From a bacterium (lineage in GTDB: Bacteria > Chloroflexota > Chloroflexia > Chloroflexales > Kallotenuaceae): a DNA stretch of 64,000 nucleotides. The notes under the pieces were generated by a model. It worked only from the letters and a program-made list of their open reading frames with translations, was not told where the DNA came from and searched no databases. The position numbers were made by a program, and so were the translations under genes. The stretch lies in contig JADDQE010000028.1 in the NCBI GenBank assembly GCA_016781525.1, positions 1 to 64,000 on the forward strand, written 5' to 3'. This document shows, piece after piece, positions 1 to 64,000 of the stretch (positions are counted from its first letter, which is position 1; the number at the start of each line of letters is the position of its first letter).

Positions 1-291
1 GCTGATCAGATCGGCCAGCGGATCATAGCCTGGCGCGACATCGGCGGCCACGGGCTCAAGGGAATCTCGGAAATAGCTGTCCGCGCGACGGCGTACCTGG
101 ACAAAGAGGGCATTCGCACCGGCTCGCTCCGCATCGGCGACGAGCTGGCGGGTCTGCTCCGGGGTCTTAATACCATCATGAAATGCATCAACCCAAAAGG
201 CGCGCAGCTGTGGGGCAGCGGCCTTCGAAGCCGTCGAAGGTACGAGCACGGAGGCCAGGACGACAAACAGCATGAGGATGAAGCGCGGCAC
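1..291 (-). CDS. Family 10 glycosyl hydrolase-like protein (GHL10/DUF187), C-terminus outside window
   Basis: Only the first 97 codons are present; the gene reads off the left edge. A GTG start at 291 is chosen because AAGGAG lies about 8 nt upstream and the next residues (PRFILMLFVVLASVLVP) form a signal peptide ending near SKAAA. The mature part begins with QLRAFWVDAFHDGIKTPEQ and continues with ERAGANALFVQVRRRADSYF. This is the hallmark opening of the GHL10 family (YngK-like), a TIM-barrel group thought to act on exported or cell-wall glycans. The substrate cannot be told from the sequence. It is transcribed divergently from the phosphatase gene that follows. Confidence 0.75.
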   Translation of the reverse strand, partial: MPRFILMLFVVLASVLVPSTASKAAAPQLRAFWVDAFHDGIKTPEQTRQLVADAERAGANALFVQVRRRADSYFRDSLEPVAADVAPGYDPLADLIS

Positions 292-475
292 GGAAAGCTC
301 CTTGGATAGGGTAACGGCGGTCAGTAGGCTGACACCAGTCCCAGTCTATGATCAGGAACGAAATTTTGCTACCGCCAATTTTACCGTTAGCTCTACGCCA
401 AAAGGATAGGACGAGCATGACAATCGTGTGATGCACGCGGGCAGGTGGTTATCACGGAGCGCCGCTCAGGAATTG

Positions 476-484
476 TGCTATCAT
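476..484 (+). promoter_or_regulatory. Extended -10 promoter for the phosphatase/DUF3090/SCO1664 trio
   Basis: TGCTATCAT (TG at 476-477, TATCAT at 479-484) fits an extended -10. No convincing -35 is seen. Transcription would start near 491, about 24 nt before the ATG at 515. Nothing else was recognised in the 292-514 gap. Confidence 0.5.
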
Positions 485-514
485 AATTTCTACGCAACTT
501 GAGGGGAGCATCCG

Positions 515-1192
515 ATGACACATATCCTGCTAATCCGCCACGCCGTGAATGACGTCATGAAAGCCAAGAAGCTGGCGGGCTGGATGCCGGAGGTCCATCT
601 CAATGAGGAGGGGCGGCAACAGGCCGAGGCTGTCGCGGAGCGCCTCCGCCATCTTCAGATCAAAGCAATCTACGCGTCGCCATTAGAGCGCACGTATGAA
701 ACAGCCGAGGCGCTTGCGCAGGCGCTAACCCTTGACATCCAGACCCGGGATGGACTTGGCGAGGTGCGGTACGGTGACTGGACTGGACAGTCACTCGAGG
801 ATTTGGCCAAGCTCGAGCAGTGGCGCGTAGTGCAAATGTATCCCAGCGGGATGCGCTTTCCAGGCGGCGAGGCGCTGCGTGAAATGCAGGCGCGTGTCGT
901 CAATGAGCTAGAAGCGATCGCGGCCGACCACCCCCGTGACATCGTCGCCGTTTTTTCGCACGCCGACGTCATCAAGGCGGCGCTGGCACACTACCTTGGC
1001 GTACATTTGGACTTATTTCAACGGATTGTGATCGATCCCACATCGGTAAGCGTCGTCACGCTAACCCGGTTTGGGCCGCGCGTCCTGCGGATCAACGACG
1101 ACGGGCACATAAAGCTTGAGCCGGAAAAAGAGCAGACGGTGGAAACACCTCAAATCGGAGGCGTCGCCGCGGAGCCAAAGGAACATTCGTAG
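515..1192 (+). CDS. Histidine phosphatase, MSMEG_4193-type phosphoglycerate mutase-like
   Basis: Histidine phosphatase superfamily, 225 residues. The phosphorylated-histidine motif is LIRHA (H9), followed by YASPLERTYETA with the conserved arginine near residue 59, GEVRYGDWTGQ and VFSHADVIK with the second catalytic histidine near 149. The start follows GAGGGGAG at 501-508. In actinobacteria this phosphatase type is found next to DUF3090 and SCO1664-like genes, the same order seen here, so the three probably act together. The substrate is unknown. The acidic tail of about 30 residues is low-complexity and dispensable-looking. Confidence 0.85.
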   Translation: MTHILLIRHAVNDVMKAKKLAGWMPEVHLNEEGRQQAEAVAERLRHLQIKAIYASPLERTYETAEALAQALTLDIQTRDGLGEVRYGDWTGQSLEDLAKLEQWRVVQMYPSGMRFPGGEALREMQARVVNELEAIAADHPRDIVAVFSHADVIKAALAHYLGVHLDLFQRIVIDPTSVSVVTLTRFGPRVLRINDDGHIKLEPEKEQTVETPQIGGVAAEPKEHS

Positions 1193-1261
1193 CTGAATGC
1201 CGTACGCTTAAAAGGCGTAGGGATTGCCTCGCGGCACGTGACATTCCACATTCGAGGAGAT

Positions 1262-1798
1262 ATGCCAGAATTTCGTTATGATTTTGACCCGGTCGATCGC
1301 ATCACGACAGGGGCGATTGGCCAGCCGGGCAAGCGGACCTTTTACCTTCAAGCACGCAGTGGACAGCAGCTACTCTCGCTCGTCGTCGAGAAGGAGCAGG
1401 TGCGTGCGCTCGCCGAGGCGCTTGAACAACTGCTTGAGAATTTAAGTGAGCGTAATCCACTGCTGAGCACCTCGGAAGATCTCCTAGGCTTCGCCAATAT
1501 GGCGCTGGAGGAGCCCGTAGAAGAGGCCTTTCGGATTGGGCAGCTTGGGCTTGGCTACGACGATACCCGCGACCTGCTGGTCATTATCGCGCAGGAGCTA
1601 ACCTCCGACGAGGAGGAGGAGGCCCAGGTTGTACGGCTAACGCTGTCGCGAGAACAAGCGCGCGCGCTGGCCCGTGAGGGTGCCGAGGCGGTCGACAAAG
1701 GCCGGAAGCGCTGCCCCCAATGTGGCGAGCCAATGGATCCGGCTGGACACTTTTGTCTCAAGAAAAACGGTATTCCGACCGTGACCTACGAAGCCTAG
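1262..1798 (+). CDS. DUF3090 family protein
   Basis: 178 residues. The ATG at 1262 is preferred over an upstream GTG at 1238 because family members begin near the FDPVDR motif and AGGAG stands just upstream, though with short spacing (2-3 nt). Conserved features are FDPVDRITTGAIGQPGKRTFYLQA at the N-terminus and a C-terminal zinc-ribbon-like cluster (C151, C154, H163, C165 in CPQCGEPMDPAGHFC). The biochemical role is unknown. The gene is fixed between the phosphatase and the SCO1664-like gene with short gaps, consistent with one operon. Confidence 0.85.
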   Translation: MPEFRYDFDPVDRITTGAIGQPGKRTFYLQARSGQQLLSLVVEKEQVRALAEALEQLLENLSERNPLLSTSEDLLGFANMALEEPVEEAFRIGQLGLGYDDTRDLLVIIAQELTSDEEEEAQVVRLTLSREQARALAREGAEAVDKGRKRCPQCGEPMDPAGHFCLKKNGIPTVTYEA

Positions 1799-1829
1799 CC
1801 CTCGATTTGTGGAGCAAGTAGGCGCAGCT

Positions 1830-2600
1830 ATGGATGAGCAGACCATCGATCAGCCAGATGACGAGGAGAACGGGACCGCCGTAGCGGTCGAGCGTGTCCT
1901 CCAACTACTCGAACAGGGCAGCCTCGAGATCGAGGGTCTTATGCCGGATTCGAGCAACTATACGTTTCTGGTCCGGGTAGCCGACGACCAGCTGAGCGGG
2001 CTCGCAATCTACAAACCCAGGCGAGGCGAGCGGCCGCTATGGGACTTTCCGCGTGGTACGCTCTGTCAACGGGAAGCGGCGGCCTATCAACTCAGCGCCA
2101 GCCTTGGTTGGGAGATTGTGCCGCCCACAGTCTTGCGAGAGGGGCCTGAATATGGCATCGGATCGGTGCAGCTGTTTATTAACGCCGACCCACAGGAGCA
2201 CTATTTTACGCTCCGTGGCAGCTACGACGAGGCCTTCAAGCGAATTGCCGCCTTCGACATCATCGCCAACAACGCCGATCGTAAAGGCGGGCACATTCTC
2301 AAGGATCCGCAGGAACGCATTTGGGGCATCGACCACGGAATAACGTTCCACGTCGAGCCTAAGCTGCGCACGGTCATCTGGGAGTACGCGGGCGAGCCAA
2401 TTCCTGCACCTTTAGTCGAGGATATCGCGCGCATCGGCCACCAGCTCGAGCAACCCGATGACCCGCTCACGGTAAGCTTAAGCAGGCTGCTGAGCCGCGT
2501 CGAGGTCGACGCGCTGCGCCGACGTGTAGAGCGCGTGCAGCGCCGTGCGCGCTATCCTGAGCCAACTGGCGGCCGCTCGATGCCCTGGCCGCCGATCTAG
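1830..2600 (+). CDS. SCO1664-type PI3/PI4-kinase-like protein
   Basis: About 256 residues from ATG 1830; a GTG at 1809 is possible but has no ribosome site. The fold resembles phosphatidylinositol 3/4-kinases and HipA-like kinases: an IYKPRRGERPL strand with a candidate ATP-binding lysine near 62, then the catalytic-loop-like NNADRKGGHIL at 147-157 and the metal-binding GIDHG at 166-170. Activity and substrate are not established. It ends the trio begun by the histidine phosphatase, and a strong hairpin terminator follows. Confidence 0.8.
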   Translation: MDEQTIDQPDDEENGTAVAVERVLQLLEQGSLEIEGLMPDSSNYTFLVRVADDQLSGLAIYKPRRGERPLWDFPRGTLCQREAAAYQLSASLGWEIVPPTVLREGPEYGIGSVQLFINADPQEHYFTLRGSYDEAFKRIAAFDIIANNADRKGGHILKDPQERIWGIDHGITFHVEPKLRTVIWEYAGEPIPAPLVEDIARIGHQLEQPDDPLTVSLSRLLSRVEVDALRRRVERVQRRARYPEPTGGRSMPWPPI

Positions 2601-2621
2601 CAGAGCCCGGAATAGAAAGGA

Positions 2622-2662
2622 AAACGCAAGCACCGGCGTACGTGACGCCGGTGCTTGCGTTT
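2622..2662. terminator. Bidirectional terminator between the SCO1664-like gene and rpoD
   Basis: A perfect 18-bp stem (2622-2639 with 2645-2662) and a 5-nt loop. It starts with AAA and ends with TTT, so it can serve both the plus-strand trio and the minus-strand rpoD. Confidence 0.85.
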
Positions 2663-2687
2663 GAGATTAGCTTTGCGAGCCCGGCGA

Positions 2688-4358
2688 CTACTCGAGGTAG
2701 TCGCGGAGCTTTTTGCCGAGCTTTGGGTGGCGCAGCTTGCGCAGCGCCTTGACCTCAATCTGACGGATACGCTCGCGCGTGACGTCGAAGATTTTGCCAA
2801 CATCCTCAAGCGTATTGTGCCGCCCGCCTTCGATCTGGAACTTATATTTCTCCTGTGATGGGAGCGCCTGCAGCATCTCGCGTTCCTTCTCGGTCAGATG
2901 CAGCCCATAGCGCAATTTGATCACCAGGCGCTCACGCTCGTTGAGCTGGTCCAGCACCTGCTCGACCGCCTCCTTGCGCATCTGGTTGGTGGCAGCATCA
3001 GACGGCGCTTCGGCCTTCGAGTCCTCGATGAAGTCGCCGAGGCTGCTGTCTTCCTCTTGACCCACGGGCGTTGCAAGCGACACAGGCTCCTGCGCTGCCT
3101 TTTGGATATCGCGCACCTTGTTCGCAGCACGCTCCAGCAGCTGGCGCATGCTTGGATCATATAGGCGCGACTGCGGATTGAGGATCGCCGGGCTAGTCTG
3201 AAGGCGAATACGAATTTGCTCGGGCAGGACTTCGGGCAAGTGGCACTCGAGCGCAATCTCCTCGGGCTTCGGCGAGTACCGCAGCCAACGCTGGAGATAG
3301 GCTTGGGTCTCCTTCACCCGCTGATAGGCCGGATTTTCGAGATCGTCCGAGGCAAGGATACGCCGCACACGCTCGGCAGCCTTCTCTACGACGCGAACCA
3401 TGTAGGGGTCGTAAGCGCTCGTGCAGTCGTGGTCGAGCTGCGCGGGATGCAGTTGATATAACAGGCGCTGTTGATCGGTAAGGATGCTCGGGATGCGACA
3501 CTCGAGCGCCAGCTCCATCATTGTGGGATCGCGGTCCAGCTCCTGCACCATATGCCGGCTGATCTTCATCAAGCGGTTGATCGTCTCAACCATATGGACT
3601 GGAATGCGAATCGTACGAGCCTGATCGGCGATGGCACGGGTGATCGCTTGACGAATCCACCAGGTTGCATAGGTGGAGAACTTGTAGCCTTTGCGGTAGT
3701 CGAATTTCTCGACGGCGCGCAGCAGGCCCATGTTCCCTTCTTGCACGAGGTCCATCAGTGACAGCCCACGGTTCATATACTTTTTAGCCACGCTGACTAC
3801 GAGGCGCAAGTTAGCATTGGTTAGACTGGCGCGGGCATCCTTGGCAATCTCGATTGCACGACGAAGATCGAGAGCCTCGGGCGAGCGCGGATCGATGCGC
3901 TTAAGGCGCAGCTCGGCTTTCTCGCCTTGCTCGATTTGCCGGGCGAGCCGAGCCTCTTGCTCACCTGTGAGCAGCGAGACACGACCAATCTCATAAAGAT
4001 ACATTCGGACGCCGTCGCCTACACCCGGATCGGAGTGATCGATAAAGTTATTGATCTCGACGATTGGGTCAAGGTCAATATCAAGCGCAAAATCATCGAC
4101 CAGATCGTCGACAATGGTAATCTTGGCCTCAGTGAGAACTTCGTAGATCCGACCCAACTGCTCATCACCCTCATCACTATTGGTAACCAGCTGCAAAATC
4201 TCCTCGTTGGTGACCTTGCCACGCTCCTTGCCCCGCTGAATAAGCTGATCCAGCGAATGCACAGCCTCCGCTGCCGCCACTTCCTCCAGCGCCGTATCGG
4301 CCGTCTGGGTTGGGGTGTAACCAGTTTCTTCAGTCATTTCCATGTCGTGGTCGGGCAT
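2688..4358 (-). CDS. rpoD: Primary RNA polymerase sigma factor with duplicated region 3
   Basis: Sigma-70, 556 residues. Region 1.1 is at about 35-105. Regions 1.2-2 follow, with [41 protein letters not shown] and the -10-reading [13 protein letters not shown] (228-239). Region 4 has [20 protein letters not shown] at the C-terminus. Region 3 is unusual: residues about 268-334 and 352-418 are clearly two copies of one module ([58 protein letters not shown]). Region 4 also carries roughly 20 extra residues before the helix-turn-helix. The start has GAGGAG about 10 nt upstream. It lies 81 nt downstream of dnaG, the classical macromolecular-synthesis order. Confidence 0.97.
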
Positions 4359-4439
4359 ACGCTAGGGTCTCCTCAGCCAAGATAGATGGGGCGGTTGAAA
4401 CCAATCTGGAGCAGATGATGAGGTTCGTGGATTGGTCGT

Positions 4440-6380
4440 CTATTTAAGTTGTTCGAGCCGGTTACCAAGATCGAGATAAAATGTGCTTCGACGCGGTGTT
4501 GTGACAAGATTTTGATAGTCGATGAGGGCGTGCAGACGCTTTCCAAGGACTGATTGATCTTCAGAATCCTCCACCACTTCAAAAATCGTCTTGATCTGAT
4601 TTTTCCGGTCGATGACGACCGCGCGACGGATCTCAGTGGCGATTTTGACCGCGAGCTCGGCAGCATGCTGCTGCCGACTAACGTTGGGTAGCTCGGGAGA
4701 GTCCTGATATGTTAATAATCGTTGGGCGCGTTCCTTAAGATACGGATCCAAAGTATTGAGCCAGGCAGTTGGCTCGGCGTGTTCTATGGCCTGGTGTTCA
4801 AGCCAGGATTGCCACAGCTGTCTGTTCTCCACATGGGCGAGCGTCTCTGCGATCGAGCCACGTATATCGCCGACGATCTCTGGAAACCGCCCGAGATCCT
4901 TGACGAGCTCGGATTCTACCGCAGCACGCACGCTTGGGAAGCGAAGCAAGAGTGATAAAAGTTGGTCTTCACGGGAGAGCAAAGTACTAGTGCTGTCTGG
5001 GCCCCCCGCGTCGCGGGGTAGCTCAACGCGCTTGCCTCGCCGCAGACCCTCAACCACATCGCGGATCACGCGCTCGGCTAAACCAACCTTGAGTGCCACC
5101 TGCTGAATGTAGTGCGCTCGCTCGACCGGATTCGCCAGGGCGGCGACTAATGGTGCGAGGCGCTCGACTGCCTCGGCTTTGCCTTTAGCGCTACTCAGCT
5201 CCAGGTTTGCCGTCAACTGCGTGATGTAATAATCCATCAGCGGCAGGGCAGCAGCGACAAGGGCACGCCACGCTTCGGGACTCTCCTGGATGACCTCATC
5301 GGGATCGCGACCGGGCGGCAGTCCAATGATTTTAATCTCGCCGTCAAGCTCGCGCTCCCAACGAATGTAGCCATGCGGCGTGGGCACCGGCACCACCGTC
5401 GTATCCATACCATCACGCAGCGTTTGCAGCCCCTTGAGGGTTGCGCTAGCACCCGCCGCATCGGCGTCGAGGGCAAGGTAGACCTTGTGTGTCAGCTTCT
5501 TAATGATGCCGACCTGATCAGCGGTCAGCGCAGTGCCCATAGGTGCGACCACGTTGGCGAAGCCGGCCTGATGTGCCATCAAGACATCCACATAGCCCTC
5601 GACGACCACCACGGCTTCTTCTCGCCGAATCGCCTCACGAGCGAGGTCGATACCATACAGCACGCTTGACTTATGGAAAAGCGGTGTCTCCGGCGTGTTC
5701 ATATACTTGGCATGGTCGTCGCCAAGCGCACGACCGCCGAAGCCAATGATCTCGCCCTTGCCGTTGCGGATCGGGAACATCAGGCGGTTACGAAATCGAT
5801 CGTAATATCCGCCATTCTCGCGCTTAATCACCAGGCCCGCTGCCTCGACCTCTTCGGGCTGGTAGCCTTTACGATCGGTCAGGTAGCGCAGCAGGTCGCT
5901 CCAATCGTCAGCAGCGTAGCCCAGCTGCCATGTCTCAACCGTGCTGGGCTTGAGCTTACGCTGGGCAGTATAGTCACGCCCGATCTGACCTTTGGTCGTA
6001 TTCACGAGCACATGGTGCCAGTAGACCGCAGCGTCCTCGTTGATCTGACGGACCCGGACCCGCGCGGCATCTTCCTGCTCGCGTTGCGGCGTGCGCTCCT
6101 CGAGCTGCACCCCCGCCCGTGCGGCAAGCTGGCGCAATACCTCGCCGAACTCCAGCCCTTGGCGCGCCATCAAAAAGTTGAAGGCATCGCCCGACGCGTG
6201 ACACGAGAAGCAGTAGTAGCTCTGTGTCTCGGGAAACACGTAGAACGCCGGCGTCCGAGCATTTGGGTGGAACGGGCAGAATCCGGTGTAATTACGACCG
6301 GCTTTACGCAGCTGTACCCCGCTGGTGCTGATCAGGTCTACGATATCGAGGCGCTGCTTAATGTCGTCCGTAACACTCAT
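4440..6380 (-). CDS. dnaG: DNA primase
   Basis: Primase synthesising RNA primers at the replication fork, 646 residues. The N-terminal zinc-binding domain uses C35, H38, C57 and C60 (CPFH...CFSC). It is followed by the RNA polymerase core with RNRLMFPI and GEIIGFGGRAL, and the Toprim region with VVVVEGYVDVLMAHQAG and ALDADAAG. The C-terminal helicase-interacting part is less conserved. The gene is co-directional with the 50-residue ORF 10 nt upstream and with rpoD downstream. No strong Shine-Dalgarno precedes its ATG, which suggests translational coupling to the upstream ORF. Confidence 0.97.
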   Translation of the reverse strand: MSVTDDIKQRLDIVDLISTSGVQLRKAGRNYTGFCPFHPNARTPAFYVFPETQSYYCFSCHASGDAFNFLMARQGLEFGEVLRQLAARAGVQLEERTPQREQEDAARVRVRQINEDAAVYWHHVLVNTTKGQIGRDYTAQRKLKPSTVETWQLGYAADDWSDLLRYLTDRKGYQPEEVEAAGLVIKRENGGYYDRFRNRLMFPIRNGKGEIIGFGGRALGDDHAKYMNTPETPLFHKSSVLYGIDLAREAIRREEAVVVVEGYVDVLMAHQAGFANVVAPMGTALTADQVGIIKKLTHKVYLALDADAAGASATLKGLQTLRDGMDTTVVPVPTPHGYIRWERELDGEIKIIGLPPGRDPDEVIQESPEAWRALVAAALPLMDYYITQLTANLELSSAKGKAEAVERLAPLVAALANPVERAHYIQQVALKVGLAERVIRDVVEGLRRGKRVELPRDAGGPDSTSTLLSREDQLLSLLLRFPSVRAAVESELVKDLGRFPEIVGDIRGSIAETLAHVENRQLWQSWLEHQAIEHAEPTAWLNTLDPYLKERAQRLLTYQDSPELPNVSRQQHAAELAVKIATEIRRAVVIDRKNQIKTIFEVVEDSEDQSVLGKRLHALIDYQNLVTTPRRSTFYLDLGNRLEQLK

Positions 6381-6390
6381 AAGGGTGGGC

Positions 6391-6543
6391 CTAGGAAAAT
6401 TCGCCGCCGCTCGGCGGCTGGCAGTTATCCGAAAGGTTGAAATGTTCTATGCGGCCAACGTATCCAACAGGTGATGCAGCGAATGGCAGATCAAGGGCAA
6501 CAACGCGCCGGGTACGCGGGTCCAAGACGATAGATGTCGTCAT
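6391..6543 (-). CDS. Small 50-residue ORF heading the dnaG-rpoD unit
   Basis: ATG at 6543 with a good ribosome site (GGGAGG, 8 nt spacing), 50 residues beginning MTTSIVLDPRTRRVV and ending PPSGGEFS. No domain is recognised. It is placed between an extended -10 promoter and dnaG and stops 10 nt before the dnaG start, so it may act as a translated leader. A longer version back to 6606 would overlap the promoter. Reality is supported by the promoter and ribosome site, not by homology. Confidence 0.45.
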   Translation of the reverse strand: MTTSIVLDPRTRRVVALDLPFAASPVGYVGRIEHFNLSDNCQPPSGGEFS

Positions 6544-6574
6544 GGTCAGGACCTCCCTGTTGCCAAAATGAGAA

Positions 6575-6997
6575 CTATGACTTCGTGGATACGTACATTG
6601 TACCACGGCTTACCGCTCGGTGGAGGGCAACAACAAAACACGCAATCAGTTGGGTGACGAGTGTTAGTCGAAAATAAAGCGCGTGTGCCTGCGCGGCGGC
6701 AACTTCCTTACTTTGGATCAGCAGCTCAAGCCGTGCCCCAATAAAAATGGCGAAGAAATAGATGCAGAAGCAGACAAACGCAGCGCGCCAGCCAGACTGT
6801 CGTTCCGCTGCGAGCCAGCCCCAGAACGTAAAGAACGGCGTCGCGAAGACTGTCCAAATCAGGGGAGCAGCCGACGCTGAAGCACCGCTACCACCGGCGC
6901 GGTACAGGTTGAAAGCAGCCCAAGCGGCGCCTAGCAGGGTCGCGCCTCCAATTAACGCTGCCGTCCGCAGATCAAATGTTCGCTTCTTACTCGCCAT
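6575..6997 (-). CDS. Small multi-pass membrane protein of unknown function
   Basis: 140 residues if started at ATG 6997 (MASKKRTFDL); a longer N-terminal extension to 7132 overlaps murT and looks non-coding. Four hydrophobic helices are visible: near TAALIGGATLLGAAWAAFNL, IWTVFATPFFTFWGWLA, AFVCFCIYFFAIFIGA and LTLVTQLIACFVVALH. No family is recognised. It follows murT on the same strand by about 120 nt and could be co-transcribed, hinting at a cell-envelope role (inference only). Confidence 0.6.
   Translation of the reverse strand: MASKKRTFDLRTAALIGGATLLGAAWAAFNLYRAGGSGASASAAPLIWTVFATPFFTFWGWLAAERQSGWRAAFVCFCIYFFAIFIGARLELLIQSKEVAAAQAHALYFRLTLVTQLIACFVVALHRAVSRGTMYVSTKS
6597..6605 (-). promoter_or_regulatory. 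Extended -10 promoter for the small ORF-dnaG-rpoD unit
   Basis: On the minus strand TGGTACAAT (TG at 6605-6604, TACAAT at 6602-6597). It lies inside the 3' end of the upstream membrane-protein gene and would start RNA near 6590. Confidence 0.5.
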
Positions 6998-7119
6998 CGG
7001 CTCGGGAGTGTACCATGCGCACAGGCACTTGTCGAAGGTAAAAGGTCGCAATTCGCCGTCCGAAGGTCGTACGCCGAAAGCCGCCACTGCTGGGAAGGCC
7101 TTGCCTATCGCGTGGCTGC

Positions 7120-8625
7120 TCAGTCTTCCCAAAAGGGCCTGACCAAGCCTCGCCGGGCCAGCTCCTCACGCAGCTCGAGCATCGCCGTGTACGTCGGCAG
7201 CAGGTAGAGCGGTTGATCGGTGGGGCTCAGCTGCAAGACCTGATCCAGAGCAGCGTCAAGCTGGGGCACGGTCGAGATTCGTTGGGCATTCACGCCGGCG
7301 TACTTAAGCCGCACCGCCATATCTTCCGCGCGGGTACCGCTCACCACCACGTGTCCGACACGACCGGCAAGCTGCTCAAAGTTTGCATCCCAGAGCCAGG
7401 AGACATCGGTTCCGTCGGCAATCTTGTCGTTGATAACGATCAAGAGATACAGCACTGCGCTCGACGGCAGTGTCGCGTCGGCGGCAGGAACATCGCCGAC
7501 CTGTGGAGCAGGTTCGGGCGCTCCGGTAACCGCAAGCGCATCCACCTCGTCCGCCGTCGGATTTTGCTCGGCGGTTCCCGCGATCATCCGGACGGTCTCA
7601 CTAGCCCCAACCGGATTTTTGATCAGCGCCATCAGCACATCGCGGCCGGGCATCGGAATACGCTCGATGCGACCAAAAGCAGCGGTGAAGCTTTCAAGCG
7701 CGTTCCGAATTGTGACCGGCGGCATACGCAGGGCCAAGGTTGCCGCCGCGCCGGCGAGTGCGTTGAGCGCGTTATAAAGGCCCGGAACCGGCAGCCGCAC
7801 GTCGAACGCCCCTTCCGCATCCGCGATCGCCAGCTGCGAGCCGCTGATCCCGCTCAGCGTCAAGCGCTCCAATCGAATGTCCGGAACTGGACGTGTGAGA
7901 CCGCAATTCGGGCAGCGGTAGTGGCCCACATGTCCATAGAAAACAGGATCGTACGCATAGGGCGTTCCACAGCGACGGCAAAACTGCGAGTCGGCCATGT
8001 GCTGTACCTCGCCGACGCCATGGCGGGTGTCCTCCAGGCCGTAATACAGCACTTTGCACTTGAGTCCATCGCCGAGGTACGCGACAGCAGGGTCGTCGGC
8101 GTTGAGCACAACAGTCGATGAAGATGGAAGCGCGTCAAGTGCAACACGCCAGCGCTTGGCAATGGTATCAACCTCGCCATAGCGATCGAGCTGATCGCGA
8201 AACAGATTAAGGACAAGCACGACGCGCGGATGCGTTTCCCGAATTGCCGCCGGCACATGTGCCTCGTCGGTTTCGAAGAGTCCGATGTCCGCGCGTGGCC
8301 GACCCCACAGGTCAGCGCCCGCAACCGCAGTAGCCGTGAGACCCGTGATGAGATTGGCCCCAGCGCGATTGTGCAACACCTGCTGCCCGTCCGCCTTTAA
8401 GATCGAGGCGATCATGCGGGCGGTGGTCGTCTTGCCATTGGTGCCGGTGACCAAAATCACGCCGCGCGGCAAACCAGCGGCGAGCTCGTGCAACACGTTA
8501 GGCGCGACGCGTCTTGCCACCACACCCGGCAGCTGCGTGCCGCCACCTACTCCCAAGCGGCGACTGATTTGGGCCGCGGCCTTGCCCGCGATTGTCGCGG
8601 CGGCCCGGCGGAAAGGAAAGCTCAT
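7120..8625 (-). CDS. murT: MurT-type Mur ligase (lipid II isoglutaminyl synthase, ligase subunit)
   Basis: 501 residues from ATG 8625; earlier starts are ruled out by a promoter at 8659-8667. P-loop GTNGKTTTA at 61-69, central Mur-ligase motifs (FETDEAH, NLFRDQLDRYGE, LNADDP), then the four-cysteine ribbon CRRCGTPY...CPNCG found in MurT, and a C-terminal DUF1727 with KNPVGASETVRM and INDKIADGTDVSWLWD. MurT normally pairs with the glutaminase GatD to amidate the glutamate of lipid II. No gatD is adjacent here. A poorly conserved, acidic and proline-rich stretch of about 45 residues interrupts DUF1727. Confidence 0.88.
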   Translation of the reverse strand: MSFPFRRAAATIAGKAAAQISRRLGVGGGTQLPGVVARRVAPNVLHELAAGLPRGVILVTGTNGKTTTARMIASILKADGQQVLHNRAGANLITGLTATAVAGADLWGRPRADIGLFETDEAHVPAAIRETHPRVVLVLNLFRDQLDRYGEVDTIAKRWRVALDALPSSSTVVLNADDPAVAYLGDGLKCKVLYYGLEDTRHGVGEVQHMADSQFCRRCGTPYAYDPVFYGHVGHYRCPNCGLTRPVPDIRLERLTLSGISGSQLAIADAEGAFDVRLPVPGLYNALNALAGAAATLALRMPPVTIRNALESFTAAFGRIERIPMPGRDVLMALIKNPVGASETVRMIAGTAEQNPTADEVDALAVTGAPEPAPQVGDVPAADATLPSSAVLYLLIVINDKIADGTDVSWLWDANFEQLAGRVGHVVVSGTRAEDMAVRLKYAGVNAQRISTVPQLDAALDQVLQLSPTDQPLYLLPTYTAMLELREELARRGLVRPFWED

Positions 8626-8658
8626 AGAGTAGCTCTTGCTCGTTTCAGATCGTGCCGA

Positions 8659-8667
8659 ATTATAGCA
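8659..8667 (-). promoter_or_regulatory. Extended -10 promoter of murT
   Basis: Minus-strand TGCTATAAT (TG at 8667-8666, perfect TATAAT at 8664-8659). RNA would start near 8652, about 27 nt before the murT ATG. Confidence 0.6.
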
Positions 8668-8940
8668 GGTACAGGGAGGACGAATGGGGCCGTAAGGAAT
8701 ACACAGCTCACGTACGCGCCCGACCATGGTGCTGCGCTTCATCAATAAGTGTGACGTTGATTATCAGACCTTAATACAACGTTTAAAACCATTCGGTACA
8801 CTCGTGAGCGACACCTTTCCATGAGTGCAAGCGACGGCCGACACCAGGGAGCGCCCCGTCGAATCCACTCACAGAATACATACCAGCACACCCTTTAGCA
8901 CCACAAATGTTCGCCGCTCGGAGCCGGCCCAAAGTACTCA

Positions 8941-8969
8941 TTGCAGCCGGTACCGGGGTATGATATATT
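8941..8969 (+). promoter_or_regulatory. Promoter upstream of the 5'-nucleotidase gene
   Basis: TTGCAG (8941-8946), 17-nt spacer, TATATT (8964-8969). It points towards the nucleotidase gene and implies a leader of nearly 290 nt. I see no recognised riboswitch in that leader and no supported gene in 8668-9265. Confidence 0.45.
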
Positions 8970-9265
8970 GGTTTCCCGCCACCCAGAACTCAAGAGCATT
9001 CAATCCGGCGCTAACGCCGAAGGATATCTACTTTTTTGAACCGGTCCCTAATTAAGGAGGTGCTGCCGCGTCACAGCAGGCGGGCGGCTTGTATGGATGT
9101 GTGCCCGAAATGAGCTCGTGGCACATATTCGGGGCTGCTCTATGTCTCGCTCACGGTGTACTAGTCAACCGATCGATGTCGCGCTATCGTGTTCCACTTC
9201 CGGTACCTGATTCGCTCCGTTGAGCTGTTTGGCCGATTGTCCGCCCAACACAAGGAAACCATTGC

Positions 9266-10996
9266 ATGAACATTCCGTTCGCGCCGCGCACGCGCCTGCG
9301 TGCCCTGCTGCTCGCAGCCTTCGCTGTCTTGCTTGCGCTTGCATCAATCATCACCGCCGCTGCCCGCCCACGAAACACGGTCGAGATCCAGATCTTGAAC
9401 GTCTCCGACTGGCACGGCCAGCTAGAGCCTCTCGATGTTGGCAACCCGGCGGTAAAAGTTGGTGGAGCCGCCGTCCTGTCCGCCTACTTCAACCAGCACC
9501 GGGCCGAGAACTCCAACACACTGACGCTGACTGCTGGCGATGCAGTAGGCGCAACACCGCCCATCTCCAGCTTCTTCCAGGACGAGCCGACAATACGCGC
9601 GATGCGCCTGATGGGCTTCGACGCCGACACGCTCGGCAACCACAACTTCGACGCTGGAACCGGTCGGCTACAGGACCAAATCAACCTGGCGGGTGATACC
9701 ACGGGGACCGTGCCCGGCAAGCCCTTCACCTACCTCTCGGCGAACCTCAAGAACGTCGAGGACAACCTGGTAGGCGTAGAGAAGATGAAGATCTTCAACG
9801 TCGGCGGCATCAAGGTCGCGGTGATCGGCCTGACCAACCCTGAGGCACCTACGCTGGTCTTTCCCGGCAGCTTCGGCACGATCGAGATTACCGATCCGGT
9901 AGCCGCGGCGAACCAGACCCGCCAGGTGGCACGCACGGCCGGCGCCCAAGTAGTCATCGGGCTGATTCACGCTGGAATCACCGGCAGAGATGCGAACAAC
10001 AAAGGCGTCGGCCCGCTGGTCGACTTCGCCAACGGCGTCACTGGCTTCGATCTTATTCTTGGCGACCACACCGACTACCAATTCAGCGACACCATCAACG
10101 GCGCCCTTGTCACGGAGAACCGCAGCAAAGGCTTGACCTACAGCCTCGTAAAGCTGTCCGTCGATCCCAAAGGTGGGGTGACAAGCAAGACGGTTGAGTT
10201 CGAGACTCCGCTTGCCAGCGCTGTAACACCTGACCCCGACGTCACTAAGCTGGTCAATGACTACCGCGCACAGCTCCAACCGATCCTTGGCACCGTGATC
10301 GGCAATGCGGAACGCCCCATCCTCCGCTCCGACGCCTGCGGGAACAGCGCCGGCCGGACCTGCGAGTCGCTGGTCGGCAACGTGACCACTGACGCGATAC
10401 GGCTGCGGTACGGCACCGATTTCGCCATCACCAACGCGGGCGGACTGCGTGACCGACTGACCTGCCCTGACGCGGGCGGAGGCGGCGGCTTCTGCCCGGC
10501 GGCCCCACCGAGCAACCAGATTACGCGTGGCCAGGTACTGTCGGTGCTTCCGTTCGGCAACATCGTCGTCACCCTGTCGGTGAATGGAGCCGAGCTCAAG
10601 TCCTTCCTCGAGAACGGCGTTTCAGTGATGCCGGGCGCAAACGGCAAATTCCCCCAGGTCTCGGGTCTTTGCTTCACCTATGACATAGCGGCGCCGGTTG
10701 GGATCCGAGTCACCAGTGCAGTACGCCAGGCAGCAGATGGTAGCTGTACCGGCGACACAGTGGACCTGACCGCCGCCTCCACCTATAACCTCGCTACCAA
10801 CGACTTCATGGCGACCGGCGGCGACGGTTACCCGAACGTCTACGGCCGCTCGACGAGTCGCGAGATCATGGACCAGGTTCTGGCCGATCACGTGGCCGGC
10901 AACTCGCCGCTGAACCCGTCGATTCAGGGCCGGATCGTCTGCACCGACAGCAACAGTACCGATGCGCCGAATTGCCCGGCAATCACAGCGCCATAA
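9266..10996 (+). CDS. Exported 5'-nucleotidase / bifunctional metallophosphatase
   Basis: UshA/YfkN-type calcineurin-like phosphoesterase, 576 residues. A signal peptide spans residues 1-33. Metal-binding motifs are NVSDWHGQLEP (about 45-55), AGDAVG, LGNHNFDAG and LIHAGITG. The C-terminal 5'-nucleotidase domain has TNAGGLRDRL, GQVLSVLPFGN and the substrate stacking region TGGDGYPN. It releases phosphate and nucleoside from nucleotides outside the cell. AAGGAA precedes the ATG. With the nuclease gene downstream it would form an extracellular nucleic-acid to phosphate pathway. It lacks an obvious anchor. Confidence 0.9.
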   Translation: MNIPFAPRTRLRALLLAAFAVLLALASIITAAARPRNTVEIQILNVSDWHGQLEPLDVGNPAVKVGGAAVLSAYFNQHRAENSNTLTLTAGDAVGATPPISSFFQDEPTIRAMRLMGFDADTLGNHNFDAGTGRLQDQINLAGDTTGTVPGKPFTYLSANLKNVEDNLVGVEKMKIFNVGGIKVAVIGLTNPEAPTLVFPGSFGTIEITDPVAAANQTRQVARTAGAQVVIGLIHAGITGRDANNKGVGPLVDFANGVTGFDLILGDHTDYQFSDTINGALVTENRSKGLTYSLVKLSVDPKGGVTSKTVEFETPLASAVTPDPDVTKLVNDYRAQLQPILGTVIGNAERPILRSDACGNSAGRTCESLVGNVTTDAIRLRYGTDFAITNAGGLRDRLTCPDAGGGGGFCPAAPPSNQITRGQVLSVLPFGNIVVTLSVNGAELKSFLENGVSVMPGANGKFPQVSGLCFTYDIAAPVGIRVTSAVRQAADGSCTGDTVDLTAASTYNLATNDFMATGGDGYPNVYGRSTSREIMDQVLADHVAGNSPLNPSIQGRIVCTDSNSTDAPNCPAITAP

Positions 10997-11014
10997 GCTC
11001 AAGAAGCTGACACG

Positions 11015-11052
11015 GTGAGGAAGCAGCGTCTGCTTCCTCACTTTCCTTATTT
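11015..11052 (+). terminator. Terminator after the 5'-nucleotidase gene
   Basis: Perfect 12-bp stem (11015-11026 with 11030-11041), 3-nt loop, followed by CTTTCCTTATTT. Confidence 0.85.
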
Positions 11053-11167
11053 GATCCGGCGATGTAGTCAGGCCCTAACCCGTCGCTCGCGCCACGCCTC
11101 TCCCTTCACACAGGGACAGCGGCAGGGATGAGGGCCCACTACGCGGCGAGCTAACCGAGAGCAGAAC

Positions 11168-11701
11168 GTGATCCGATCCAGACGACTAGCACAAGTAATA
11201 CTTACCACCGTATTCCTCCTCGCCCTAGCCGGAGCCGTTCCCTTTGCGGCTTTGGCTCATGAGGGTGGGCCGCAGATCATGATTGACGTTGGCCAGATAG
11301 CTCCCGGCGAAAGCCTGGAGGTGCGCGGGGGCAACATCGGCACCGACCTCGTCGTTCGAGTCGAGCTCGCGGCAAATGGCAGAGTTATCCCACTGGGAGA
11401 AGCTGTATGCGATGGGCACGGCGATTTCGCCCAGACCTTTGTGCTGCCGGCGGACCTTGCGAGTGGCGTCTATACCTTACAGGTCGTTGACCCGAGTAGT
11501 CCCGGACCCGAAGTGGTGATGGCCAGCACTCAGCTCAGCGTTCGAACCACCGGCTGGACGCGATTGATCGGGATCGGTGCGTTGATCGCGTTCAGCGTGG
11601 TTGCGCTGATCACCGCGGGCTTTGTCCTGCTGAAGCGCCGGCGTCACGAGGACCGCGTACCGAAGCCACGGAATGCACCGGCGCGACGGGAGGCCCGTTA
11701 G
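11168..11701 (+). CDS. Membrane-anchored surface protein with an Ig-like domain
   Basis: 177 residues from a GTG start. Signal peptide (LAQVILTTVFLLALAGAVPFAALA), a single beta-sandwich-like domain (VGQIAPGESLEVRGGNIGTD... to ...TLQVVDPSSPG), then one transmembrane helix (LIGIGALIAFSVVALITAGFVLL) and a short basic cytoplasmic tail. No enzyme motif is present. It sits between the secreted 5'-nucleotidase and the secreted nuclease, so it may help hold or support that activity at the cell surface (inference from position). Confidence 0.7.
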   Translation: MIRSRRLAQVILTTVFLLALAGAVPFAALAHEGGPQIMIDVGQIAPGESLEVRGGNIGTDLVVRVELAANGRVIPLGEAVCDGHGDFAQTFVLPADLASGVYTLQVVDPSSPGPEVVMASTQLSVRTTGWTRLIGIGALIAFSVVALITAGFVLLKRRRHEDRVPKPRNAPARREAR

Positions 11702-11860
11702 CCGCAGAGGCCGCCGCATTACTCGTTCTTGTAAGTCGATCTTAACCAGATTTAGAACCCAACCTGTACCAGTTTTCGGTACCGCTCGCAAATTATCCTG
11801 CCGTCCGACATCGTGAGACGCTCCAGTGTGCCTTGCGCCACAACAAGGAAAACGAAGCAT

Positions 11861-15967
<4,107 letters not shown>

Positions 15968-15984
15968 CAAACGCAATCAAGATC

Positions 15985-16024
15985 GCACCAACGGGAGGAG
16001 AGTGTCCTCCCGTTGGTGCTTTAA
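15985..16024 (+). terminator. Terminator after the nuclease gene
   Basis: Perfect 15-bp stem (15985-15999 with 16005-16019), 5-nt loop, then TTTAA. Confidence 0.85.
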
Positions 16025-16062
16025 CAGGTTGCGGCGCTCAGAAGAGTAGTGATGTAGCCGCA

Positions 16063-16071
16063 TGGTATAAT
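16063..16071 (+). promoter_or_regulatory. Extended -10 promoter of dusB
   Basis: TGGTATAAT with a perfect TATAAT at 16066-16071. RNA would begin near 16078, only about 13 nt before a terminator hairpin. Confidence 0.6.
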
Positions 16072-16090
16072 AGGACCAACTATTTATGTT

Positions 16091-16117
16091 GCGTGGAGCA
16101 GACCTCCACGCTTTTGT
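16091..16117 (+). terminator. Leader terminator (attenuator candidate) before dusB
   Basis: Perfect 8-bp stem GCGTGGAG/CTCCACGC (16091-16098 with 16104-16111), 5-nt loop, followed immediately by TTTTGTT. It lies between the dusB promoter and the ATG at 16126, so transcription must read through it to make DusB. Confidence 0.6.
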
Positions 16118-16125
16118 TATCAGCT

Positions 16126-17193
16126 ATGACTGACCATTTCCAAAACTTGCCCGACAGCTATCAGATCCGCCATATCACGATCCGACCGAATATCGTGCTG
16201 GCACCGATGGCGGGTGTTACCGACTCCGTGTTTCGCCGGTTGCTGCTGTCCCTTGGTGGGCTGGGCCTCGTGACCACCGAGATGACCAACGCCGCCAGCG
16301 TGACGCCCAAGGCGATGCAGCGACACCGGCTGCTCGACTACTTGCCAGAGGAGCGGCCGATCGCGATGCAGCTTTCTGGGAGCGAGCCAGAGCTGGTCGC
16401 AGCCGCAGCACGACAGGTCGAAGCCCTCGGCGCCGATATCATCGATTTCAACTGTGGGTGCCCGTCGCCTAAGGTGACCGGCGGTGGGCATGGCTCGGCA
16501 TTGCTGAAGGATTTACCCAAGCTCAGCCGAATGCTCACGGCAATTACCCAAGCTGTGAGCGTGCCGGTTACGCTCAAGTTTCGGGCCGGCTGGGATGAGG
16601 ACTCCTTGAACTATCGTGAGACAGCGAGGGTCGCCGAGGAGGCCGGCATCAGCGCCATCGCGCTGCATCCTCGGACCAAGGTGCAAGGCTATGCGGGGTC
16701 GGCCGACTGGGAGCGCATCGCCCAGGCGAAGGCAGCCGTGAGCATTCCTGTGATTGGCTCGGGCGACGTCAAGAGCGCCGAGGATGCCCTTCAGCGGCTC
16801 GTCGAGACGGGCGTCGACGGCATCATGATTGGCCGCGGGGCAATGGCCAATCCTTGGATTTTCCGACAGATCAAGCAGCTGCGCGCCGGCGAGCCGGTGT
16901 TCCAGCCACAGCCTGCCGATAAGCGCTGGCTCCTGCTGCGCTACCTCGACATGCTCCTCGAAACGATGCCCGAGCATCACACAATGGGCAAGCTCAAGCA
17001 GCTGATCGGCCAGTTTTATGTCGGTCTCCCCGGCTCGGCAGCCCTCCGCCGCGACGTCCAGCATGCGAAGTCGACAGCTGAGCAGCGCCAGATCATCGAG
17101 GCCTACTTCGAGCCATATCTCGCGGGACGCATGGTGACGCCTCCAATCGTAGAAGCCCCTGAAGAGCTGGAAGGCGCCTTGGTCGAGTCTTAG
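16126..17193 (+). CDS. dusB: tRNA-dihydrouridine synthase
   Basis: Flavoenzyme reducing uridines in the tRNA D-loop, about 355 residues. ATG 16126 is preferred because the alternative GTG at 16093 sits inside the leader terminator hairpin. TIM-barrel motifs include the N-terminal VLAPMAGVTDSVFR, the catalytic cysteine in FNCGCPSPKVTGGGHGSALL, LHPRTKVQGYAG, VIGSGDVKS and IMIGRGAMANPW, and the helical tRNA-binding C-terminus contains KLKQLIGQFYVGLPGSAALR. No good Shine-Dalgarno is visible. It stands alone between two terminators. Confidence 0.92.
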   Translation: MTDHFQNLPDSYQIRHITIRPNIVLAPMAGVTDSVFRRLLLSLGGLGLVTTEMTNAASVTPKAMQRHRLLDYLPEERPIAMQLSGSEPELVAAAARQVEALGADIIDFNCGCPSPKVTGGGHGSALLKDLPKLSRMLTAITQAVSVPVTLKFRAGWDEDSLNYRETARVAEEAGISAIALHPRTKVQGYAGSADWERIAQAKAAVSIPVIGSGDVKSAEDALQRLVETGVDGIMIGRGAMANPWIFRQIKQLRAGEPVFQPQPADKRWLLLRYLDMLLETMPEHHTMGKLKQLIGQFYVGLPGSAALRRDVQHAKSTAEQRQIIEAYFEPYLAGRMVTPPIVEAPEELEGALVES

Positions 17194-17209
17194 AGTGTGG
17201 TGCCGCATT

Positions 17210-17251
17210 CGCCGCCGCCTGTTCCACAGTGGGACAGGTGGCGATTTTTTT
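17210..17251 (+). terminator. Terminator after dusB
   Basis: GC-rich stem containing CCTGTTCC/GGGACAGG and flanking CGCC/GGCG (with G-T pairs), followed by ATTTTTTT. Confidence 0.85.
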
Positions 17252-17280
17252 GCCTAAGCTCAAGGCTCCCCGCCATTCGT

Positions 17281-17309
17281 TTGAAACGGAGGCAAACTTC
17301 GAGTATCAT
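17281..17309 (+). promoter_or_regulatory. Promoter of the dcd-murJ operon
   Basis: TTGAAA (17281-17286), 17-nt spacer, TATCAT (17304-17309). RNA would start about 27 nt before the dcd ATG; GAGGAG is the ribosome site. Confidence 0.6.
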
Positions 17310-17343
17310 CGCCACGTTTCACTGACTCTTCGAGGAGTTAGCC

Positions 17344-19032
17344 ATGGCTATAAAATCGGACCGTTGGATTAAACAGATGGCGCTCGAGCACGCCATGATC
17401 GAGCCGTTCGCAGATCGACAGGTGCGTACTGGTGTGATCTCGTATGGCGTCTCGTCGTATGGCTATGATATTCGGGTCGCCGACGAGTTCAAAATCTTCA
17501 CGAGCGCGACGGGCGAGCTCACCGTTGTTGATCCAAAACATTTCGATCCAAAATCCTTTGCTGATTTTCGTGGTGACGTCTGCATTATTCCGCCAAACTC
17601 GTTCGCGCTGGCAAAAACCGTCGAGTATTTTCGTATCCCACGCGATGTTTTGACGGTCTGTGTTGGAAAATCTACGTACGCACGTTGCTTTCGCGCTGAC
17701 ACACGCGTTGCACTCGTTGACGGTAGCGCGCCGACCTTGGAAGAGATGGCGCGTCGGCACGAAGACGGAGAGCTTTTTTGGGGCTATAGCATTGGTCCGA
17801 ACGGCCGAATGCTCGTGACTTTGCTTGATGCGCCGCGCTACATCGGAAGAGATGCACTGATTGAAGTGGTGCTGGACAATCACGAGTCTATCTATTGCAC
17901 CCCAGATCACGACTTTATGTTGCGTGATGGACGAATGGTTCCTGCGGATACATTACGTCCCGGTGATTCGCTCATGCCGCTCTATCGGCAGGTTGCCAGG
18001 GGCTATGAGATGGTGTATCAGCCGTTGAATGGCCACCTGTATCCAACTCACCGCATGGCGGATGAGTGGAACCTACGTCACCAGATGTACGTAGACGAGC
18101 CGGGAACGCATCGCCACCATATCGACCACGACCGACGCAATAATATGCCCTGGAATCTCACGCGGATGAACGCAAGCGAACATATTCGCTACCATAACCA
18201 AGAGAATTACGGCGACGATTTTGATCCGAACGAGCATAGCTTAGCGATTCGGGATGCCTTTGAGCGGTTGGGTCAGGATCCGCGCTGGAAGGAAGAATTC
18301 CGACGAAGCCAACAGCAACGTGCGCTCAGCTTCTGGCACGACCCGCAATATGCCGCCGCTCGCGAGCGGTTGCTGGAACAACGGCAACACTGGTCGGCAG
18401 AATGGCACGCGGCGCATAGTACAGCTTTGAAGCAGTATTACAGCGATCCGGCTCATCGAGCACGCAAGAGTGAGATATCAAAGCGCGTGTGGTCGCGCGC
18501 AAGCAATACACGCCGCGAGCAGCAGCGCGAGGTGGCACGCAACATTAACCTCCGCCAGGAGATTACAGGGGAGGCCGTCCGGCGCGCCCTTGATCAGACC
18601 GGTTCAATCCGCGGCGCTGCACGGTTGCTGGACTGCGATCGCTCTGTGTTTCGGCGATTTCCGGACGTCGTGCATGCCTTTAAAGGAACGAGAGCACGTC
18701 GCAACCATAAGGTGATGGCGATTCGGGAATTAGCGGGTGATCATGATGTCTTCTGCTTAACCGTGCCGGAGGCCGGCAACTTCGCGCTCGACAGCGGTGT
18801 GTTCGTTAGCAATTGTGGAATTATAGTGAATGTAACACCTTTCGAGCCCGAGTGGGAAGGATTTGTGACGCTCGAGATCAGCAATACCACTCCGCTTCCC
18901 GCGAAAATCTACGCAAACGAAGGTATCGCGCAGGTCCTCTTCTTTCAATCGGACGAGCCGTGCGAGACAAGCTACCGGGACAAAGCTGGCAAATATCAAA
19001 ACCAGCAAGGCCTCCAGCTTCCTAAAATGTAA
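17344..19032 (+). CDS. dcd: dCTP deaminase precursor containing an intein
   Basis: 562-residue precursor. The spliced protein would be 186 residues, the normal Dcd length: residues 1-114 plus 491-562. Dcd converts dCTP to dUTP for dTMP synthesis. Extein motifs are [19 protein letters not shown] (S110 and R114 correspond to the catalytic Ser/Arg) and GFVTLEISN with the catalytic glutamate. The intein (residues 115-490) interrupts the protein directly after GKSTYAR, and the downstream extein resumes with [16 protein letters not shown] precedes the ATG. The gene stops in a TAATG overlap with the heptose kinase gene, so it leads an operon. Confidence 0.93.
17686..18813 (+). mobile_element. Dcd intein with HNH homing endonuclease
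   Basis: 376-residue intein in frame within dcd. It begins with Cys115 in [13 protein letters not shown] (block A), has the block B motif [12 protein letters not shown] (TxxH at 186-189), and ends with block [25 protein letters not shown]-like sequence (467-490), followed by the +1 extein Cys491. Between these lie an HNH endonuclease core ([17 protein letters not shown], about 256-285), repeated W/Y-x-DP motifs like those of endonuclease DNA-binding modules (about 325-385) and a helix-turn-helix-like stretch ([17 protein letters not shown], about 420-436). The residue before the terminal Asn is Ser rather than the usual His. Confidence 0.92.
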
Positions 19033-20042
19033 TGATCAAGCTTTCAGGAATGCATTCCGCAGAAGCTGTACTCGACTCGCTCGCTCGACAACGTGTACTC
19101 GTCGTGGGCGACGTGTTTCTCGACGAGTACATCTTTGGCCATGCGACACGGCTTTCACGTGAGGCGCCGATCCCGGTGCTCGAGTTCGACCGTCGAACCT
19201 ATATTCCAGGTGGAGCGGCTAACCCGGCCAACAACATCGCGGCGCTGGGAGCCAAGGCCCTGCTCTGCTCAGTGGTTGGGGCCGACGCGGAAGGCAAGCA
19301 GTTGCTTGAACTGTTAGGCACAGCCGGCGTCGAGCCGAGCGCAGTTCTCGCCGACCTAGGCCGTCCCACAACGGTTAAGACCCGCATCATCTCAGAAAGC
19401 TCGCTGCGCTTCTCGCAGCAGCTAGCCCGCATCGACCGGATCGACCGCCAGCCGATCGGAGCCGACAGCACGGCGGCACTGGTCGAACGTATCGCGGCCT
19501 GCGTCCCTCTGGTGGATGCCGTGCTCTGCTCGGATTACCTCAGCGGACTACTAACACCACCATTCGTGAGTCGGATTAGCGAACTGTGCGCCCGGCACGG
19601 TGTACTGCTGACAGTAGATGCCCAAGGCGAGCTTACCAAGTATCGGGGCGCAGGACTGCTGCGCTGCAACAATGACGAAGCCGCGGCTTATCTGGGCCGG
19701 ACGATCACCACCGAAGATGAGTATCAGCGGGCATTGTGCGACCTGCTTGAGATGCTCGAGCCAGAGCTGATGATTGTTACCCGTGGCCGTGATGGGCTGT
19801 CGATGCAAGGACGCAACCAGCCCTATTCGCACCTTCCGGCGCATCGCGTCGAGGCGGCTGATACCACGGGCGCGGGCGATACATTTATCGCTGTTATGAC
19901 CTTGGCCTTGGCCGCGAAACTTGACCCGGAGACAGCGGCGTACCTAGCAAACTACGCCGCCGGATTGGTGGTACGACGACTCGGCAATGCCGTTGTGACG
20001 CCCGCAGAGCTTGCCGGAGGTATCCGCGATGGATGTGGATGA
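19032..20042 (+). CDS. rfaE1: D-glycero-beta-D-manno-heptose-7-phosphate kinase (HldE N-terminal type)
   Basis: PfkB/ribokinase-family sugar kinase, 336 residues. Conserved parts are VVGDVFLDEYIFGHATRLSREAP, IPGGAANPANNIAALGA, the nucleotide-binding region VTRGRDGLSM, and the catalytic-base/anion-hole motif DTTGAGDTF. The close match to HldE domain 1 (including SREAPIPVLE) points to phosphorylation of heptose 7-phosphate in ADP-heptose synthesis. The ATG overlaps the dcd stop codon, and the gene overlaps the start of the adenylyltransferase gene that performs the next-but-one step. Confidence 0.85.
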   Translation: MIKLSGMHSAEAVLDSLARQRVLVVGDVFLDEYIFGHATRLSREAPIPVLEFDRRTYIPGGAANPANNIAALGAKALLCSVVGADAEGKQLLELLGTAGVEPSAVLADLGRPTTVKTRIISESSLRFSQQLARIDRIDRQPIGADSTAALVERIAACVPLVDAVLCSDYLSGLLTPPFVSRISELCARHGVLLTVDAQGELTKYRGAGLLRCNNDEAAAYLGRTITTEDEYQRALCDLLEMLEPELMIVTRGRDGLSMQGRNQPYSHLPAHRVEAADTTGAGDTFIAVMTLALAAKLDPETAAYLANYAAGLVVRRLGNAVVTPAELAGGIRDGCG

Positions 20043-20553
20043 GCAAGGGCTCGCGCTTGGGCCGATAGCACTTGACGTGCTCGGGCAGCTGCGCGAGCAA
20101 TGGCGTGCGGATGGCCGCAGGGTTGTCTTTACCAACGGGATCTTCGACCTACTCCACCTGGGACATCTTCAATATCTCCAAGCGGCGCGTACCTTGGGCG
20201 ACATCCTGATTGTAGGATTGAATAGCGATCGCTCCACTCGCGAGCTCAAAGGACCGCTTCGGCCGCTCGTCACGGAAGGGGAGCGTGCGACGATGCTGCT
20301 CGGACTACGGCCCGTCGATTATGTCACGCTCTTTGATGATCGCACCGCAGAGCGTTTGGTGGGAGCACTCCAGCCGGATGTGTATGTCAAGGGCGGGGAT
20401 TATTCAATTGGGACCACCGTCGGGGGCGGGAAAGATCTGCCGGAGGCGCGTATCATCCATGGCTACGGTGGGCACGTTGAGTTGATCGCGTATTTGCCTG
20501 GCCACTCGACAACTGAGTTAATCCAACGGATTGTGGAGCGTTATGGTGGCTAA
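20029..20553 (+). CDS. rfaE2: D-glycero-beta-D-manno-heptose 1-phosphate adenylyltransferase
   Basis: Nucleotidyltransferase of the cytidylyltransferase-like superfamily, 174 residues, matching HldE domain 2. Motifs are VVFTNGIFDLLHLGHLQYL (HxGH), GLNSDRSTRELKGPLRP, and DVYVKGGDYSI. The ATG at 20029 is supported by GGAGG 8 nt upstream; it overlaps the end of the kinase gene by 14 nt. The two activities that are fused in E. coli HldE are separate genes here. Heptose isomerase and phosphatase genes (gmhA, gmhB) are not in this window. Confidence 0.87.
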   Translation: MDVDEQGLALGPIALDVLGQLREQWRADGRRVVFTNGIFDLLHLGHLQYLQAARTLGDILIVGLNSDRSTRELKGPLRPLVTEGERATMLLGLRPVDYVTLFDDRTAERLVGALQPDVYVKGGDYSIGTTVGGGKDLPEARIIHGYGGHVELIAYLPGHSTTELIQRIVERYGG

Positions 20554-21259
20554 GCGTTTGTTGGCGGTGTGGGCACATCCCGATGACGAGGCATTTGGCC
20601 CGGTCGGATCAATGCGGCTAGCGCATGACCAAGGCTGGGAGACCGCGATCCTGACCGCGACGCGTGGCGAGGCAGGTCAAGGCCACCTGGTCCACCTCAA
20701 GGCTGGGCAAACACTAGGGGACGTACGCGAGGCCGAGGTGCGAGCGGCGGGTCAGGTACTTGGCGTCAAGCAGGTGTACGTTTGGCGCTACAGCGATGGT
20801 GGGCTACAGAAGGTCCCGCCCGAGGAGCTTGCAGAGCGTGTTCTGGACGTTCTACGCCAATGGCAGCCGGCAGTCGTGTTGACGTTTGGGCCGGATGGGA
20901 TCACTGCCCATCCCGATCATGTTGCGGTTCACGTGGCGACGCAGCGTGCGTTTATGAAGCTACGCGACGAGCCTGGAGCGGACCGCCCAGAGCGCTTATA
21001 CTATGCAACGGTACGACCAGGGCGGCAGATCGAGCATCCGATGGGCGAAGCTCCCCCTCCGCTGCCGCCCACAACTGTTGTCGACGTACAGCAGTACGAG
21101 ACCGTCAAGCGGCAGGCACTTGCCTGTCACGCGTCGCAGCAGGCGGAATGGGAGCCGCTGCTGGCGGACACCGACTGGTTGACAACCGATCGCTTCTTCC
21201 GCGCCTTTCCTCCATTCGGACCGGACGAACCCTTAGAGACAACAATCCTCCATGAGTGA
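20543..21259 (+). CDS. PIG-L/LmbE family deacetylase
   Basis: Zinc-dependent N-acetylglucosamine deacetylase family, 238 residues from ATG 20543 (overlapping the previous stop). Zinc ligands are in AHPDDEAFGPVG near the start and in HPDHVAVH in the second half. Members act on sugars in mycothiol/bacillithiol synthesis, natural products or envelope glycans; the substrate here is unknown. Its place between ADP-heptose genes and the lipid II flippase favours an envelope glycan substrate, but the family also makes thiol cofactors. Confidence 0.82.
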   Translation: MVAKRLLAVWAHPDDEAFGPVGSMRLAHDQGWETAILTATRGEAGQGHLVHLKAGQTLGDVREAEVRAAGQVLGVKQVYVWRYSDGGLQKVPPEELAERVLDVLRQWQPAVVLTFGPDGITAHPDHVAVHVATQRAFMKLRDEPGADRPERLYYATVRPGRQIEHPMGEAPPPLPPTTVVDVQQYETVKRQALACHASQQAEWEPLLADTDWLTTDRFFRAFPPFGPDEPLETTILHE

Positions 21260-22871
21260 TCAGTCAGGGCCGTCCAATAGCCCTGGCGCAGACTCCCTCT
21301 CACCGACGAAGGTTGCGACGGGAATTGGGCGAGGAATTGCGCTTGCAGCGCTTTTGATTGCTGTCGGCAACATTGCCAGTCGCGTGCTAGGCCAAGCACG
21401 CGAGTCAATCATCGCCTATTTGTTCGGGACGAGCGCCGAGAGCAGTGCCTACGCTATCGCCTCGGCGGTGCCGACCTCGCTGTACGACTTCATTGTCGGA
21501 GGCCTCGTCAGCGCAGCGCTCGTACCGGTATTTTCGGAACTGGCCGAGCGTGACGATGGGCAGCTCGGGCATGTAGCCGGCACGATTTTTACCGCTGCTA
21601 CGCTTATGATGGCAGGTGCAGCCGGACTTACCTGGCTTTTAGCGCGGCCAATCGGCGCGCTACTCACGGCTGGCAGCGGTGAATCTCTGCTTCGAGCCGA
21701 GACCATCAGCCTGATCCGCTGGATGTTGCCTGCGACTGTGCTCATGGCGCTCGCGGGCCTCGTCACCGGGCTCCTACAGGCACGCCAGCAGTTCCTGCTC
21801 CCGGCGTTTAGTACCGCGACCTTTAATCTCGGCATTATTGTTGGAGGCCTCCTGTTTACCGGCATCGCGGGGATTGGCGTGCGCAGCCTCGCGATTGGCA
21901 TGTCGCTCGGAGCACTCGGGCAGGTACTGCTGCAGCTGCCGGGCTTGCGTGGCACGCATCTGCGGCTCGGCGTCGACCTACGCCACCCCGATGTGCGGCG
22001 CATCGGTCGCCTCTACGTGCCGGTGATGGTTGGGATCGCCTTCAGCCTCGTCGGCGTCGTCATCGACCGCGCGCTCGCGTCCGGAGTGAGTGATGATGCA
22101 GCCGCTACGATGCGCTTCGCCACAACCCTGATCCAGCTAGCACTTGGCGTCGTCGCAACTGCGATCTCGTTGGCTGCTCTACCAACCTTGTCGCGTCAAG
22201 GCACCAATGGTTCGGACCTCGTGGAGTATCGGCGAACGCTTGCACTGAGCATCAAAGCACTCCTCCTCCTGTTACTCCCAATTACTGCACTGCTTGCGGC
22301 ACTTGCCGTCCCGATTGCCTCGCTGCTCTTCGAGTGGGGCCGCGCCTCGTCGGAGGACGCACGTTCCATTGCTACAGCCCTGCTCGTCTACCTGCCGATG
22401 CTAGTTGCCGCCGGCATCGACCAGCCGCTCATTTTTGCCTTCTATGCGCGGCGTAACACGCTGCTGCCGAACCTCGTCAACGGGGCAGCCATCGGCGCGT
22501 ACCTGGTTGTCGCACTGCTGCTGGTTCGTCCGCTCGGAATGTATGGCCTCATTTTGGGCAATGTCGCGCAGTGGTGGGTCCATGCCCTTTTGATGTTGTG
22601 GTTCGCCCATCGACGCCTAAATGCTGTGCGAGGCCAGCGGCTGGTCGAGGCGGCCTGGAAAGGGCTCGTCGCAAGTGCACTAGTTGGCGGCATCTGCTTC
22701 GGTCTAAGCGGGATGCTGGAGGAGCAGGTGCAGGGTAAGTGGCAAGCGCTGGCCCTCGTCGTGGGGGTGGGCACGCTTGGGGGCGTGCTCTATCTCGGCC
22801 TCGCCTATTTTCTCCGTCTCGAGGTAGTGCATACGTTTAGCACGGCACTAGTCCGGCGCATACGGCGCTAG
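21252..22871 (+). CDS. murJ: Lipid II flippase MurJ
   Basis: MATE-like MOP superfamily transporter, 539 residues, with about 14 predicted membrane helices. The N-terminus carries the family signature GNIASRVLGQARESIIAYLFG and SLYDFIVGGLVSAALVPVFSELAE. It flips undecaprenyl-linked peptidoglycan precursors to the outer face of the membrane. The ATG overlaps the stop of the deacetylase gene by 8 nt. It closes a five-gene operon that starts at dcd. I see no clear terminator directly after it. Confidence 0.9.
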   Translation: MSDQSGPSNSPGADSLSPTKVATGIGRGIALAALLIAVGNIASRVLGQARESIIAYLFGTSAESSAYAIASAVPTSLYDFIVGGLVSAALVPVFSELAERDDGQLGHVAGTIFTAATLMMAGAAGLTWLLARPIGALLTAGSGESLLRAETISLIRWMLPATVLMALAGLVTGLLQARQQFLLPAFSTATFNLGIIVGGLLFTGIAGIGVRSLAIGMSLGALGQVLLQLPGLRGTHLRLGVDLRHPDVRRIGRLYVPVMVGIAFSLVGVVIDRALASGVSDDAAATMRFATTLIQLALGVVATAISLAALPTLSRQGTNGSDLVEYRRTLALSIKALLLLLLPITALLAALAVPIASLLFEWGRASSEDARSIATALLVYLPMLVAAGIDQPLIFAFYARRNTLLPNLVNGAAIGAYLVVALLLVRPLGMYGLILGNVAQWWVHALLMLWFAHRRLNAVRGQRLVEAAWKGLVASALVGGICFGLSGMLEEQVQGKWQALALVVGVGTLGGVLYLGLAYFLRLEVVHTFSTALVRRIRR

Positions 22872-22905
22872 GTCATTAGGTGGGCGGCCTCTAGCGAAAT
22901 GAAGG

Positions 22906-22934
22906 TTGACAGCATCTAGGACATTTGGTAACGT
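22906..22934 (+). promoter_or_regulatory. Promoter of a small autonomous transcription unit
   Basis: Consensus TTGACA (22906-22911), 17-nt spacer, TAACGT (22929-22934). Confidence 0.5.
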
Positions 22935-22986
22935 GCAATCAGTTTCCACAGACTGAACGTCAGAATGTAGCTAGCGGAGAAGCATC

Positions 22987-23103
22987 ATGTTGATTGCGCT
23001 CACGATCCTTGCCATCGCCACCGCCGCGCTTGCACGCGCGCGCCAGTCCGCAGCCGCGCCTGTGCCAGTTCGGGCGAACACCAAGCTTCGCCGAGCGCGC
23101 TAG
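22987..23103 (+). CDS. 38-residue hydrophobic/basic peptide (or small RNA unit)
   Basis: ATG 22987 with GGAGA upstream. The product has a hydrophobic start (MLIALTILAIATAALAR) and a basic Arg-rich end (LRRAR), like a small membrane peptide or a signal sequence without mature part. It is the only ORF in a unit bounded by a good promoter (22906-22934) and a strong terminator (23121-23163), all within 260 nt. No family is recognised. The unit could equally be a regulatory RNA. Confidence 0.4.
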   Translation: MLIALTILAIATAALARARQSAAAPVPVRANTKLRRAR

Positions 23104-23120
23104 CTCAAACCACGCAAACA

Positions 23121-23163
23121 AATGCGGCACCCCTGCTCACGCGGAGCGCCGCATTCTTTTTTG
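23121..23163 (+). terminator. Terminator of the small unit
   Basis: AATGCGGC (23121-23128) pairs with GCCGCATT (23148-23155), followed by CTTTTTTG. It abuts the stop codon of the opposing gene. Confidence 0.8.
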
Positions 23164-23712
23164 TTAGGCATCGAGCCGTGCGCTGATAAGGTCCATCAGC
23201 CGCGCCCGCAGCCGGCGCAAATCCTCATCTAGCCCTACTGGATTAATCTCGAGGTCAGCCCGCATCCGGCCGATCTCAATCCGCTCGTTTTCGATCTGCG
23301 GTTTGAGATCCTCTGCAACCAGCCGAAACGCCTCATCGAGCGACGCTTTTGCCGCCACCAGCTCGCGATCCGCACGCGCCATATCGTTCACAGCAAGGGC
23401 TTCCAGCGCAAAAGAGACCTGCCGCTCGGTCTTCAGCACAAATGTCGTCGCTTGCTGCTGCATGGACTGCTGCTGGAGCTGCTGAAGCTGCCGCTCCATC
23501 TCGTCGTCCGGTATCTCCGATGGCACCGGCTCCGGTGTTGGCGCGTCGAGCTGCACCACGACAGGTGACTGTAAAGACACATTGGATGGCGCAGGTTGCC
23601 GCTCCGCCCGCCACCTGCTAATCCCGCGCTCAAGCCCCACGGTAAAGACCGCCGTCAGCAGCGCTGTCCCGAGCACCACCAGCCAGAGCGACCAGCGCTT
23701 GTCAACGGTCAT
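23164..23712 (-). CDS. Membrane-anchored coiled-coil protein of unknown function
   Basis: 182 residues. One N-terminal transmembrane helix (LWLVVLGTALLTAVFTVGL, about 9-27), a Pro-rich linker, a Gln-rich helix (MERQLQQLQQQSMQQQA) and a long charged helical region to the C-terminus, likely coiled coil. No domain is recognised. It follows the ANTAR regulator gene by 2 nt on the same strand, so the two are almost certainly co-transcribed, which may link it to that regulator's signal. Confidence 0.7.
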   Translation of the reverse strand: MTVDKRWSLWLVVLGTALLTAVFTVGLERGISRWRAERQPAPSNVSLQSPVVVQLDAPTPEPVPSEIPDDEMERQLQQLQQQSMQQQATTFVLKTERQVSFALEALAVNDMARADRELVAAKASLDEAFRLVAEDLKPQIENERIEIGRMRADLEINPVGLDEDLRRLRARLMDLISARLDA

Positions 23713-23714
23713 TG

Positions 23715-24296
23715 CTAGTGCTCGATCTGCGCCGCCAGCAATAGCGCCTGGGCAATCTCCTTCATCGGCTTGCGCGTATTCATCGAGAGCTGCTGGATTT
23801 TGCGGAACGCTTCGGCCTCCGACAGGCCCTGCTGCTCCATCAAAAGCCCCTTGGCACGCTCCACAACCTTACGTGTCTCGATCGACTCTTTGAGATCACC
23901 GATCTGCTTGTCCATCGCGCGCAGCTCAGCGAAGCGCGCCATTGCCACCTCGAGGGCCGGCAGCAAGTCTGCCTCTCGGAAGGGCTTGACCAGATATGCT
24001 ACCACCCCGGCATCCTTCGCACGGTCGACCAGCTCGCGGTCACTGTATGCAGTAAGCAGCAGGACGGGCGCGATACGCTCCTGCGTCAGCACCTCCGCCG
24101 CCTGGATACCGTCAAGCTTCGGCATCTTGATATCCATCACCACGAGGTCAGGCCGAAGCTCGCGCGCGAGGTTGATTGCGCTGACGCCGTCGCCAGCTTC
24201 GCCTACCACTAAGTACCCCATACCGACAAGCGTCTCCTTGAGATTCATACGAATCAGAGACTCATCGTCGGCAATAACAAGACGTGTCTGCGGCAT
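23715..24296 (-). CDS. ANTAR-domain response regulator (transcription antiterminator)
   Basis: 193 residues. The receiver domain has the acidic pair DDE (11-13), phosphorylatable Asp in VVMDIKMPKLDG, the T in LLLTAYSD and K in VKPFREADL. A helical linker follows, then the C-terminal ANTAR domain (ETRKVVERAKGLLMEQQGLSEAEAF...). ANTAR proteins bind paired hexaloop RNA hairpins and prevent transcription termination. A partner kinase is not adjacent, although a soluble GAF-PAS kinase lies 2.3 kb upstream on the same strand. No obvious dual-hexaloop target was identified by eye in the window. Confidence 0.9.
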   Translation of the reverse strand: MPQTRLVIADDESLIRMNLKETLVGMGYLVVGEAGDGVSAINLARELRPDLVVMDIKMPKLDGIQAAEVLTQERIAPVLLLTAYSDRELVDRAKDAGVVAYLVKPFREADLLPALEVAMARFAELRAMDKQIGDLKESIETRKVVERAKGLLMEQQGLSEAEAFRKIQQLSMNTRKPMKEIAQALLLAAQIEH

Positions 24297-24634
24297 ACAG
24301 TTTATCCTCCAAGCGGTCGTATGGGAGCAATCGCATATGTATTGGCAGGAGTATACGGCGCGCGCCCACCACTGTCAAAGAGTACGTAGCTCATTTTCGG
24401 TCTTCGTACCTTCGGCCGAAACAACAGGTTTTTCCATCGTGCAGAAATTACAACCGTAGCGTCGCTCCGCCAGCTAGAACACGTCGTGCATTCTTATTCA
24501 TTTGCCGATGTATCGCACTTACCAAGCGCACGAGACATTGTGACCCGCGAGCAACTGCACCGCAGCCCAAGCTCGACACATCTCGGCTTTGCAGCCAAAG
24601 CAACGGGCATAATCGTAGCGCACGCTGCCGCACC

Positions 24635-24662
24635 GAGAGCCGCCCACTGTTGGGCGGCTCTC
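24635..24662. terminator. Hairpin downstream of the OmpR-type regulator gene
   Basis: Perfect 12-bp stem with a 4-nt loop, extendable to about 17 bp with one mismatch. It has no T-tract on the minus strand, so termination is plausible rather than certain. The rest of the 24297-24678 gap holds nothing I can name. Confidence 0.5.
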
Positions 24663-24678
24663 GATGCGGTAGCCCAGG

Positions 24679-25431
24679 TTAGCGCTGGGATGGCTGATTT
24701 CGAAAATCGATGAAGCGATATCCGACACCTCGCTCGGTCAAAATATAGCGAGGATTTGCCGGATCCTCCTCAATCTTCTGCCGCAGATACGTTATGTAGA
24801 GCCGCAAATAATGGCTTTCATCACGGTATTCGGGCCCCCAAACCTTGGTTAGCAGGACGTCATGGGGCATGACCCATCCTGCGTTTTGTACCAAGTGATA
24901 CAGCAGCCGATACTCGGTTGGACGCAGGTTGACCGGCGTGCCCTCCACCAGCACCTCGTGCTTGGCAAAGTCGATGGTCAGGCGGTCATCAATCTTGAGC
25001 GTCGTCTGTGGCATTGGCGGCGGCGTGGCATGTCGCCGTAGCACCGCACGGATACGGCTGACGAGCTCGCGATGGTCGAATGGCTTGCCAATATAATCGT
25101 CAGCCCCGAGCTCAAGACCACGAATACGGTCGTCCGACTCCGCTTTAGCCGTCAGAACAATCACCGGGACCGTCGAAAACTGGCGAAGCCGCCGCAGCAC
25201 CTCGAAGCCGTCCATCCCGGGCATCATTATATCCAGCAGCAGGATGTCCGGCAGATTGTCGCGCACCCGCTCAAGCGCTTCCCGGCCGTTGTTCGCGGCG
25301 ATGACCCGGCAGCCTTCCAGCTCCAGATTCATCCGCACGAAGTTTACGATCCGTGGCTCGTCGTCGACCACCAGTACCAGTCGGTCGCGCAGCTCGATTT
25401 TAGGCTGCTCATTGGTCAGGTTACTTGCCAT
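24679..25431 (-). CDS. OmpR/PhoB-family response regulator
   Basis: 250 residues. The receiver domain has VVDDEPRI, the phosphoacceptor in [20 protein letters not shown] and GKPFDHREL. The C-terminal winged-helix DNA-binding domain has [45 protein letters not shown] and GVGYRF, close to KdpE-like regulators. It lies 6 nt after a low-complexity protein gene that in turn follows a GAF-PAS histidine kinase gene, its likely partner. Target genes are unknown. Confidence 0.92.
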
Positions 25432-25437
25432 AGTCGG

Positions 25438-26457
25438 CTACGCTTCGTTGTCGCCAGTTGTTCGGGTCCGAGATGTACGGCGGGTCCGCGGTGCTGCCTG
25501 CTCGTCAGAGTTCGCCGGCTCGCGGCTCGTTCGCCGCGTCGACGTGCGTTTGGGTTCTTCGCCACTCTGAGCTGCCGTACCATCAGCGCTAGCCGTCGTC
25601 CGACGTGTTCGCGTGCCTGTGGTTGACGTGCGCCGCGGAGTTGCAGGGGCTGGAGCGGAGCCACCCTCCGAGCTTGCCGCAACATCGACGCTCGGCGTCG
25701 GCTCAACGCCTGACCCAGCTTCCGCACTTGGCCGCTCAACGCTCATCACCGGCTCAGGATTTGTCTGCTCCGGGCTCGCTGTTTGCTCGATATTCGCGGG
25801 CTCCGGGCTCGGTATCTGCTCAGTGCTAACACGCTCGACAGCGGGCATCCGCTCGGCATTCATGCGCTCCACGCTCGGCGCTCGGTCGGGACTGATACGC
25901 CCGCCGCCCGCTGCCCGCTCGACATTCATGCGCTCCGCACTTGGTGCTCGGTCGCGGTTAACACGCTCGCCGCTCGGCACCCGCTCGCCACCCATGCGCT
26001 CCGCGCCCGGTGTTCGGCCGGGACTGATCCGCCCGTCTCCCGATGTCCGCTCGACATTCATACGCTCCGCACTTGGTGCTCGGTCGGGCCCCGTTCGCTC
26101 TGGGTTGGCGGGACGACCCGGGCTGCGGCCGGCACTTGGCATCCGATCACCGCCACCAGAGCGTCCAGGGCTTCCAGCTGGACGCCGCTGCCGCACCACG
26201 GTAACCGGCACAACCTCCGAGCTGCTAACGCGAACCGGAGCGCTTGGGGCAGGGGTGGAAGCAGATTCGGCCCATGGACGAACGTCATAGCCCCGCGAGC
26301 TCAGGCGCTGCGCAAACCCTTCCTCGACAAGCACTTCATCGAGGGAGTCGGCGTCGTACGTGCCGTAAACTTCGCGTAGCATTTCTGTGATCTGATCAGC
26401 GAAATGATAAATGTCGATGACAGTCATAAGGTCACGCAACATCTTGCGTCCTGGCAT
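25438..26457 (-). CDS. Low-complexity repeat protein in a two-component operon
   Basis: 339 residues from ATG 26457 (GGAGA upstream). The first about 65 residues look folded (DIYHFADQITEMLREVYGTYDADSLDEVLVEEGF-like, split here for length). The rest is disordered: tandem degenerate 11-residue repeats of the form RAPSAERMNVE, then Glu/Pro/Thr-rich, then a very basic tail of RRTS/TRT motifs. No enzyme motif. Its position between a sensor kinase and the OmpR-type regulator suggests a link to that pathway; the basic tail could bind nucleic acid. Confidence 0.7.
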   Translation of the reverse strand: MPGRKMLRDLMTVIDIYHFADQITEMLREVYGTYDADSLDEVLVEEGFAQRLSSRGYDVRPWAESASTPAPSAPVRVSSSEVVPVTVVRQRRPAGSPGRSGGGDRMPSAGRSPGRPANPERTGPDRAPSAERMNVERTSGDGRISPGRTPGAERMGGERVPSGERVNRDRAPSAERMNVERAAGGGRISPDRAPSVERMNAERMPAVERVSTEQIPSPEPANIEQTASPEQTNPEPVMSVERPSAEAGSGVEPTPSVDVAASSEGGSAPAPATPRRTSTTGTRTRRTTASADGTAAQSGEEPKRTSTRRTSREPANSDEQAAPRTRRTSRTRTTGDNEA

Positions 26458-26575
26458 ATATTGGTCTCCGTGAGCGGGCCTGGCTCTGCTACGGCTGGCA
26501 GAGCCCACGGGCCCTCTATCTAAGGTAAAGGGTTATTCCTCAGGAGCCATCGAGCACTAGGTGCTAGGCGCTACC

Positions 26576-26584
26576 ATGATAGCA
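26576..26584 (-). promoter_or_regulatory. Extended -10 promoter for the repeat protein and regulator genes
   Basis: Minus-strand TGCTATCAT (26584-26576). It lies just downstream of the kinase stop codon, so the repeat protein and regulator can be expressed separately from the kinase. Confidence 0.5.
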
Positions 26585-26588
26585 CGAT

Positions 26589-28202
26589 TTAGTCCTCCTC
26601 TTGGCTTGAATCCGACGCGAAATCACGGTCGAGCGCTAAGCTGCGTCGTTCTAGCGGCAAGGTAAAAATGAAGCGCGAGCCTCGCCCTGGTTGACTTTCT
26701 ACCCGCAGCTGGCCACCATGCACCTCCACGATTGCACGAGCGAGGTACAGTCCAAGGCCAGCACCCTGTGTTTGGCGGCCGAGTGTATTGTCGACACGGT
26801 AAAAGCGTTCGAACACGCGTGGCTGGTCCTCGGGTGCGATACCAACCCCTTGATCGGAAACGTAGATCAGCGCATCATCGCCCTCGGTCCACCCTCCGAG
26901 GCGCACGATACCTCCTTGCGGGCTGTACTTGACTGCGTTCGAGAGCAAGTTGGCGAGCACCATACGTATCCGCTCCTCGTCAGCCCGCACCGGCGGAAAC
27001 GACGGCGGAAAGCGCAGCTGAAATTCGAACTGGTCGTTCGCAGTGGCCGCAATTCCTTGAATCACGCGCGCCGCCAATGCTGGGAGGTCGACCGGCCCGA
27101 AGTGGAGCCGCAGACCACCCGCCTGCAGCCGTGAGACGTCCAACAAATTCCCAATCAGCTCGTTGAGTCGGTCAGCCTCCTCCTCGATTATTCCTAGCCC
27201 ATCGCGTAGCGTCGCCTGGTCCCATTCTGCGTCGGATCGACGAAGCGTTCCGGCATAGCCCTTGATGATCGCGACCGGCGTTTTTAGCTCATGCGAGATG
27301 ACCGAGACGAAGGTTGCCTGCTGCTGCTCTTCCAGCTTACGCGCGGTAATATCACGGACGTTCGCAATCGCACCCAGAAATTCATCGTCGGGACCATAGG
27401 TCGGCGAGTATCGGCTGGAGACATAGCGCTCGCGACCATCGCGCGTAATAATTTTGCCTTCGGCAGTGGGATTAGGCACGCGTGGCAGCCGTTGCAATGG
27501 ACAGTTGGTGAGGCAGACATTCAGGTCTTGCTCGTTGTGAATCCCGACGACTTCAGCGCATGGACGACCGAGAGCTTCCTCGCGCGGCCAGCCCGTGAGA
27601 TGCTCCATCGCGCGGTTGAACGATGTAATGCGCCAGCGCCGATCCAAGATCATGACGCCGTCCGCCGACTGCTCGATGATCGCGTTAAGCCGCTGCTGCT
27701 CTTGTAGTGCAGCCCGGTACAGCTGCGCGTTCTGTACCGCGATCGCCGCCTGGCTCGCAAATGCCTCGATCAGCGCTTGATCCGCGACCGTAAACGCCAC
27801 GTTCACTGCGGCGCGAAACACCACGATCATGCCAATTGGACGGCCTCGGATCAACAGCGGCAGCCCAACCATCTGACGCAACGGCAGCTGGAGCTGCTCC
27901 GTAACCCGCCGAAGCTCACGCACGGACTGCTCACGTGTCGCTTCCGGCCCAGCTAAGGTTTCGAGTAGTGGCTCGAAAGCGGCATATTGATCGGGCGTGA
28001 TGTTGTACGCCACCGCTATCCGCAGCTCATCGTCTGGTGCTTCAAACAGAGCAATCAAGCCATAGTTACCGGCCACAAGCTCGACCGCGTACTCAACGAC
28101 CAGACCCAGCACTGCTGCGAGGTCCAGCTGTGCATTGATGGCCTGGCTGACGCGCAGCAGATAGTCACGTTGCCGCAGCTGATAGTCGTTTAATTCGTAC
28201 AT
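26589..28202 (-). CDS. Soluble GAF-PAS sensor histidine kinase
   Basis: 537 residues from ATG 28202 (GAGG upstream); a TTG 39 nt earlier is less likely. No membrane helix is present. An N-terminal GAF domain (about 20-170) is followed by a PAS domain (LNAIIEQSADGVMILDRRWRITSFN...), a HisKA dimerisation domain with SVISHELKTPVAIIKGY, and an HATPase domain with the N box ANLLSNAVKYSP, DQGVGI, and GAGLGLYLARAIV. The PAS region has a CxxNC-type cysteine pair (NVCLTNCPLQ) that could sense redox or bind metal. Likely partner: the OmpR-type regulator downstream. Confidence 0.92.
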   Translation of the reverse strand: MYELNDYQLRQRDYLLRVSQAINAQLDLAAVLGLVVEYAVELVAGNYGLIALFEAPDDELRIAVAYNITPDQYAAFEPLLETLAGPEATREQSVRELRRVTEQLQLPLRQMVGLPLLIRGRPIGMIVVFRAAVNVAFTVADQALIEAFASQAAIAVQNAQLYRAALQEQQRLNAIIEQSADGVMILDRRWRITSFNRAMEHLTGWPREEALGRPCAEVVGIHNEQDLNVCLTNCPLQRLPRVPNPTAEGKIITRDGRERYVSSRYSPTYGPDDEFLGAIANVRDITARKLEEQQQATFVSVISHELKTPVAIIKGYAGTLRRSDAEWDQATLRDGLGIIEEEADRLNELIGNLLDVSRLQAGGLRLHFGPVDLPALAARVIQGIAATANDQFEFQLRFPPSFPPVRADEERIRMVLANLLSNAVKYSPQGGIVRLGGWTEGDDALIYVSDQGVGIAPEDQPRVFERFYRVDNTLGRQTQGAGLGLYLARAIVEVHGGQLRVESQPGRGSRFIFTLPLERRSLALDRDFASDSSQEED

Positions 28203-28303
28203 GGGCTTAGCCTCGCTTCGACGGCGCTTATCCGCACTCAATCATTGCGCTCTGCCACCGACAATATCCCACCGTTTTTCCTCAATATTTGTGGTTCAAT
28301 TTA

Positions 28304-28312
28304 TGCTAGAAT
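28304..28312 (+). promoter_or_regulatory. Extended -10 promoter of the single-receiver gene
   Basis: TGCTAGAAT, with TAGAAT at 28307-28312, about 26 nt before the ATG at 28338. Confidence 0.5.
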
Positions 28313-28337
28313 GGCCGCAGAGCAAAGGAGCCCAATC

Positions 28338-28748
28338 ATGTCCGACCACGCTCCCGACTCCAAGACCATTCTAATCGTCGACGACGAGCGCAGCATCCGC
28401 AGCGCACTTGCAGATTTGCTTGAAGACGAAGGATTTTCGGTAGCCGTCGTCCGCAATGGCCAAGAGGCAATTACGTACTTGGAACAAGCGACCGAGCGCC
28501 CATGCCTGATTTTGCTCGATATGATGATGCCTGAGATGACGGGCTTGCAGTTTCGCCGCCATCAACAGGAGCATCCAGCTTTAGCCGACATTCCGGTTGT
28601 GGCCATGTCGGCGAATCTCCACCTCGCCCAGGCCGCTCAACTGCTTGGCGTCACAGATTATCTCCACAAGCCGTTCGACCTACCAACGCTGCTCTCGGCA
28701 GTCGTTCGAAATTGCGGTTCCGGGCGAAACGCCTTGGAGCTGGGCTAA
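28338..28748 (+). CDS. Single-domain response regulator
   Basis: 136 residues from ATG 28338 (AAGGAG upstream). Receiver domain only: VDDERSIRSALADLLEDEGF, phosphoacceptor in LLDMMMPEMTGLQF, VVAMSA, and LHKPFDLPTLL. With no output domain it must act through protein contacts, or as an intermediate in a phosphorelay. It is divergent from the GAF-PAS kinase gene, an obvious candidate partner. Confidence 0.9.
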   Translation: MSDHAPDSKTILIVDDERSIRSALADLLEDEGFSVAVVRNGQEAITYLEQATERPCLILLDMMMPEMTGLQFRRHQQEHPALADIPVVAMSANLHLAQAAQLLGVTDYLHKPFDLPTLLSAVVRNCGSGRNALELG

Positions 28749-28767
28749 ACATCCTAATCCGGTTGTG

Positions 28768-28800
28768 GGCGGTGGCACGTCTGCTTGTCGTGCCACCGCC
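28768..28800 (+). terminator. Hairpin after the single-receiver gene
   Basis: Perfect 12-bp stem (28768-28779 with 28789-28800), 9-nt loop, without a clear T-tract. Confidence 0.55.
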
Positions 28801-28983
28801 TCGCTTCATGTCCATAAGGTGTGCTCCTCCGTCGCTTGTAGCAACAGCAGCACCACGAGAACCACTCGCACAGCCTTACGCGTCGCCTCGCCCCTCGGGC
28901 CCGTGGCGGACGTGATGTGAGCAAAAATGCTGCCACAAAGTCTGCTTGGGCTGGACCGATGCCGTGAAAGCGCCCTCCGTAAG

Positions 28984-29034
28984 CCTAGAGCCGCCTTGCC
29001 TCTAGGCCGGTTTAGCTCTAACGTTGCTCTAACT
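28984..29034 (+). promoter_or_regulatory. Hairpin and paired direct repeats upstream of hsp20
   Basis: An 8-bp hairpin (28984-28991 with 29001-29008) is followed by two GCTCTAAC copies 11 nt apart (29016-29023, 29027-29034). A weak -10 (TTATAT, 29069-29074) follows. The repeats could be an operator. No CIRCE element is present. Confidence 0.3.
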
Positions 29035-29142
29035 TTCCGCAAATATCTATCTAACACCGCCTGATTATTATATGTAGCGAAGACAACACCGTGCGGCCGG
29101 AAGAGGCACGGTAAAGAAATGTAATACGAGGAGGAATCTGGT

Positions 29143-29661
29143 ATGGCGAACATTCGTCGAGTCGATCCGTTTAGCGAGATGCTGAGCCTGCGTGACGCGA
29201 TGAGCCAACTCTTCGAAGACAGCTTTGTTAATCCGTCCCGCTCCAGCCGCGGCGATCAGCTGAGCATGGCGCTAGACGTTAGCGAGACCCAGGATGGGTT
29301 CGTCGTCGACGCCGTGGTACCGGGTCTCAAGCCTGAGGATCTGGATATCACGATTCAGGACAATGTGCTTGTAATCCGCGGTGAAACCCGCCAGGAGCAT
29401 CAAACAGGTGACAAGCAGTCCAACTACCATATCATGGAGCGCCGCTACGGTCGCTTTAGCCGCGCGGTAAGCCTGCCTACTGCTGTGAAGGCCGATGAAA
29501 TCCGCGCAACGCTGGAAAACGGCATTCTGCACCTTGAGATTCCAAAGGCCGAGGAAGTTAAGCCGCGCAAGATATCGGTCACCAAGGGTCGGTCACTCCA
29601 GGGCAACACCGTTGATGTACACAACGAGAACGGACACACTCAAGCTGTCGGTCAGGCATAA
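29143..29661 (+). CDS. hsp20: Small heat-shock protein Hsp20
   Basis: 172 residues, AGGAGG ribosome site. The alpha-crystallin domain runs from about 42 to 140, with MALDVSETQDGFVVDAVVPG, ITIQDNVLVIRGETR, RRYGRFSRAVSLP, and ENGILHLEIPKAE. The C-terminal tail is short and polar. It holds unfolding proteins in the cytoplasm for refolding by other chaperones. Regulation by the repeat pair upstream is possible. A strong terminator follows. Confidence 0.95.
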   Translation: MANIRRVDPFSEMLSLRDAMSQLFEDSFVNPSRSSRGDQLSMALDVSETQDGFVVDAVVPGLKPEDLDITIQDNVLVIRGETRQEHQTGDKQSNYHIMERRYGRFSRAVSLPTAVKADEIRATLENGILHLEIPKAEEVKPRKISVTKGRSLQGNTVDVHNENGHTQAVGQA

Positions 29662-29680
29662 GCAGCTAAAGATTTCCAGC

Positions 29681-29709
29681 AAGGCCGGATCGCAATGATC
29701 CGGCCTTTC
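29681..29709 (+). terminator. Terminator after hsp20
   Basis: Perfect 11-bp stem (29681-29691 with 29697-29707), 5-nt loop, ending in CTTTC. Confidence 0.8.
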
Positions 29710-29913
29710 GCATGTTCGCCAGAAGCCGTGATACTTTACACATGGTTGATCGAGGCCAAATTTAGGTGTCAACTGTTGCGGCAGCCGCTGATGCATCATA
29801 ATTCGACCCTAACACCAGGCAGGCTGTATATTATCGAACAAGCATTTACACACGACTAGACAGCCGCGGACAATCGTGCTAGGATTATTGAACTAGCTTT
29901 CAGGAGTCGCGTC

Positions 29914-30216
29914 ATGCACATCGACCTCACCAGCAAGCGCGCCCGTAAACTCATCGAAGACTATGGCCTCACGGAAGAAGAGCTACGGCAGATCATTGCC
30001 GCCGCCCGCATTAATCTTGCCACCTTCGATCCTGAGTATCGCGCCAACGTGACGCAGCTTTCCCAGGAGCTGGACCGCAGCCGCCCCACTATTTATAGCT
30101 GGGCTGACCGTGCCCTTGAAGCTACCGTCGAGTCACTCCGCAACATTCGCACCGGGCGCCCGCCAAAAGAAGGTGCTTCCAATCGACGGATCCGGCGCCG
30201 CTCCGAGCACTCCTAG
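29914..30216 (+). CDS. Small helix-turn-helix protein
   Basis: 100 residues, CAGGAG upstream. The central part (VTQLSQELDRSRPTIYSWADRALEATVESL) has the shape of a helix-turn-helix of the kind seen in transposase and resolvase N-termini, followed by GRPPK, an AT-hook-like minor-groove motif, and a basic tail. It could be a stand-alone regulator or the remnant of a transposase; no inverted repeats or catalytic domain are found nearby. The gap after it to 30827 contains a 7-nt repeat run (30759-30786) but no supported gene. Confidence 0.6.
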   Translation: MHIDLTSKRARKLIEDYGLTEEELRQIIAAARINLATFDPEYRANVTQLSQELDRSRPTIYSWADRALEATVESLRNIRTGRPPKEGASNRRIRRRSEHS

Positions 30217-30758
30217 CCCCAGCACCACGAAACCCCAGCCTGATTGTCCCTCCGCGACGAGCCAGCCGCTCGCCAACAACGTTCTGCGCCTGCCGCCAAG
30301 TGCTGCAGCTTGTGCTGCAATTGTCACGACGCGCTCAGCCTCTCCGCGCCCCAAAGCCCTGTACCTCTGCATATGCGCTCCCCTAACCACGCTTTGCTCG
30401 AGCCTCACTCCTTTGTAATCCTTCTGCATCGCGTGCCGTGAAGGAGGTATCTGGAAGGCCTGCGGCAACGAAGAACGGCAGTCCGTGTCGCATGGGACAA
30501 GGAGTAATCCCCCTAAATAGCCCGGCAGTTCACTGTCGCGGCGGCGTGCTTTCCGTATGATACGTCACAGACGCGTCGGTGCGTACCCTCTACACAACGT
30601 CGGAGTGGTCGGTAAGTAAGTGGGCGCCGCAGGGCCTCGTGGTCAAGGAATAATGCGTTCCTGGACACGTCGCTTTTGCTCTGGGCCAGCGCTATTCACG
30701 CAATCTAAACCGGCGGAACAACAAACGGAGACCAAACACCTAGCCGAGTCTTAATCTT

Positions 30759-30786
30759 TTGTTCTCTGTGCTCTGTTCTCATTGTC
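30759..30786 (+). repeat. Degenerate 7-nt repeats upstream of the roadblock gene
   Basis: Four consecutive heptamers: TTGTTCT, CTGTGCT, CTGTTCT, CATTGTC. They lie 40 nt before the ATG at 30828. Confidence 0.5.
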
Positions 30787-30827
30787 TTCAACCGGACAAT
30801 TCTCATCATCGCCAAAGGCAGGAAATC

Positions 30828-31328
30828 ATGGCTCTCGATCCGCAACTCACTAGCTTGATCGTGCCACCCGACGAGACAACGCGCATCGAAGACGTGCTGA
30901 ATCGACTCGTCGAAGAAACCGGGGGAAACCACGCACTACTCCTCGACAAGAGCGGCCAGGTGATCGCTTGTCACGGCGACGCCAATCGCCAGGACACGAC
31001 AGCGCTTGGCGCTCTGATCGCCGGCACCTTCGCTTCATCGCGCGAGGTCGCTAAGCTGCTCCGAGAAAAAGACTTCAAGATGCTCTTCCAGCAGGGCGTT
31101 CGCGAGAACTTGTTCATCGCCCTTATCGCCGATCAGTGGATCCTAACGATTATCTTCAACAAGGAAACCCACATCGGGCTCGTCAAGGTGCTGATCAAGA
31201 AAGCGTCCGAGGAACTCTCCGCTATTCTCCAGCGGGTGCGCCAGTCGCGCCGTGTTCGTGATGATGTGCTGGGCGCAAGCTTCCGCACGTCGATGGAAGA
31301 CACGATCGATCTGCTATTCCGCGACTAA
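30828..31328 (+). CDS. Roadblock/LC7 domain protein (MglB-like)
   Basis: 166 residues from ATG 30828 (AGGAAA upstream). The roadblock fold (RIEDVLNRLVEETGGNHALLLDKSGQVIA..., LREKDFKMLFQQGVRENLFIALI, LTIIFNKETHIGLVKVLIKKA) is typical of partners of small Ras-like GTPases. MglB proteins act as GTPase-activating partners of MglA. The MglA-type GTPase gene follows after only 21 nt, so this is very likely its regulator. The final about 30 residues (SFRTSMEDTIDLLF) are an extension of unknown role. Confidence 0.88.
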   Translation: MALDPQLTSLIVPPDETTRIEDVLNRLVEETGGNHALLLDKSGQVIACHGDANRQDTTALGALIAGTFASSREVAKLLREKDFKMLFQQGVRENLFIALIADQWILTIIFNKETHIGLVKVLIKKASEELSAILQRVRQSRRVRDDVLGASFRTSMEDTIDLLFRD

Positions 31329-31349
31329 CAGCCAGGGAGCCTTTGTATT

Positions 31350-31925
31350 ATGGCACTTATCAACGTCGCCGCCCGCGAAATACATTGCAAAATCGTGTAT
31401 TACGGTCCCGGCATGTGCGGCAAGACGACCAACCTTCAGTGGATTCACGGCCAGGTACCGCAGGCCACGAAGGGAGACCTACTGTCGATCGCGACCGAGA
31501 CCGAGCGAACGCTGTTCTTCGACTTTCTACCGCTCGACCTCGGCAAGGTCCGGGGGTTTCAAACCCGCTTCCACTTGTACACTGTTCCCGGCCAGGTGCT
31601 CTATGAGCGCACACGAGTTGCCGTGCTGAACGGTGTCGACGGCGTCGTCTTTGTCGCAGACTCGCAGAAGAGCAAGCTGGAAGAGAACGTCAATAGCCTC
31701 AAGGAACTTGCGCGCAATATTCAAAAGCAGGGCAAGAAGTTCCAGGATTTCCCGCTTGTGCTGCAGTATAACAAGCGAGACCTGCCGAATGCACTGCCGG
31801 TCCCGCTGATGGACAAGTACCTTAATCCATTCAAATGGCCCCGCTTCGAGGCGTGTGCTGCATCGGGACCAGGCGTTTTCGACACCTTAAAGGGCATCAG
31901 CAAAATTGTCATCGGCAAACTTTAA
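31350..31925 (+). CDS. mglA: MglA-type Ras-like GTPase
   Basis: 191 residues. G1 motif GPGMCGKTTN, G3 region LYTVPGQVLYERTR (VPGQ in place of DTAGQ, as in MglA), G4 NKRD and G5 CAASG. MglA GTPases control polarity and motility or gliding in other bacteria. Here the gene lies in a small polarity/signalling set: roadblock, GTPase, DUF4388. The role in this organism is inference; no motility apparatus is in the window. Confidence 0.93.
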   Translation: MALINVAAREIHCKIVYYGPGMCGKTTNLQWIHGQVPQATKGDLLSIATETERTLFFDFLPLDLGKVRGFQTRFHLYTVPGQVLYERTRVAVLNGVDGVVFVADSQKSKLEENVNSLKELARNIQKQGKKFQDFPLVLQYNKRDLPNALPVPLMDKYLNPFKWPRFEACAASGPGVFDTLKGISKIVIGKL

Positions 31926-31930
31926 TCGCC

Positions 31931-32014
31931 GTCAGCTGTGAGCCATTAGCCGTTGGCCGCCTCCAATGATCGAGGCGGGTCCAACCTGATCGCTGATTGC
32001 TGATCACTGCTAGC
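31931..32014. repeat. Two heptamer arms around a hairpin, mglA-DUF4388 gap
   Basis: Arm one: GTCAGCT, GTGAGCC, ATTAGCC, GTTGGCC (31931-31958). Centre: CCGCCTC/GAGGCGG hairpin (31957-31979). Arm two: TGATCGC, TGATTGC, TGATCAC, TGCTAGC (31987-32014). The arms are partly inverted copies of each other. Confidence 0.6.
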
Positions 32015-32022
32015 GACGGATT

Positions 32023-32823
32023 ATGGCGCTTCAAGGGGATCTGAGCGACTTCGGCCTCGTCGATATTATTCAGCTGATCGACCTCGGAAAGAAAACCGGC
32101 GGCGTGGAAGTGCATGGCCGACGCGGCACCGAGGAGCTTGAGGGCTGGCTGTATTTCGACGAGGGCAAGATTTGTGCGGCGCAGCTAGGCAGTCTGGCAG
32201 GTGAGGCGGCGGCCTATACGCTCTTCACCTGCAACGCGGGGCCGTTCACACTCCACGAACACGTGGCGCTGCCACCGCGGAATGTCCACGTGTCCAACGA
32301 AGTCATGATCATGGAAGGCATCGGCCGGCAGGACGAGTGGGCCAGCATCGCGGAGCATATGCCGCCCAAAGCGCTGGTTCTACGGCTCGTCGCAAATCCA
32401 CGTTCGTCAAGCCGCGAGATCAACCTCGAGGCCGATAAGTGGCGCGTGCTAACCATGATCAACGGCAAAAATACCGTCGCTGATATCGTGAAGCTATCTG
32501 GGCTCGGCGATTTCACCGCGTGTAAAATTATCATCGAGTTGATGGACGCGGGCTTGATCGAGGGACGGCTTGAGGAGCCGCGGGCGGCTCCGCTGTACCC
32601 CGAGCTTGAAAAGCTTGCAGTTGCGGGGATCGGCAACAGCGCCCGAGTGCTCCTCGCCGATTCTTTCCGCCGCTCCGGCCTCAAGCCGGATGATTCGACG
32701 CAGCCACAGCAGATGCTTCGGGCCGTCGCCGGCTTCGAGCAGGCGACCACACTGCTACTCGGGCCATCACGTGCACGTGCGCTCGCCGATCAGCTCCGCA
32801 CAAGGATTCAGCAAGCTACCTAA
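32023..32823 (+). CDS. DUF4388 (PatA-N-like) domain protein
   Basis: 266 residues. The N-terminal about 95 residues are a DUF4388/PatA N-terminal-like domain (ALQGDLSDFGLVDIIQLIDLGKKTGGVEV, GWLYFDEGKICAAQLGSL, AAYTLFTC). The middle resembles a winged helix (INGKNTVADIVKLSGLGDFTACKIIIELMDAGLI). DUF4388 proteins recur with MglA and response regulators in gliding and polarity systems. Likely function is as an adaptor for the GTPase module; no catalytic motif is seen. Confidence 0.82.
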   Translation: MALQGDLSDFGLVDIIQLIDLGKKTGGVEVHGRRGTEELEGWLYFDEGKICAAQLGSLAGEAAAYTLFTCNAGPFTLHEHVALPPRNVHVSNEVMIMEGIGRQDEWASIAEHMPPKALVLRLVANPRSSSREINLEADKWRVLTMINGKNTVADIVKLSGLGDFTACKIIIELMDAGLIEGRLEEPRAAPLYPELEKLAVAGIGNSARVLLADSFRRSGLKPDDSTQPQQMLRAVAGFEQATTLLLGPSRARALADQLRTRIQQAT

Positions 32824-32880
32824 TGGGCCCCCCGCGAGCTGCCGGGCCAATGCTGCGGCAGAAGGAGAGATACACCAGCT

Positions 32881-33825
32881 ATGCAACGAAAAGCGTATGC
32901 CGTGCCGTTCGCGCTGCCGTCCTTTGAGCGGCTACGTTCGGCAGATCTTTTTATCCCGTTTATCTTAGGCTTGGCGTTTGTTCTGCCGCTGGTGCTCGCC
33001 TTCTTGGGCGTGGGCATTCGCAAGGACAAGCAAACGCCGCTGGTGATCAATGAGGCATTTGTCAATCCAAGCGATGTACAGGAGGGCGCTTGGGTTGAGC
33101 TATTCAACACGACGGATGAGCCGATCTCAGTTGATGGGTGGAAGCTCAGCACCGCAGCGAAGGATGTGCACGCGCTGCAAGGCACAGTACAGCCGGGTGA
33201 ATATCTCGTTGTCCGTGTACCCAGCGCTTGGAACCGCGAGGCTGACGCCGTTATCCTCCGCGGCATAGACAATGACAAGGTCGACTACGTCCATTGGGGC
33301 GCCGCGCCCGCGAAGAGCCCGATCGGTGATTGGAACAAAACAGCGGTCCGGGCACCGGCAGCCAATGCAGCGCTGGTCCGCAACCCGCAGGGCTTCGACT
33401 CAGACACGGCCAAGGATTGGCTGCCCGCACGGCCATCACCAAACCAGCAATCTCCGGCTTCGCTCAATCTCGGCATGTATCGCCTGCTCTTCGACATCAC
33501 CAACTACATTAGCCTCATCGCCGGCTTCCTGCTGTGGGGCGCCTTTATCCTGATTGGGCTGATCGCCAAGCGCTTTGAGATGCTCACCGGCGAGCGTTCT
33601 TTCTGGAGCGCTATGGTCGTCGCGCCGATCGGCATCGTTATCTACAACGGTGTTCAATCATACGCCTTCTTCACTGCGGGCAGGATGACCGAGTGCAAAA
33701 CCGGGCTTGGTTTCAGTGCATGTCAGCAGGGCTGGGCGTTTGTCCCGCTATTTGTCTCGGCCGTGGCAATGGCGTATGTCGTTTACCGCTTCTACGGAAT
33801 CGCTCGTCGTATCCTTGAGGTCTAG
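32881..33825 (+). CDS. Membrane protein with an external lamin-tail domain
   Basis: 314 residues. One N-terminal transmembrane helix (LFIPFILGLAFVLPLVLAFLG), an extracytoplasmic LTD domain (VINEAFVNPSDVQEGAWVELFNTTDEPISVDGWKLS..., GEYLVVRV..., ADAVILRG) and three C-terminal helices (near 203-225, 240-262 and 283-305). Bacterial LTD proteins are surface or membrane-associated and often lie beside membrane nucleases or exported proteins. A specific role is unknown. The start has GGAGA upstream, and the gene runs straight into the next membrane-protein gene (2 nt gap). Confidence 0.75.
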   Translation: MQRKAYAVPFALPSFERLRSADLFIPFILGLAFVLPLVLAFLGVGIRKDKQTPLVINEAFVNPSDVQEGAWVELFNTTDEPISVDGWKLSTAAKDVHALQGTVQPGEYLVVRVPSAWNREADAVILRGIDNDKVDYVHWGAAPAKSPIGDWNKTAVRAPAANAALVRNPQGFDSDTAKDWLPARPSPNQQSPASLNLGMYRLLFDITNYISLIAGFLLWGAFILIGLIAKRFEMLTGERSFWSAMVVAPIGIVIYNGVQSYAFFTAGRMTECKTGLGFSACQQGWAFVPLFVSAVAMAYVVYRFYGIARRILEV

Positions 33826-33827
33826 CT

Positions 33828-34166
33828 ATGAACTTTGTGCCGCTGCATATCGGACTGATCCTGGAGATCGGCGTCGTCGTCCTCGCGATGGTTCTGTTCC
33901 GCTTCTCACGCGTACTCGGCGGTCTGCTCGATCTGATTCATCGACCGCCGCTCGAGGTTTGGCTCAAGCTCTCTGGCTGGATTATGATCTTGGGCTTTGC
34001 GGTGCCGCACTATATCGCGGTCGCCGTCTTGTATCCGAACGTCGCGAATCCGGTCATGCTTCAGCTGCTGTGGATTACGCGCTCGATCTCGTTTTTCGCG
34101 CTCTTTATCGCCGCGGTGCTCGCCTTCATCCCGTCGCTCCTGTACTACCGGTGGACGAACCAGTAG
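33828..34166 (+). CDS. Small three-to-four-helix membrane protein
   Basis: 112 residues, mostly hydrophobic: helices near IGLILEIGVVVLAMVLF, WLKLSGWIMILGFAVPHYIA and ISFFALFIAAVLAFIPSLLYY. No family is recognised. It begins 2 nt after the LTD membrane protein gene, so the two are probably made together and may form one complex. Its stop codon is followed immediately by a long heptamer array. Confidence 0.7.
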   Translation: MNFVPLHIGLILEIGVVVLAMVLFRFSRVLGGLLDLIHRPPLEVWLKLSGWIMILGFAVPHYIAVAVLYPNVANPVMLQLLWITRSISFFALFIAAVLAFIPSLLYYRWTNQ

Positions 34167-34370
34167 GCGAGGGATGAGGGATGAGGGATGAGGGATGAGG
34201 GACGAGGGATGAGGGACGAGGGACGCGGAACCAGGGATGAGGGGTGAGGGACGCGGGACGCGGGACGCGGCTGTAGCCCCTAGCCCCTAGCCCCTAGCCC
34301 CTAGCCTCTAGCCTCTAGCCTCTAGCCTCTAGCCCCTAGCCCCTAGCCTCTAGCCCCTCGTCCCTCATCA
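34167..34370. repeat. Composite heptamer array between a membrane-protein gene and purH
   Basis: Starts one base after the TAG stop. Segment one is about 14 copies of GGATGAG/GGACGAG/GGACGCG (to about 34270). Segment two is about 12 copies of CCCTAGC/CTCTAGC (34271-34352). It closes with CCCTCGT CCCTCAT, the inverse of segment one. The array runs up to the purH -10, so it supplies the -35 region. Confidence 0.9.
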
Positions 34371-34375
34371 TGCGG

Positions 34376-34381
34376 TATAAT
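34376..34381 (+). promoter_or_regulatory. -10 element of purH
   Basis: Perfect TATAAT immediately beyond the heptamer array. RNA would start about 34388, just before the riboswitch. Confidence 0.5.
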
Positions 34382-34395
34382 GCCGCTTGTAACCG

Positions 34396-34500
34396 TGGTA
34401 CGGATAACTGGCGAATCACGTGGAAGACCACGAGGGAGTCCGTACAGCAAGAGTGCCGCTCGCCTGGGCCGGGTTCCGAAGATGATTCGGGACCTTTTCT
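34396..34500 (+). promoter_or_regulatory. ZTP (pfl) riboswitch with terminator controlling purH
   Basis: P1 pairs GTACGGA (34398-34404) with TCCGTAC (34439-34445). Within it lie the conserved AACTGGCGA (34406-34414) and a CGTGG/CCACG hairpin (34419-34432). The 3' domain has CCGCTCGCCTGGGC (34455-34468), the conserved pfl end. An overlapping terminator follows: GGTTCCGAA/TTCGGGACC (34472-34494) plus TTTT. ZTP/AICAR riboboxytide (Z nucleotides) accumulates when 10-formyl-THF is short; binding would block the terminator and raise PurH, which consumes AICAR. Confidence 0.88.
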
Positions 34501-34521
34501 ATTGGCGAAAGGAGCGTAGCG

Positions 34522-36042
34522 ATGCGGGCGATCGTGAGTGTCTCGGATAAAACAGGGATTGCCGAGCTAGGGCGAGCGCTCAGCGAGCGCGGCGTGGAGA
34601 TATTTTCGACGGGCGGAACACTAAGCGCGCTGCATACGGCAGCCGTGCCAGCGCAGGGCATCAGCGAGCTCACCGGCTTTCCCGAAATCCTGGAAGGCCG
34701 TGTCAAAACGTTACATCCTGCGGTTCACGGCGGTATCCTGCATCGCCGCAACCGGCCCGCTGACGTCGCGGAGATTGGGGCTCATGGGATCGAGCCCATC
34801 GACCTCGTTGTCGTCAACCTGTACCCTTTCCGTGAGACGATTGCACAGCCCAATCTCCAGCTCCACGACGCGCTGGAGCAGATTGATATCGGGGGGCCCA
34901 CTCTGCTGCGGGCGGCGGCCAAGAACTTTCCGCATGTCCTCGTAATAGTCGATCCACGCGACTACCCACGCGTGTTGGCGGCGATCGATAGCCTTGCGAT
35001 CGACGAGCAGCTGCGGCGTGAGCTTGCCGCAAAGGCCTTTGCGCACACCGCGGCTTACGACAGCGCCATCGCGGCGTATCTCAGCCCCGAGCAGCTCCCG
35101 GCAACGCTTCCACTAAGCTTCGAAAAAGTACAGGATCTGCGCTACGGCGAAAACCCGCACCAGCCGGCCGCGTTCTACCGTGATCAAGCCAGCAACAAGG
35201 GAACGATCGCGGGGGCGCGACAGGTCCAAGGCAAGGAGCTTTCGTTCAACAATCTGCTCGACGCCGATGCAGCGCTGCATATCCTCCAGAGCTTCGATGC
35301 GCCGACCGTCACCATCTTGAAGCACACCAACCCCTGTGGCCTTGCCTCTCACCACGATCTTGTAGCAGCGCACGCGGCAGCTCGCTCGGGCGACCCAGTA
35401 TCGGCATTCGGCGGCATCGTCGGGATCAACCGGCCGGTTGACGGGCGGTTAGCCACGGCTATGCAGCGCTATTTTTATGAAGTGATCGTTGCGCCAGCCT
35501 TCGACGACGAGGCCCGTGCGATTTTCGCGGCGAAACCCAACCTCCGCTTGCTCGAGCTTGATATCGATGGGCCGGGTGGGCAAGCTTGGGACTATCGCCG
35601 GGTCAGCGGAGGGCTGCTGGTACAAGCGGCGGACGAAGTCGCTGCCGACGACCCGGGGTCCTGGCGCGTAGTTTCGGAGCATCAGCCGACGGCAGAGCAG
35701 CTTGAGGCGCTCTGGTTTGCTTGGCGTGCCTGCGCCGCAGTTAAGTCGAACGCCATCGTGCTTGTACAGGACCAGACATTGGTTGGGATGGGCGCCGGCC
35801 AGCCATCGCGGGTCGACTCGGTGCAGATCGCGGTCCGCAAGGCGGGCGACCGGGCAGCCGGCAGCGTGCTTGCGTCCGACGCATTCTTTCCGAAGCCGGA
35901 CGGTGTGGAAGCTGCGGCTGCCGCCGGTGTGGGTGCCCTGGTCCAGCCAGGCGGTTCTCAAGCCGACGACGAGGTCATCGCGACGGCCAATCGGCTGGGT
36001 CTAGCGCTTATGTTTACGGGCCGACGGCATTTTCGGCATTAG
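34522..36042 (+). CDS. purH: Bifunctional AICAR transformylase / IMP cyclohydrolase
   Basis: Last two steps of de novo purine synthesis, 506 residues. The N-terminal MGS-like cyclohydrolase domain (ALISV-type start MRAIVSVSDKTGIAELGRAL, STGGTLSAL, EILEGRVKTLHPAVHGGIL) is followed by the transformylase domain with DLRYGENPHQPAAFY, the catalytic KHTNPCGLA, SAFGGIVGINRPVD and the C-terminal RRHFRH end. AAAGGAG precedes the ATG. It is controlled by the ZTP riboswitch upstream. hisIE follows on the same strand; histidine synthesis releases AICAR, the PurH substrate, so the pairing makes metabolic sense. Confidence 0.97.
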   Translation: MRAIVSVSDKTGIAELGRALSERGVEIFSTGGTLSALHTAAVPAQGISELTGFPEILEGRVKTLHPAVHGGILHRRNRPADVAEIGAHGIEPIDLVVVNLYPFRETIAQPNLQLHDALEQIDIGGPTLLRAAAKNFPHVLVIVDPRDYPRVLAAIDSLAIDEQLRRELAAKAFAHTAAYDSAIAAYLSPEQLPATLPLSFEKVQDLRYGENPHQPAAFYRDQASNKGTIAGARQVQGKELSFNNLLDADAALHILQSFDAPTVTILKHTNPCGLASHHDLVAAHAAARSGDPVSAFGGIVGINRPVDGRLATAMQRYFYEVIVAPAFDDEARAIFAAKPNLRLLELDIDGPGGQAWDYRRVSGGLLVQAADEVAADDPGSWRVVSEHQPTAEQLEALWFAWRACAAVKSNAIVLVQDQTLVGMGAGQPSRVDSVQIAVRKAGDRAAGSVLASDAFFPKPDGVEAAAAAGVGALVQPGGSQADDEVIATANRLGLALMFTGRRHFRH

Positions 36043-36057
36043 GAGCAACGAGGCATC

Positions 36058-36129
36058 TGGTTTCAGGTGCTGGGGTGATCGCGTGTCTGACACCCCAGGG
36101 GTGAAACCTGGTGCCTGAGACCTGAAAGC
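36058..36129. repeat. Heptamer inverted arms in the purH-hisIE gap
   Basis: Left arm GGTTTCA GGTGCTG GGGTG (36058-36078 region); right arm TGAAACC TGGTGCC TGAGACC TGAAAGC (36102-36129). GGTTTCA pairs with TGAAACC, and CTGGGGTG with CACCCCAG. The array ends one base before the hisIE ATG and leaves no Shine-Dalgarno. Confidence 0.65.
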
Positions 36130-36130
36130 T

Positions 36131-36745
36131 ATGATCAAATTCGACAACAACGGCCTGATTCCCGCAATTGTGCAGCATGTACGGAGCGGCGAAGTTCTGA
36201 TGCTCGGGTATATGAACGAGCAATCGCTGGCCCAAACCCGAGAGACAGGGCTCGTCACCTTCTGGAGTCGCTCGCGCGACGAGCTATGGCAGAAAGGCGC
36301 GACCAGCAGCAACGTGCTGCGTCTCGTCGAAGTGCGCCAGGACTGTGACGGCGACGCACTACTAGTGCTCGCCGAACCGGAAGGCCCGACTTGCCATACC
36401 GGCTCACGCTCCTGCTTCTACCGCAACGTCGACGACGAGGCAGTGCAAAGCAGCCAGCCACCAAGCGCCGTGCTGGCACAGCTCGCCGATCTAATCGAGC
36501 GCCGCCGGCAGGAACAGACCGAGGGCTCGTACACGGTGAAGCTGCTGAAGGGTGGGCCCGAGCGGATCGGCAAGAAAGTCGGTGAGGAGGCAACCGAAGT
36601 TGTGATCGGGGCGATGAAGGGCGACGCCGACGAGCTCGCGTATGAGACCGCCGACCTGTTTTACCATACGCTGGTGCTGCTCGCCAGCCAAGGCGTGCCA
36701 CCCGAACGCGTGTGGGCCGAGTTGGCGCGCCGGTACAACAAGTAG
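36131..36745 (+). CDS. hisIE: Phosphoribosyl-AMP cyclohydrolase / phosphoribosyl-ATP pyrophosphatase
   Basis: Bifunctional histidine enzyme, 204 residues. The HisI domain (1 to about 110) has [26 protein letters not shown], the metal ligands in [12 protein letters not shown] and HTGSRSCFY. The HisE domain (about 110-204) has [28 protein letters not shown] and [18 protein letters not shown]. It removes pyrophosphate from phosphoribosyl-ATP and opens the ring. The rest of the histidine operon is not here. Grouping with purH couples AICAR output to its use. Confidence 0.95.
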
Positions 36746-36754
36746 AAAGAGAAA

Positions 36755-36787
36755 GGACCAAGAACCGCCATCATGGGTTCTTGGTCC
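36755..36787. terminator. Bidirectional terminator between hisIE and rimM
   Basis: 12-bp stem (36755-36766 with 36776-36787). On the minus strand it is followed by TTTCTCTTTC, which suits the rimM operon best. Confidence 0.8.
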
Positions 36788-36807
36788 TCCGTACCTGACG
36801 CTTGTAG

Positions 36808-37332
36808 CTAGTCGAGCAATCCGGGAAGCGGCGCGATCGTCACCCGGCCAGCGGCGACATCGAGCTCTTTGATCACATCCTTGATCATTGGGATGAGCAC
36901 CTCACCGCCCTCAGTTCGCGTGACGACGAGAACCTCGTTGGCACCCGTCTCGATGACCTCTTTGACCACACCAAGCGTGGTGCCCTCAGTGGTCTGGACC
37001 TGAAGGCCAGGCAGGTCGTGCAAATAATACTCGTCTTCGTCGAGCGGAGCTGCCTCGTTCTGCCGGATATAAACTTCCTGGCCTCGCAGCTCCTCTGCGC
37101 CCTCGCGCGTCGACACATTGCCGAGCGTCACGATCATGACAGCCGCCTTGTGGGCTGCAATACGGACAAGCGGGTACGGCGTTAGCCCCTCGCCGACGAA
37201 TATGGTTTTGACCCGCGCGAGGTGCTCTGGCCGATTGGTAATCGCGTGGAATTTGAGCTGGCCTCGCACTCCATGGGGCAGTGTAAACTGCCCGACGAGC
37301 AGCAAATCTTCGAGAGATGGACGGTCAGTCAT
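36808..37332 (-). CDS. rimM: Ribosome maturation factor RimM
   Basis: 174 residues. The N-terminal barrel has VGQFTLPHGVRGQLKFHAITNRPEHL, and the C-terminal PRC-barrel has EYYLHDLPGLQVQTTEGTTLGVV, GANEVLVV and VLIPMIKDVIKELD. It assists 30S head assembly and binds S19. It follows khpA and rpsP on the same strand, the usual rpsP-khpA-rimM order, here downstream of ffh. Confidence 0.95.
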   Translation of the reverse strand: MTDRPSLEDLLLVGQFTLPHGVRGQLKFHAITNRPEHLARVKTIFVGEGLTPYPLVRIAAHKAAVMIVTLGNVSTREGAEELRGQEVYIRQNEAAPLDEDEYYLHDLPGLQVQTTEGTTLGVVKEVIETGANEVLVVTRTEGGEVLIPMIKDVIKELDVAAGRVTIAPLPGLLD

Positions 37333-37338
37333 GGGCAG

Positions 37339-37569
37339 CTACGAGTTAATATCAAGGTGAACCCGCTTACGCTCGCGCGCGGCGGCCACACCCAATACGT
37401 CACGGATCGCCTTCGCAACACGTCCGCTCCGGCCGATCACCTTGCCGGCGTCACCTGGGGCAACGGTCAGCTCCAGCGTAATGGCGAAGCGGCCATTGCG
37501 CTCACGCACACGCACGGCTTCAGGTTGATCAACCAGCTCTTTGACGATAAAGGTCAACAATTCATTCAT
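37339..37569 (-). CDS. khpA: KH-domain RNA-binding protein KhpA
   Basis: 76 residues, one KH domain with the GxxG loop in VIGRSGRVAKAIRDVLG. KhpA binds RNA and acts with KhpB in other bacteria. The location between rpsP and rimM is highly conserved. Confidence 0.93.
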   Translation of the reverse strand: MNELLTFIVKELVDQPEAVRVRERNGRFAITLELTVAPGDAGKVIGRSGRVAKAIRDVLGVAAARERKRVHLDINS

Positions 37570-37587
37570 ACAAGATGTAGAGCTTTA

Positions 37588-37649
37588 ACGCAAAAACGCA
37601 AAGACACGTAAGACTATGTTGGCTCTTGTTGCGTCTTTGCCTCCTTGCG
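37588..37649. repeat. Inverted heptamer arms in the rpsP-khpA gap
   Basis: ACGCAAA AACGCAA AGACACG (37588-37608) faces TTGCGTC TTTGCCT CCTTGCG (37629-37649). Transcribed RNA would fold into a long imperfect hairpin between two ribosomal-protein operon genes. Confidence 0.55.
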
Positions 37650-37671
37650 GCAATCTGCTCAGCAGCAGTTG

Positions 37672-37971
37672 TTATGCGTCGGTAGTCGGCTGAACTGGCT
37701 CGGCTCCAGGCGTATAGGGCGTGCCGGGCTTCGCATCGACGCCCACCTTGTTCAGCAGATACGCCACCGTATCCGAGGGCTGCGCGCCGACGCTCAGCCA
37801 GTAGCGAGCGCGGTCGGCCTTGATGTTCAGCACCTTCGGCTGCTGTACCGGATTGTAGTGACCAATAATCTCGATAAACTTGCCGTCGCGCGGGGAGCGG
37901 ACATCGGCAACGACGATGCGGTACGAAGGCTTCTTATTTTTGCCGCGCCGCAGCAAACGAATACGAACCAC
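37672..37971 (-). CDS. rpsP: 30S ribosomal protein S16
   Basis: 99 residues; [34 protein letters not shown] is the universal S16 N-terminus (split here across conserved runs: [28 protein letters not shown]), and [20 protein letters not shown] completes the core. The tail after residue 85 is Pro/Thr-rich and variable. A structural protein of the 30S body. It follows ffh by 44 nt. Confidence 0.96.
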
Positions 37972-38015
37972 GTGAATCCTCCAAAAAAGTGTATCGGTCG
38001 AAAAACTCTATCGAC

Positions 38016-39512
38016 TTACTGATCTTTCCGCATATTACGGAGCATGCTCTCGATATCTGCGGGGCTGCTCTGTGGACCTAAGCCAGCTTGTGGCCCGAAT
38101 CCAGGCATACCTGGTCGTGCTCCTGGCAGCTGCGGCGCACGGCTTTTCTTCTTTTTGTTCTTGCCTTTTTTGCCGCTACCACCCTTATTGTTACTCGGCG
38201 CCGGACGCCCATTCGCCCCGGGCATCATGCCCATCATACCCTTCATCATCCGCTGCATCTCGCGGAATTGCTTCAGCAGCTCGTTGACGTCCTCAATCTG
38301 GGAGCCAGAGCCGCGGGCAATCCGCTCCTTACGGCTTTGCTTGATGATGTCGGGATTGCGGCGCTCCTCAAGGGTCATCGACTGAATGATCGCCTCGATA
38401 TGCTTGAGGTCATCCTCGTTGATGTGCTCGTCGAGCTTGAGCTGCGACATACCGGGCAGCATACCCAGGATTTGCTGGAGCGGACCGAGCCGCCGCATCT
38501 GCTTCATGGCGTTGAGGAAATCTTCAAAGTCGAACTTGCCCTTCTGCATTTTCTTCTGCATCTTGGCGGCTTCTTCTTTGTCGATCGCCTCTTCTGCACG
38601 CTCGATCAGCGTCAGCACATCGCCCATGCCGAGGATGCGCGACGCCAAGCGCGGCGGATCGAAGGGCTGTAGGCCGTCGACCTTCTCGCTCGTGCCGAGG
38701 AACTTAATCGGCACGCCTGTGACCTGGCGGATCGAGAGCGACGCACCACCCCGCGCGTCGCCGTCAACTTTGGTCATGACAAAGCCGGTCAGGGGCACAC
38801 GCCGGTTGAACTCTTCGGCGACCCGCACCGATTCCTGACCAATCATCGCGTCGACGACCAGCATCGTCTCGTGTGGATTGGTGGCAGTGCGAATCTCCTC
38901 GAGCTCCTGCATCAATGCTTCGTCAATCTGCAGGCGACCGGCGGTATCGAGGATTACGACGCCGTTGCCATTCTTGCGCGCCTCGGCGATGCCGTTACGC
39001 GCGATTGTGACAGGCGATACTTGCGTTCCCTCGCTGTGAACCGGCACCTGAATCTGCTTGCCCAGCGTCTCGAGCTGCTTGATCGCGGCGGGTCGGTACA
39101 CGTCACAGGCGACAAGCAGCGGATTACGATGCTTCTTCCGCAGAAACAACCCGAGCTTGGCAGCCATTGTCGTCTTGCCCGCACCGTTGAGGCCGACAAG
39201 CAAGATAATCGTTGGGCCGGGCTGAACATTTAACAGCGGCACCGCCTCGTCGCCGAGCAAGTGGATCAGCTCGTCGTTGACGATCTTGACCACCATCTGT
39301 GCCGGCGTCAGGCTCTTGGTGATATCCTCGCCAATCGCCTTCTCGCGCACACGCCCGACAAAATCCTTGACGACCTTAAAATTGACGTCGGCTTCCAGCA
39401 GCGCGCGACGCACTTCTTTGAGTGCCTCGTCGACATCAGCCTCACTCAGCCGGCCGCGTGAGCCGAGCCGAGTAAATACGTTTTGGAGCCGATCAGAAAG
39501 ACTTTCAAACAT
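38016..39512 (-). CDS. ffh: Signal recognition particle protein Ffh
   Basis: SRP54 GTPase, 498 residues, targets nascent membrane proteins. N domain about 1-85; G domain with GLNGAGKTTMAAKLG, DTAGRLQIDE, TKVDGDARGG; Met-rich M domain from about 300 with RRLGPLQQILGMLPGMSQL and the signal-binding/RNA-binding SKxERIARGSGS-type segment (RKERIARGSGS). The C-terminal tail is Gly/Pro/Lys-rich. No SRP RNA gene is seen nearby. It leads the ffh-rpsP-khpA-rimM operon. Confidence 0.97.
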   Translation of the reverse strand: MFESLSDRLQNVFTRLGSRGRLSEADVDEALKEVRRALLEADVNFKVVKDFVGRVREKAIGEDITKSLTPAQMVVKIVNDELIHLLGDEAVPLLNVQPGPTIILLVGLNGAGKTTMAAKLGLFLRKKHRNPLLVACDVYRPAAIKQLETLGKQIQVPVHSEGTQVSPVTIARNGIAEARKNGNGVVILDTAGRLQIDEALMQELEEIRTATNPHETMLVVDAMIGQESVRVAEEFNRRVPLTGFVMTKVDGDARGGASLSIRQVTGVPIKFLGTSEKVDGLQPFDPPRLASRILGMGDVLTLIERAEEAIDKEEAAKMQKKMQKGKFDFEDFLNAMKQMRRLGPLQQILGMLPGMSQLKLDEHINEDDLKHIEAIIQSMTLEERRNPDIIKQSRKERIARGSGSQIEDVNELLKQFREMQRMMKGMMGMMPGANGRPAPSNNKGGSGKKGKNKKKKSRAPQLPGARPGMPGFGPQAGLGPQSSPADIESMLRNMRKDQ

Positions 39513-39682
39513 ACTATTTTCGCCTTGTGCCTAACTTAAAACAGGCACGAAGAACGCGGCTACGCCGCGTCGATACAGCATTGTAGCGGATTGGAAGGCC
39601 AACGTCAAATGTGATCTTTGTGCCTCCGATAACCGAAACCGCGAGGGTACTCGCTGCTCGGCTGCACCAGGCGCTCGACTTT

Positions 39683-39722
39683 AAAAGACCGGCTCGTAGC
39701 CCGCATACTCAGCCGGCTTTTG
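39683..39722. terminator. Hairpin downstream of prfA
   Basis: AAAAG..CCGGCT (39683-39694) pairs with AGCCGGCTTTT (39711-39721). On the minus strand the stem is followed by a short T-rich run. The rest of the 39513-39794 gap is unassigned apart from a possible minus-strand -10 (TACAAT, 39585-39580) for ffh. Confidence 0.6.
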
Positions 39723-39794
39723 ATCGGCCAGCTCGATCATCCGCGACGGATCCGCTGCGGGGGCCGTACGACAAGCCCACTCAGCGCCACAACC

Positions 39795-40892
39795 TTACTC
39801 ACCACCCACGTCGCGCATGCGCTGGGCGTTGTCGGCAACCGTAAGCGCATCAATCATGCGGTCAAGGTCGCCGCTCAGCACAACGGGAATGTTGGAAAAG
39901 CTCTGACCAATCCGGTGGTCGGTGATGCGGTCCTGCGGAAAATTGTACGTCCGGATCTTTTCGGCGCGCTCACCTGTGCCGACCTGGGCAATTCGCGACG
40001 AGCCCAGCTCTTTCTGCCGCTTTTCCTGCTCGATGGCGTAGAGCCGTGACCGGAGCACGGCCAGCGCTCGCTCGCGGTTCTTGATCTGTGAGCGCGTGTC
40101 CTGGCAGGTCACAATCATCTGGTCCGCTGTGCCAGGCTTGTAGGTGATCCGCACAGCCGAGTCGGTGGTGTTAACACCCTGACCGCCATGACCGCCGGCG
40201 CGAAACACGTCGACGCGATAGTCTTCAGGCCGAACGTCGACATCGGTCTCCTCGACCTCGGGCAACACCGCCACGGTTGCGGTCGAGGTATGGATGCGGC
40301 CGCGAGCTTCCGTTGCCGGCACGCGTTGAACGCGATGGACACCGCCCTCGTACTTAAGGCGGCTGTAGGCACCGTCGCCGTGGACCTCAAAGACCACTTC
40401 TTTGAAGCCGCCGGCAGCGTTCTCGTTGGAGTTAATGACGTCGACCTTCCAGCCCTTTACCTCGGCATACCGACTGTAGGCCCGAAACAGGTCGGCGGCG
40501 AAAAGGCCAGCCTCGTCGCCACCCTCGCCCGCGCGGATCTCGACGATCACGTCCTTCTCGTCGTTTGGATCATGCGGCAGCAGCAACAGCTTAATCTCGT
40601 CATCCAGCTCAGGAATACGAGCGTGCAGCTCGTCAAGCTCCATCTGCGCGAGCTCGCGCAGGTCAGCATCGTTGCTTTCTTTCAGCATCTCTTCGGCCTC
40701 GCGGATCCCGCGCAGGACCTGGGAGTACTCCTGGTATTTGGCGACGACCGGTCCAATCTGGTTTTGCTCCTTGACATAGGCCTGGAGCTGCGTGATGTCG
40801 GTGGCGACCTCGGGGTCGGCCATGAGCTCGTTTAGCTGGTTGTAGCGCGCCTCGATCGCGGCGAGCTTTTGCAGTACATTCTGGTCAAGCAT
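39795..40892 (-). CDS. prfA: Peptide chain release factor 1
   Basis: 365 residues from MLDQNVLQK at 40892; upstream extension to 40922 is not conserved-looking. Helical domain 1, then stop-codon recognition with the RF1 tripeptide P-A-T (QRVPATEARGRIHTS), and the catalytic GGQ in GGHGGQGVNTTDSAVRI. RF1 reads UAA and UAG. It is relevant that UGA, read by RF2, appears recoded in one gene of this window. Stands alone between prfA hairpin and the rpsU terminator. Confidence 0.97.
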   Translation of the reverse strand: MLDQNVLQKLAAIEARYNQLNELMADPEVATDITQLQAYVKEQNQIGPVVAKYQEYSQVLRGIREAEEMLKESNDADLRELAQMELDELHARIPELDDEIKLLLLPHDPNDEKDVIVEIRAGEGGDEAGLFAADLFRAYSRYAEVKGWKVDVINSNENAAGGFKEVVFEVHGDGAYSRLKYEGGVHRVQRVPATEARGRIHTSTATVAVLPEVEETDVDVRPEDYRVDVFRAGGHGGQGVNTTDSAVRITYKPGTADQMIVTCQDTRSQIKNRERALAVLRSRLYAIEQEKRQKELGSSRIAQVGTGERAEKIRTYNFPQDRITDHRIGQSFSNIPVVLSGDLDRMIDALTVADNAQRMRDVGGE

Positions 40893-40958
40893 ATATCGTT
40901 CGCACCTCACGGAGCTGAGCATTCTGATAGGTTAGGATCGCACCGAATAACACAAGTA

Positions 40959-40995
40959 GACGGGGGCGCGCACCGACTGGTGTCGTACCCCCGTC
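40959..40995 (-). terminator. Terminator after rpsU
   Basis: GACGGGGG..CGCACC (40959-40974) pairs with GGTG..ACCCCCGTC (40979-40995), downstream of rpsU on the minus strand. Confidence 0.75.
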
Positions 40996-41015
40996 CGTCG
41001 ATCTTCGCTATTAGG

Positions 41016-41210
41016 CTAACCCTGCGTGATGCGCTCCCGCTTGCGCCGGTTTCGCTCCGCGCGGCGCTGCTTCTCCTTGCGCTGCTCGCTCCTGGAGACG
41101 AAATGCATCTTTTCGCGGAAGGTCTTGGTGATCCGCTCGGCGACCACGCCCTTGTTAAAGCGGCGGATCAGCTGCTCAACGGATTCACCGTCGCGTCGTT
41201 CTACATGCAT
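41016..41210 (-). CDS. rpsU: 30S ribosomal protein S21
   Basis: 64 residues, very basic C-terminal half. HVERRDGESVEQLIRRFNKG and the REKMHFVSRSEQRKEKQRRA region match S21. Located at the 30S platform near the anti-Shine-Dalgarno helix. The start ATG is followed by CATG, giving a second in-frame-looking but out-of-frame start that can be ignored. Monocistronic, with its own terminator. Confidence 0.93.
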   Translation of the reverse strand: MHVERRDGESVEQLIRRFNKGVVAERITKTFREKMHFVSRSEQRKEKQRRAERNRRKRERITQG

Positions 41211-41352
41211 AGCAGATTGGCTGTGCAGGCTTCATTTCAAACGAAATGATGAGCCGACAAATTGCCGCGCTCACCTCCTTTAGCCACAAATTCGCCTTGA
41301 GGCGGGGTGGTGCGATGAATTATACAGGATGCGGAAAGTGGATGCAACCGGG

Positions 41353-41497
41353 AAGCGAGGGGCTAGAGGCTAGGAGCGAGGGCCTAGAGGCTAGGAGCGA
41401 GGGCTAGAGGCTAGGAGCGAGGGCTAGAGGCTAGGGGAAAAGCTATACCTTCGCTCCTCATCCCTCGTCCCTCATCCCTCGTCCCTCGTGCCTCGTT
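41353..41497. repeat. Composite heptamer array directly downstream of dgt
   Basis: Read on the minus strand it begins at the dgt stop codon: several RCGAGG/ATGAGG-type heptamers (41497-41452), a short break, then CCTAGCC/TCTAGCC/CTCGCTC heptamers (41440-41353). This is the same two-part structure as the array at 34167-34370, in the same orientation relative to the upstream gene. The arms are complementary. Confidence 0.88.
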
Positions 41498-42592
41498 CTA
41501 CCCTTCCCACGTCCCCGGCACGTAGAGTGAATTGAAGACTTTCAGCGCGAAGCGGTCGGTCATACCCGCGATGTAGTCGATGGCGGCGCGCTCGATGGTC
41601 TCACCCCGCTCAGCCACGATGCGACGCAGCTCAGCAGGGATATCGGACGGGTGCGTGACAAAATGGCGGTACAGCTGCTCCACAATGAACCGAACTTTGT
41701 CGTCCTCCTTGGCCGGACTGTTGCGGTACACATTTCGAAACATAAACTCGCGTAGTGCATTCGTGGCGGCCAAGATGGGCGGACTCATCGAGATGACTGG
41801 CTGTTGCGGCGCGGGCTCCTCGCCAGTGGCCCACCAGTTATGGTCAATCATATCCGAGACCATCGTGTCGATTCGTGCGCCGTGGCTACGCCCCAGCACC
41901 TCCACGGTATCCATCGGCAGGTCTTCTTCCCGCAACAATCCGGCGCGGATCGCATCGTCGATATCATGGTTAATGTAGGCAACGCTATCGGCTAGCTTGA
42001 TGATCTGCCCTTCGAGCGTCGATGCGACGCCCCAACCAGTGGAGGTAATATCTTTGCGTACCTTGGAGTGCATATAGATGCCTTCACGCACGGGCCCGGT
42101 CAAGTTTAGGCCCTGGCCGCCCTTCGCCAAGTGCTCGACGATACGCCGGCTCTGCTCATTGTGACGAAACGCATGCCCCTGGGCGTGTGACAGCGCGGTT
42201 TCTCCAGCGTGACCAAATGGGGCATGGCCGAGGTCGTGGCCAAGACCGACTGCCTCGACCAAATCTTCGTTGAGACGGAGCGCACGCGCTACAGTGCGTG
42301 CGATCTGGGTCACCTCGAGGGTGTGGGTCAGGCGCGTCCGGTAATGGTCACCCAGCGGCGCGATAAAGACCTGGGTCTTGTGCTTGAGCCGTCGAAACTC
42401 CTTGGAGTGAAGAATACGGTCACGGTCACGCTGGAACGCAGTCCGAACTGGCGACGGCTCCTCTTCACACTCGCGCTTCGCATCCGTGCTCTTCGCCGCT
42501 AATGGCGACAACCGCTCTTCGGCGGCCTCGAGCCAGTGACGGACACTAGTACGGCTGTTCCCAGGACGAACACCGGTATCCCGCTCGGCCAT
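41498..42592 (-). CDS. dgt: Deoxyguanosinetriphosphate triphosphohydrolase-like protein
   Basis: HD-domain dNTPase, 364 residues. HD residues are in FRRLKHKTQVF, YRTRLTHTLEVTQIART (H...), GLGHDLGHAPFGHAGE (HD) and the later IKLADSVAYINHDIDDA (D). It hydrolyses dNTPs to nucleoside and triphosphate, shaping nucleotide pools. AAGGAG lies 7 nt before the ATG. Short N-terminal form, as in the non-enterobacterial subgroup, whose substrate range is broader than dGTP. Confidence 0.93.
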   Translation of the reverse strand: MAERDTGVRPGNSRTSVRHWLEAAEERLSPLAAKSTDAKRECEEEPSPVRTAFQRDRDRILHSKEFRRLKHKTQVFIAPLGDHYRTRLTHTLEVTQIARTVARALRLNEDLVEAVGLGHDLGHAPFGHAGETALSHAQGHAFRHNEQSRRIVEHLAKGGQGLNLTGPVREGIYMHSKVRKDITSTGWGVASTLEGQIIKLADSVAYINHDIDDAIRAGLLREEDLPMDTVEVLGRSHGARIDTMVSDMIDHNWWATGEEPAPQQPVISMSPPILAATNALREFMFRNVYRNSPAKEDDKVRFIVEQLYRHFVTHPSDIPAELRRIVAERGETIERAAIDYIAGMTDRFALKVFNSLYVPGTWEG

Positions 42593-42686
42593 CGATTAGC
42601 TCCTTCTTGGCAATTCAGCCGGCCATTTGCTCCGTCAACCGCCCCGCGTACAAGTAGTGCAAGGTATGGTCCCCGCTTTTGCTCGC

Positions 42687-43091
42687 TCAGCCCGCCATTG
42701 CGAGCAGCTTTTCCCACAAGTCGTCGCCGACCGGCGCAACCGACAAACGCGGCTGGCGCACCAGCGCAAACTGGGCGAAGACGGGGTCGGCCTTAATGGT
42801 GCTCAACGGAACTGGACGCTCGAGCCGTCGCTGGAAGCACACGTCGACCACGGCACGCTTCGGGTCATCAAGCTTAGGGTCCGCATAGGCCTCGCTCACG
42901 ATCTCGGCCACGCCGACGATCGCACGCTCATCCCCACTGTGGTAGATCAGCGCGAGATCGCCGGGCTGCATTTGGCGGATGTTGATCAGCGCCTGAGCAT
43001 TCGAGACACCATCCCAGGTTGTCGCGCCCTCGCGCTCGAGGTCGGCACACGAGTAGGTCGAGGGCTCGGTTTTGAGCAGCCAGTAGGCCAT
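42687..43091 (-). CDS. EVE domain protein
   Basis: 134 residues. MAYWLLKTEPSTYSCADLEREGATTWDGVSN-type start (runs WLLKTEPSTYS and TTWDGVSNAQA), then MQPGDLALIYHSG and PKRAVVDVCFQRRLERPV: the PUA-like EVE fold. EVE proteins bind modified cytosine or adenine bases in DNA or RNA. In many bacteria they are housekeeping proteins of unclear role. It follows folC by 17 nt on the same strand and is likely co-transcribed. Confidence 0.92.
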   Translation of the reverse strand: MAYWLLKTEPSTYSCADLEREGATTWDGVSNAQALINIRQMQPGDLALIYHSGDERAIVGVAEIVSEAYADPKLDDPKRAVVDVCFQRRLERPVPLSTIKADPVFAQFALVRQPRLSVAPVGDDLWEKLLAMAG

Positions 43092-43108
43092 GGGTACTCC
43101 AGGAAAAG

Positions 43109-44443
43109 TTAGTCGATTTCGGTCGCCACGCCCAACGCCTCGCGTGCGGCGGCCACCGGGAACAGCGAGCCGGTGATACAGATGAGGTCATCTGGCCCTG
43201 CCAAGCTCCGTGCGGCATCGATCGCCGGTGGTATGTCGTCGGTAAAGATGAGCGGAACGTCTGGCCCTGCCAGCAGGGGCCGCACATGCTCCGCCAGCAG
43301 CTTCACCTCAGCCGCGCGTGGGTGGAACGAGCGCGTCAGCACAACGGCGGCCGCACTCGGAACAAGCTCACGAGCGAGCGCTGCAATGTCTTTGTCACGT
43401 GAGGTCCCCAGGATCAGAATGAGTCGTTGATGGGGCAGGGTCGCCAGCGATTCGCGGAGCCGCTGAGCCGAAGCTCCGTTCATAGCGCCGTCCACCACAA
43501 TCGTTGGGTCGCGGGCCACAATCTCGAAGCGACCGGGCCATTGGGCGCCCTGCAGCCCCACCCGTAGATGCTCCTCATCGATCAGGAAGCCGTGCGGCCG
43601 GAGCAGCAGGGCGGCACCCACAGCAGTCCGGGCGTTCTCAAGCTGATAGGCCCCCCCGAGGGAAATCTGCTCGGCCTGGAGCGCCAGGGGATACGGTACG
43701 ATTTCGGAATAATCGACACGACGGAGACCGTCCAGCTCAGCACGGAACAGGGGTGCCTGCTGCGCTCGAGCCTCCGCTGCGATAACCTGCTCTGCGGCCA
43801 ACCACTGCGGCGTGACTACGATCGGCACTGCCGGCTTGATAATGCCCGCTTTGGCCGCCGCGATCTCCTCGATAGTCGTCCCCAGTACGCCCATATGGTC
43901 GAACGAGACCGGCGTGATAACCGAGACCAGGGGTGTGACGACGTTGACCGTATCGTAGCGCCCGCCTAGACCTATCTCAAGCACGGCAATGTCGATCTGT
44001 TGATCGGCGAAGTAGCGCAGCGCAAGCGCCGTGGCGAGCTCGAAGACCGTGGGTTGTCCGTGTTCCGCCAGCCTGGCAACAAGCGGCTTGAGACGGTCGA
44101 CGTAGGCGACAACGTCCGCCTGCGGGATCAGTCGCCGGTCGACCTGGACCCGCTCACGCCACGAGTGCAGATGCGGCGAAGTGAAAAGTCCCGTTCGATT
44201 GCCGGACGCTCGAAGGATTGCCTCAAGCATCGCGCAAGTCGAGCCCTTACCCTTCGTGCCGGCGACGACCACGCTCGGATAGCACAGGTGAGGCTCACCC
44301 AGTTCACCGAGCAGCCAGCGCATACGATCGAGGTTGAAGCGCGCGTGCTCGGGCGAAGGCGGCATCTTCGCTTCATAATTAATGAAGGAGTACAGGTAGT
44401 CGAGCGCCGCCTGATATGCGGGCGGCGCACTGCGCCTGGTCAT
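43109..44443 (-). CDS. folC: Folylpolyglutamate synthase / dihydrofolate synthase
   Basis: Mur-ligase superfamily, 444 residues from ATG 44443 (GAGGG 6 nt upstream). P-loop VVVAGTKGKGSTCAML, FTSPHLHSWRERVQV, EIGLGGRYDTVNVV, and the C-terminal VVDGAMNGASAQRL and LILGTSRDKDI. It adds glutamate to folates, retaining one-carbon cofactors. The longer upstream reading (to 44542) overlaps the divergent gene's leader and is not used. Confidence 0.95.
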   Translation of the reverse strand: MTRRSAPPAYQAALDYLYSFINYEAKMPPSPEHARFNLDRMRWLLGELGEPHLCYPSVVVAGTKGKGSTCAMLEAILRASGNRTGLFTSPHLHSWRERVQVDRRLIPQADVVAYVDRLKPLVARLAEHGQPTVFELATALALRYFADQQIDIAVLEIGLGGRYDTVNVVTPLVSVITPVSFDHMGVLGTTIEEIAAAKAGIIKPAVPIVVTPQWLAAEQVIAAEARAQQAPLFRAELDGLRRVDYSEIVPYPLALQAEQISLGGAYQLENARTAVGAALLLRPHGFLIDEEHLRVGLQGAQWPGRFEIVARDPTIVVDGAMNGASAQRLRESLATLPHQRLILILGTSRDKDIAALARELVPSAAAVVLTRSFHPRAAEVKLLAEHVRPLLAGPDVPLIFTDDIPPAIDAARSLAGPDDLICITGSLFPVAAAREALGVATEID

Positions 44444-44545
44444 GGAACCCTCAGCTTTTGGTAAAATACATGGTATCCGAGCTATATGCGAGACGGAATA
44501 TCCGACCCTCGCGCCGATTATACACCCCCTGATGAGGAACAAGGT

Positions 44546-46906
44546 TTGCCGAAACTCGCTCTGCCGCTGTTACTCTTGCTGCTCTCCGTGTCTGCCTGTC
44601 GTCCGTTTCAGCCCTTTGGCCAAGCGACCAAGCCAGGGGCGGAGACGGAAGCCTCACCGACGGGAGCGGTATTAGCAGGCAGTGCGCAAGCTATGTCGCT
44701 ATCCAACGACCAGCTTTTGGCGCTCGCCGCCGACCAGCGCATGTCGGGTGAATACGAGGCGCAGGCGGCGACCCTGCAGCAGGTCCTCGCCGAGAATCCA
44801 ACACCCGTGCAAGCACGCCACGCTCAGTTTGGGCTTGCCGAAGCAGCGCTGCTGGATAGCGATGCCGATGGCGCGGCGCAGCGATTTACTGTTTTTCTTG
44901 CGGATGGTCAAACTGACGATTTGGCGGGGCGAGCGCTCTTTCTGCTCGCACGCGCCCACGAGCAAGCGGGGAGGACCCAGGCCGCGATCGACACCTACGA
45001 GCGCTACCGTACGCTGCAGACCCCGATCGAGCCCTATGCTGCCCTACGCCTAGCAGCCCAGCAAAACACCGCCGGCGATATCGAGGCCGCCCTGATCAAC
45101 TACGAGTATGTCGGACAGAAGGCCATTGGCCAAGCCCGCCGAGCCGAGGCGCTCGAGATGCTGATCCAGCTGTATGGTGTGGCTGGACGGACTGACCTTC
45201 AGCTTGCGCGCTTCCGCGACTTACTCCAGATTTCGCAAGATCCCGATGATCGACCGGCCGTGCTGCTACGGGCTGCCCGGATCAATCCAGGGACGGACGA
45301 GGCGCGGGCCTGGCTCCGCGAGCTGGTCGAGCAGTATCCGCAGCGGTTGGAGGCGCTGGATGCGGTCGCTCTACTGCAGTCTACTCCCGGCGGTATCGCT
45401 CCGTTACCGGTAGCCAAAGTAAACTTCCAACACGAGCGCTACGACGCGGCACTGCCGCTCTTCGACGCCGCGCTTACGACGGACTTATCGGCGGACGATC
45501 GCTTCGAGGCTCGCCGTATGCGCGCACTCTGCCTACGGGCACAAGCGCGCTACGACGAAGCGTTGGGTGAGCTGGGCGCCCTAGCGCAAGAGCGCCCAGC
45601 CGTTAGCGGCACTCCCCAGGCCGAGCTCGACTACATTCAAACAGCCGGCTGGTCGGGTAACAGAGCGTGGGCGATCGAGGGCTACCGCCGTTTTGCTGAG
45701 CGCTTCCCAGAGCATGAGCTCGCCGCAGAGGCGCTCGCGCGCGTAGTCCAGCTTATCGAGCATCAGGGCGATACCCCTGGAGCAATGCGCATGGCGCTCG
45801 AGCTTGGCCAGCGCTACCCAGAAAGTAAACAGGCGCATAAAGCGCTGGCACGCGCCGGCTTGTACTTCTACCAGCAAGGCCAGCGCGACCAAGCCACGGC
45901 CGCGTGGCGGCTGCTTGGTGATGGCGCGACTGGCTGGGATAGTGCTGAGGGCCATTTTTGGGCAGGTACCGCCCTGGTGCAGAGCGGCGCAGGCGACGAG
46001 GCGGGCGCGCGGCTTCAGGCTGCGCAAAGCGCAGCGCCGCACTCGTACTATGCGGGACGGGCGCGGGAGATTATGAGGCAGACCAGGGAAGGCACGGCTC
46101 CGCTGGGGACAGGACCAAGCCCCGAGGAACGACATGCGGCCGCGCAGTGGGTTATCGGGTGGAGCAAGGCCGCGGAGCCGAATATCGGCGAACAGGTAGC
46201 CGGCGACCCGAGCGTCGTTCGGGCGCGCGAGCTGGGGGCGTTGCATCTTCGAAACGAGGCCAAGGACGAATGGTTCGCGGCGCGCGACAAGTGGAAGGAC
46301 GACCCGCTTCGACTATGGCACCTGGCGCTTCAAGCCCATGACGCCGGCGAGCCCTACGTCGCACTCAAAGCAGCCGAGCGCGTGGTCAAGCTCGGTCCCG
46401 ACAAAGCAATCACGCCAAGCACACCTACCGGCGTGCTACGGCTGATTTATCCCACGCCCTATGCTCGGGTTGTGCAGCGCGAAGCGCAGAACTTCGGCAT
46501 CGACCCCCGCGTTATCTACGCCCTCGTGCGCCAGGAAAGCTTATTCAATCCCGACGCCACCTCATGGGTCGGTGCGCGCGGGTTAGGCCAGGTGATGCCG
46601 GCCACCGGCGAGGGCATCGCTCAGAACCTTAAGGTAGAGAACTACACTTCGGATCTCTTGTACCGTCCCGCAGTCTCGATCCGCTTTGGCGCACACTATA
46701 TCAGCCACCAGCTCCGCTCCTTTGATAACAATCTGCTGGTCGCCGCCTCAGCCTACAATGGTGGGCCAGGAAACGCAGCTCGCTGGCTAGAAAACACAAA
46801 CGACCGTGACCTATTTCCTGAGCTGATTGATTTTTACGAGACACGCGATTATGTCAAAATTGTGTACGGCAACTGGGGCATGTACCGCGTGCTGTACGGA
46901 CGATAG
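44546..46906 (+). CDS. slt: Lipoprotein soluble lytic murein transglycosylase
   Basis: 786 residues from a TTG start at 44546, chosen because GAGGA lies 8 nt upstream and it gives a perfect lipoprotein signal (PKLALPLLLLLLSVSAC); an ATG 60 nt earlier would put a charged extension before the signal. A long TPR-like helical region fills residues about 50-620. The C-terminal SLT domain has the catalytic glutamate in ALVRQESLFNPDATS, GARGLGQVMPATG, and ASAYNGGPGNAARW. It cleaves peptidoglycan outside the membrane and recycles strands. Confidence 0.9.
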   Translation: MPKLALPLLLLLLSVSACRPFQPFGQATKPGAETEASPTGAVLAGSAQAMSLSNDQLLALAADQRMSGEYEAQAATLQQVLAENPTPVQARHAQFGLAEAALLDSDADGAAQRFTVFLADGQTDDLAGRALFLLARAHEQAGRTQAAIDTYERYRTLQTPIEPYAALRLAAQQNTAGDIEAALINYEYVGQKAIGQARRAEALEMLIQLYGVAGRTDLQLARFRDLLQISQDPDDRPAVLLRAARINPGTDEARAWLRELVEQYPQRLEALDAVALLQSTPGGIAPLPVAKVNFQHERYDAALPLFDAALTTDLSADDRFEARRMRALCLRAQARYDEALGELGALAQERPAVSGTPQAELDYIQTAGWSGNRAWAIEGYRRFAERFPEHELAAEALARVVQLIEHQGDTPGAMRMALELGQRYPESKQAHKALARAGLYFYQQGQRDQATAAWRLLGDGATGWDSAEGHFWAGTALVQSGAGDEAGARLQAAQSAAPHSYYAGRAREIMRQTREGTAPLGTGPSPEERHAAAQWVIGWSKAAEPNIGEQVAGDPSVVRARELGALHLRNEAKDEWFAARDKWKDDPLRLWHLALQAHDAGEPYVALKAAERVVKLGPDKAITPSTPTGVLRLIYPTPYARVVQREAQNFGIDPRVIYALVRQESLFNPDATSWVGARGLGQVMPATGEGIAQNLKVENYTSDLLYRPAVSIRFGAHYISHQLRSFDNNLLVAASAYNGGPGNAARWLENTNDRDLFPELIDFYETRDYVKIVYGNWGMYRVLYGR

Positions 46907-47015
46907 GCCAAGAGCCACAGCACCAACTTCACAGCCAGCCCTTTCGCTATTCCGGCCGGCTCCGTCCCGCTACGGCCGCGGTTAGCCAAGAAAAGCAGCC
47001 CATGCACGTGCCTTT

Positions 47016-47337
47016 GAACCATTCTTTACGACAAAGGCACCGGGCAAGGGTACCCGTCTTGACCTCTCGACGGTCTATGGTATCGTTCGGCGGTCAGGCG
47101 GCTGGATGCGCATCGCAAGTGCGCCAGGTGCGGCCCGGCGATCGAGATCGATTTGCCACGGATGGTGGGCGCGGAAGCAGCGGCGGCAGCCCGTGACTTT
47201 CACGACCACACCCACGCCAGCGAGACAATTCTCCTTGTCGAGGACGAACGGGAGGTACGCCGCGTTGTGCAGCGCATTCTTACGGCTACGGCTACACAGT
47301 TCTGGAAGCAGCCAACGGGCGCGAAGCGCTGGAGCGA
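47016..47337 (+). pseudogene. Decayed hybrid histidine kinase (ATPase end and receiver start)
   Basis: Fragments of one ancestral protein in three reading frames. Frame one: [14 protein letters not shown] followed by [16 protein letters not shown] (HATPase G1/G2 boxes, with two glycines of GTGLGL changed to R and D). Frame two: EIDLPRM and [20 protein letters not shown] (receiver start). Frame three: [15 protein letters not shown]. No long ORF remains and upstream domains are gone. Clear remnant of a PAS-type hybrid kinase. Confidence 0.85.
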
Positions 47338-47353
47338 CACAACTCCGAGAGGG

Positions 47354-48106
47354 TCAGAGCGTGTTTCGGCTTAGCTCGCGTGCCGCTGGACGGTCGAGCA
47401 TCCAATACAAATCGCCGTCAACCGGGGCAATCAGCTGTATTGGCAGCCGCTCTGGCTCGTGCGGCCCTTCGAGCACCTCAACTACCCGACCTGCCTTGTC
47501 GGCTCCCGCGATTAACACGAGCACCGCGGACGCAGCGTTGATTAACCGCGAGGTAAAGGTAATCCGGCGCACGTAGGGCTCCAGCGGCGCTACGGGTGTC
47601 GCGACGACCAGGGCATCGCCTGCAGAGAGAGCCGGACTGTAGGGAAAGAGCGAGGCCGTGTGACCATCCGGCCCCATGCCGAGTAGAACGAGGTCGAACC
47701 GCGGCGGTGCTCCCGGCACATAGCAGCGAATCGTGCGTTCATAGTGCTCGGCTGCTGCGTCAAGATCCTCACCGCTCGCCAGCACCGGCTGGATCTGTTC
47801 TTTCGGCAGTGGCACATGTGCAAGCAGTGTCTCGTAGGCCATACGGTAATTACTGTCCGGATGGTCAAGCGGGACTGCGCGGTCGTCGCCCCAGAACACG
47901 TACGTGTTTGCCCAGGGCATTTGCTCGCGCAAGGGCGCCTCGGCCAGCTTGCGATACACAGCCCGTGGTGTCGAGCCGCCCGAGAGGGCGATCGCGAAGC
48001 TTCCACGGGCTGCCACAGCCGCCTGCGCACCGACCACGATCTGTTCGGCGGCAACCGTGGCAAGTGCTGCAACATCTGCCACAACCTGAATCTGCTGAGA
48101 GCTCAT
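47354..48106 (-). CDS. pgl: 6-phosphogluconolactonase
   Basis: DevB-type lactonase of the oxidative pentose phosphate pathway, 250 residues from ATG 48106 (GGAGGGAGCAGGAG region upstream). Motifs: [52 protein letters not shown] and [13 protein letters not shown] longer start at 48238 lacks support. Genes for glucose-6-phosphate dehydrogenase or 6-phosphogluconate dehydrogenase are not adjacent. Its 3' end stops next to the decayed kinase. Confidence 0.93.
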
Positions 48107-48250
48107 CTCCTGCTCCCTCCGCTGAAGCCCATCCAGTGTAGCACACTCGGGACACATCCCTAAAAGCACAATTGCCGGTATGATGTGACCAACCGGCGCA
48201 ACCAGTACAGCACGCTGTCTCGCTGGACGCGGCGACATGGAGTAGAAAGT

Positions 48251-49216
48251 ATGTTCACCGTCAACTACATTGATGTGCTGTTAATTCTGATGGTCGTCCT
48301 TGCGGCTCTTCGCGGCTGGCGGGCTGGACTGATCTATGGTCTCATTGATCTCGCAGGATGGTTGGGCAGCTTGCTGGCGGCCTTGCGCTTCTATCAACCT
48401 GTGGCGGCGTGGCTGGACGAGGTAGCTACCTGGGCTACCGTTTGGAATCGGCCCGTGGCCTTCCTAGTTGTTATGGTGATAACAGGTCTGGCAATTAATC
48501 TGCTCGGCCTAGCCCTAGCGTCGCGCATCCCGAAGCCGATGCATGGCCACCCAGTTAATCGACTACTCGGCATCCTGCCCGGCCTCGTAAACGGCCTGAT
48601 CTCGACGGCAATTCTTGCATCCTTGCTGCTGATGGTTCCGCTACCTCCGGCCGTGGGCGCAGCGGCGCGCAACAGCGTTCTGGTGAACCGTTTCGGTGCC
48701 TTCACCGAGCAAGCCGAAGCAGCGCTCTCGCCGGTCTTTGGTGATGCTGTTAGCCAAACGCTCAACATGCTGACCGTGCGTCCCGAGTCCGATGAGCGCG
48801 TGACACTGCCCTTCAGTGTTGTGGAGGCACCGCCGCGGCCCGAGCTGGAGGAGGAAATGCTGGGGCTTATCAACGAGGAGCGCGCCAAGGTGGGCCTTGC
48901 GCCTCTCGCAGCCGACCCGGAGTTGACCGAAGTTGCACGCCAGCATTCAGCCGACATGCTGACGCGTGGTTACTTTGCACATAACACGCCGGAAGGCACG
49001 ACACCGTTCGACCGGATCAGTGCCGCGGGTATTGTCTACGGTACGGCAGGGGAGAATTTGGCGTTAGCACCAACCCTTTCGATAGCGCATACCGGGCTTA
49101 TGAACTCACCTGGGCATCGTGCAAATATCCTGCGGCCCGAGTTTGGGCGAGTCGGGATTGGGATCTTGGACGCAGGTATGCGAGGGTTGATGGTGACCCA
49201 GAATTTCCGCGACTAA
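48251..49216 (+). CDS. CvpA-like membrane domain fused to a CAP/SCP domain
   Basis: 321 residues from ATG 48251 (GGAG upstream). N-terminal CvpA/colicin V production-type domain with four membrane helices (YIDVLLILMVVLAALRGWRAGLIYGLIDLAGWLGSLLAA..., split runs VLLILMVVLAALRGWRAG and LPGLVNGLISTAILASLLLM), then an extracytoplasmic CAP domain (about 215-321) with LINEERAKVGLAPL, ARQHSADMLTRGYFAHNTPEG, GENLA and MNSPGHRANIL. The histidine and glutamates of the CAP cavity are present. Function is unknown; the fusion suggests a membrane-anchored surface protein. Confidence 0.88.
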   Translation: MFTVNYIDVLLILMVVLAALRGWRAGLIYGLIDLAGWLGSLLAALRFYQPVAAWLDEVATWATVWNRPVAFLVVMVITGLAINLLGLALASRIPKPMHGHPVNRLLGILPGLVNGLISTAILASLLLMVPLPPAVGAAARNSVLVNRFGAFTEQAEAALSPVFGDAVSQTLNMLTVRPESDERVTLPFSVVEAPPRPELEEEMLGLINEERAKVGLAPLAADPELTEVARQHSADMLTRGYFAHNTPEGTTPFDRISAAGIVYGTAGENLALAPTLSIAHTGLMNSPGHRANILRPEFGRVGIGILDAGMRGLMVTQNFRD

Positions 49217-49311
49217 CGGTAATCGTATGGGCCGTAGGCAGAGCAGACAGAACGGCACGAAAACGTGAGGCCGCGATCCGTCAAGCAGGGACGGTAGCTG
49301 GATACAGGCAG

Positions 49312-49704
49312 CTACCGCTCAAGCACGACAGCAGCGGTAGCCCCGACAAGCCCCCGAAGCCAGCTACACAGCTGGAGGATATCGTAGGGCTTGGGAATAA
49401 ACCGCGTCGCACCGGCGCGGAGCATCTGCGCAGCAACATCAATGTTGCAGGAGTTTGCAAGCACTGGAAGCGCCGTGTCAACCTCCCGTATCGATTGCAG
49501 CACATCGATACCAGTCCCATCTGGCAGCCGATAGTCGGTGATGACCACATTGAGGGGCAACGTTCGGAATAGTTGGAGTGCGTCAGCGACAGTTGGCGCG
49601 TCTACGACCCGAGCGCTAGGCAAGGCCGCGGTGATAATGTAATGCAACAGCTCACGGCTGCCTGCGTCGTCTTCGACCACCATAATCAGCGGCGGTACAC
49701 CCAT
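49312..49704 (-). CDS. Single-domain response regulator with an altered switch residue
   Basis: 130 residues from ATG 49704 (GAGGTG upstream). Acidic pair in MVVEDDAGSREL, phosphoacceptor in VITDYRLPDGTGIDVL and Lys in IPKPYDILQL are present, but the usual Thr/Ser switch segment reads VLANSCN. No output domain. No kinase adjacent apart from the decayed one about 2 kb away. A short hairpin (49293-49316) overlaps its stop codon. Confidence 0.85.
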   Translation of the reverse strand: MGVPPLIMVVEDDAGSRELLHYIITAALPSARVVDAPTVADALQLFRTLPLNVVITDYRLPDGTGIDVLQSIREVDTALPVLANSCNIDVAAQMLRAGATRFIPKPYDILQLCSWLRGLVGATAAVVLER

Positions 49705-49851
49705 CGTCACCTCCGAGAGCATGAGTGAGGGACAGGATAGTAACCCAGTATACGGCGCACAGCTTACCGTTCACCTTACTGGCCCTGGGAGGAATGTGAG
49801 ACCATCCCTCGCTCGGCAGGGGAGCAAAAGAAGCGGTGGCGACGAAGGTAT

Positions 49852-49914
49852 GTCACCATGGAGCGCCGTCGCTGAGGGGTGTGAAAAGATGCGCCGGCGA
49901 GCTACCATGGTGAC
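49852..49914. repeat. Long inverted repeat of unknown function
   Basis: GTCACCATGG (49852-49861) is the exact inverse of CCATGGTGAC (49905-49914); inside, CGCCGTCGC and GCGCCGGCG also pair nearly completely. It lies in the 440-nt gap between the receiver gene and tRNA-Lys, where no gene is supported. Confidence 0.6.
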
Positions 49915-50102
49915 GAAGCCAGTGTACCCGACCGACCTTATGATGCAGCTTACCCGTCCATAGCAGCACGCACAGGTTCCCCCTGCAATTCCACTTCAGT
50001 CCTGCGCTTCCAACGCACTGTCAATTTATACCGAGTGGCTCTACTTAACAGGGCATCCGGCCAGCGCTTGGCCTTAGCTCAAGCAACACACAACCTAATA
50101 AC

Positions 50103-50139
50103 AAGACCCCACATCAGCCTTCGACTGATGTGGGGTCTT
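50103..50139 (-). terminator. Terminator of tRNA-Lys
   Basis: Perfect 15-bp stem (50103-50117 with 50125-50139), then CTTGTTATT on the minus strand. Confidence 0.88.
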
Positions 50140-50142
50140 AAC

Positions 50143-50218
50143 TGGTGGGCCCCCTGGGACTCGAACCCAGAACCAGCGGATTAAGAGTCCGATGCTCTAC
50201 CGATTGAGCTAGAGGCCC
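50143..50218 (-). tRNA. tRNA-Lys (anticodon CTT), CCA encoded
   Basis: Cloverleaf on the minus strand: acceptor GGGCCTC/GGGGCCC with one G-T pair, D-loop GCTCAATCGGTAGAGC, anticodon loop CTCTTAA (CTT), T-loop GGTTCGAGTCC, discriminator A and encoded CCA (50145-50143). 76 nt. Confidence 0.97.
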
Positions 50219-50232
50219 ATGCAGCGGAAAAG

Positions 50233-50241
50233 ATTATACCA
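50233..50241 (-). promoter_or_regulatory. Extended -10 promoter of tRNA-Lys
   Basis: Minus-strand TGGTATAAT (50241-50233), giving a start near 50226, 8 nt before the tRNA. Confidence 0.65.
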
Positions 50242-50428
50242 AAGCATTCCGACGGGCGCAAATCGAGTCTACGCCTCGCCTTGAACGACACCACAGGCTT
50301 TCATCTTGGCAAAGTAAGCGCTGGATAAACTCGTGGCTTGCGGAATCATCCGAGAAGGGGGTGCGCTACGTACTGTTAAGGGAACGAGCTTTTGCACGTA
50401 GCAAAGACCTCGACTAGGAGTAAGTCCA

Positions 50429-51136
50429 GTGACAACAGGTAACAAGCGGCTGGTGACGAGCCTCGCCGCAGAAACCATACATTCGAACTTCGTGATCAAA
50501 CCCGCGTTACGCGGCTGGTCGCACGCACTCGCCGCAGTGGCAGCGATTGTGGTGACCATAGCGTTACTGCTACAGAGCTATGACGATCTTGTCCGCTCTG
50601 CCTCGCTGCTGATCTTCGGACTAACCATGATCGTGCTCTACGGTGTCAGCGCGATCTACCATATTGGTCCCTGGCAGGGACGACCGCGTGCCGTGCTGCG
50701 GGCGCTCGACCACGCCAACATTTTCTTGCTGATCGCCGGAACGTACACGCCGATCAGCGTGAATGTCTTGAGCGGCAGGCTACGAGTAGCGGTTCTTGTG
50801 CTGATCTGGTCGCTTGCACTTGCCGGCGCAGTTGGCACAGTGCTAATGCTGCGCCTCCCGCGGTGGCTCACGACGTTACTCTACGTTGGGATGGGCTGGC
50901 TCTCGCTGATCACCGCGCCGGCGCTCCTTCAGCTGCTGCCGTGGCAAGCGCTAACCTTGCTCCTTGCCGGCGGCGTGCTTTATTCGGTTGGAGCCGTTGT
51001 GTATGCGCTGAAGCGCCCCAACCCGCTGCCGCGCATCTTTGGCTTTCACGAGATTTTCCACCTGTTTACCGTTGCCGGAGGCGCCGCCTTCGTCGCGGCT
51101 ATCTGGATCTGGGTTGTGCCGTTTCCCCGCCTGTAA
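50429..51136 (+). CDS. Hemolysin III / YqfA family membrane protein
   Basis: PAQR-like (hemolysin III) family, 235 residues from GTG 50429 (AGGAG 8 nt upstream). Seven predicted helices. Family motifs are SAIYHIGPWQGRPRAVLRALDHANIFLLIAGTYTP (HxxxxxDHxxIFxLIAGTYTP core, in runs VSAIYHIG and LDHANIFLLIAGTYTP) and GFHEIFHLFTVAG near the end, carrying the conserved His metal ligands. Role in bacteria is uncertain; haemolysis is not implied. The gene stands alone. Confidence 0.9.
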   Translation: MTTGNKRLVTSLAAETIHSNFVIKPALRGWSHALAAVAAIVVTIALLLQSYDDLVRSASLLIFGLTMIVLYGVSAIYHIGPWQGRPRAVLRALDHANIFLLIAGTYTPISVNVLSGRLRVAVLVLIWSLALAGAVGTVLMLRLPRWLTTLLYVGMGWLSLITAPALLQLLPWQALTLLLAGGVLYSVGAVVYALKRPNPLPRIFGFHEIFHLFTVAGGAAFVAAIWIWVVPFPRL

Positions 51137-51187
51137 TACCATCAGCTGCGGCTGGCCATCTCACCGGGTTGACCAGCCGCTGGCCGG

Positions 51188-52600
51188 TTAGTCGCGAGCT
51201 GGCCGCATCTCCAGCCCATCGTCCGCAAAGGCTGAAACGGGATCGGCCTGCGCTGGCATGGGCTTCATCCGACTAAGCAGTAGCAGCCCGGCCGTTCCTG
51301 CGATGAGCGAGGCCGCAAGGATCGACAGCTTCGCCGCGGCTAGTACATCGGCATCGACAAAGCCAAGCGACGCAATAAACAGCGACATCGTAAAGCCAAT
51401 ACCGGCGAGAACACCCGCGCCTAACATATGGCGCCAGTTTACGGCCTGCGGCAGATCGGCGATACCGAGGCGAATTGCCAGCCACGCGGCTCCAAGCAGA
51501 CCGATTGGCTTCCCAAGGACCAACCCGACCACAATCCCCAGCAGCACGTTCTCCATGCCACCTTCCATACTGCCAAACGATAAGGCAACACCTGCGTTCG
51601 CAAGTGCAAAGATCGGCATGATCAAAAACTGCACCCAGTTGTGCAAAGAGTGCTCCATTTTCTGCAGTGGTGCTTGTACGTGCTCGCACAGCTCTTCTAG
51701 CTCAATCACGGCGTGCTGGTGCGCCTCCTGCGTCAATATAGGAGTTGCCGGGAGCGAGTCCGGGTCAAGCCGGTGCAGGATCTCATCGGCGCGGCGAACA
51801 AACGTTGGAGCATCGATGCGGTTGCGTCCGGGGATTGTGAAGGCGATTAGCACTCCGGCGATAGTGGCATGAACGCCCGACTTGAGAAACGCAAGCCAGA
51901 CGATGACGCCCAAGACCACGTAAAAGATGATTTTCCGGATGCCGAAGATATTGGCGAGCGCGAGCAACCCTAGAACGCCAAAACCGATCCCGAGCGCAAC
52001 GAAGTTAAGCCCGGCCGAGTAGAAGAACGCGATCACCAGCACCGCGATCAGGTCGTCGACAATTGCAACGGCAGTTAAGAATATTTTGAGCGCAAACGGA
52101 ATACGATCGCCCAGCAGCGCAAGACAGCCCAGTGCAAAGGCAATATCCGTGGCCATCGGCACACCCCACCCACGCGCTCCAATGCCGCCGGCATTGAACG
52201 CGAGGTAGATCGACGCCGGCACGACCACACCACCCACTGCCGCGATGATCGGCAGGGCAGCCGCGCGGGGACTAGACAGCTCCCCTACGCTGACCTCACG
52301 CTTGATCTCTAGACCGACCAGAAAAAAGAAGATGACCATCAGCCCATCGTTGACCCAGTGCAACACCGACTCCTTGAGCTCAAACGGGCCAACCGTAATG
52401 CCGACATAGGCATGGAGCAGCTCGTCGTAGGCAGGCGCGAAGGGCGAGTTGGCGATCAACAGCGCGATGATGGTTGCTATAATCAAGACGATGCCACTGG
52501 AGGACGAGCGATGAATAAACGTTTGCATTGGGGCGAGTACACGCGCTATTGCCGTTTCACTCCAGTGTGGCGCCAGGATCGGTCTCAGTCGCTCCATCAT
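51188..52600 (-). CDS. nhaA: Na+/H+ antiporter NhaA
   Basis: 470 residues from ATG 52600 (AAAGGAG 8 nt upstream; the GTG at 52609 lies within that site). Twelve helices expected. Motifs: HWVNDGLMVIFFFLVGLEIKRE, ATDIAFALGCLALLGDRIP (the two transport aspartates are in the TDIAF and VAIVDDLIAV runs), and GIGFTMSLFIASLGF near the end. It exports Na+ in exchange for protons. The region up to 52917 contains only promoters as far as I can see. Confidence 0.95.
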   Translation of the reverse strand: MMERLRPILAPHWSETAIARVLAPMQTFIHRSSSSGIVLIIATIIALLIANSPFAPAYDELLHAYVGITVGPFELKESVLHWVNDGLMVIFFFLVGLEIKREVSVGELSSPRAAALPIIAAVGGVVVPASIYLAFNAGGIGARGWGVPMATDIAFALGCLALLGDRIPFALKIFLTAVAIVDDLIAVLVIAFFYSAGLNFVALGIGFGVLGLLALANIFGIRKIIFYVVLGVIVWLAFLKSGVHATIAGVLIAFTIPGRNRIDAPTFVRRADEILHRLDPDSLPATPILTQEAHQHAVIELEELCEHVQAPLQKMEHSLHNWVQFLIMPIFALANAGVALSFGSMEGGMENVLLGIVVGLVLGKPIGLLGAAWLAIRLGIADLPQAVNWRHMLGAGVLAGIGFTMSLFIASLGFVDADVLAAAKLSILAASLIAGTAGLLLLSRMKPMPAQADPVSAFADDGLEMRPARD

Positions 52601-52902
52601 TACACGCACTCCTTTTGCTTAAGATCTCAGCCAGCTACCTGGAGTCGGGATACTCTTATCGCCAGCATCGTTATGCCTACCTCAAGACAACAAAAAAGGC
52701 AGCACAAATAGTCTGTGACAGCCTCCACCGTGCTCGGAATAATTTGGAGCCGAGCCTCACGATTAAATTATTGGACTACCGCCGCTGCTAGACGTGCGAC
52801 ACAGCAATCTGCCGTCAATGATACGGCAAGCAACAAGCGGAGGGCACTTACTGCACGAGATATACCACCGCTCATTCTCGGAAGCCCCGACGCAGTGGAC
52901 AA

Positions 52903-52911
52903 TGCTACAAT
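52903..52911 (+). promoter_or_regulatory. Extended -10 promoter giving a near-leaderless FAD/Fe-S oxidoreductase mRNA
   Basis: TGCTACAAT, TACAAT at 52906-52911. RNA would start about 52918-52919, at or within 3 nt of the start codon (GTG 52918 or ATG 52921). Confidence 0.55.
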
Positions 52912-52920
52912 AACGCTGTG

Positions 52921-55827
52921 ATGGTTTCACTCTTCGATGCCTTAAAGCAACGCATATCCGGCGAGGTTTACGCCGACGCGCTTACCCGTGGCCTGTACGC
53001 GACGGATGCATCGCCCTATCAGATCATGCCGCACGCGGTTGTCGTACCCCGGACAGAAGCGGATGTCCGTGTAGCTCTCGACATAGCCCGGGAATACCGC
53101 ATGCCGATCGTCGCGCGTGGCGGTGCAACAAGTCTGGCCGGACAAACTGTCGGCGCCGCGATTCAGCTCGACTTCTCAAAATATCTGAATCGTGTGCTGG
53201 AGCTCAATCTGCGTGAGGGCTGGGTGCGTGTTCAGCCGGGCATCGTGCTGGATCACTTGAACGGTGAGCTCGCACCGCATGGGGTTAAGTTTGCCCCTGA
53301 CGTATCTCCGGCGAATCGAGCAACCATTGGCGGCATGATCGCGAATAACTCATCCGGTGCCTACTCACTGCGCTACGGCAAAACACTTGACCATGTCTTG
53401 GAGCTGCGCGTCTTGTTGAGTGATGGCACGGAGGTCGTGCTACGAGACCTCGACCACGCTGAGCTGGTAGCCCTCTGCGGCAAGACTGACCTGGAAGGCA
53501 AGGCCTATCGCAGCGTTGTCGAGATCGTGGGGCAACACCGGGCTGAGATCGAGCGGCGCTTTCCGAAGATCATGCGACGGGTAGGGGGGTATAACCTCGA
53601 TGCCTTGGTCGACGCCGAGCCCTTCAACCTTGCCAAGCTGATTGTCGGCTCTGAGGGTACCCTCGCGCTCATTCTCGAGGCGAAGCTCCGCCTCGTGCCC
53701 CGTCCAGCTGCAACCGGCGTCGCACTGCTGGAGTTTGCCGACCTATTCGATGCGCTCGACGCCACGTCGCCCTGCCTCGAATGCGGGCCGGTAGCGGTCG
53801 AGCTGATGGACGACCTGCTGATCGGCCTCACTCGGCGCTCCCTGCAGTTCAAGCACTATCTCGACATTCTCCAGACCGAAGCGGCCGCGCTGCTGCTGGT
53901 TGAGTTCCACGGCCAGGATCAGGCCGATATCGCAGCTCAGCTGAGCCGGCTCGCCAGCCATCTCGTCGATCGAGCTCGAGTTACTGCCCTGACACGCGCG
54001 GTCACACCTGCCGAGCAGGCACCGGTCTGGCTGGTTCGCAAGGCTGGGCTGCCGTTGCTGCAGAGTATGTCGCCCACGCTCAAGCCGGAAACCTGCGTTG
54101 AGGATAGTGCTGTTCCGACCGAACACCTTAGCGCGTACATCCGGCGCTTCAAAGCTTTGATCGAGCAGCACGGCACAATCGCTGCGTTCTATGGCCATGC
54201 CAGTGTGGGCTTGCTCCACGTCCGGCCCTTGCTGAACCTTCACGAGCCAGCCGACGTCGTCAAGATGCGTGCACTAGGCGAGGCAGTGCGTGAGCTTGTG
54301 CTTGAGTATGGAGGAGCGCTGAGCGGTGAGCACGGCGATGGCCTGCTCCGATCTGAGCACAACCAGCGCATTTTCGGTCCCGAGCTGTATGCCGCATTTG
54401 GAATCATCAAGCGTGCCTTCGATCCGCTTGGGCTTTTCAATCCCGGCAAGATCGTGGACGCTCCGCCGCTTGACGCCAATCTCCGCTATGTCCCGCCCCC
54501 AGGCACACCGCTTAGGCTCGACACCCACTTCGCCTTTCGCGATACCGGAACGATGCTCGGCGCTGCGGAACTGTGCAACGGCAACGGCGCGTGCCGGAAA
54601 ACAGATAGCGGGACGATGTGCCCGAGCTACATGGTAACCCGCGATGAGGAGCACTCAACCCGCGGCCGAGCGAATGCGCTGCGGCTGGTGCTCGGCGGTG
54701 TTCTGCCGCCGGAAGCGCTGTCAAGCACGCGCATGCATGATGTGCTCGACTTATGTATCGAGTGCAAGGGCTGCACGGCGGAGTGTCCTTCGGGGGTCAA
54801 CATGACGCGGCTGAAGAGCGAATGGCTGGCGCACTACTATAGCAAGCGTGGCACTCCACTTCGGGCGCGGCTTTTCGGCAATATCCGGACGATTAATCGC
54901 CTGGGGGCGGCGTTAGCCCCCTGGTCGAACCGGCTTCTTGACTTAGGCGATCGGATGCCGCTCCTGAGCTCGACGATGGAACGCTGCCTCGGTATTAGCG
55001 CCCAGCGCCGCCTGCCGCGCTTCGCGACGGAGCCGTTTGACCAGTGGTTCGCGGCACGGACGGCCAAGCCGGCGCGCGCCGGCGGCCGGAGCGTCGTGCT
55101 GTTTGCCGACACCTTCATGAATTACAACGAGCCGCACATCGGCGTCGCGGCAACACAGCTGCTCGAAGCACTCGGCTATCGTGTGCTGCTGCCAGCTCGC
55201 TCCGTCTGCTGCGGTCGGCCGATGATTTCCAAAGGGCTATTGCCAGCTGCCCAACGGCTGGCGCGTCAGCAGCTCGAATGGCTCGCACCGTATGCCGGAC
55301 ACGGCCTTCCGATCGTCGGCCTCGAGCCCTCATGTCTGCTCACCTTCCGCGACGAGTACCCCGATCTGGTCGACGACCCACGGACTGCGGTACTTGGGCG
55401 CCAAAGTCAGCTGTTGGACGAATTTCTTGTGCAGGAGCTGGAGCGGGGGGTGTTTCCGGCCGAGGTTTTTGGCGATCATGCCGATGGAGGTCGACCAGCG
55501 CTTGTACACGGCCATTGCCACCAGAAGGCACTCGCGTCCACGGCGTCGACGCTTAAGCTCCTACACGCCGCCGGCTTTACCCCACGTGAGCTCGACAGTG
55601 GCTGCTGCGGTATGGCGGGCTCGTTTGGCTACGAGCAGGAGCACCACGCCATCTCGCGGCAGATTGGCGAACGTGTGCTGCTCCCGACAGTTCGCGCCGT
55701 CTCCGAAGATACAACGGTTGTGGCTATGGGGACCAGCTGCCGCCAGCAGATTGCTGATGGGACCGACCGGCGAGCCCAGCATATTGCCGAAGTGCTATGG
55801 GAACGCCTTTCCATGAACGCAGTATAA
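52921..55827 (+). CDS. FAD-linked oxidase fused to Fe-S cysteine-rich domains (D-lactate/2-hydroxyacid dehydrogenase type)
   Basis: 968 residues. FAD-binding PCMH domain (PHAVVVPRTEADVRVALDIA, GGATSLAGQTVG, ATIGGMIANNSSG, GSEGTLALILEAKLRLVP), GlcD-type C-terminal substrate domain ending GLFNPGKIV, then 4Fe-4S motifs CNGNGACRKTDSGTMCPSY and CIECKGCTAECPSGVNM, and two CCG domains (SVCCGRPMISKG; VHGHCHQKA...DSGCCGMAGSFGYE). This is the fused GlpC-like arrangement seen in Dld2/YdiJ-type enzymes. It probably oxidises D-lactate or another 2-hydroxyacid and passes electrons to the respiratory chain. Confidence 0.93.
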   Translation: MVSLFDALKQRISGEVYADALTRGLYATDASPYQIMPHAVVVPRTEADVRVALDIAREYRMPIVARGGATSLAGQTVGAAIQLDFSKYLNRVLELNLREGWVRVQPGIVLDHLNGELAPHGVKFAPDVSPANRATIGGMIANNSSGAYSLRYGKTLDHVLELRVLLSDGTEVVLRDLDHAELVALCGKTDLEGKAYRSVVEIVGQHRAEIERRFPKIMRRVGGYNLDALVDAEPFNLAKLIVGSEGTLALILEAKLRLVPRPAATGVALLEFADLFDALDATSPCLECGPVAVELMDDLLIGLTRRSLQFKHYLDILQTEAAALLLVEFHGQDQADIAAQLSRLASHLVDRARVTALTRAVTPAEQAPVWLVRKAGLPLLQSMSPTLKPETCVEDSAVPTEHLSAYIRRFKALIEQHGTIAAFYGHASVGLLHVRPLLNLHEPADVVKMRALGEAVRELVLEYGGALSGEHGDGLLRSEHNQRIFGPELYAAFGIIKRAFDPLGLFNPGKIVDAPPLDANLRYVPPPGTPLRLDTHFAFRDTGTMLGAAELCNGNGACRKTDSGTMCPSYMVTRDEEHSTRGRANALRLVLGGVLPPEALSSTRMHDVLDLCIECKGCTAECPSGVNMTRLKSEWLAHYYSKRGTPLRARLFGNIRTINRLGAALAPWSNRLLDLGDRMPLLSSTMERCLGISAQRRLPRFATEPFDQWFAARTAKPARAGGRSVVLFADTFMNYNEPHIGVAATQLLEALGYRVLLPARSVCCGRPMISKGLLPAAQRLARQQLEWLAPYAGHGLPIVGLEPSCLLTFRDEYPDLVDDPRTAVLGRQSQLLDEFLVQELERGVFPAEVFGDHADGGRPALVHGHCHQKALASTASTLKLLHAAGFTPRELDSGCCGMAGSFGYEQEHHAISRQIGERVLLPTVRAVSEDTTVVAMGTSCRQQIADGTDRRAQHIAEVLWERLSMNAV

Positions 55828-55828
55828 T
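55823..55828 (+). promoter_or_regulatory. Possible -10 for the DUF2270 gene
   Basis: Perfect TATAAT overlapping the stop codon of the oxidoreductase gene, about 85 nt before the DUF2270 ATG. Confidence 0.4.
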
Positions 55829-55911
55829 GTTTCCAAGCAAGCAATCGAAGCGTATGGCAAGCATGGACCGCTTCCCTGCATGGGGCGGACGAGCGGAAAG
55901 GCGGAGCACCA

Positions 55912-56673
55912 ATGCAGCAGCGCAACCAATCCTCGCCGCTTGCACCCGCGGTGATGGTGCATTTTTACCGTGGGGTTATGGATCTGGCAACCACCTGGCG
56001 CTCTCGTGTCGACGGCACGACCAATTGGGCCGTGGTATCCGCCGGTAGTATTGCCAGTTTTTTACTGAGCGACCACCGGCATCCGCACTTGATGGCACTG
56101 TTGGGAATGTTCCTGGCCTTTGCGTTCTTGTCGATCGAGGCGCGGCGCTTTCGCTTCTATGACCTGTGGAGCGGCTGGCTGCGGCTCATGGAAACCGACT
56201 ACTTCGTGCCCGTGCTTCGCGACAACGTGATCGAGCAACAGCTACAGTGGCATCCGCTCCTCGTCGCCGATCTGCGCAATCCGCACTTCAAGATCAGCTG
56301 GTCCGAAGCAATGGGGCGTCGACTACGCCACAACTATGTCGCCATCTTTCTTTTTCTGCTGCTGGTCTGGCTAGTCAAGCTGCTGCCGCCAGTAAATCCA
56401 ATGCCGGAGCAGTGCGCTACCTTTCTCGACTGCGCCTCGATTGGACCGATCCCCGGTTGGCTCGTGCTGACCGGTGTTGCGGTCTTCTACGCATACCTCT
56501 TAGGCCTGGTGTTATTTACGCCGAAACTGGTCGGGACGGGCACCGAGCTGATTGGTCGACATCTGCTCTTTCGACGGCTGGTCGCGCCGAGTGCTCAGCT
56601 TGTCGGCTTCAAGCGCCATCGTGACGTGCCATTTATTGTTGACGGCGTAGCCGTGGCGCCGGAAGAAGATTAG
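55912..56673 (+). CDS. DUF2270 integral membrane protein
   Basis: 253 residues. TYRG-like start (MVHFYRGVMDLATTWRSRVDGTTNW in short runs FYRGVMDLATTWR and DGTTNWAVV) then membrane helices near 42-52, 65-75, about 143-160 and 181-203. IEARRFRFYDLWSGWLRLMETDYF is the family signature. Function unknown; a homology class spread through Chloroflexi, Deinococci and Archaea. GGCGGAG precedes the ATG. Confidence 0.8.
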   Translation: MQQRNQSSPLAPAVMVHFYRGVMDLATTWRSRVDGTTNWAVVSAGSIASFLLSDHRHPHLMALLGMFLAFAFLSIEARRFRFYDLWSGWLRLMETDYFVPVLRDNVIEQQLQWHPLLVADLRNPHFKISWSEAMGRRLRHNYVAIFLFLLLVWLVKLLPPVNPMPEQCATFLDCASIGPIPGWLVLTGVAVFYAYLLGLVLFTPKLVGTGTELIGRHLLFRRLVAPSAQLVGFKRHRDVPFIVDGVAVAPEED

Positions 56674-56722
56674 GTAATCGGCGAGCGCTCGGCATCCTGT
56701 ACTGATCAAAGCCAGGACGCTA

Positions 56723-56731
56723 TGCTACAAT
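56723..56731 (+). promoter_or_regulatory. Extended -10 promoter of the PrsW gene
   Basis: TGCTACAAT with TACAAT at 56726-56731. The 5' leader would be about 130 nt. Confidence 0.5.
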
Positions 56732-56866
56732 ACGCTGCGGGCCGCGAATTGTAACAATGGCAGCGCGGATCAACCGCCTTATGGCCAACCGGATCGGCAC
56801 CGGCGCACAAGTGGAAGCTGCGCCGTCGCTCCCGAACACCTTCCGCAGATCACCGCCGAGCGATTT

Positions 56867-57850
56867 ATGCATATTCTGACTCCACTCGTGGCGGCTTTTG
56901 TACCAACTGCGCTCTATACCTTGCTGCTGTGGTGGCTTGATCGCTACGAAAAAGAGCCGCTTAATCTCCTTGTCGTGACGTTTGTGTGGGGCGCGATACC
57001 CGCGCTGGTGCTTGCCCTCATGGCCGAGCTTGTGGTAGCCGCACGAGCCGTCGACCTACTTGGACCCGGCTCCGATACCACGGTCGTCGCCCCGGTGGTC
57101 GAAGAGCTCCTCAAAGCGCTCGTGCTCATCGGCATCTTTCTCTTCGCCCGGCGGGAATTCAATGGTGTGCTCGACGGTATTATCTATGGTGCACTCGTCG
57201 GCTTTGGCTTCGCCATGAGCGAGAATATTCTGTATTTCATGCGGTACCACGACCAGCTGGTAACCGTATGGCTCCTGCGGTCAGTCCTCTTCGGCCTAAA
57301 TCATGCGTTCTTTACCAGCATTGTGGGCATTGCGCTTGGGCTGGTCCGTTACGAGCGCCGGCGCTGGGTCGGTTATGTCGCGATTCCCATCGCGCTCTGG
57401 CTGGCAATGCTATTGCACGGCCTCCACAACACCTCCACGCAGCTTGGCCCGCTCGGCTTGTGCCTAGCGTGGATCGTCAACAGCGGGGGTGTGATGATCG
57501 TCCTCGCAACGGTGGTATTATCCCAGCGCCACGAGCTGAGCTGGCTCAACGCCGAGCTTGACGAGGAGCTAACGCGGGGCTTGATCAGCGTGGAGCAGTA
57601 CGAGCGGGTGCTAAATCCACCTCTGCGGTCAAAGGCCGAGGCCCAGGCGCTGCTCATGCAAGGCTGGCTGCACTTCCGGCGAACGCGACGCTTCCATCAT
57701 TTGCTGACCGAGCTTGCGTTCGTCAAGCACCAGCTACGCCAGGGCGACCACTACTGCTGTGAGGAGGATGTCGATGCGTTGCGCAGCGCCGTGGTTGCGG
57801 TTCGGCGACTCCTTAACGAGCCCGATTCGCACCATGCACTGCCGTCCTAG
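56867..57850 (+). CDS. PrsW-type intramembrane metalloprotease
   Basis: 327 residues, eight or so helices. The glutamate pair VEELLKALVLIG and later FAMSENILYF, FGLNHAFFTSIVG and LHGLHNTS carry the E/H metal-ligand motifs of the PrsW/CAAX-like family. PrsW proteases cleave membrane anti-sigma factors. The cytoplasmic C-terminal extension (about 225-327, helical, with LLTELAFVKHQLRQGDHYCCEEDVD) is a family feature here. No sigma/anti-sigma pair is adjacent, so the target is unknown. Confidence 0.88.
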   Translation: MHILTPLVAAFVPTALYTLLLWWLDRYEKEPLNLLVVTFVWGAIPALVLALMAELVVAARAVDLLGPGSDTTVVAPVVEELLKALVLIGIFLFARREFNGVLDGIIYGALVGFGFAMSENILYFMRYHDQLVTVWLLRSVLFGLNHAFFTSIVGIALGLVRYERRRWVGYVAIPIALWLAMLLHGLHNTSTQLGPLGLCLAWIVNSGGVMIVLATVVLSQRHELSWLNAELDEELTRGLISVEQYERVLNPPLRSKAEAQALLMQGWLHFRRTRRFHHLLTELAFVKHQLRQGDHYCCEEDVDALRSAVVAVRRLLNEPDSHHALPS

Positions 57851-57913
57851 CACAAGACCTAGAACTGATCGGTTAGGTCCAGTTGCACATGAGCTCGAGC
57901 CCTCCAAGACCCG

Positions 57914-58468
57914 TTACCGCATCGCTGCTAGCAGCTCATCATTGGATGGCAGATCGCTCATCCGCAGCTGCCGTTGAGCGTAGCGTACGATCCCAGTGGC
58001 ATCGACGACGAAAACCCCGCCAAGCTGCAGCATGTCTTGATTCGTGCTGCGCGACACGCCGTGCGCCAAGATTGCCTGCATGCCGCGTCGTGCACTCGCG
58101 AGGCTGACCTCACGAGTCAAGCTGACCCGGCCCAGTCCATAGGCTGTGTACGCGACGCGCCGTGCGTCGGCTAAGAGCGGAAACGGCAGCTCCAGCTCCT
58201 GCTGTAACTGCTTACTACGAGCCACAGTACCTTGCCCAATTGCCACAATCCCCCGATCATTCTGTTGAAAGCGTTCCCAGTCATCACGCAGCCGCACCAG
58301 CTGCTCAATGCAGTGCGGTCAACCAAAATGACGCACAAAGACCAGCGCTGTAGGTCGCACGACCCAGAAGGATGACAACCTAACGACCTCGCCCTCGGCG
58401 TTGACCAACGTGATGTCGGGCGCTGCACTGCCCAGCTCAACCGATTGTTCGCGCTCTCGCTCCGTCAT
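57914..58468 (-). CDS. Peroxiredoxin-like selenoprotein (Sec at codon 50, TGA 58321-58319)
   Basis: 184 residues if the in-frame TGA is read as selenocysteine. ATG 58468 follows GGAGGA. The N-terminal half, LGSAAPDITLVNAEGEVVRL and ALVFVRHFG, and the second half, EQLVRLRDDWERF through LGGVFVVDATGIVRYAQR, form one AhpC/TSA (Prx-like2) thioredoxin fold. TGA falls exactly where relatives have the first cysteine of FVRHFGCPFC-type motifs, giving U-P-H-C. The downstream open frame alone (from 58297) would lack the active site. No frameshift or other stop occurs. Selenocysteine machinery is not in this window. Confidence 0.8.
58288..58318 (-). promoter_or_regulatory. Candidate bacterial SECIS element
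   Basis: Immediately 3' of the TGA on the minus strand. A GCAGC/GCTGC stem (58304-58300 with 58292-58288) holds the 7-nt loop TGGTGCG, G in the second position, starting 19 nt after the TGA. This fits the usual bacterial spacing and loop-G rule. An alternative CCGCA/TGCGG stem shares the region. Confidence 0.55.
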
Positions 58469-58628
58469 GGGGTCCTCCACCCAGCAAACTTCTAGCTGTA
58501 GGGTATTCTACCTCAAGTTTTGCACATGCTTTGCACAGGAATATTTTTTTGTAAACTCGGCGTCCAATGAAGACACTCCCCCTACGACGACGGCGAGCAG
58601 CTCCGGAGGAGAAACACGTGGCGGAGTG

Positions 58629-58637
58629 TGGCATAAT
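58629..58637 (+). promoter_or_regulatory. Extended -10 promoter of the J-domain gene
   Basis: TGGCATAAT (CATAAT at 58632-58637) about 55 nt before the ATG at 58698. Confidence 0.45.
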
Positions 58638-58697
58638 ATATGTACGCTTTCTCACGAGGGTAGAAGGAACCGTTGCCACGTTTCGGCTAGCTCTGCC

Positions 58698-59219
58698 ATG
58701 ACTGATTGGTTTAGCCATTGCCACACATTGACCGAGGCGCGCCTCGAATACCGGCGTCTGTGCTTCGAGCATCACCCCGACCGTGGTGGAAGCACGCTGG
58801 TAATGCAGGCGATCAACACCGCCTACGCAGAATTCAAGAACCAACGGCTGCGGGCACGGCCTGCCCGCACAGTCCCACGCAGCACGTGGCGTCGACCACC
58901 ACGAGAGAGGCCGCAGAATGTCGCGCCGGAGTCGAGTACCGCGGGGCCTGAAGCACCGCAGCAAATACTTCATTCACGGGATGAGATCCAACGGCTCTGG
59001 GAGGCGGCGGGGTGGCAGCCGTTAGCGAACGGCAGTCTCGGGCGGCGGGTATGGGATCACACGATAATGCTTGTGCGGCACCCGGCTCCTAAGTACCAAG
59101 GCGCATGGTTCGTCCTCATCGACGATGTTTTCAGCCCCTACTTCTACAACAGCCGTCAGGAGGCCGAGACAGCTGCCTTCGATCTGCTCTACGACAAGGT
59201 CAAGTACCTGCCACGCTAA
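58698..59219 (+). CDS. Short J-domain (DnaJ-like) protein
   Basis: 173 residues from ATG 58698. Residues 1-50 are a compact J domain: TLTEARLEYRRLCFEHHPDRGG with the essential HPD. A basic, proline-rich linker follows, then a conserved-looking C-terminal domain (EIQRLWEAAGWQPL, GRRVWDHTIMLVRHP, YQGAWFVLIDDVFSPYFYNS). HPD stimulates Hsp70 ATPase. The C-terminal domain probably picks the client; it is not the zinc-finger DnaJ type. Upstream longer readings from 58401 overlap the selenoprotein start and are rejected. Confidence 0.85.
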   Translation: MTDWFSHCHTLTEARLEYRRLCFEHHPDRGGSTLVMQAINTAYAEFKNQRLRARPARTVPRSTWRRPPRERPQNVAPESSTAGPEAPQQILHSRDEIQRLWEAAGWQPLANGSLGRRVWDHTIMLVRHPAPKYQGAWFVLIDDVFSPYFYNSRQEAETAAFDLLYDKVKYLPR

Positions 59220-59351
59220 TCACCGGGCTCAAATAGTGGAGGCGTTTTGAGGATCCGGCTTTTGTGCGGCTCGGAGTGCCACGAGTGCGCTTTGTAGTGG
59301 CTGATACACTAGCCGCATCCGGACTGCAATGACACGATCAAGGTGAGTGCA

Positions 59352-59558
59352 ATGGCACGCGGCGATTCTGCGCAGACGCCTGCAGCATTCGAGCACTTTG
59401 GGGTGCTGCTGCGCTTTCACCTTCCGAGTGAAGCTGGCCTCTTCGCCCTTACTGTTGCAGCGGCACGGACGAGGAGGCCGGTTTGTGCGCGCAGCCAGTT
59501 ACTAAATCGGGTAGCACCGCTTACAGATTGCAACTTTTGGCCGAAGCATCACCGCTAA
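59352..59558 (+). CDS. Doubtful 68-residue ORF in the leader gap
   Basis: ATG 59352 with an AAGGTGA-like site upstream. Composition is Ala/Arg-rich and I recognise no family. The gap 59220-59632 otherwise shows nothing. It could be a spurious ORF. Confidence 0.2.
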   Translation: MARGDSAQTPAAFEHFGVLLRFHLPSEAGLFALTVAAARTRRPVCARSQLLNRVAPLTDCNFWPKHHR

Positions 59559-59632
59559 GAATGGGGTACACTATCGCAGCCACCCCCGAGCAATCGCGGC
59601 TGGTCGTCCCTCGCTTTAGCAAGGAGTTTCTG

Positions 59633-59668
59633 ATGGAGCGTGTCTCTTTCAACCGCAGCATCTACTAG
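59633..59668 (+). CDS. 11-codon leader peptide MERVSFNRSIY of the ABC-F gene
   Basis: Excellent ribosome site AAGGAG (59621-59626) with 6-nt spacing before ATG 59633; stops at TAG 59666-59668. It lies 36 nt before the ABC-F ATG. Codons 3-5 overlap the first segment of the attenuator, so a stalled ribosome would remove it from pairing. Confidence 0.7.
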   Translation: MERVSFNRSIY

Positions 59669-59703
59669 CACGGAGACACACGTGTGTCTCCCAAAGGAGG
59701 CAC
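59640..59703 (+). promoter_or_regulatory. erm-type translational attenuator of the ABC-F gene
   Basis: Segment 1 GTGTCTC (59640-59646, in the leader ORF) pairs with GAGACAC in segment 2 (59673-59679). Segment 2 GGAGACACAC (59672-59681) alternatively pairs perfectly with segment 3 GTGTGTCTCC (59682-59691). Segment 3 GTGTCTCC (59684-59691) can instead pair with GGAGGCAC (59696-59703), an 8-bp stem with loop CAAA that buries the Shine-Dalgarno AAAGGAGG (59693-59700). Confidence 0.72.
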
Positions 59704-59704
59704 C

Positions 59705-61399
59705 ATGCTTCAGATTCAGAAACTGCGTAAAAGCTATGGCATAGCGACCGTTCTCGCCGACATCAACTGCGTCATCAACGACGGCGAACACGTTGGCCTC
59801 ATCGGCCCTAACGGCGTCGGCAAATCCACTCTCTTACGGTGCATCATCGGACAGGAGCAGCCGGATAGCGGTACGCTCACCTTCTCGCCGCCAAACCTCA
59901 GGATCGGCTATCTCGCGCAAGCGCTCGACGCTCTCGGGGAGCAAACTGTTCGGCACGCTATCGCCGAGGCACAGGCGGATGTCGTCGCCGCGGAGGCTGC
60001 ATTACAGCAAGCCGCCGATAAGCTCGCAGCTGCCGTCGACCTTGAGGCAGCGATGGCCGAGTACGACAGCGCGCTTGCGCGCTTTGAGGCGGTGGGCGGA
60101 TACGAGCGCGAGCATCGCGCCGCGGCCGTGCTGGAAGGCCTGGGGCTGGCAGAGATCGACCAAGGACAACTGGTACTGAGTCTCAGCGGAGGCCAGAAAA
60201 CTCGATTGGGACTCGCAACGTTGCTGCTGCGCGAGCCCGATCTACTGCTGCTCGACGAGCCGACGAACCATCTAGACGTGGAAGCGTTGACCTGGCTCGA
60301 AGGCTTTGTCCAAGGCTATCCACATACAGTCCTGGTCGTCTCCCACGACCGTGCATTCCTCGACCAGACGGTGGCCCGTATCCTCTACCTCGACCCAGAC
60401 ACACGTACGCTGAAAAGCTACGCCGGAAACTACAGCGACTACGTCGAGGCGCGCGAACATGAGCACGCGCTCCACGTCGAGAGCTACAAGCAGCAGCAGG
60501 AGTATATTGGGCGGGTGCAGCAGGATATCGTACGGCTCAAAGCGCAGGCGCTCAACGTGGAGCTCAGCAGCACATCGACTGATCGCGATGCAAAATTCTT
60601 TCTATCCGGCAAGGGCGGATCCAAAAAGGTTGCGCGCAAGGCGCGTGCGCGCGAACGTAAGCTGGATCGTTACCTCGAATCCGATGAGCGCGTCGACAAG
60701 CCCAAGCAGCACTGGAACCTTAAGCTCGATTTCGGGCCACCACCGCCGAGTGGACGAGCGGTTCTGCGGTTGGACAACGTCGGATTTGGCTATCAGGGGG
60801 CGCATCCGCTGTTTGAGCATGTGTCGGTGGATGTGCAGTGGGGCGAGCGCGTAGCAATCGTCGGGCCGAATGGCGCCGGGAAGACGACATTGTTACGCCT
60901 GATTCAAGGTAAACTACAGCCGCAGCAGGGCACCATTCGCCTCGGCACGAACGTGCGGCTGGGCATCCTGGCACAAGAGCATGAGACGCTGGATGTTCGC
61001 AGAACGGTGCTTGAGACGGCGCTACATGAGCGTCCGATGAGCGAGACGGAGGCCCGCAGCTTCTTGCACTTCTTTTTGTTCGGAGGCGACAGCGTCTTTC
61101 GCCGTATAGGGGAGTGCTCGCTTGGCGAGCGCAGCCGCTTGCAGCTCGGCTTGCTGGTGCTACGCGGCTGTAACCTGCTGCTGCTCGACGAGCCGCTCAA
61201 CCATCTCGACATCGAGGGTCGCGAGCACTTTGAGGCTGCGCTGGAGGCATTTGAAGGCACGGTGATCGCCGTCGCGCATGATCGTACGTTTCTCCACAAC
61301 TTCGCGGAGCGCGTGGTCGAAGTTCGTGAGGGAGCGGCGCATGTCTTTGAGAGTACCTACGAAGGCTACCTTTGGGAAAGGCAAAAGCGCCGCTCATAG
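59705..61399 (+). CDS. ABC-F family ATPase (ribosome-associated, possible antibiotic resistance)
   Basis: 564 residues from ATG 59705. Two ABC domains: first P-loop GLIGPNGVGKSTLL, signature LSLSGGQKTRLGLATLLL, Walker B LLLLDEPTNHLD; second P-loop AIVGPNGAGKTTLL, degenerate signature CSLGERSRLQLGLL, Walker B LLLLDEPLNHLD. The interdomain linker (about 245-330) is long, basic and helical (KGGSKKVARKARARERKLDRYL). No membrane domain. ABC-F proteins bind the ribosomal E site and either regulate translation or displace antibiotics; the attenuator favours the latter role. Confidence 0.93.
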   Translation: MLQIQKLRKSYGIATVLADINCVINDGEHVGLIGPNGVGKSTLLRCIIGQEQPDSGTLTFSPPNLRIGYLAQALDALGEQTVRHAIAEAQADVVAAEAALQQAADKLAAAVDLEAAMAEYDSALARFEAVGGYEREHRAAAVLEGLGLAEIDQGQLVLSLSGGQKTRLGLATLLLREPDLLLLDEPTNHLDVEALTWLEGFVQGYPHTVLVVSHDRAFLDQTVARILYLDPDTRTLKSYAGNYSDYVEAREHEHALHVESYKQQQEYIGRVQQDIVRLKAQALNVELSSTSTDRDAKFFLSGKGGSKKVARKARARERKLDRYLESDERVDKPKQHWNLKLDFGPPPPSGRAVLRLDNVGFGYQGAHPLFEHVSVDVQWGERVAIVGPNGAGKTTLLRLIQGKLQPQQGTIRLGTNVRLGILAQEHETLDVRRTVLETALHERPMSETEARSFLHFFLFGGDSVFRRIGECSLGERSRLQLGLLVLRGCNLLLLDEPLNHLDIEGREHFEAALEAFEGTVIAVAHDRTFLHNFAERVVEVREGAAHVFESTYEGYLWERQKRRS

Positions 61400-61472
61400 C
61401 CGTCGTTGGGGTCTGCGCTGCACCAAACGAATACGGGCATAGCTGCGGCATCGTTGACTAAAAGGAATACAG

Positions 61473-64000
61473 ATGAATCCACGGGCCTATCGCCTACCAA
61501 CATATATCCTACCTCGACGCTATGACATCGCGCTCGAAACCGGGCTCGACTCGCCGGTCTTTCGTGGCTCCGTCGCCATCACACTGGACGTCCGGGAGCA
61601 TTGTCGAGAGATCGAGCTGCACGCGCGCGATCTTCTGATTGCCGAAGCCCGGCTCCAGCTTGATGCGCGAACGCTGCCCGGGGCGGTTACGCTGGATCGC
61701 GAGCGCGAAGTTGCCACGATCCAGTTTGAAGAGCCCCTACCACTCGGCTCGGCGACCTTGCATCTAAGCTTCGAAGGGAAGGTAAGCTTGGGTATGGCGG
61801 GCCTCTACTTGGCGAGCGACGGCCCAGAGCGCCTCCTCTGTACACAATTCGAGGCCACCGATGCGCGGGCGGCATTTCCCTGCTTTGACGAGCCCAGCTT
61901 CAAAGCCGAGTTCGCGTTCACAATAACCGCGCCCGTCGATGCGACAGTGCTTGCGAACGGGCCGCTCGCTTCTGTTGTCGACGCCGCTGACAATTCAAAA
62001 ACATGGACGTTCGCGCCCAGCAAGCCTATGTCCACCTACATAGCAGCGCTGGTCATTGGCGACATCGCCTCAACCGAGGAGGTTGTCGTCGGGAAGACCC
62101 CACTGCGGGTTTGGGCACTGCGCGGCAAAGAGCATATGGGTGGCTTCGCGCAGGCCTTTACCGAACGTCTCTTCCCATGGTATGAGCACTATTTTGCGAT
62201 TCCCTACCATTTCGACAAATACGACCAAGTTGCCGTGCCCGGGTTTTCGGCTGGGGCGATGGAAAACAGCGGACTTGTGCTTTTCCGGCAAGGCTTGCTG
62301 CTCATGGACCCTGCGACGACGGCATGGGCGCAGGAAAAGTCGATCGCGCATGTTGTAGCCCATGAGCTAGCGCACATGTGGTTCGGCAATCTCGTCACAA
62401 TGCGTTGGTGGGATGATCTGTGGCTGAACGAAGCTTTTGCGGAGTGGCTGTCGATCAAGGCCGTCGATCAGCTCGCGCCGGCCTACGCAGCCTGGGATGA
62501 TTTTCAACATAGGAAGGCTGGCGCTCTAGCCACTGACGCCCTTGAAACAACGCACTCAATCTATAGCCCTGTTGCGACGCCAGCCGAGGCCGAGGAGCTT
62601 TTTGATTCGATCACATATATCAAGGGCTGCTCGGTTTTGCGGATGTTGGAGAGCTTTTTGGGCGAGGAGGTCTTTCGCTCTGGTGTCCGCACCTATATGC
62701 GCGAGTTTGCCGAGGACAATGCCACGGGGACTGATCTTTGGCGGCACCTGCAGAACGCATCGCACGAGCCGATTGCCGACGTTATGCAAAGCTGGATAAC
62801 GGAAAGCGGCCACCCAATCATCGAGGTCCGCCTCCAGCCCGACGACAGTGTGCGGATCCGCCAGCGACGTTTCTTCTTAGGGCACCAAGCGAAGGATGCT
62901 GGCAGCCAACAGTGGGCCGTCCCACTGCTCATTCGCTACGGCGACGACGCGGGAACGCATGAGGCTCGCCACCTGCTGCGCGACATCGAAGCGGTGGTGC
63001 CGCTGGGGATCCACGGACGGCTCCACTGGTGCTACGCCAATGCCGACGAGATCGGCTTTTATCGCCAAAGCTTCGACGCCGAGCTACTCCGCCGCCTGCT
63101 AGATAATATCGATCAGCTGACGCCAAGCGAGCAAATCGGTCTGCTGCGTGACCAGTGGGCGCTAGCGGAGCAGGGCGTACGCGGGATGACTGAATTTCTT
63201 GACGTTCTCGAAAAGGTCATCCGGATCGACAATTACCAGGTCGTGGGAGCGGTCGTGGGCGTTCTGTATAAGCTTGAAGCGCTCCTCGAACACGCCGCCG
63301 ATCGCGACGCACTTGACGGTTTCCGGAACTGGGTTGGACAGCTTTTCAGGCCGAGGCTCGCCGAGCTAGGTTTCGAAGCCCAGCCGAACGAGAGCCAGAA
63401 GGTTACGCAGCAGCGGCTCGCGCTCGTCGACGCTCTTGCAATGATCGCGCAGGACCCGGCAGCTCGCGAGCAGGCGACGATCTTGGCCGACCGTGAGGTA
63501 GACGAGCCGTCTGCAGTCGACCCGAACCTTGCCATGCTCGCGATCAACACTGCGGCGCGGTTTGGTACCGAGGAGCGCTTCGAGCGGCATGTGGTGATCT
63601 ACCAGCACCGCCGAGCCACTGGCTCCGCTCCACAGGAGAGCGGCCGCTACTTACAGAGTCTTCCACATTTCCGCGAGCCACAAGTAGTAGCACGCGTCCT
63701 TCAACTTATTGAGCAAGACATTGTTCCAAAGGAAAGCGCCGGCGGACTCCTTTCCCAAATGCTACGACGGCAGCACAGTCAGCGCGCCGCTTGGAGCTAC
63801 ATCACGGAACACTGGCCGCGCATACAAGCGCTTGGTCTCAGCTGGGTCAGTGAACTTGTCGAAGCGAGCAGCCGGCTCCCAGCTGAGCTACGGGACGACA
63901 TCGTGGCGTTTTGGCAGCGCCATCTGCACGGCGAGGCACAGATGAGCTACGCTCGCGCGCTGGAAACAATGGACCAGCAAGCGGAGTTCAAGGCGCGCAC
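61473..64000 (+). CDS. pepN: M1 family aminopeptidase, 3' end outside window
   Basis: At least 842 residues, still open at the right edge; AAAGGAA precedes ATG 61473. N-terminal beta domain, exopeptidase motif GAMEN (residues about 261-265), zinc site HELAHMWFGNLVTMRWWDDLWLNEAFAEW (in runs VVAHELAHMWFGN and WLNEAFAEWLS), the catalytic Tyr region SITYIKGCSVLRML, and a helical C-terminal ERAP1-like domain. It removes N-terminal residues from peptides. Length and domains suit a complete M1 enzyme missing only its last few dozen residues. Confidence 0.95.
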   Translation, partial: MNPRAYRLPTYILPRRYDIALETGLDSPVFRGSVAITLDVREHCREIELHARDLLIAEARLQLDARTLPGAVTLDREREVATIQFEEPLPLGSATLHLSFEGKVSLGMAGLYLASDGPERLLCTQFEATDARAAFPCFDEPSFKAEFAFTITAPVDATVLANGPLASVVDAADNSKTWTFAPSKPMSTYIAALVIGDIASTEEVVVGKTPLRVWALRGKEHMGGFAQAFTERLFPWYEHYFAIPYHFDKYDQVAVPGFSAGAMENSGLVLFRQGLLLMDPATTAWAQEKSIAHVVAHELAHMWFGNLVTMRWWDDLWLNEAFAEWLSIKAVDQLAPAYAAWDDFQHRKAGALATDALETTHSIYSPVATPAEAEELFDSITYIKGCSVLRMLESFLGEEVFRSGVRTYMREFAEDNATGTDLWRHLQNASHEPIADVMQSWITESGHPIIEVRLQPDDSVRIRQRRFFLGHQAKDAGSQQWAVPLLIRYGDDAGTHEARHLLRDIEAVVPLGIHGRLHWCYANADEIGFYRQSFDAELLRRLLDNIDQLTPSEQIGLLRDQWALAEQGVRGMTEFLDVLEKVIRIDNYQVVGAVVGVLYKLEALLEHAADRDALDGFRNWVGQLFRPRLAELGFEAQPNESQKVTQQRLALVDALAMIAQDPAAREQATILADREVDEPSAVDPNLAMLAINTAARFGTEERFERHVVIYQHRRATGSAPQESGRYLQSLPHFREPQVVARVLQLIEQDIVPKESAGGLLSQMLRRQHSQRAAWSYITEHWPRIQALGLSWVSELVEASSRLPAELRDDIVAFWQRHLHGEAQMSYARALETMDQQAEFKAR

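What the first reader, a model, noticed from the sequence alone, without database searches (positions are those of the whole stretch)
59621..59707. erm-like leader peptide and four-segment RNA switch controlling an ABC-F ATPase
The sequence shows a leader ORF (11 codons, strong ribosome site) and four short segments with exact mutual complementarity: 1:2 (7 bp), 2:3 (10 bp, perfect palindrome), 3:4 (8 bp, burying the ABC-F Shine-Dalgarno). This is the arrangement known for ermC and some ABC-F resistance genes: 1:2 plus 3:4 is off; a ribosome stalled in the leader frees 2 to pair with 3 and opens the start site. The leader peptide MERVSFNRSIY does not resemble any I know. It implies drug- or stall-induced expression of a ribosome-protection protein in a probable environmental Chloroflexota.
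Basis: partly seen in the sequence, partly recalled or inferred. Interest (0 to 1): 0.9.

Follow-up and report, generated by a model that had tools for sequence, protein, structure and literature searches.

The report
Short-leader RNA switch guarding ABC-F gene
A tiny upstream gene and the start site of a probable ribosome-rescue gene are folded onto each other in the messenger RNA, so that a ribosome stuck at the beginning of the tiny gene would switch the rescue gene on; relatives across a whole bacterial phylum keep this geometry while the tiny peptide itself drifts freely in the window's own lineage.

Summary
In detail: an 11-codon leader with a strong Shine-Dalgarno site and segments 1-4 at the stated places. 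No terminator was found between leader and ABC-F and no Rfam family fits. Leader-SD helices recur across 51 orthologous loci of the phylum (0/20,000 permutations reach the observed score), with leaders of 2-14 codons; other ABC-Fs lack them. The leader peptide is not conserved in the window's order. What is conserved is position: segment 1 ends where a start-codon ribosome would end, segment 2 where a terminating ribosome would end. Folding with a masked ribosome predicts start = SD opened, stop = SD reclosed (9/9 four-segment loci). Best reading: a translational attenuator of an ARE-like ABC-F that senses ribosomes arrested on the leader's first codons, probably by PTC drugs, not an ermC-style arrest peptide. 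The kind is known (vmlR, cplR, are5, toiL); this family, its terminator-free form and the start/stop ruler geometry look new. Drug induction and resistance are inferred, not shown.

The parts
59567..59572 (+). -10-like hexamer TACACT (TATAAT-like in relatives), about 7 nt before the 5' hairpin
   Evidence: Read by eye at a similar place in relatives; the consensus promoter scan found no sigma-70 site here, so inferred
59580..59603 (+). Conserved 5' hairpin CCA-C-C-CC-CGA-GCAA-UCG-CG-GC-UGG at the presumed 5' end of the mRNA
   Evidence: 92 of 96 cells are standard pairs in 12 relatives, shuffles 84.5+-1.7, 0/10,000 (alignment made by hand with the structure in view); motif occurs once in own genome
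59621..59626 (+). Leader Shine-Dalgarno AAGGAG
   Evidence: SD duplex -8.0 kcal/mol; an SD precedes the leader in most orthologues
59633..59668 (+). Leader ORF MERVSFNRSIY* (11 codons)
   Evidence: same length but different peptide in L009-L013
59640..59649 (+). Segment 1, anti-SD inside the leader (+8..+17); pairs with 59694-59703 (1:4) or, by its first 7 nt, with 59673-59679 (1:2)
59672..59679 (+). Segment 2 (+40..+47), just after the leader stop; pairs with segment 3 or 1
59684..59691 (+). Segment 3; pairs with segment 2 (leaves SD open) or segment 4 (closes SD)
59693..59703 (+). Segment 4 with the ABC-F Shine-Dalgarno AAAGGAGG
59705..61399 (+). ABC-F ATPase, two ABC domains and linker; antibiotic-resistance subfamily not proven
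   Evidence: NCBIfam NF000355 417 bits against cut-off 380; AlphaFold2 pLDDT 85; PDB matches PoxtA, EttA, VmlR2

Best explanation
A cis-acting translational attenuator of an ARE-like ABC-F gene that reads where a ribosome stands on a short leader. With no ribosome on the leader, the leader codons (segment 1) pair with the ABC-F SD (segment 4), or 3:4 forms, and the gene is off. A ribosome arrested on about the first seven leader codons covers segment 1; segment 2 keeps segment 3 and the SD is freed. A ribosome that finishes the leader and stands at the stop codon covers segment 2, so 3 captures 4 and the SD closes again. The position of the arrest, not the peptide sequence, is what matters; the likeliest trigger is a peptidyl-transferase-centre drug of the pleuromutilin/lincosamide/streptogramin A type that holds ribosomes at start codons. 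Shown: sequence parts, helices, conservation and geometry. Computed: fold energies and masking. Inferred: that ribosomes stall, the drug class, and ribosome protection.
For: Segments verified; whole fold z -3.4; no terminator found between leader and gene. Leader-SD helix over 51 orthologues: matched score 18.4 against 13.0+-0.41 when leaders are permuted among loci, 0/20,000; window order alone 4/20,000. A scan without hand-picked starts: 47% of 57 orthologues against 2% of shuffles and 1/23 other ABC-Fs. The helix mostly starts at leader +7..+15 whether the leader has 2 or 11 codons. All six loci L001, L009-L013 have 11-codon leaders with segment 2 at +40/+41 and largely different peptides. 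Masked fold of the window: SD unpaired probability 0.03 free, 0.43-0.49 with P-site at codons 1-7, about 0.25 at codons 10-stop; reclosing at the stop in 9/9 four-segment loci, 0/30 shuffles in 7 of 9. L017/L019: segment 3 reads C for U while segments 2 and 4 read G for A. Start-codon or initiation stalling on mini-uORFs of ABC-F genes is documented for vmlR, are5sc and tiaA and proposed for cplR (PMC9226507, PMC12421871, PMC10201436), and uORF-RBS pairing undone by a start-codon ribosome for toiL (PMC12121999).
Against: No expression, toeprint or drug data. NF000355 also passes its cut-off on paralogues L002 and L023, so it does not prove antibiotic resistance. The window's own leader-SD duplex is not significant by itself. 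Some orthologues show weak 1:4 (L010, L012, L016, L019) or no leader found (L043, L045, L049, L056, L073, L078). With a start ribosome the SD is only about 45% free in the window because of a small local hairpin. Reclosing in L017 and L044 is matched by 9/30 and 3/30 shuffles.
Confidence: 0.7

Rival explanations
1. ermC-style arrest peptide: a macrolide-type drug recognises a specific nascent leader peptide and stalls the ribosome at one codon; RNA switching then works as in ermC.
For: Four-segment architecture is the ermC one and early-codon occupancy opens the SD.
Against: Leader peptides of the window's relatives are largely unrelated (MERVFFDPNLI, MFTTPFFHAAY, MTGRFLIFKAH, MTSVSNIYPML) and leaders shrink to 2-7 codons elsewhere, too short for most tunnel-sensing arrest; any stall at codons 1-7 suffices in the model.
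Confidence: 0.08
2. Plain translational coupling: ordinary translation of the leader keeps the ABC-F SD open in proportion to ribosome loading, with no drug sensing.
For: Leader SD is strong and leader translation must open 1:4; in mini-ORF relatives start- and stop-ribosomes open the SD alike.
Against: In the four-segment loci, including the window, a ribosome at the leader stop recloses the SD in 9/9, so finished translation would favour OFF; nine f19/f51 relatives place an intrinsic terminator between leader and gene, the usual sign of induced attenuation.
Confidence: 0.12
3. The attenuator is real but the ABC-F is a housekeeping or translation-quality factor, so the signal is general stalling or slow initiation rather than an antibiotic.
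For: Subfamily test is not specific (paralogues also pass NF000355); closest folds include EttA and YbiT as well as PoxtA and VmlR2.
Against: Second-best family in five of the six leader-bearing proteins scanned is TlrC/CarA/OleB/SrmB, against EttA for the two paralogues; leader control of this kind is typical of resistance ABC-Fs in the papers read.
Confidence: 0.2
4. The 20-bp palindrome (segments 2-3) is a DNA operator for a repressor, and leader and pairings are incidental.
For: Perfect palindrome GGAGACACACGTGTGTCTCC between leader and gene.
Against: Arm spacing varies 4, 4, 5, 6, 5, 8 nt in relatives, which breaks operator phasing, while arms stay complementary to the SD segment; the palindrome is absent in most orthologues that keep leader and leader-SD helix.
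Confidence: 0.02

Closest known systems
vmlR (B. subtilis) and cplR (C. difficile) uORF attenuators, PMC9226507 and PMC10201436
   Same: ABC-F gene, short SD-led uORF (MIN, MRI), sequence-tolerant in vmlR, SD of the main gene buried, induction by drugs that arrest initiating ribosomes
   Different: Those also use an intrinsic terminator; in the window no terminator was found and the leader itself pairs with the SD. The terminator form exists in f19/f51 relatives.
toiL-topAI (E. coli), PMC12121999
   Same: uORF sequence pairs with the downstream ribosome-binding site and a ribosome arrested at the uORF start codon frees it
   Different: Different gene (toxin-antitoxin), further stall sites inside the uORF, Rho-dependent termination in the gene; no 2:3/3:4 module described in the passages read
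are5sc / tiaA uORFs (Streptomyces), PMC12421871
   Same: ARE5 ABC-F genes with MLV or MVGDDDISG leaders, start-codon stalling by lincomycin, tiamulin, pristinamycin IIA and not by erythromycin
   Different: Predicted terminator/anti-terminator switch; Streptomyces
ermC translational attenuator (from general knowledge)
   Same: Four segments, 1:2 + 3:4 off, 2:3 on, SD in segment 4
   Different: ermC encodes a methyltransferase and its leader peptide sequence matters for macrolide arrest; here 1:4 also pairs and the peptide is unconserved
trp-type attenuator logic (from general knowledge)
   Same: Ribosome at the leader stop covers segment 2 and lets 3:4 form; early stall leaves 2:3
   Different: There 3:4 is a terminator and the signal is uncharged tRNA; here 3:4 closes a ribosome-binding site

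Membership tests
ermC-type four-segment translational attenuator | Short leader ORF with its own SD before the regulated gene | tested here: met
ermC-type four-segment translational attenuator | Mutually exclusive 1:2, 2:3, 3:4 with the SD in segment 4 | tested here: met
   three-way changes in L017/L019
ermC-type four-segment translational attenuator | Leader peptide sequence conserved as a drug-specific arrest signal | tested here: not met
   length 11 kept in the nearest relatives, sequence not
ermC-type four-segment translational attenuator | Induction by macrolides | not testable with these tools
   No expression data
PLSA-type ARE-ABCF mini-uORF attenuator (vmlR, cplR, are5) | SD-led short uORF upstream of an ABC-F gene, sequence-tolerant | tested here: met
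PLSA-type ARE-ABCF mini-uORF attenuator (vmlR, cplR, are5) | Intrinsic terminator/antiterminator in the leader | tested here: not met
   None found in the window between leader and gene; present in 9 of 11 f19/f51 relatives
PLSA-type ARE-ABCF mini-uORF attenuator (vmlR, cplR, are5) | Start-codon stalling by pleuromutilin, lincosamide, streptogramin A | not testable with these tools
   Geometry only
toiL-type direct uORF-RBS clamp | uORF codons pair with the downstream SD | tested here: met
Antibiotic-resistance (ARE) ABC-F protein | Two ABC domains with linker, ABC-F fold | tested here: met
Antibiotic-resistance (ARE) ABC-F protein | Falls in a resistance-specific protein family | tested here: inconclusive
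   NF000355 417>380, but paralogues also pass
Antibiotic-resistance (ARE) ABC-F protein | Raises resistance to a ribosome drug | not testable with these tools
   Needs MIC tests
Any Rfam RNA family | Covariance-model match | tested here: not met
   0 matches at E<=1; none here at gathering threshold

The most novel reading that the evidence does not exclude
The leader is a two-position ribosome ruler: segment 1 ends at the 3' edge of a start-codon ribosome and segment 2 at the 3' edge of a stop-codon ribosome, so start occupancy switches the gene on and stop occupancy actively switches it off, with leader length and spacing under selection and the peptide free. A phylum-wide ABC-F lineage diverged from one leader-SD clamp into terminator-assisted, mini-ORF and four-segment forms.
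Probability: 0.4. Interest if true: 0.7.

Novelty: new variant of a known kind. Interest (0 to 1): 0.56.

Why it matters
If true, it is an ABC-F attenuator family in what appears to be Chloroflexota, a largely environmental phylum for which the paper searches here found no such system. It would suggest that inducible ribosome protection is old outside Gram-positive bacteria, and it offers a clean test of whether an attenuator can sense ribosome position independently of the nascent peptide. One gene family shows terminator-assisted and terminator-free versions side by side, so the order of steps in attenuator evolution can be examined.

Tried and rejected
NF000355 as proof of resistance was dropped after paralogues passed it. 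The DNA-operator reading of the palindrome was rejected on variable arm spacing. The SD-core picker chose AGGA rather than AAAGGAGG in the window; one search repeats the test with a fixed SD window and agrees. MAFFT misaligned the bulge of the 5' hairpin, so pairs were counted on an alignment made by hand, which leans towards the structure. Amino-acid-starvation sensing was set aside because no residue stands out in the leaders (by eye). A plasmid search found one distant Paenibacillus protein at 36%; no sign of mobility.

Full report
Observation. The leader is ATG 59633 to TAG 59666-59668, MERVSFNRSIY, with SD AAGGAG 59621-59626. Segment pairs 1:2 (7 bp), 2:3 (8 bp counted, 10 bp if the central ACGU closes) and 3:4 (8 bp, one G-U) are correct. 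One pairing was missed: 1:4, 59640-59649 with 59694-59703, 10 bp. The minimum-energy fold of 59590-59730 nests 2:3 inside 1:4 and extends further, pairing the leader's start region with the first ABC-F codons (-52.1 kcal/mol, z -3.4, 1/200 shuffles). On the bare stretch, 1:4+2:3 is -22.9, 1:2+3:4 is -20.7 and 2:3 alone is -13.7 kcal/mol. No intrinsic terminator was found between leader and gene and no Rfam family matches.

Gene. The ORF 59705-61399 is an ABC-F ATPase. NF000355 scores 417 against a cut-off of 380, but paralogues L002 and L023 also pass, so that model does not prove antibiotic resistance. In five of the six leader-bearing proteins scanned, the window included, the second-best family is TlrC/CarA/OleB/SrmB; for L044 it is EttA, as for the two paralogues. 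AlphaFold2 gives pLDDT 85, and the best PDB folds are PoxtA, EttA, VmlR2 and YbiT. The drug class cannot be read from this; the linker tip varies among orthologues.

Relatives. The window is G000:C102. Orthologues at 60-81% identity were found in 14 further genomes of the order, more in the class and phylum. A protein tree (N-terminal 270 residues) puts the leader-bearing proteins mainly in a group of 56 rows (support 87/93), of which 49 carried the leader label when the tree was drawn; two of the unlabelled rows, L046 and L047, turned out to have leaders farther upstream (MIISL*, MVNSL*). The group of 14 rows that includes family f3 and the group of 8 other ABC-Fs carried none. The label needs at least 9 changes on the tree, so gain and loss are not settled.

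Leader-SD clamp. For 51 loci the best helix between leader +1..+30 and the ABC-F -24..-1 was scored and compared with permuted leader/SD partners: matched 18.4, permuted 13.0+-0.41, 0/20,000 (window order 17.6 against 15.1, 4/20,000; other class-level members 20.7 against 13.6, 0/20,000; terminator-type 4/20,000; five remaining phylum loci not significant). Leader starts in that test were chosen by hand from SD and stop; a scan over all SD-led mini-ORFs gave score 18 or more in 47% of 57 orthologues, 2% of shuffles, and 1 of 23 other ABC-Fs. In the clear cases the helix lies between about +7 and +23 whatever the leader length, so a ribosome on the start codon would cover most of it. Leader lengths run from 2 to 14 codons. 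Outside the window's order many leaders begin MTD, with all four Thr codons, both Asp codons and three start codons used (17 loci): synonymous change, hence evidence that such leaders are translated.

Four-segment module. Six loci (L001, L009-L013) share an 11-codon leader, segment 2 at +40/+41, segments 2/3/4 nearly invariant, and largely different peptides. L017 (14 codons) and L019 (12 codons) have the same module in other letters: where segment 3 reads C instead of U, segment 2 and, at one position, segment 4 read G instead of A. L044, an 11-codon leader from another family, has a 5-bp version read by eye. Arm spacing 2-3 varies 4-8 nt, which argues against a DNA operator.

Masking model. 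A ribosome was modelled as an unpaired stretch from -14 to about +16 of its P-site codon. In the window the SD is unpaired with probability 0.03 when free, 0.43-0.49 with P-site at codons 1-7, and about 0.25 at codons 10 to stop (short SD core). With a fixed SD window the energy to open the SD is, on average over nine four-segment loci, 8.1 free, 4.8 with a start ribosome and 10.4 kcal/mol with a ribosome on the last sense codon; reclosing by at least 2 kcal/mol in 9/9, against 3/42 for other loci. Shuffling the stretch between stop and SD removes it (0/30 in seven loci; 9/30 in L017, 3/30 in L044). Segment 1 ends at +17 and segment 2 at +47 in the window, the expected 3' edges of ribosomes at codon 1 and codon 11 (edges of +16 to +18 for start-codon ribosomes are reported in PMC12121999, and PMC9226507). 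This is a static model; energies are computed, not measured.

Other leader features. A hairpin with covarying stems lies about 7 nt after a -10-like hexamer in the order (92/96 standard pairs, shuffles 84.5+-1.7, 0/10,000, hand-made alignment). Its role is unknown; protection of the mRNA 5' end is a guess. In nine of eleven f19/f51 loci an intrinsic terminator follows the mini-leader (L061 also by the terminator scan), so transcription attenuation is likely there.

Comparison. Initiation-stage or start-codon stalling on mini-uORFs of ABC-F genes is reported for vmlR (PMC9226507) and are5sc/tiaA (PMC12421871), and uORF-dependent induction by retapamulin and lincomycin for cplR (PMC10201436). 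uORF-RBS pairing released by start-codon ribosomes is proposed with SHAPE and ribosome profiling for toiL-topAI (PMC12121999). The searches made here found no paper on such a system in Chloroflexota. The label is therefore a new variant of a known kind.

Limits. Most relatives look like fragmented draft genomes by their contig counts; no expression data were examined; permutation tests ignore phylogeny, although close relatives sharing helices raise the permuted scores, which works against the result. Confidence in the best explanation is 0.70, with the drug class as its weakest step.

Noticed in passing
window 34394-34476 +: ZTP riboswitch (RF01750, 55.9 bits) about 45 nt upstream of a 506-aa ORF at 34522-36042 that looks like PurH by reading.
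   Followed up: no
window 50146-50218 -: tRNA gene by Rfam; anticodon not read.
   Followed up: no
window 56867-57850 +: PrsW-family intramembrane protease (PF13367) upstream of the locus.
   Followed up: no
window 58401-59219 +: ORF without a Pfam match whose translation contains an HPDRGG motif as in J-domains.
   Followed up: no
L046, L047, L050 upstream of the ABC-F: A repeated GTCATCCTGAGCGAAGCGAAG-like element sits between terminator and SD without touching the leader-SD helix CCTGTAG/CTACAGG; looks like an inserted repeat.
   Followed up: no
L029-L033, 5' of the leader: Another family also has a hairpin near the presumed transcript start (GAGACGG/CCGTCTC in L033) with unrelated sequence.
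   Followed up: partly
L088: A member of a small side group has an MLS* mini-ORF with GGGCGATC/GATCGCCC complementarity downstream and a T-rich stretch (read by eye).
   Followed up: no
G000:C65 and G000:C239 (L002, L003): Two further ABC-F paralogues in the same genome (36-39% identity) show no comparable leader-SD clamp.
   Followed up: yes
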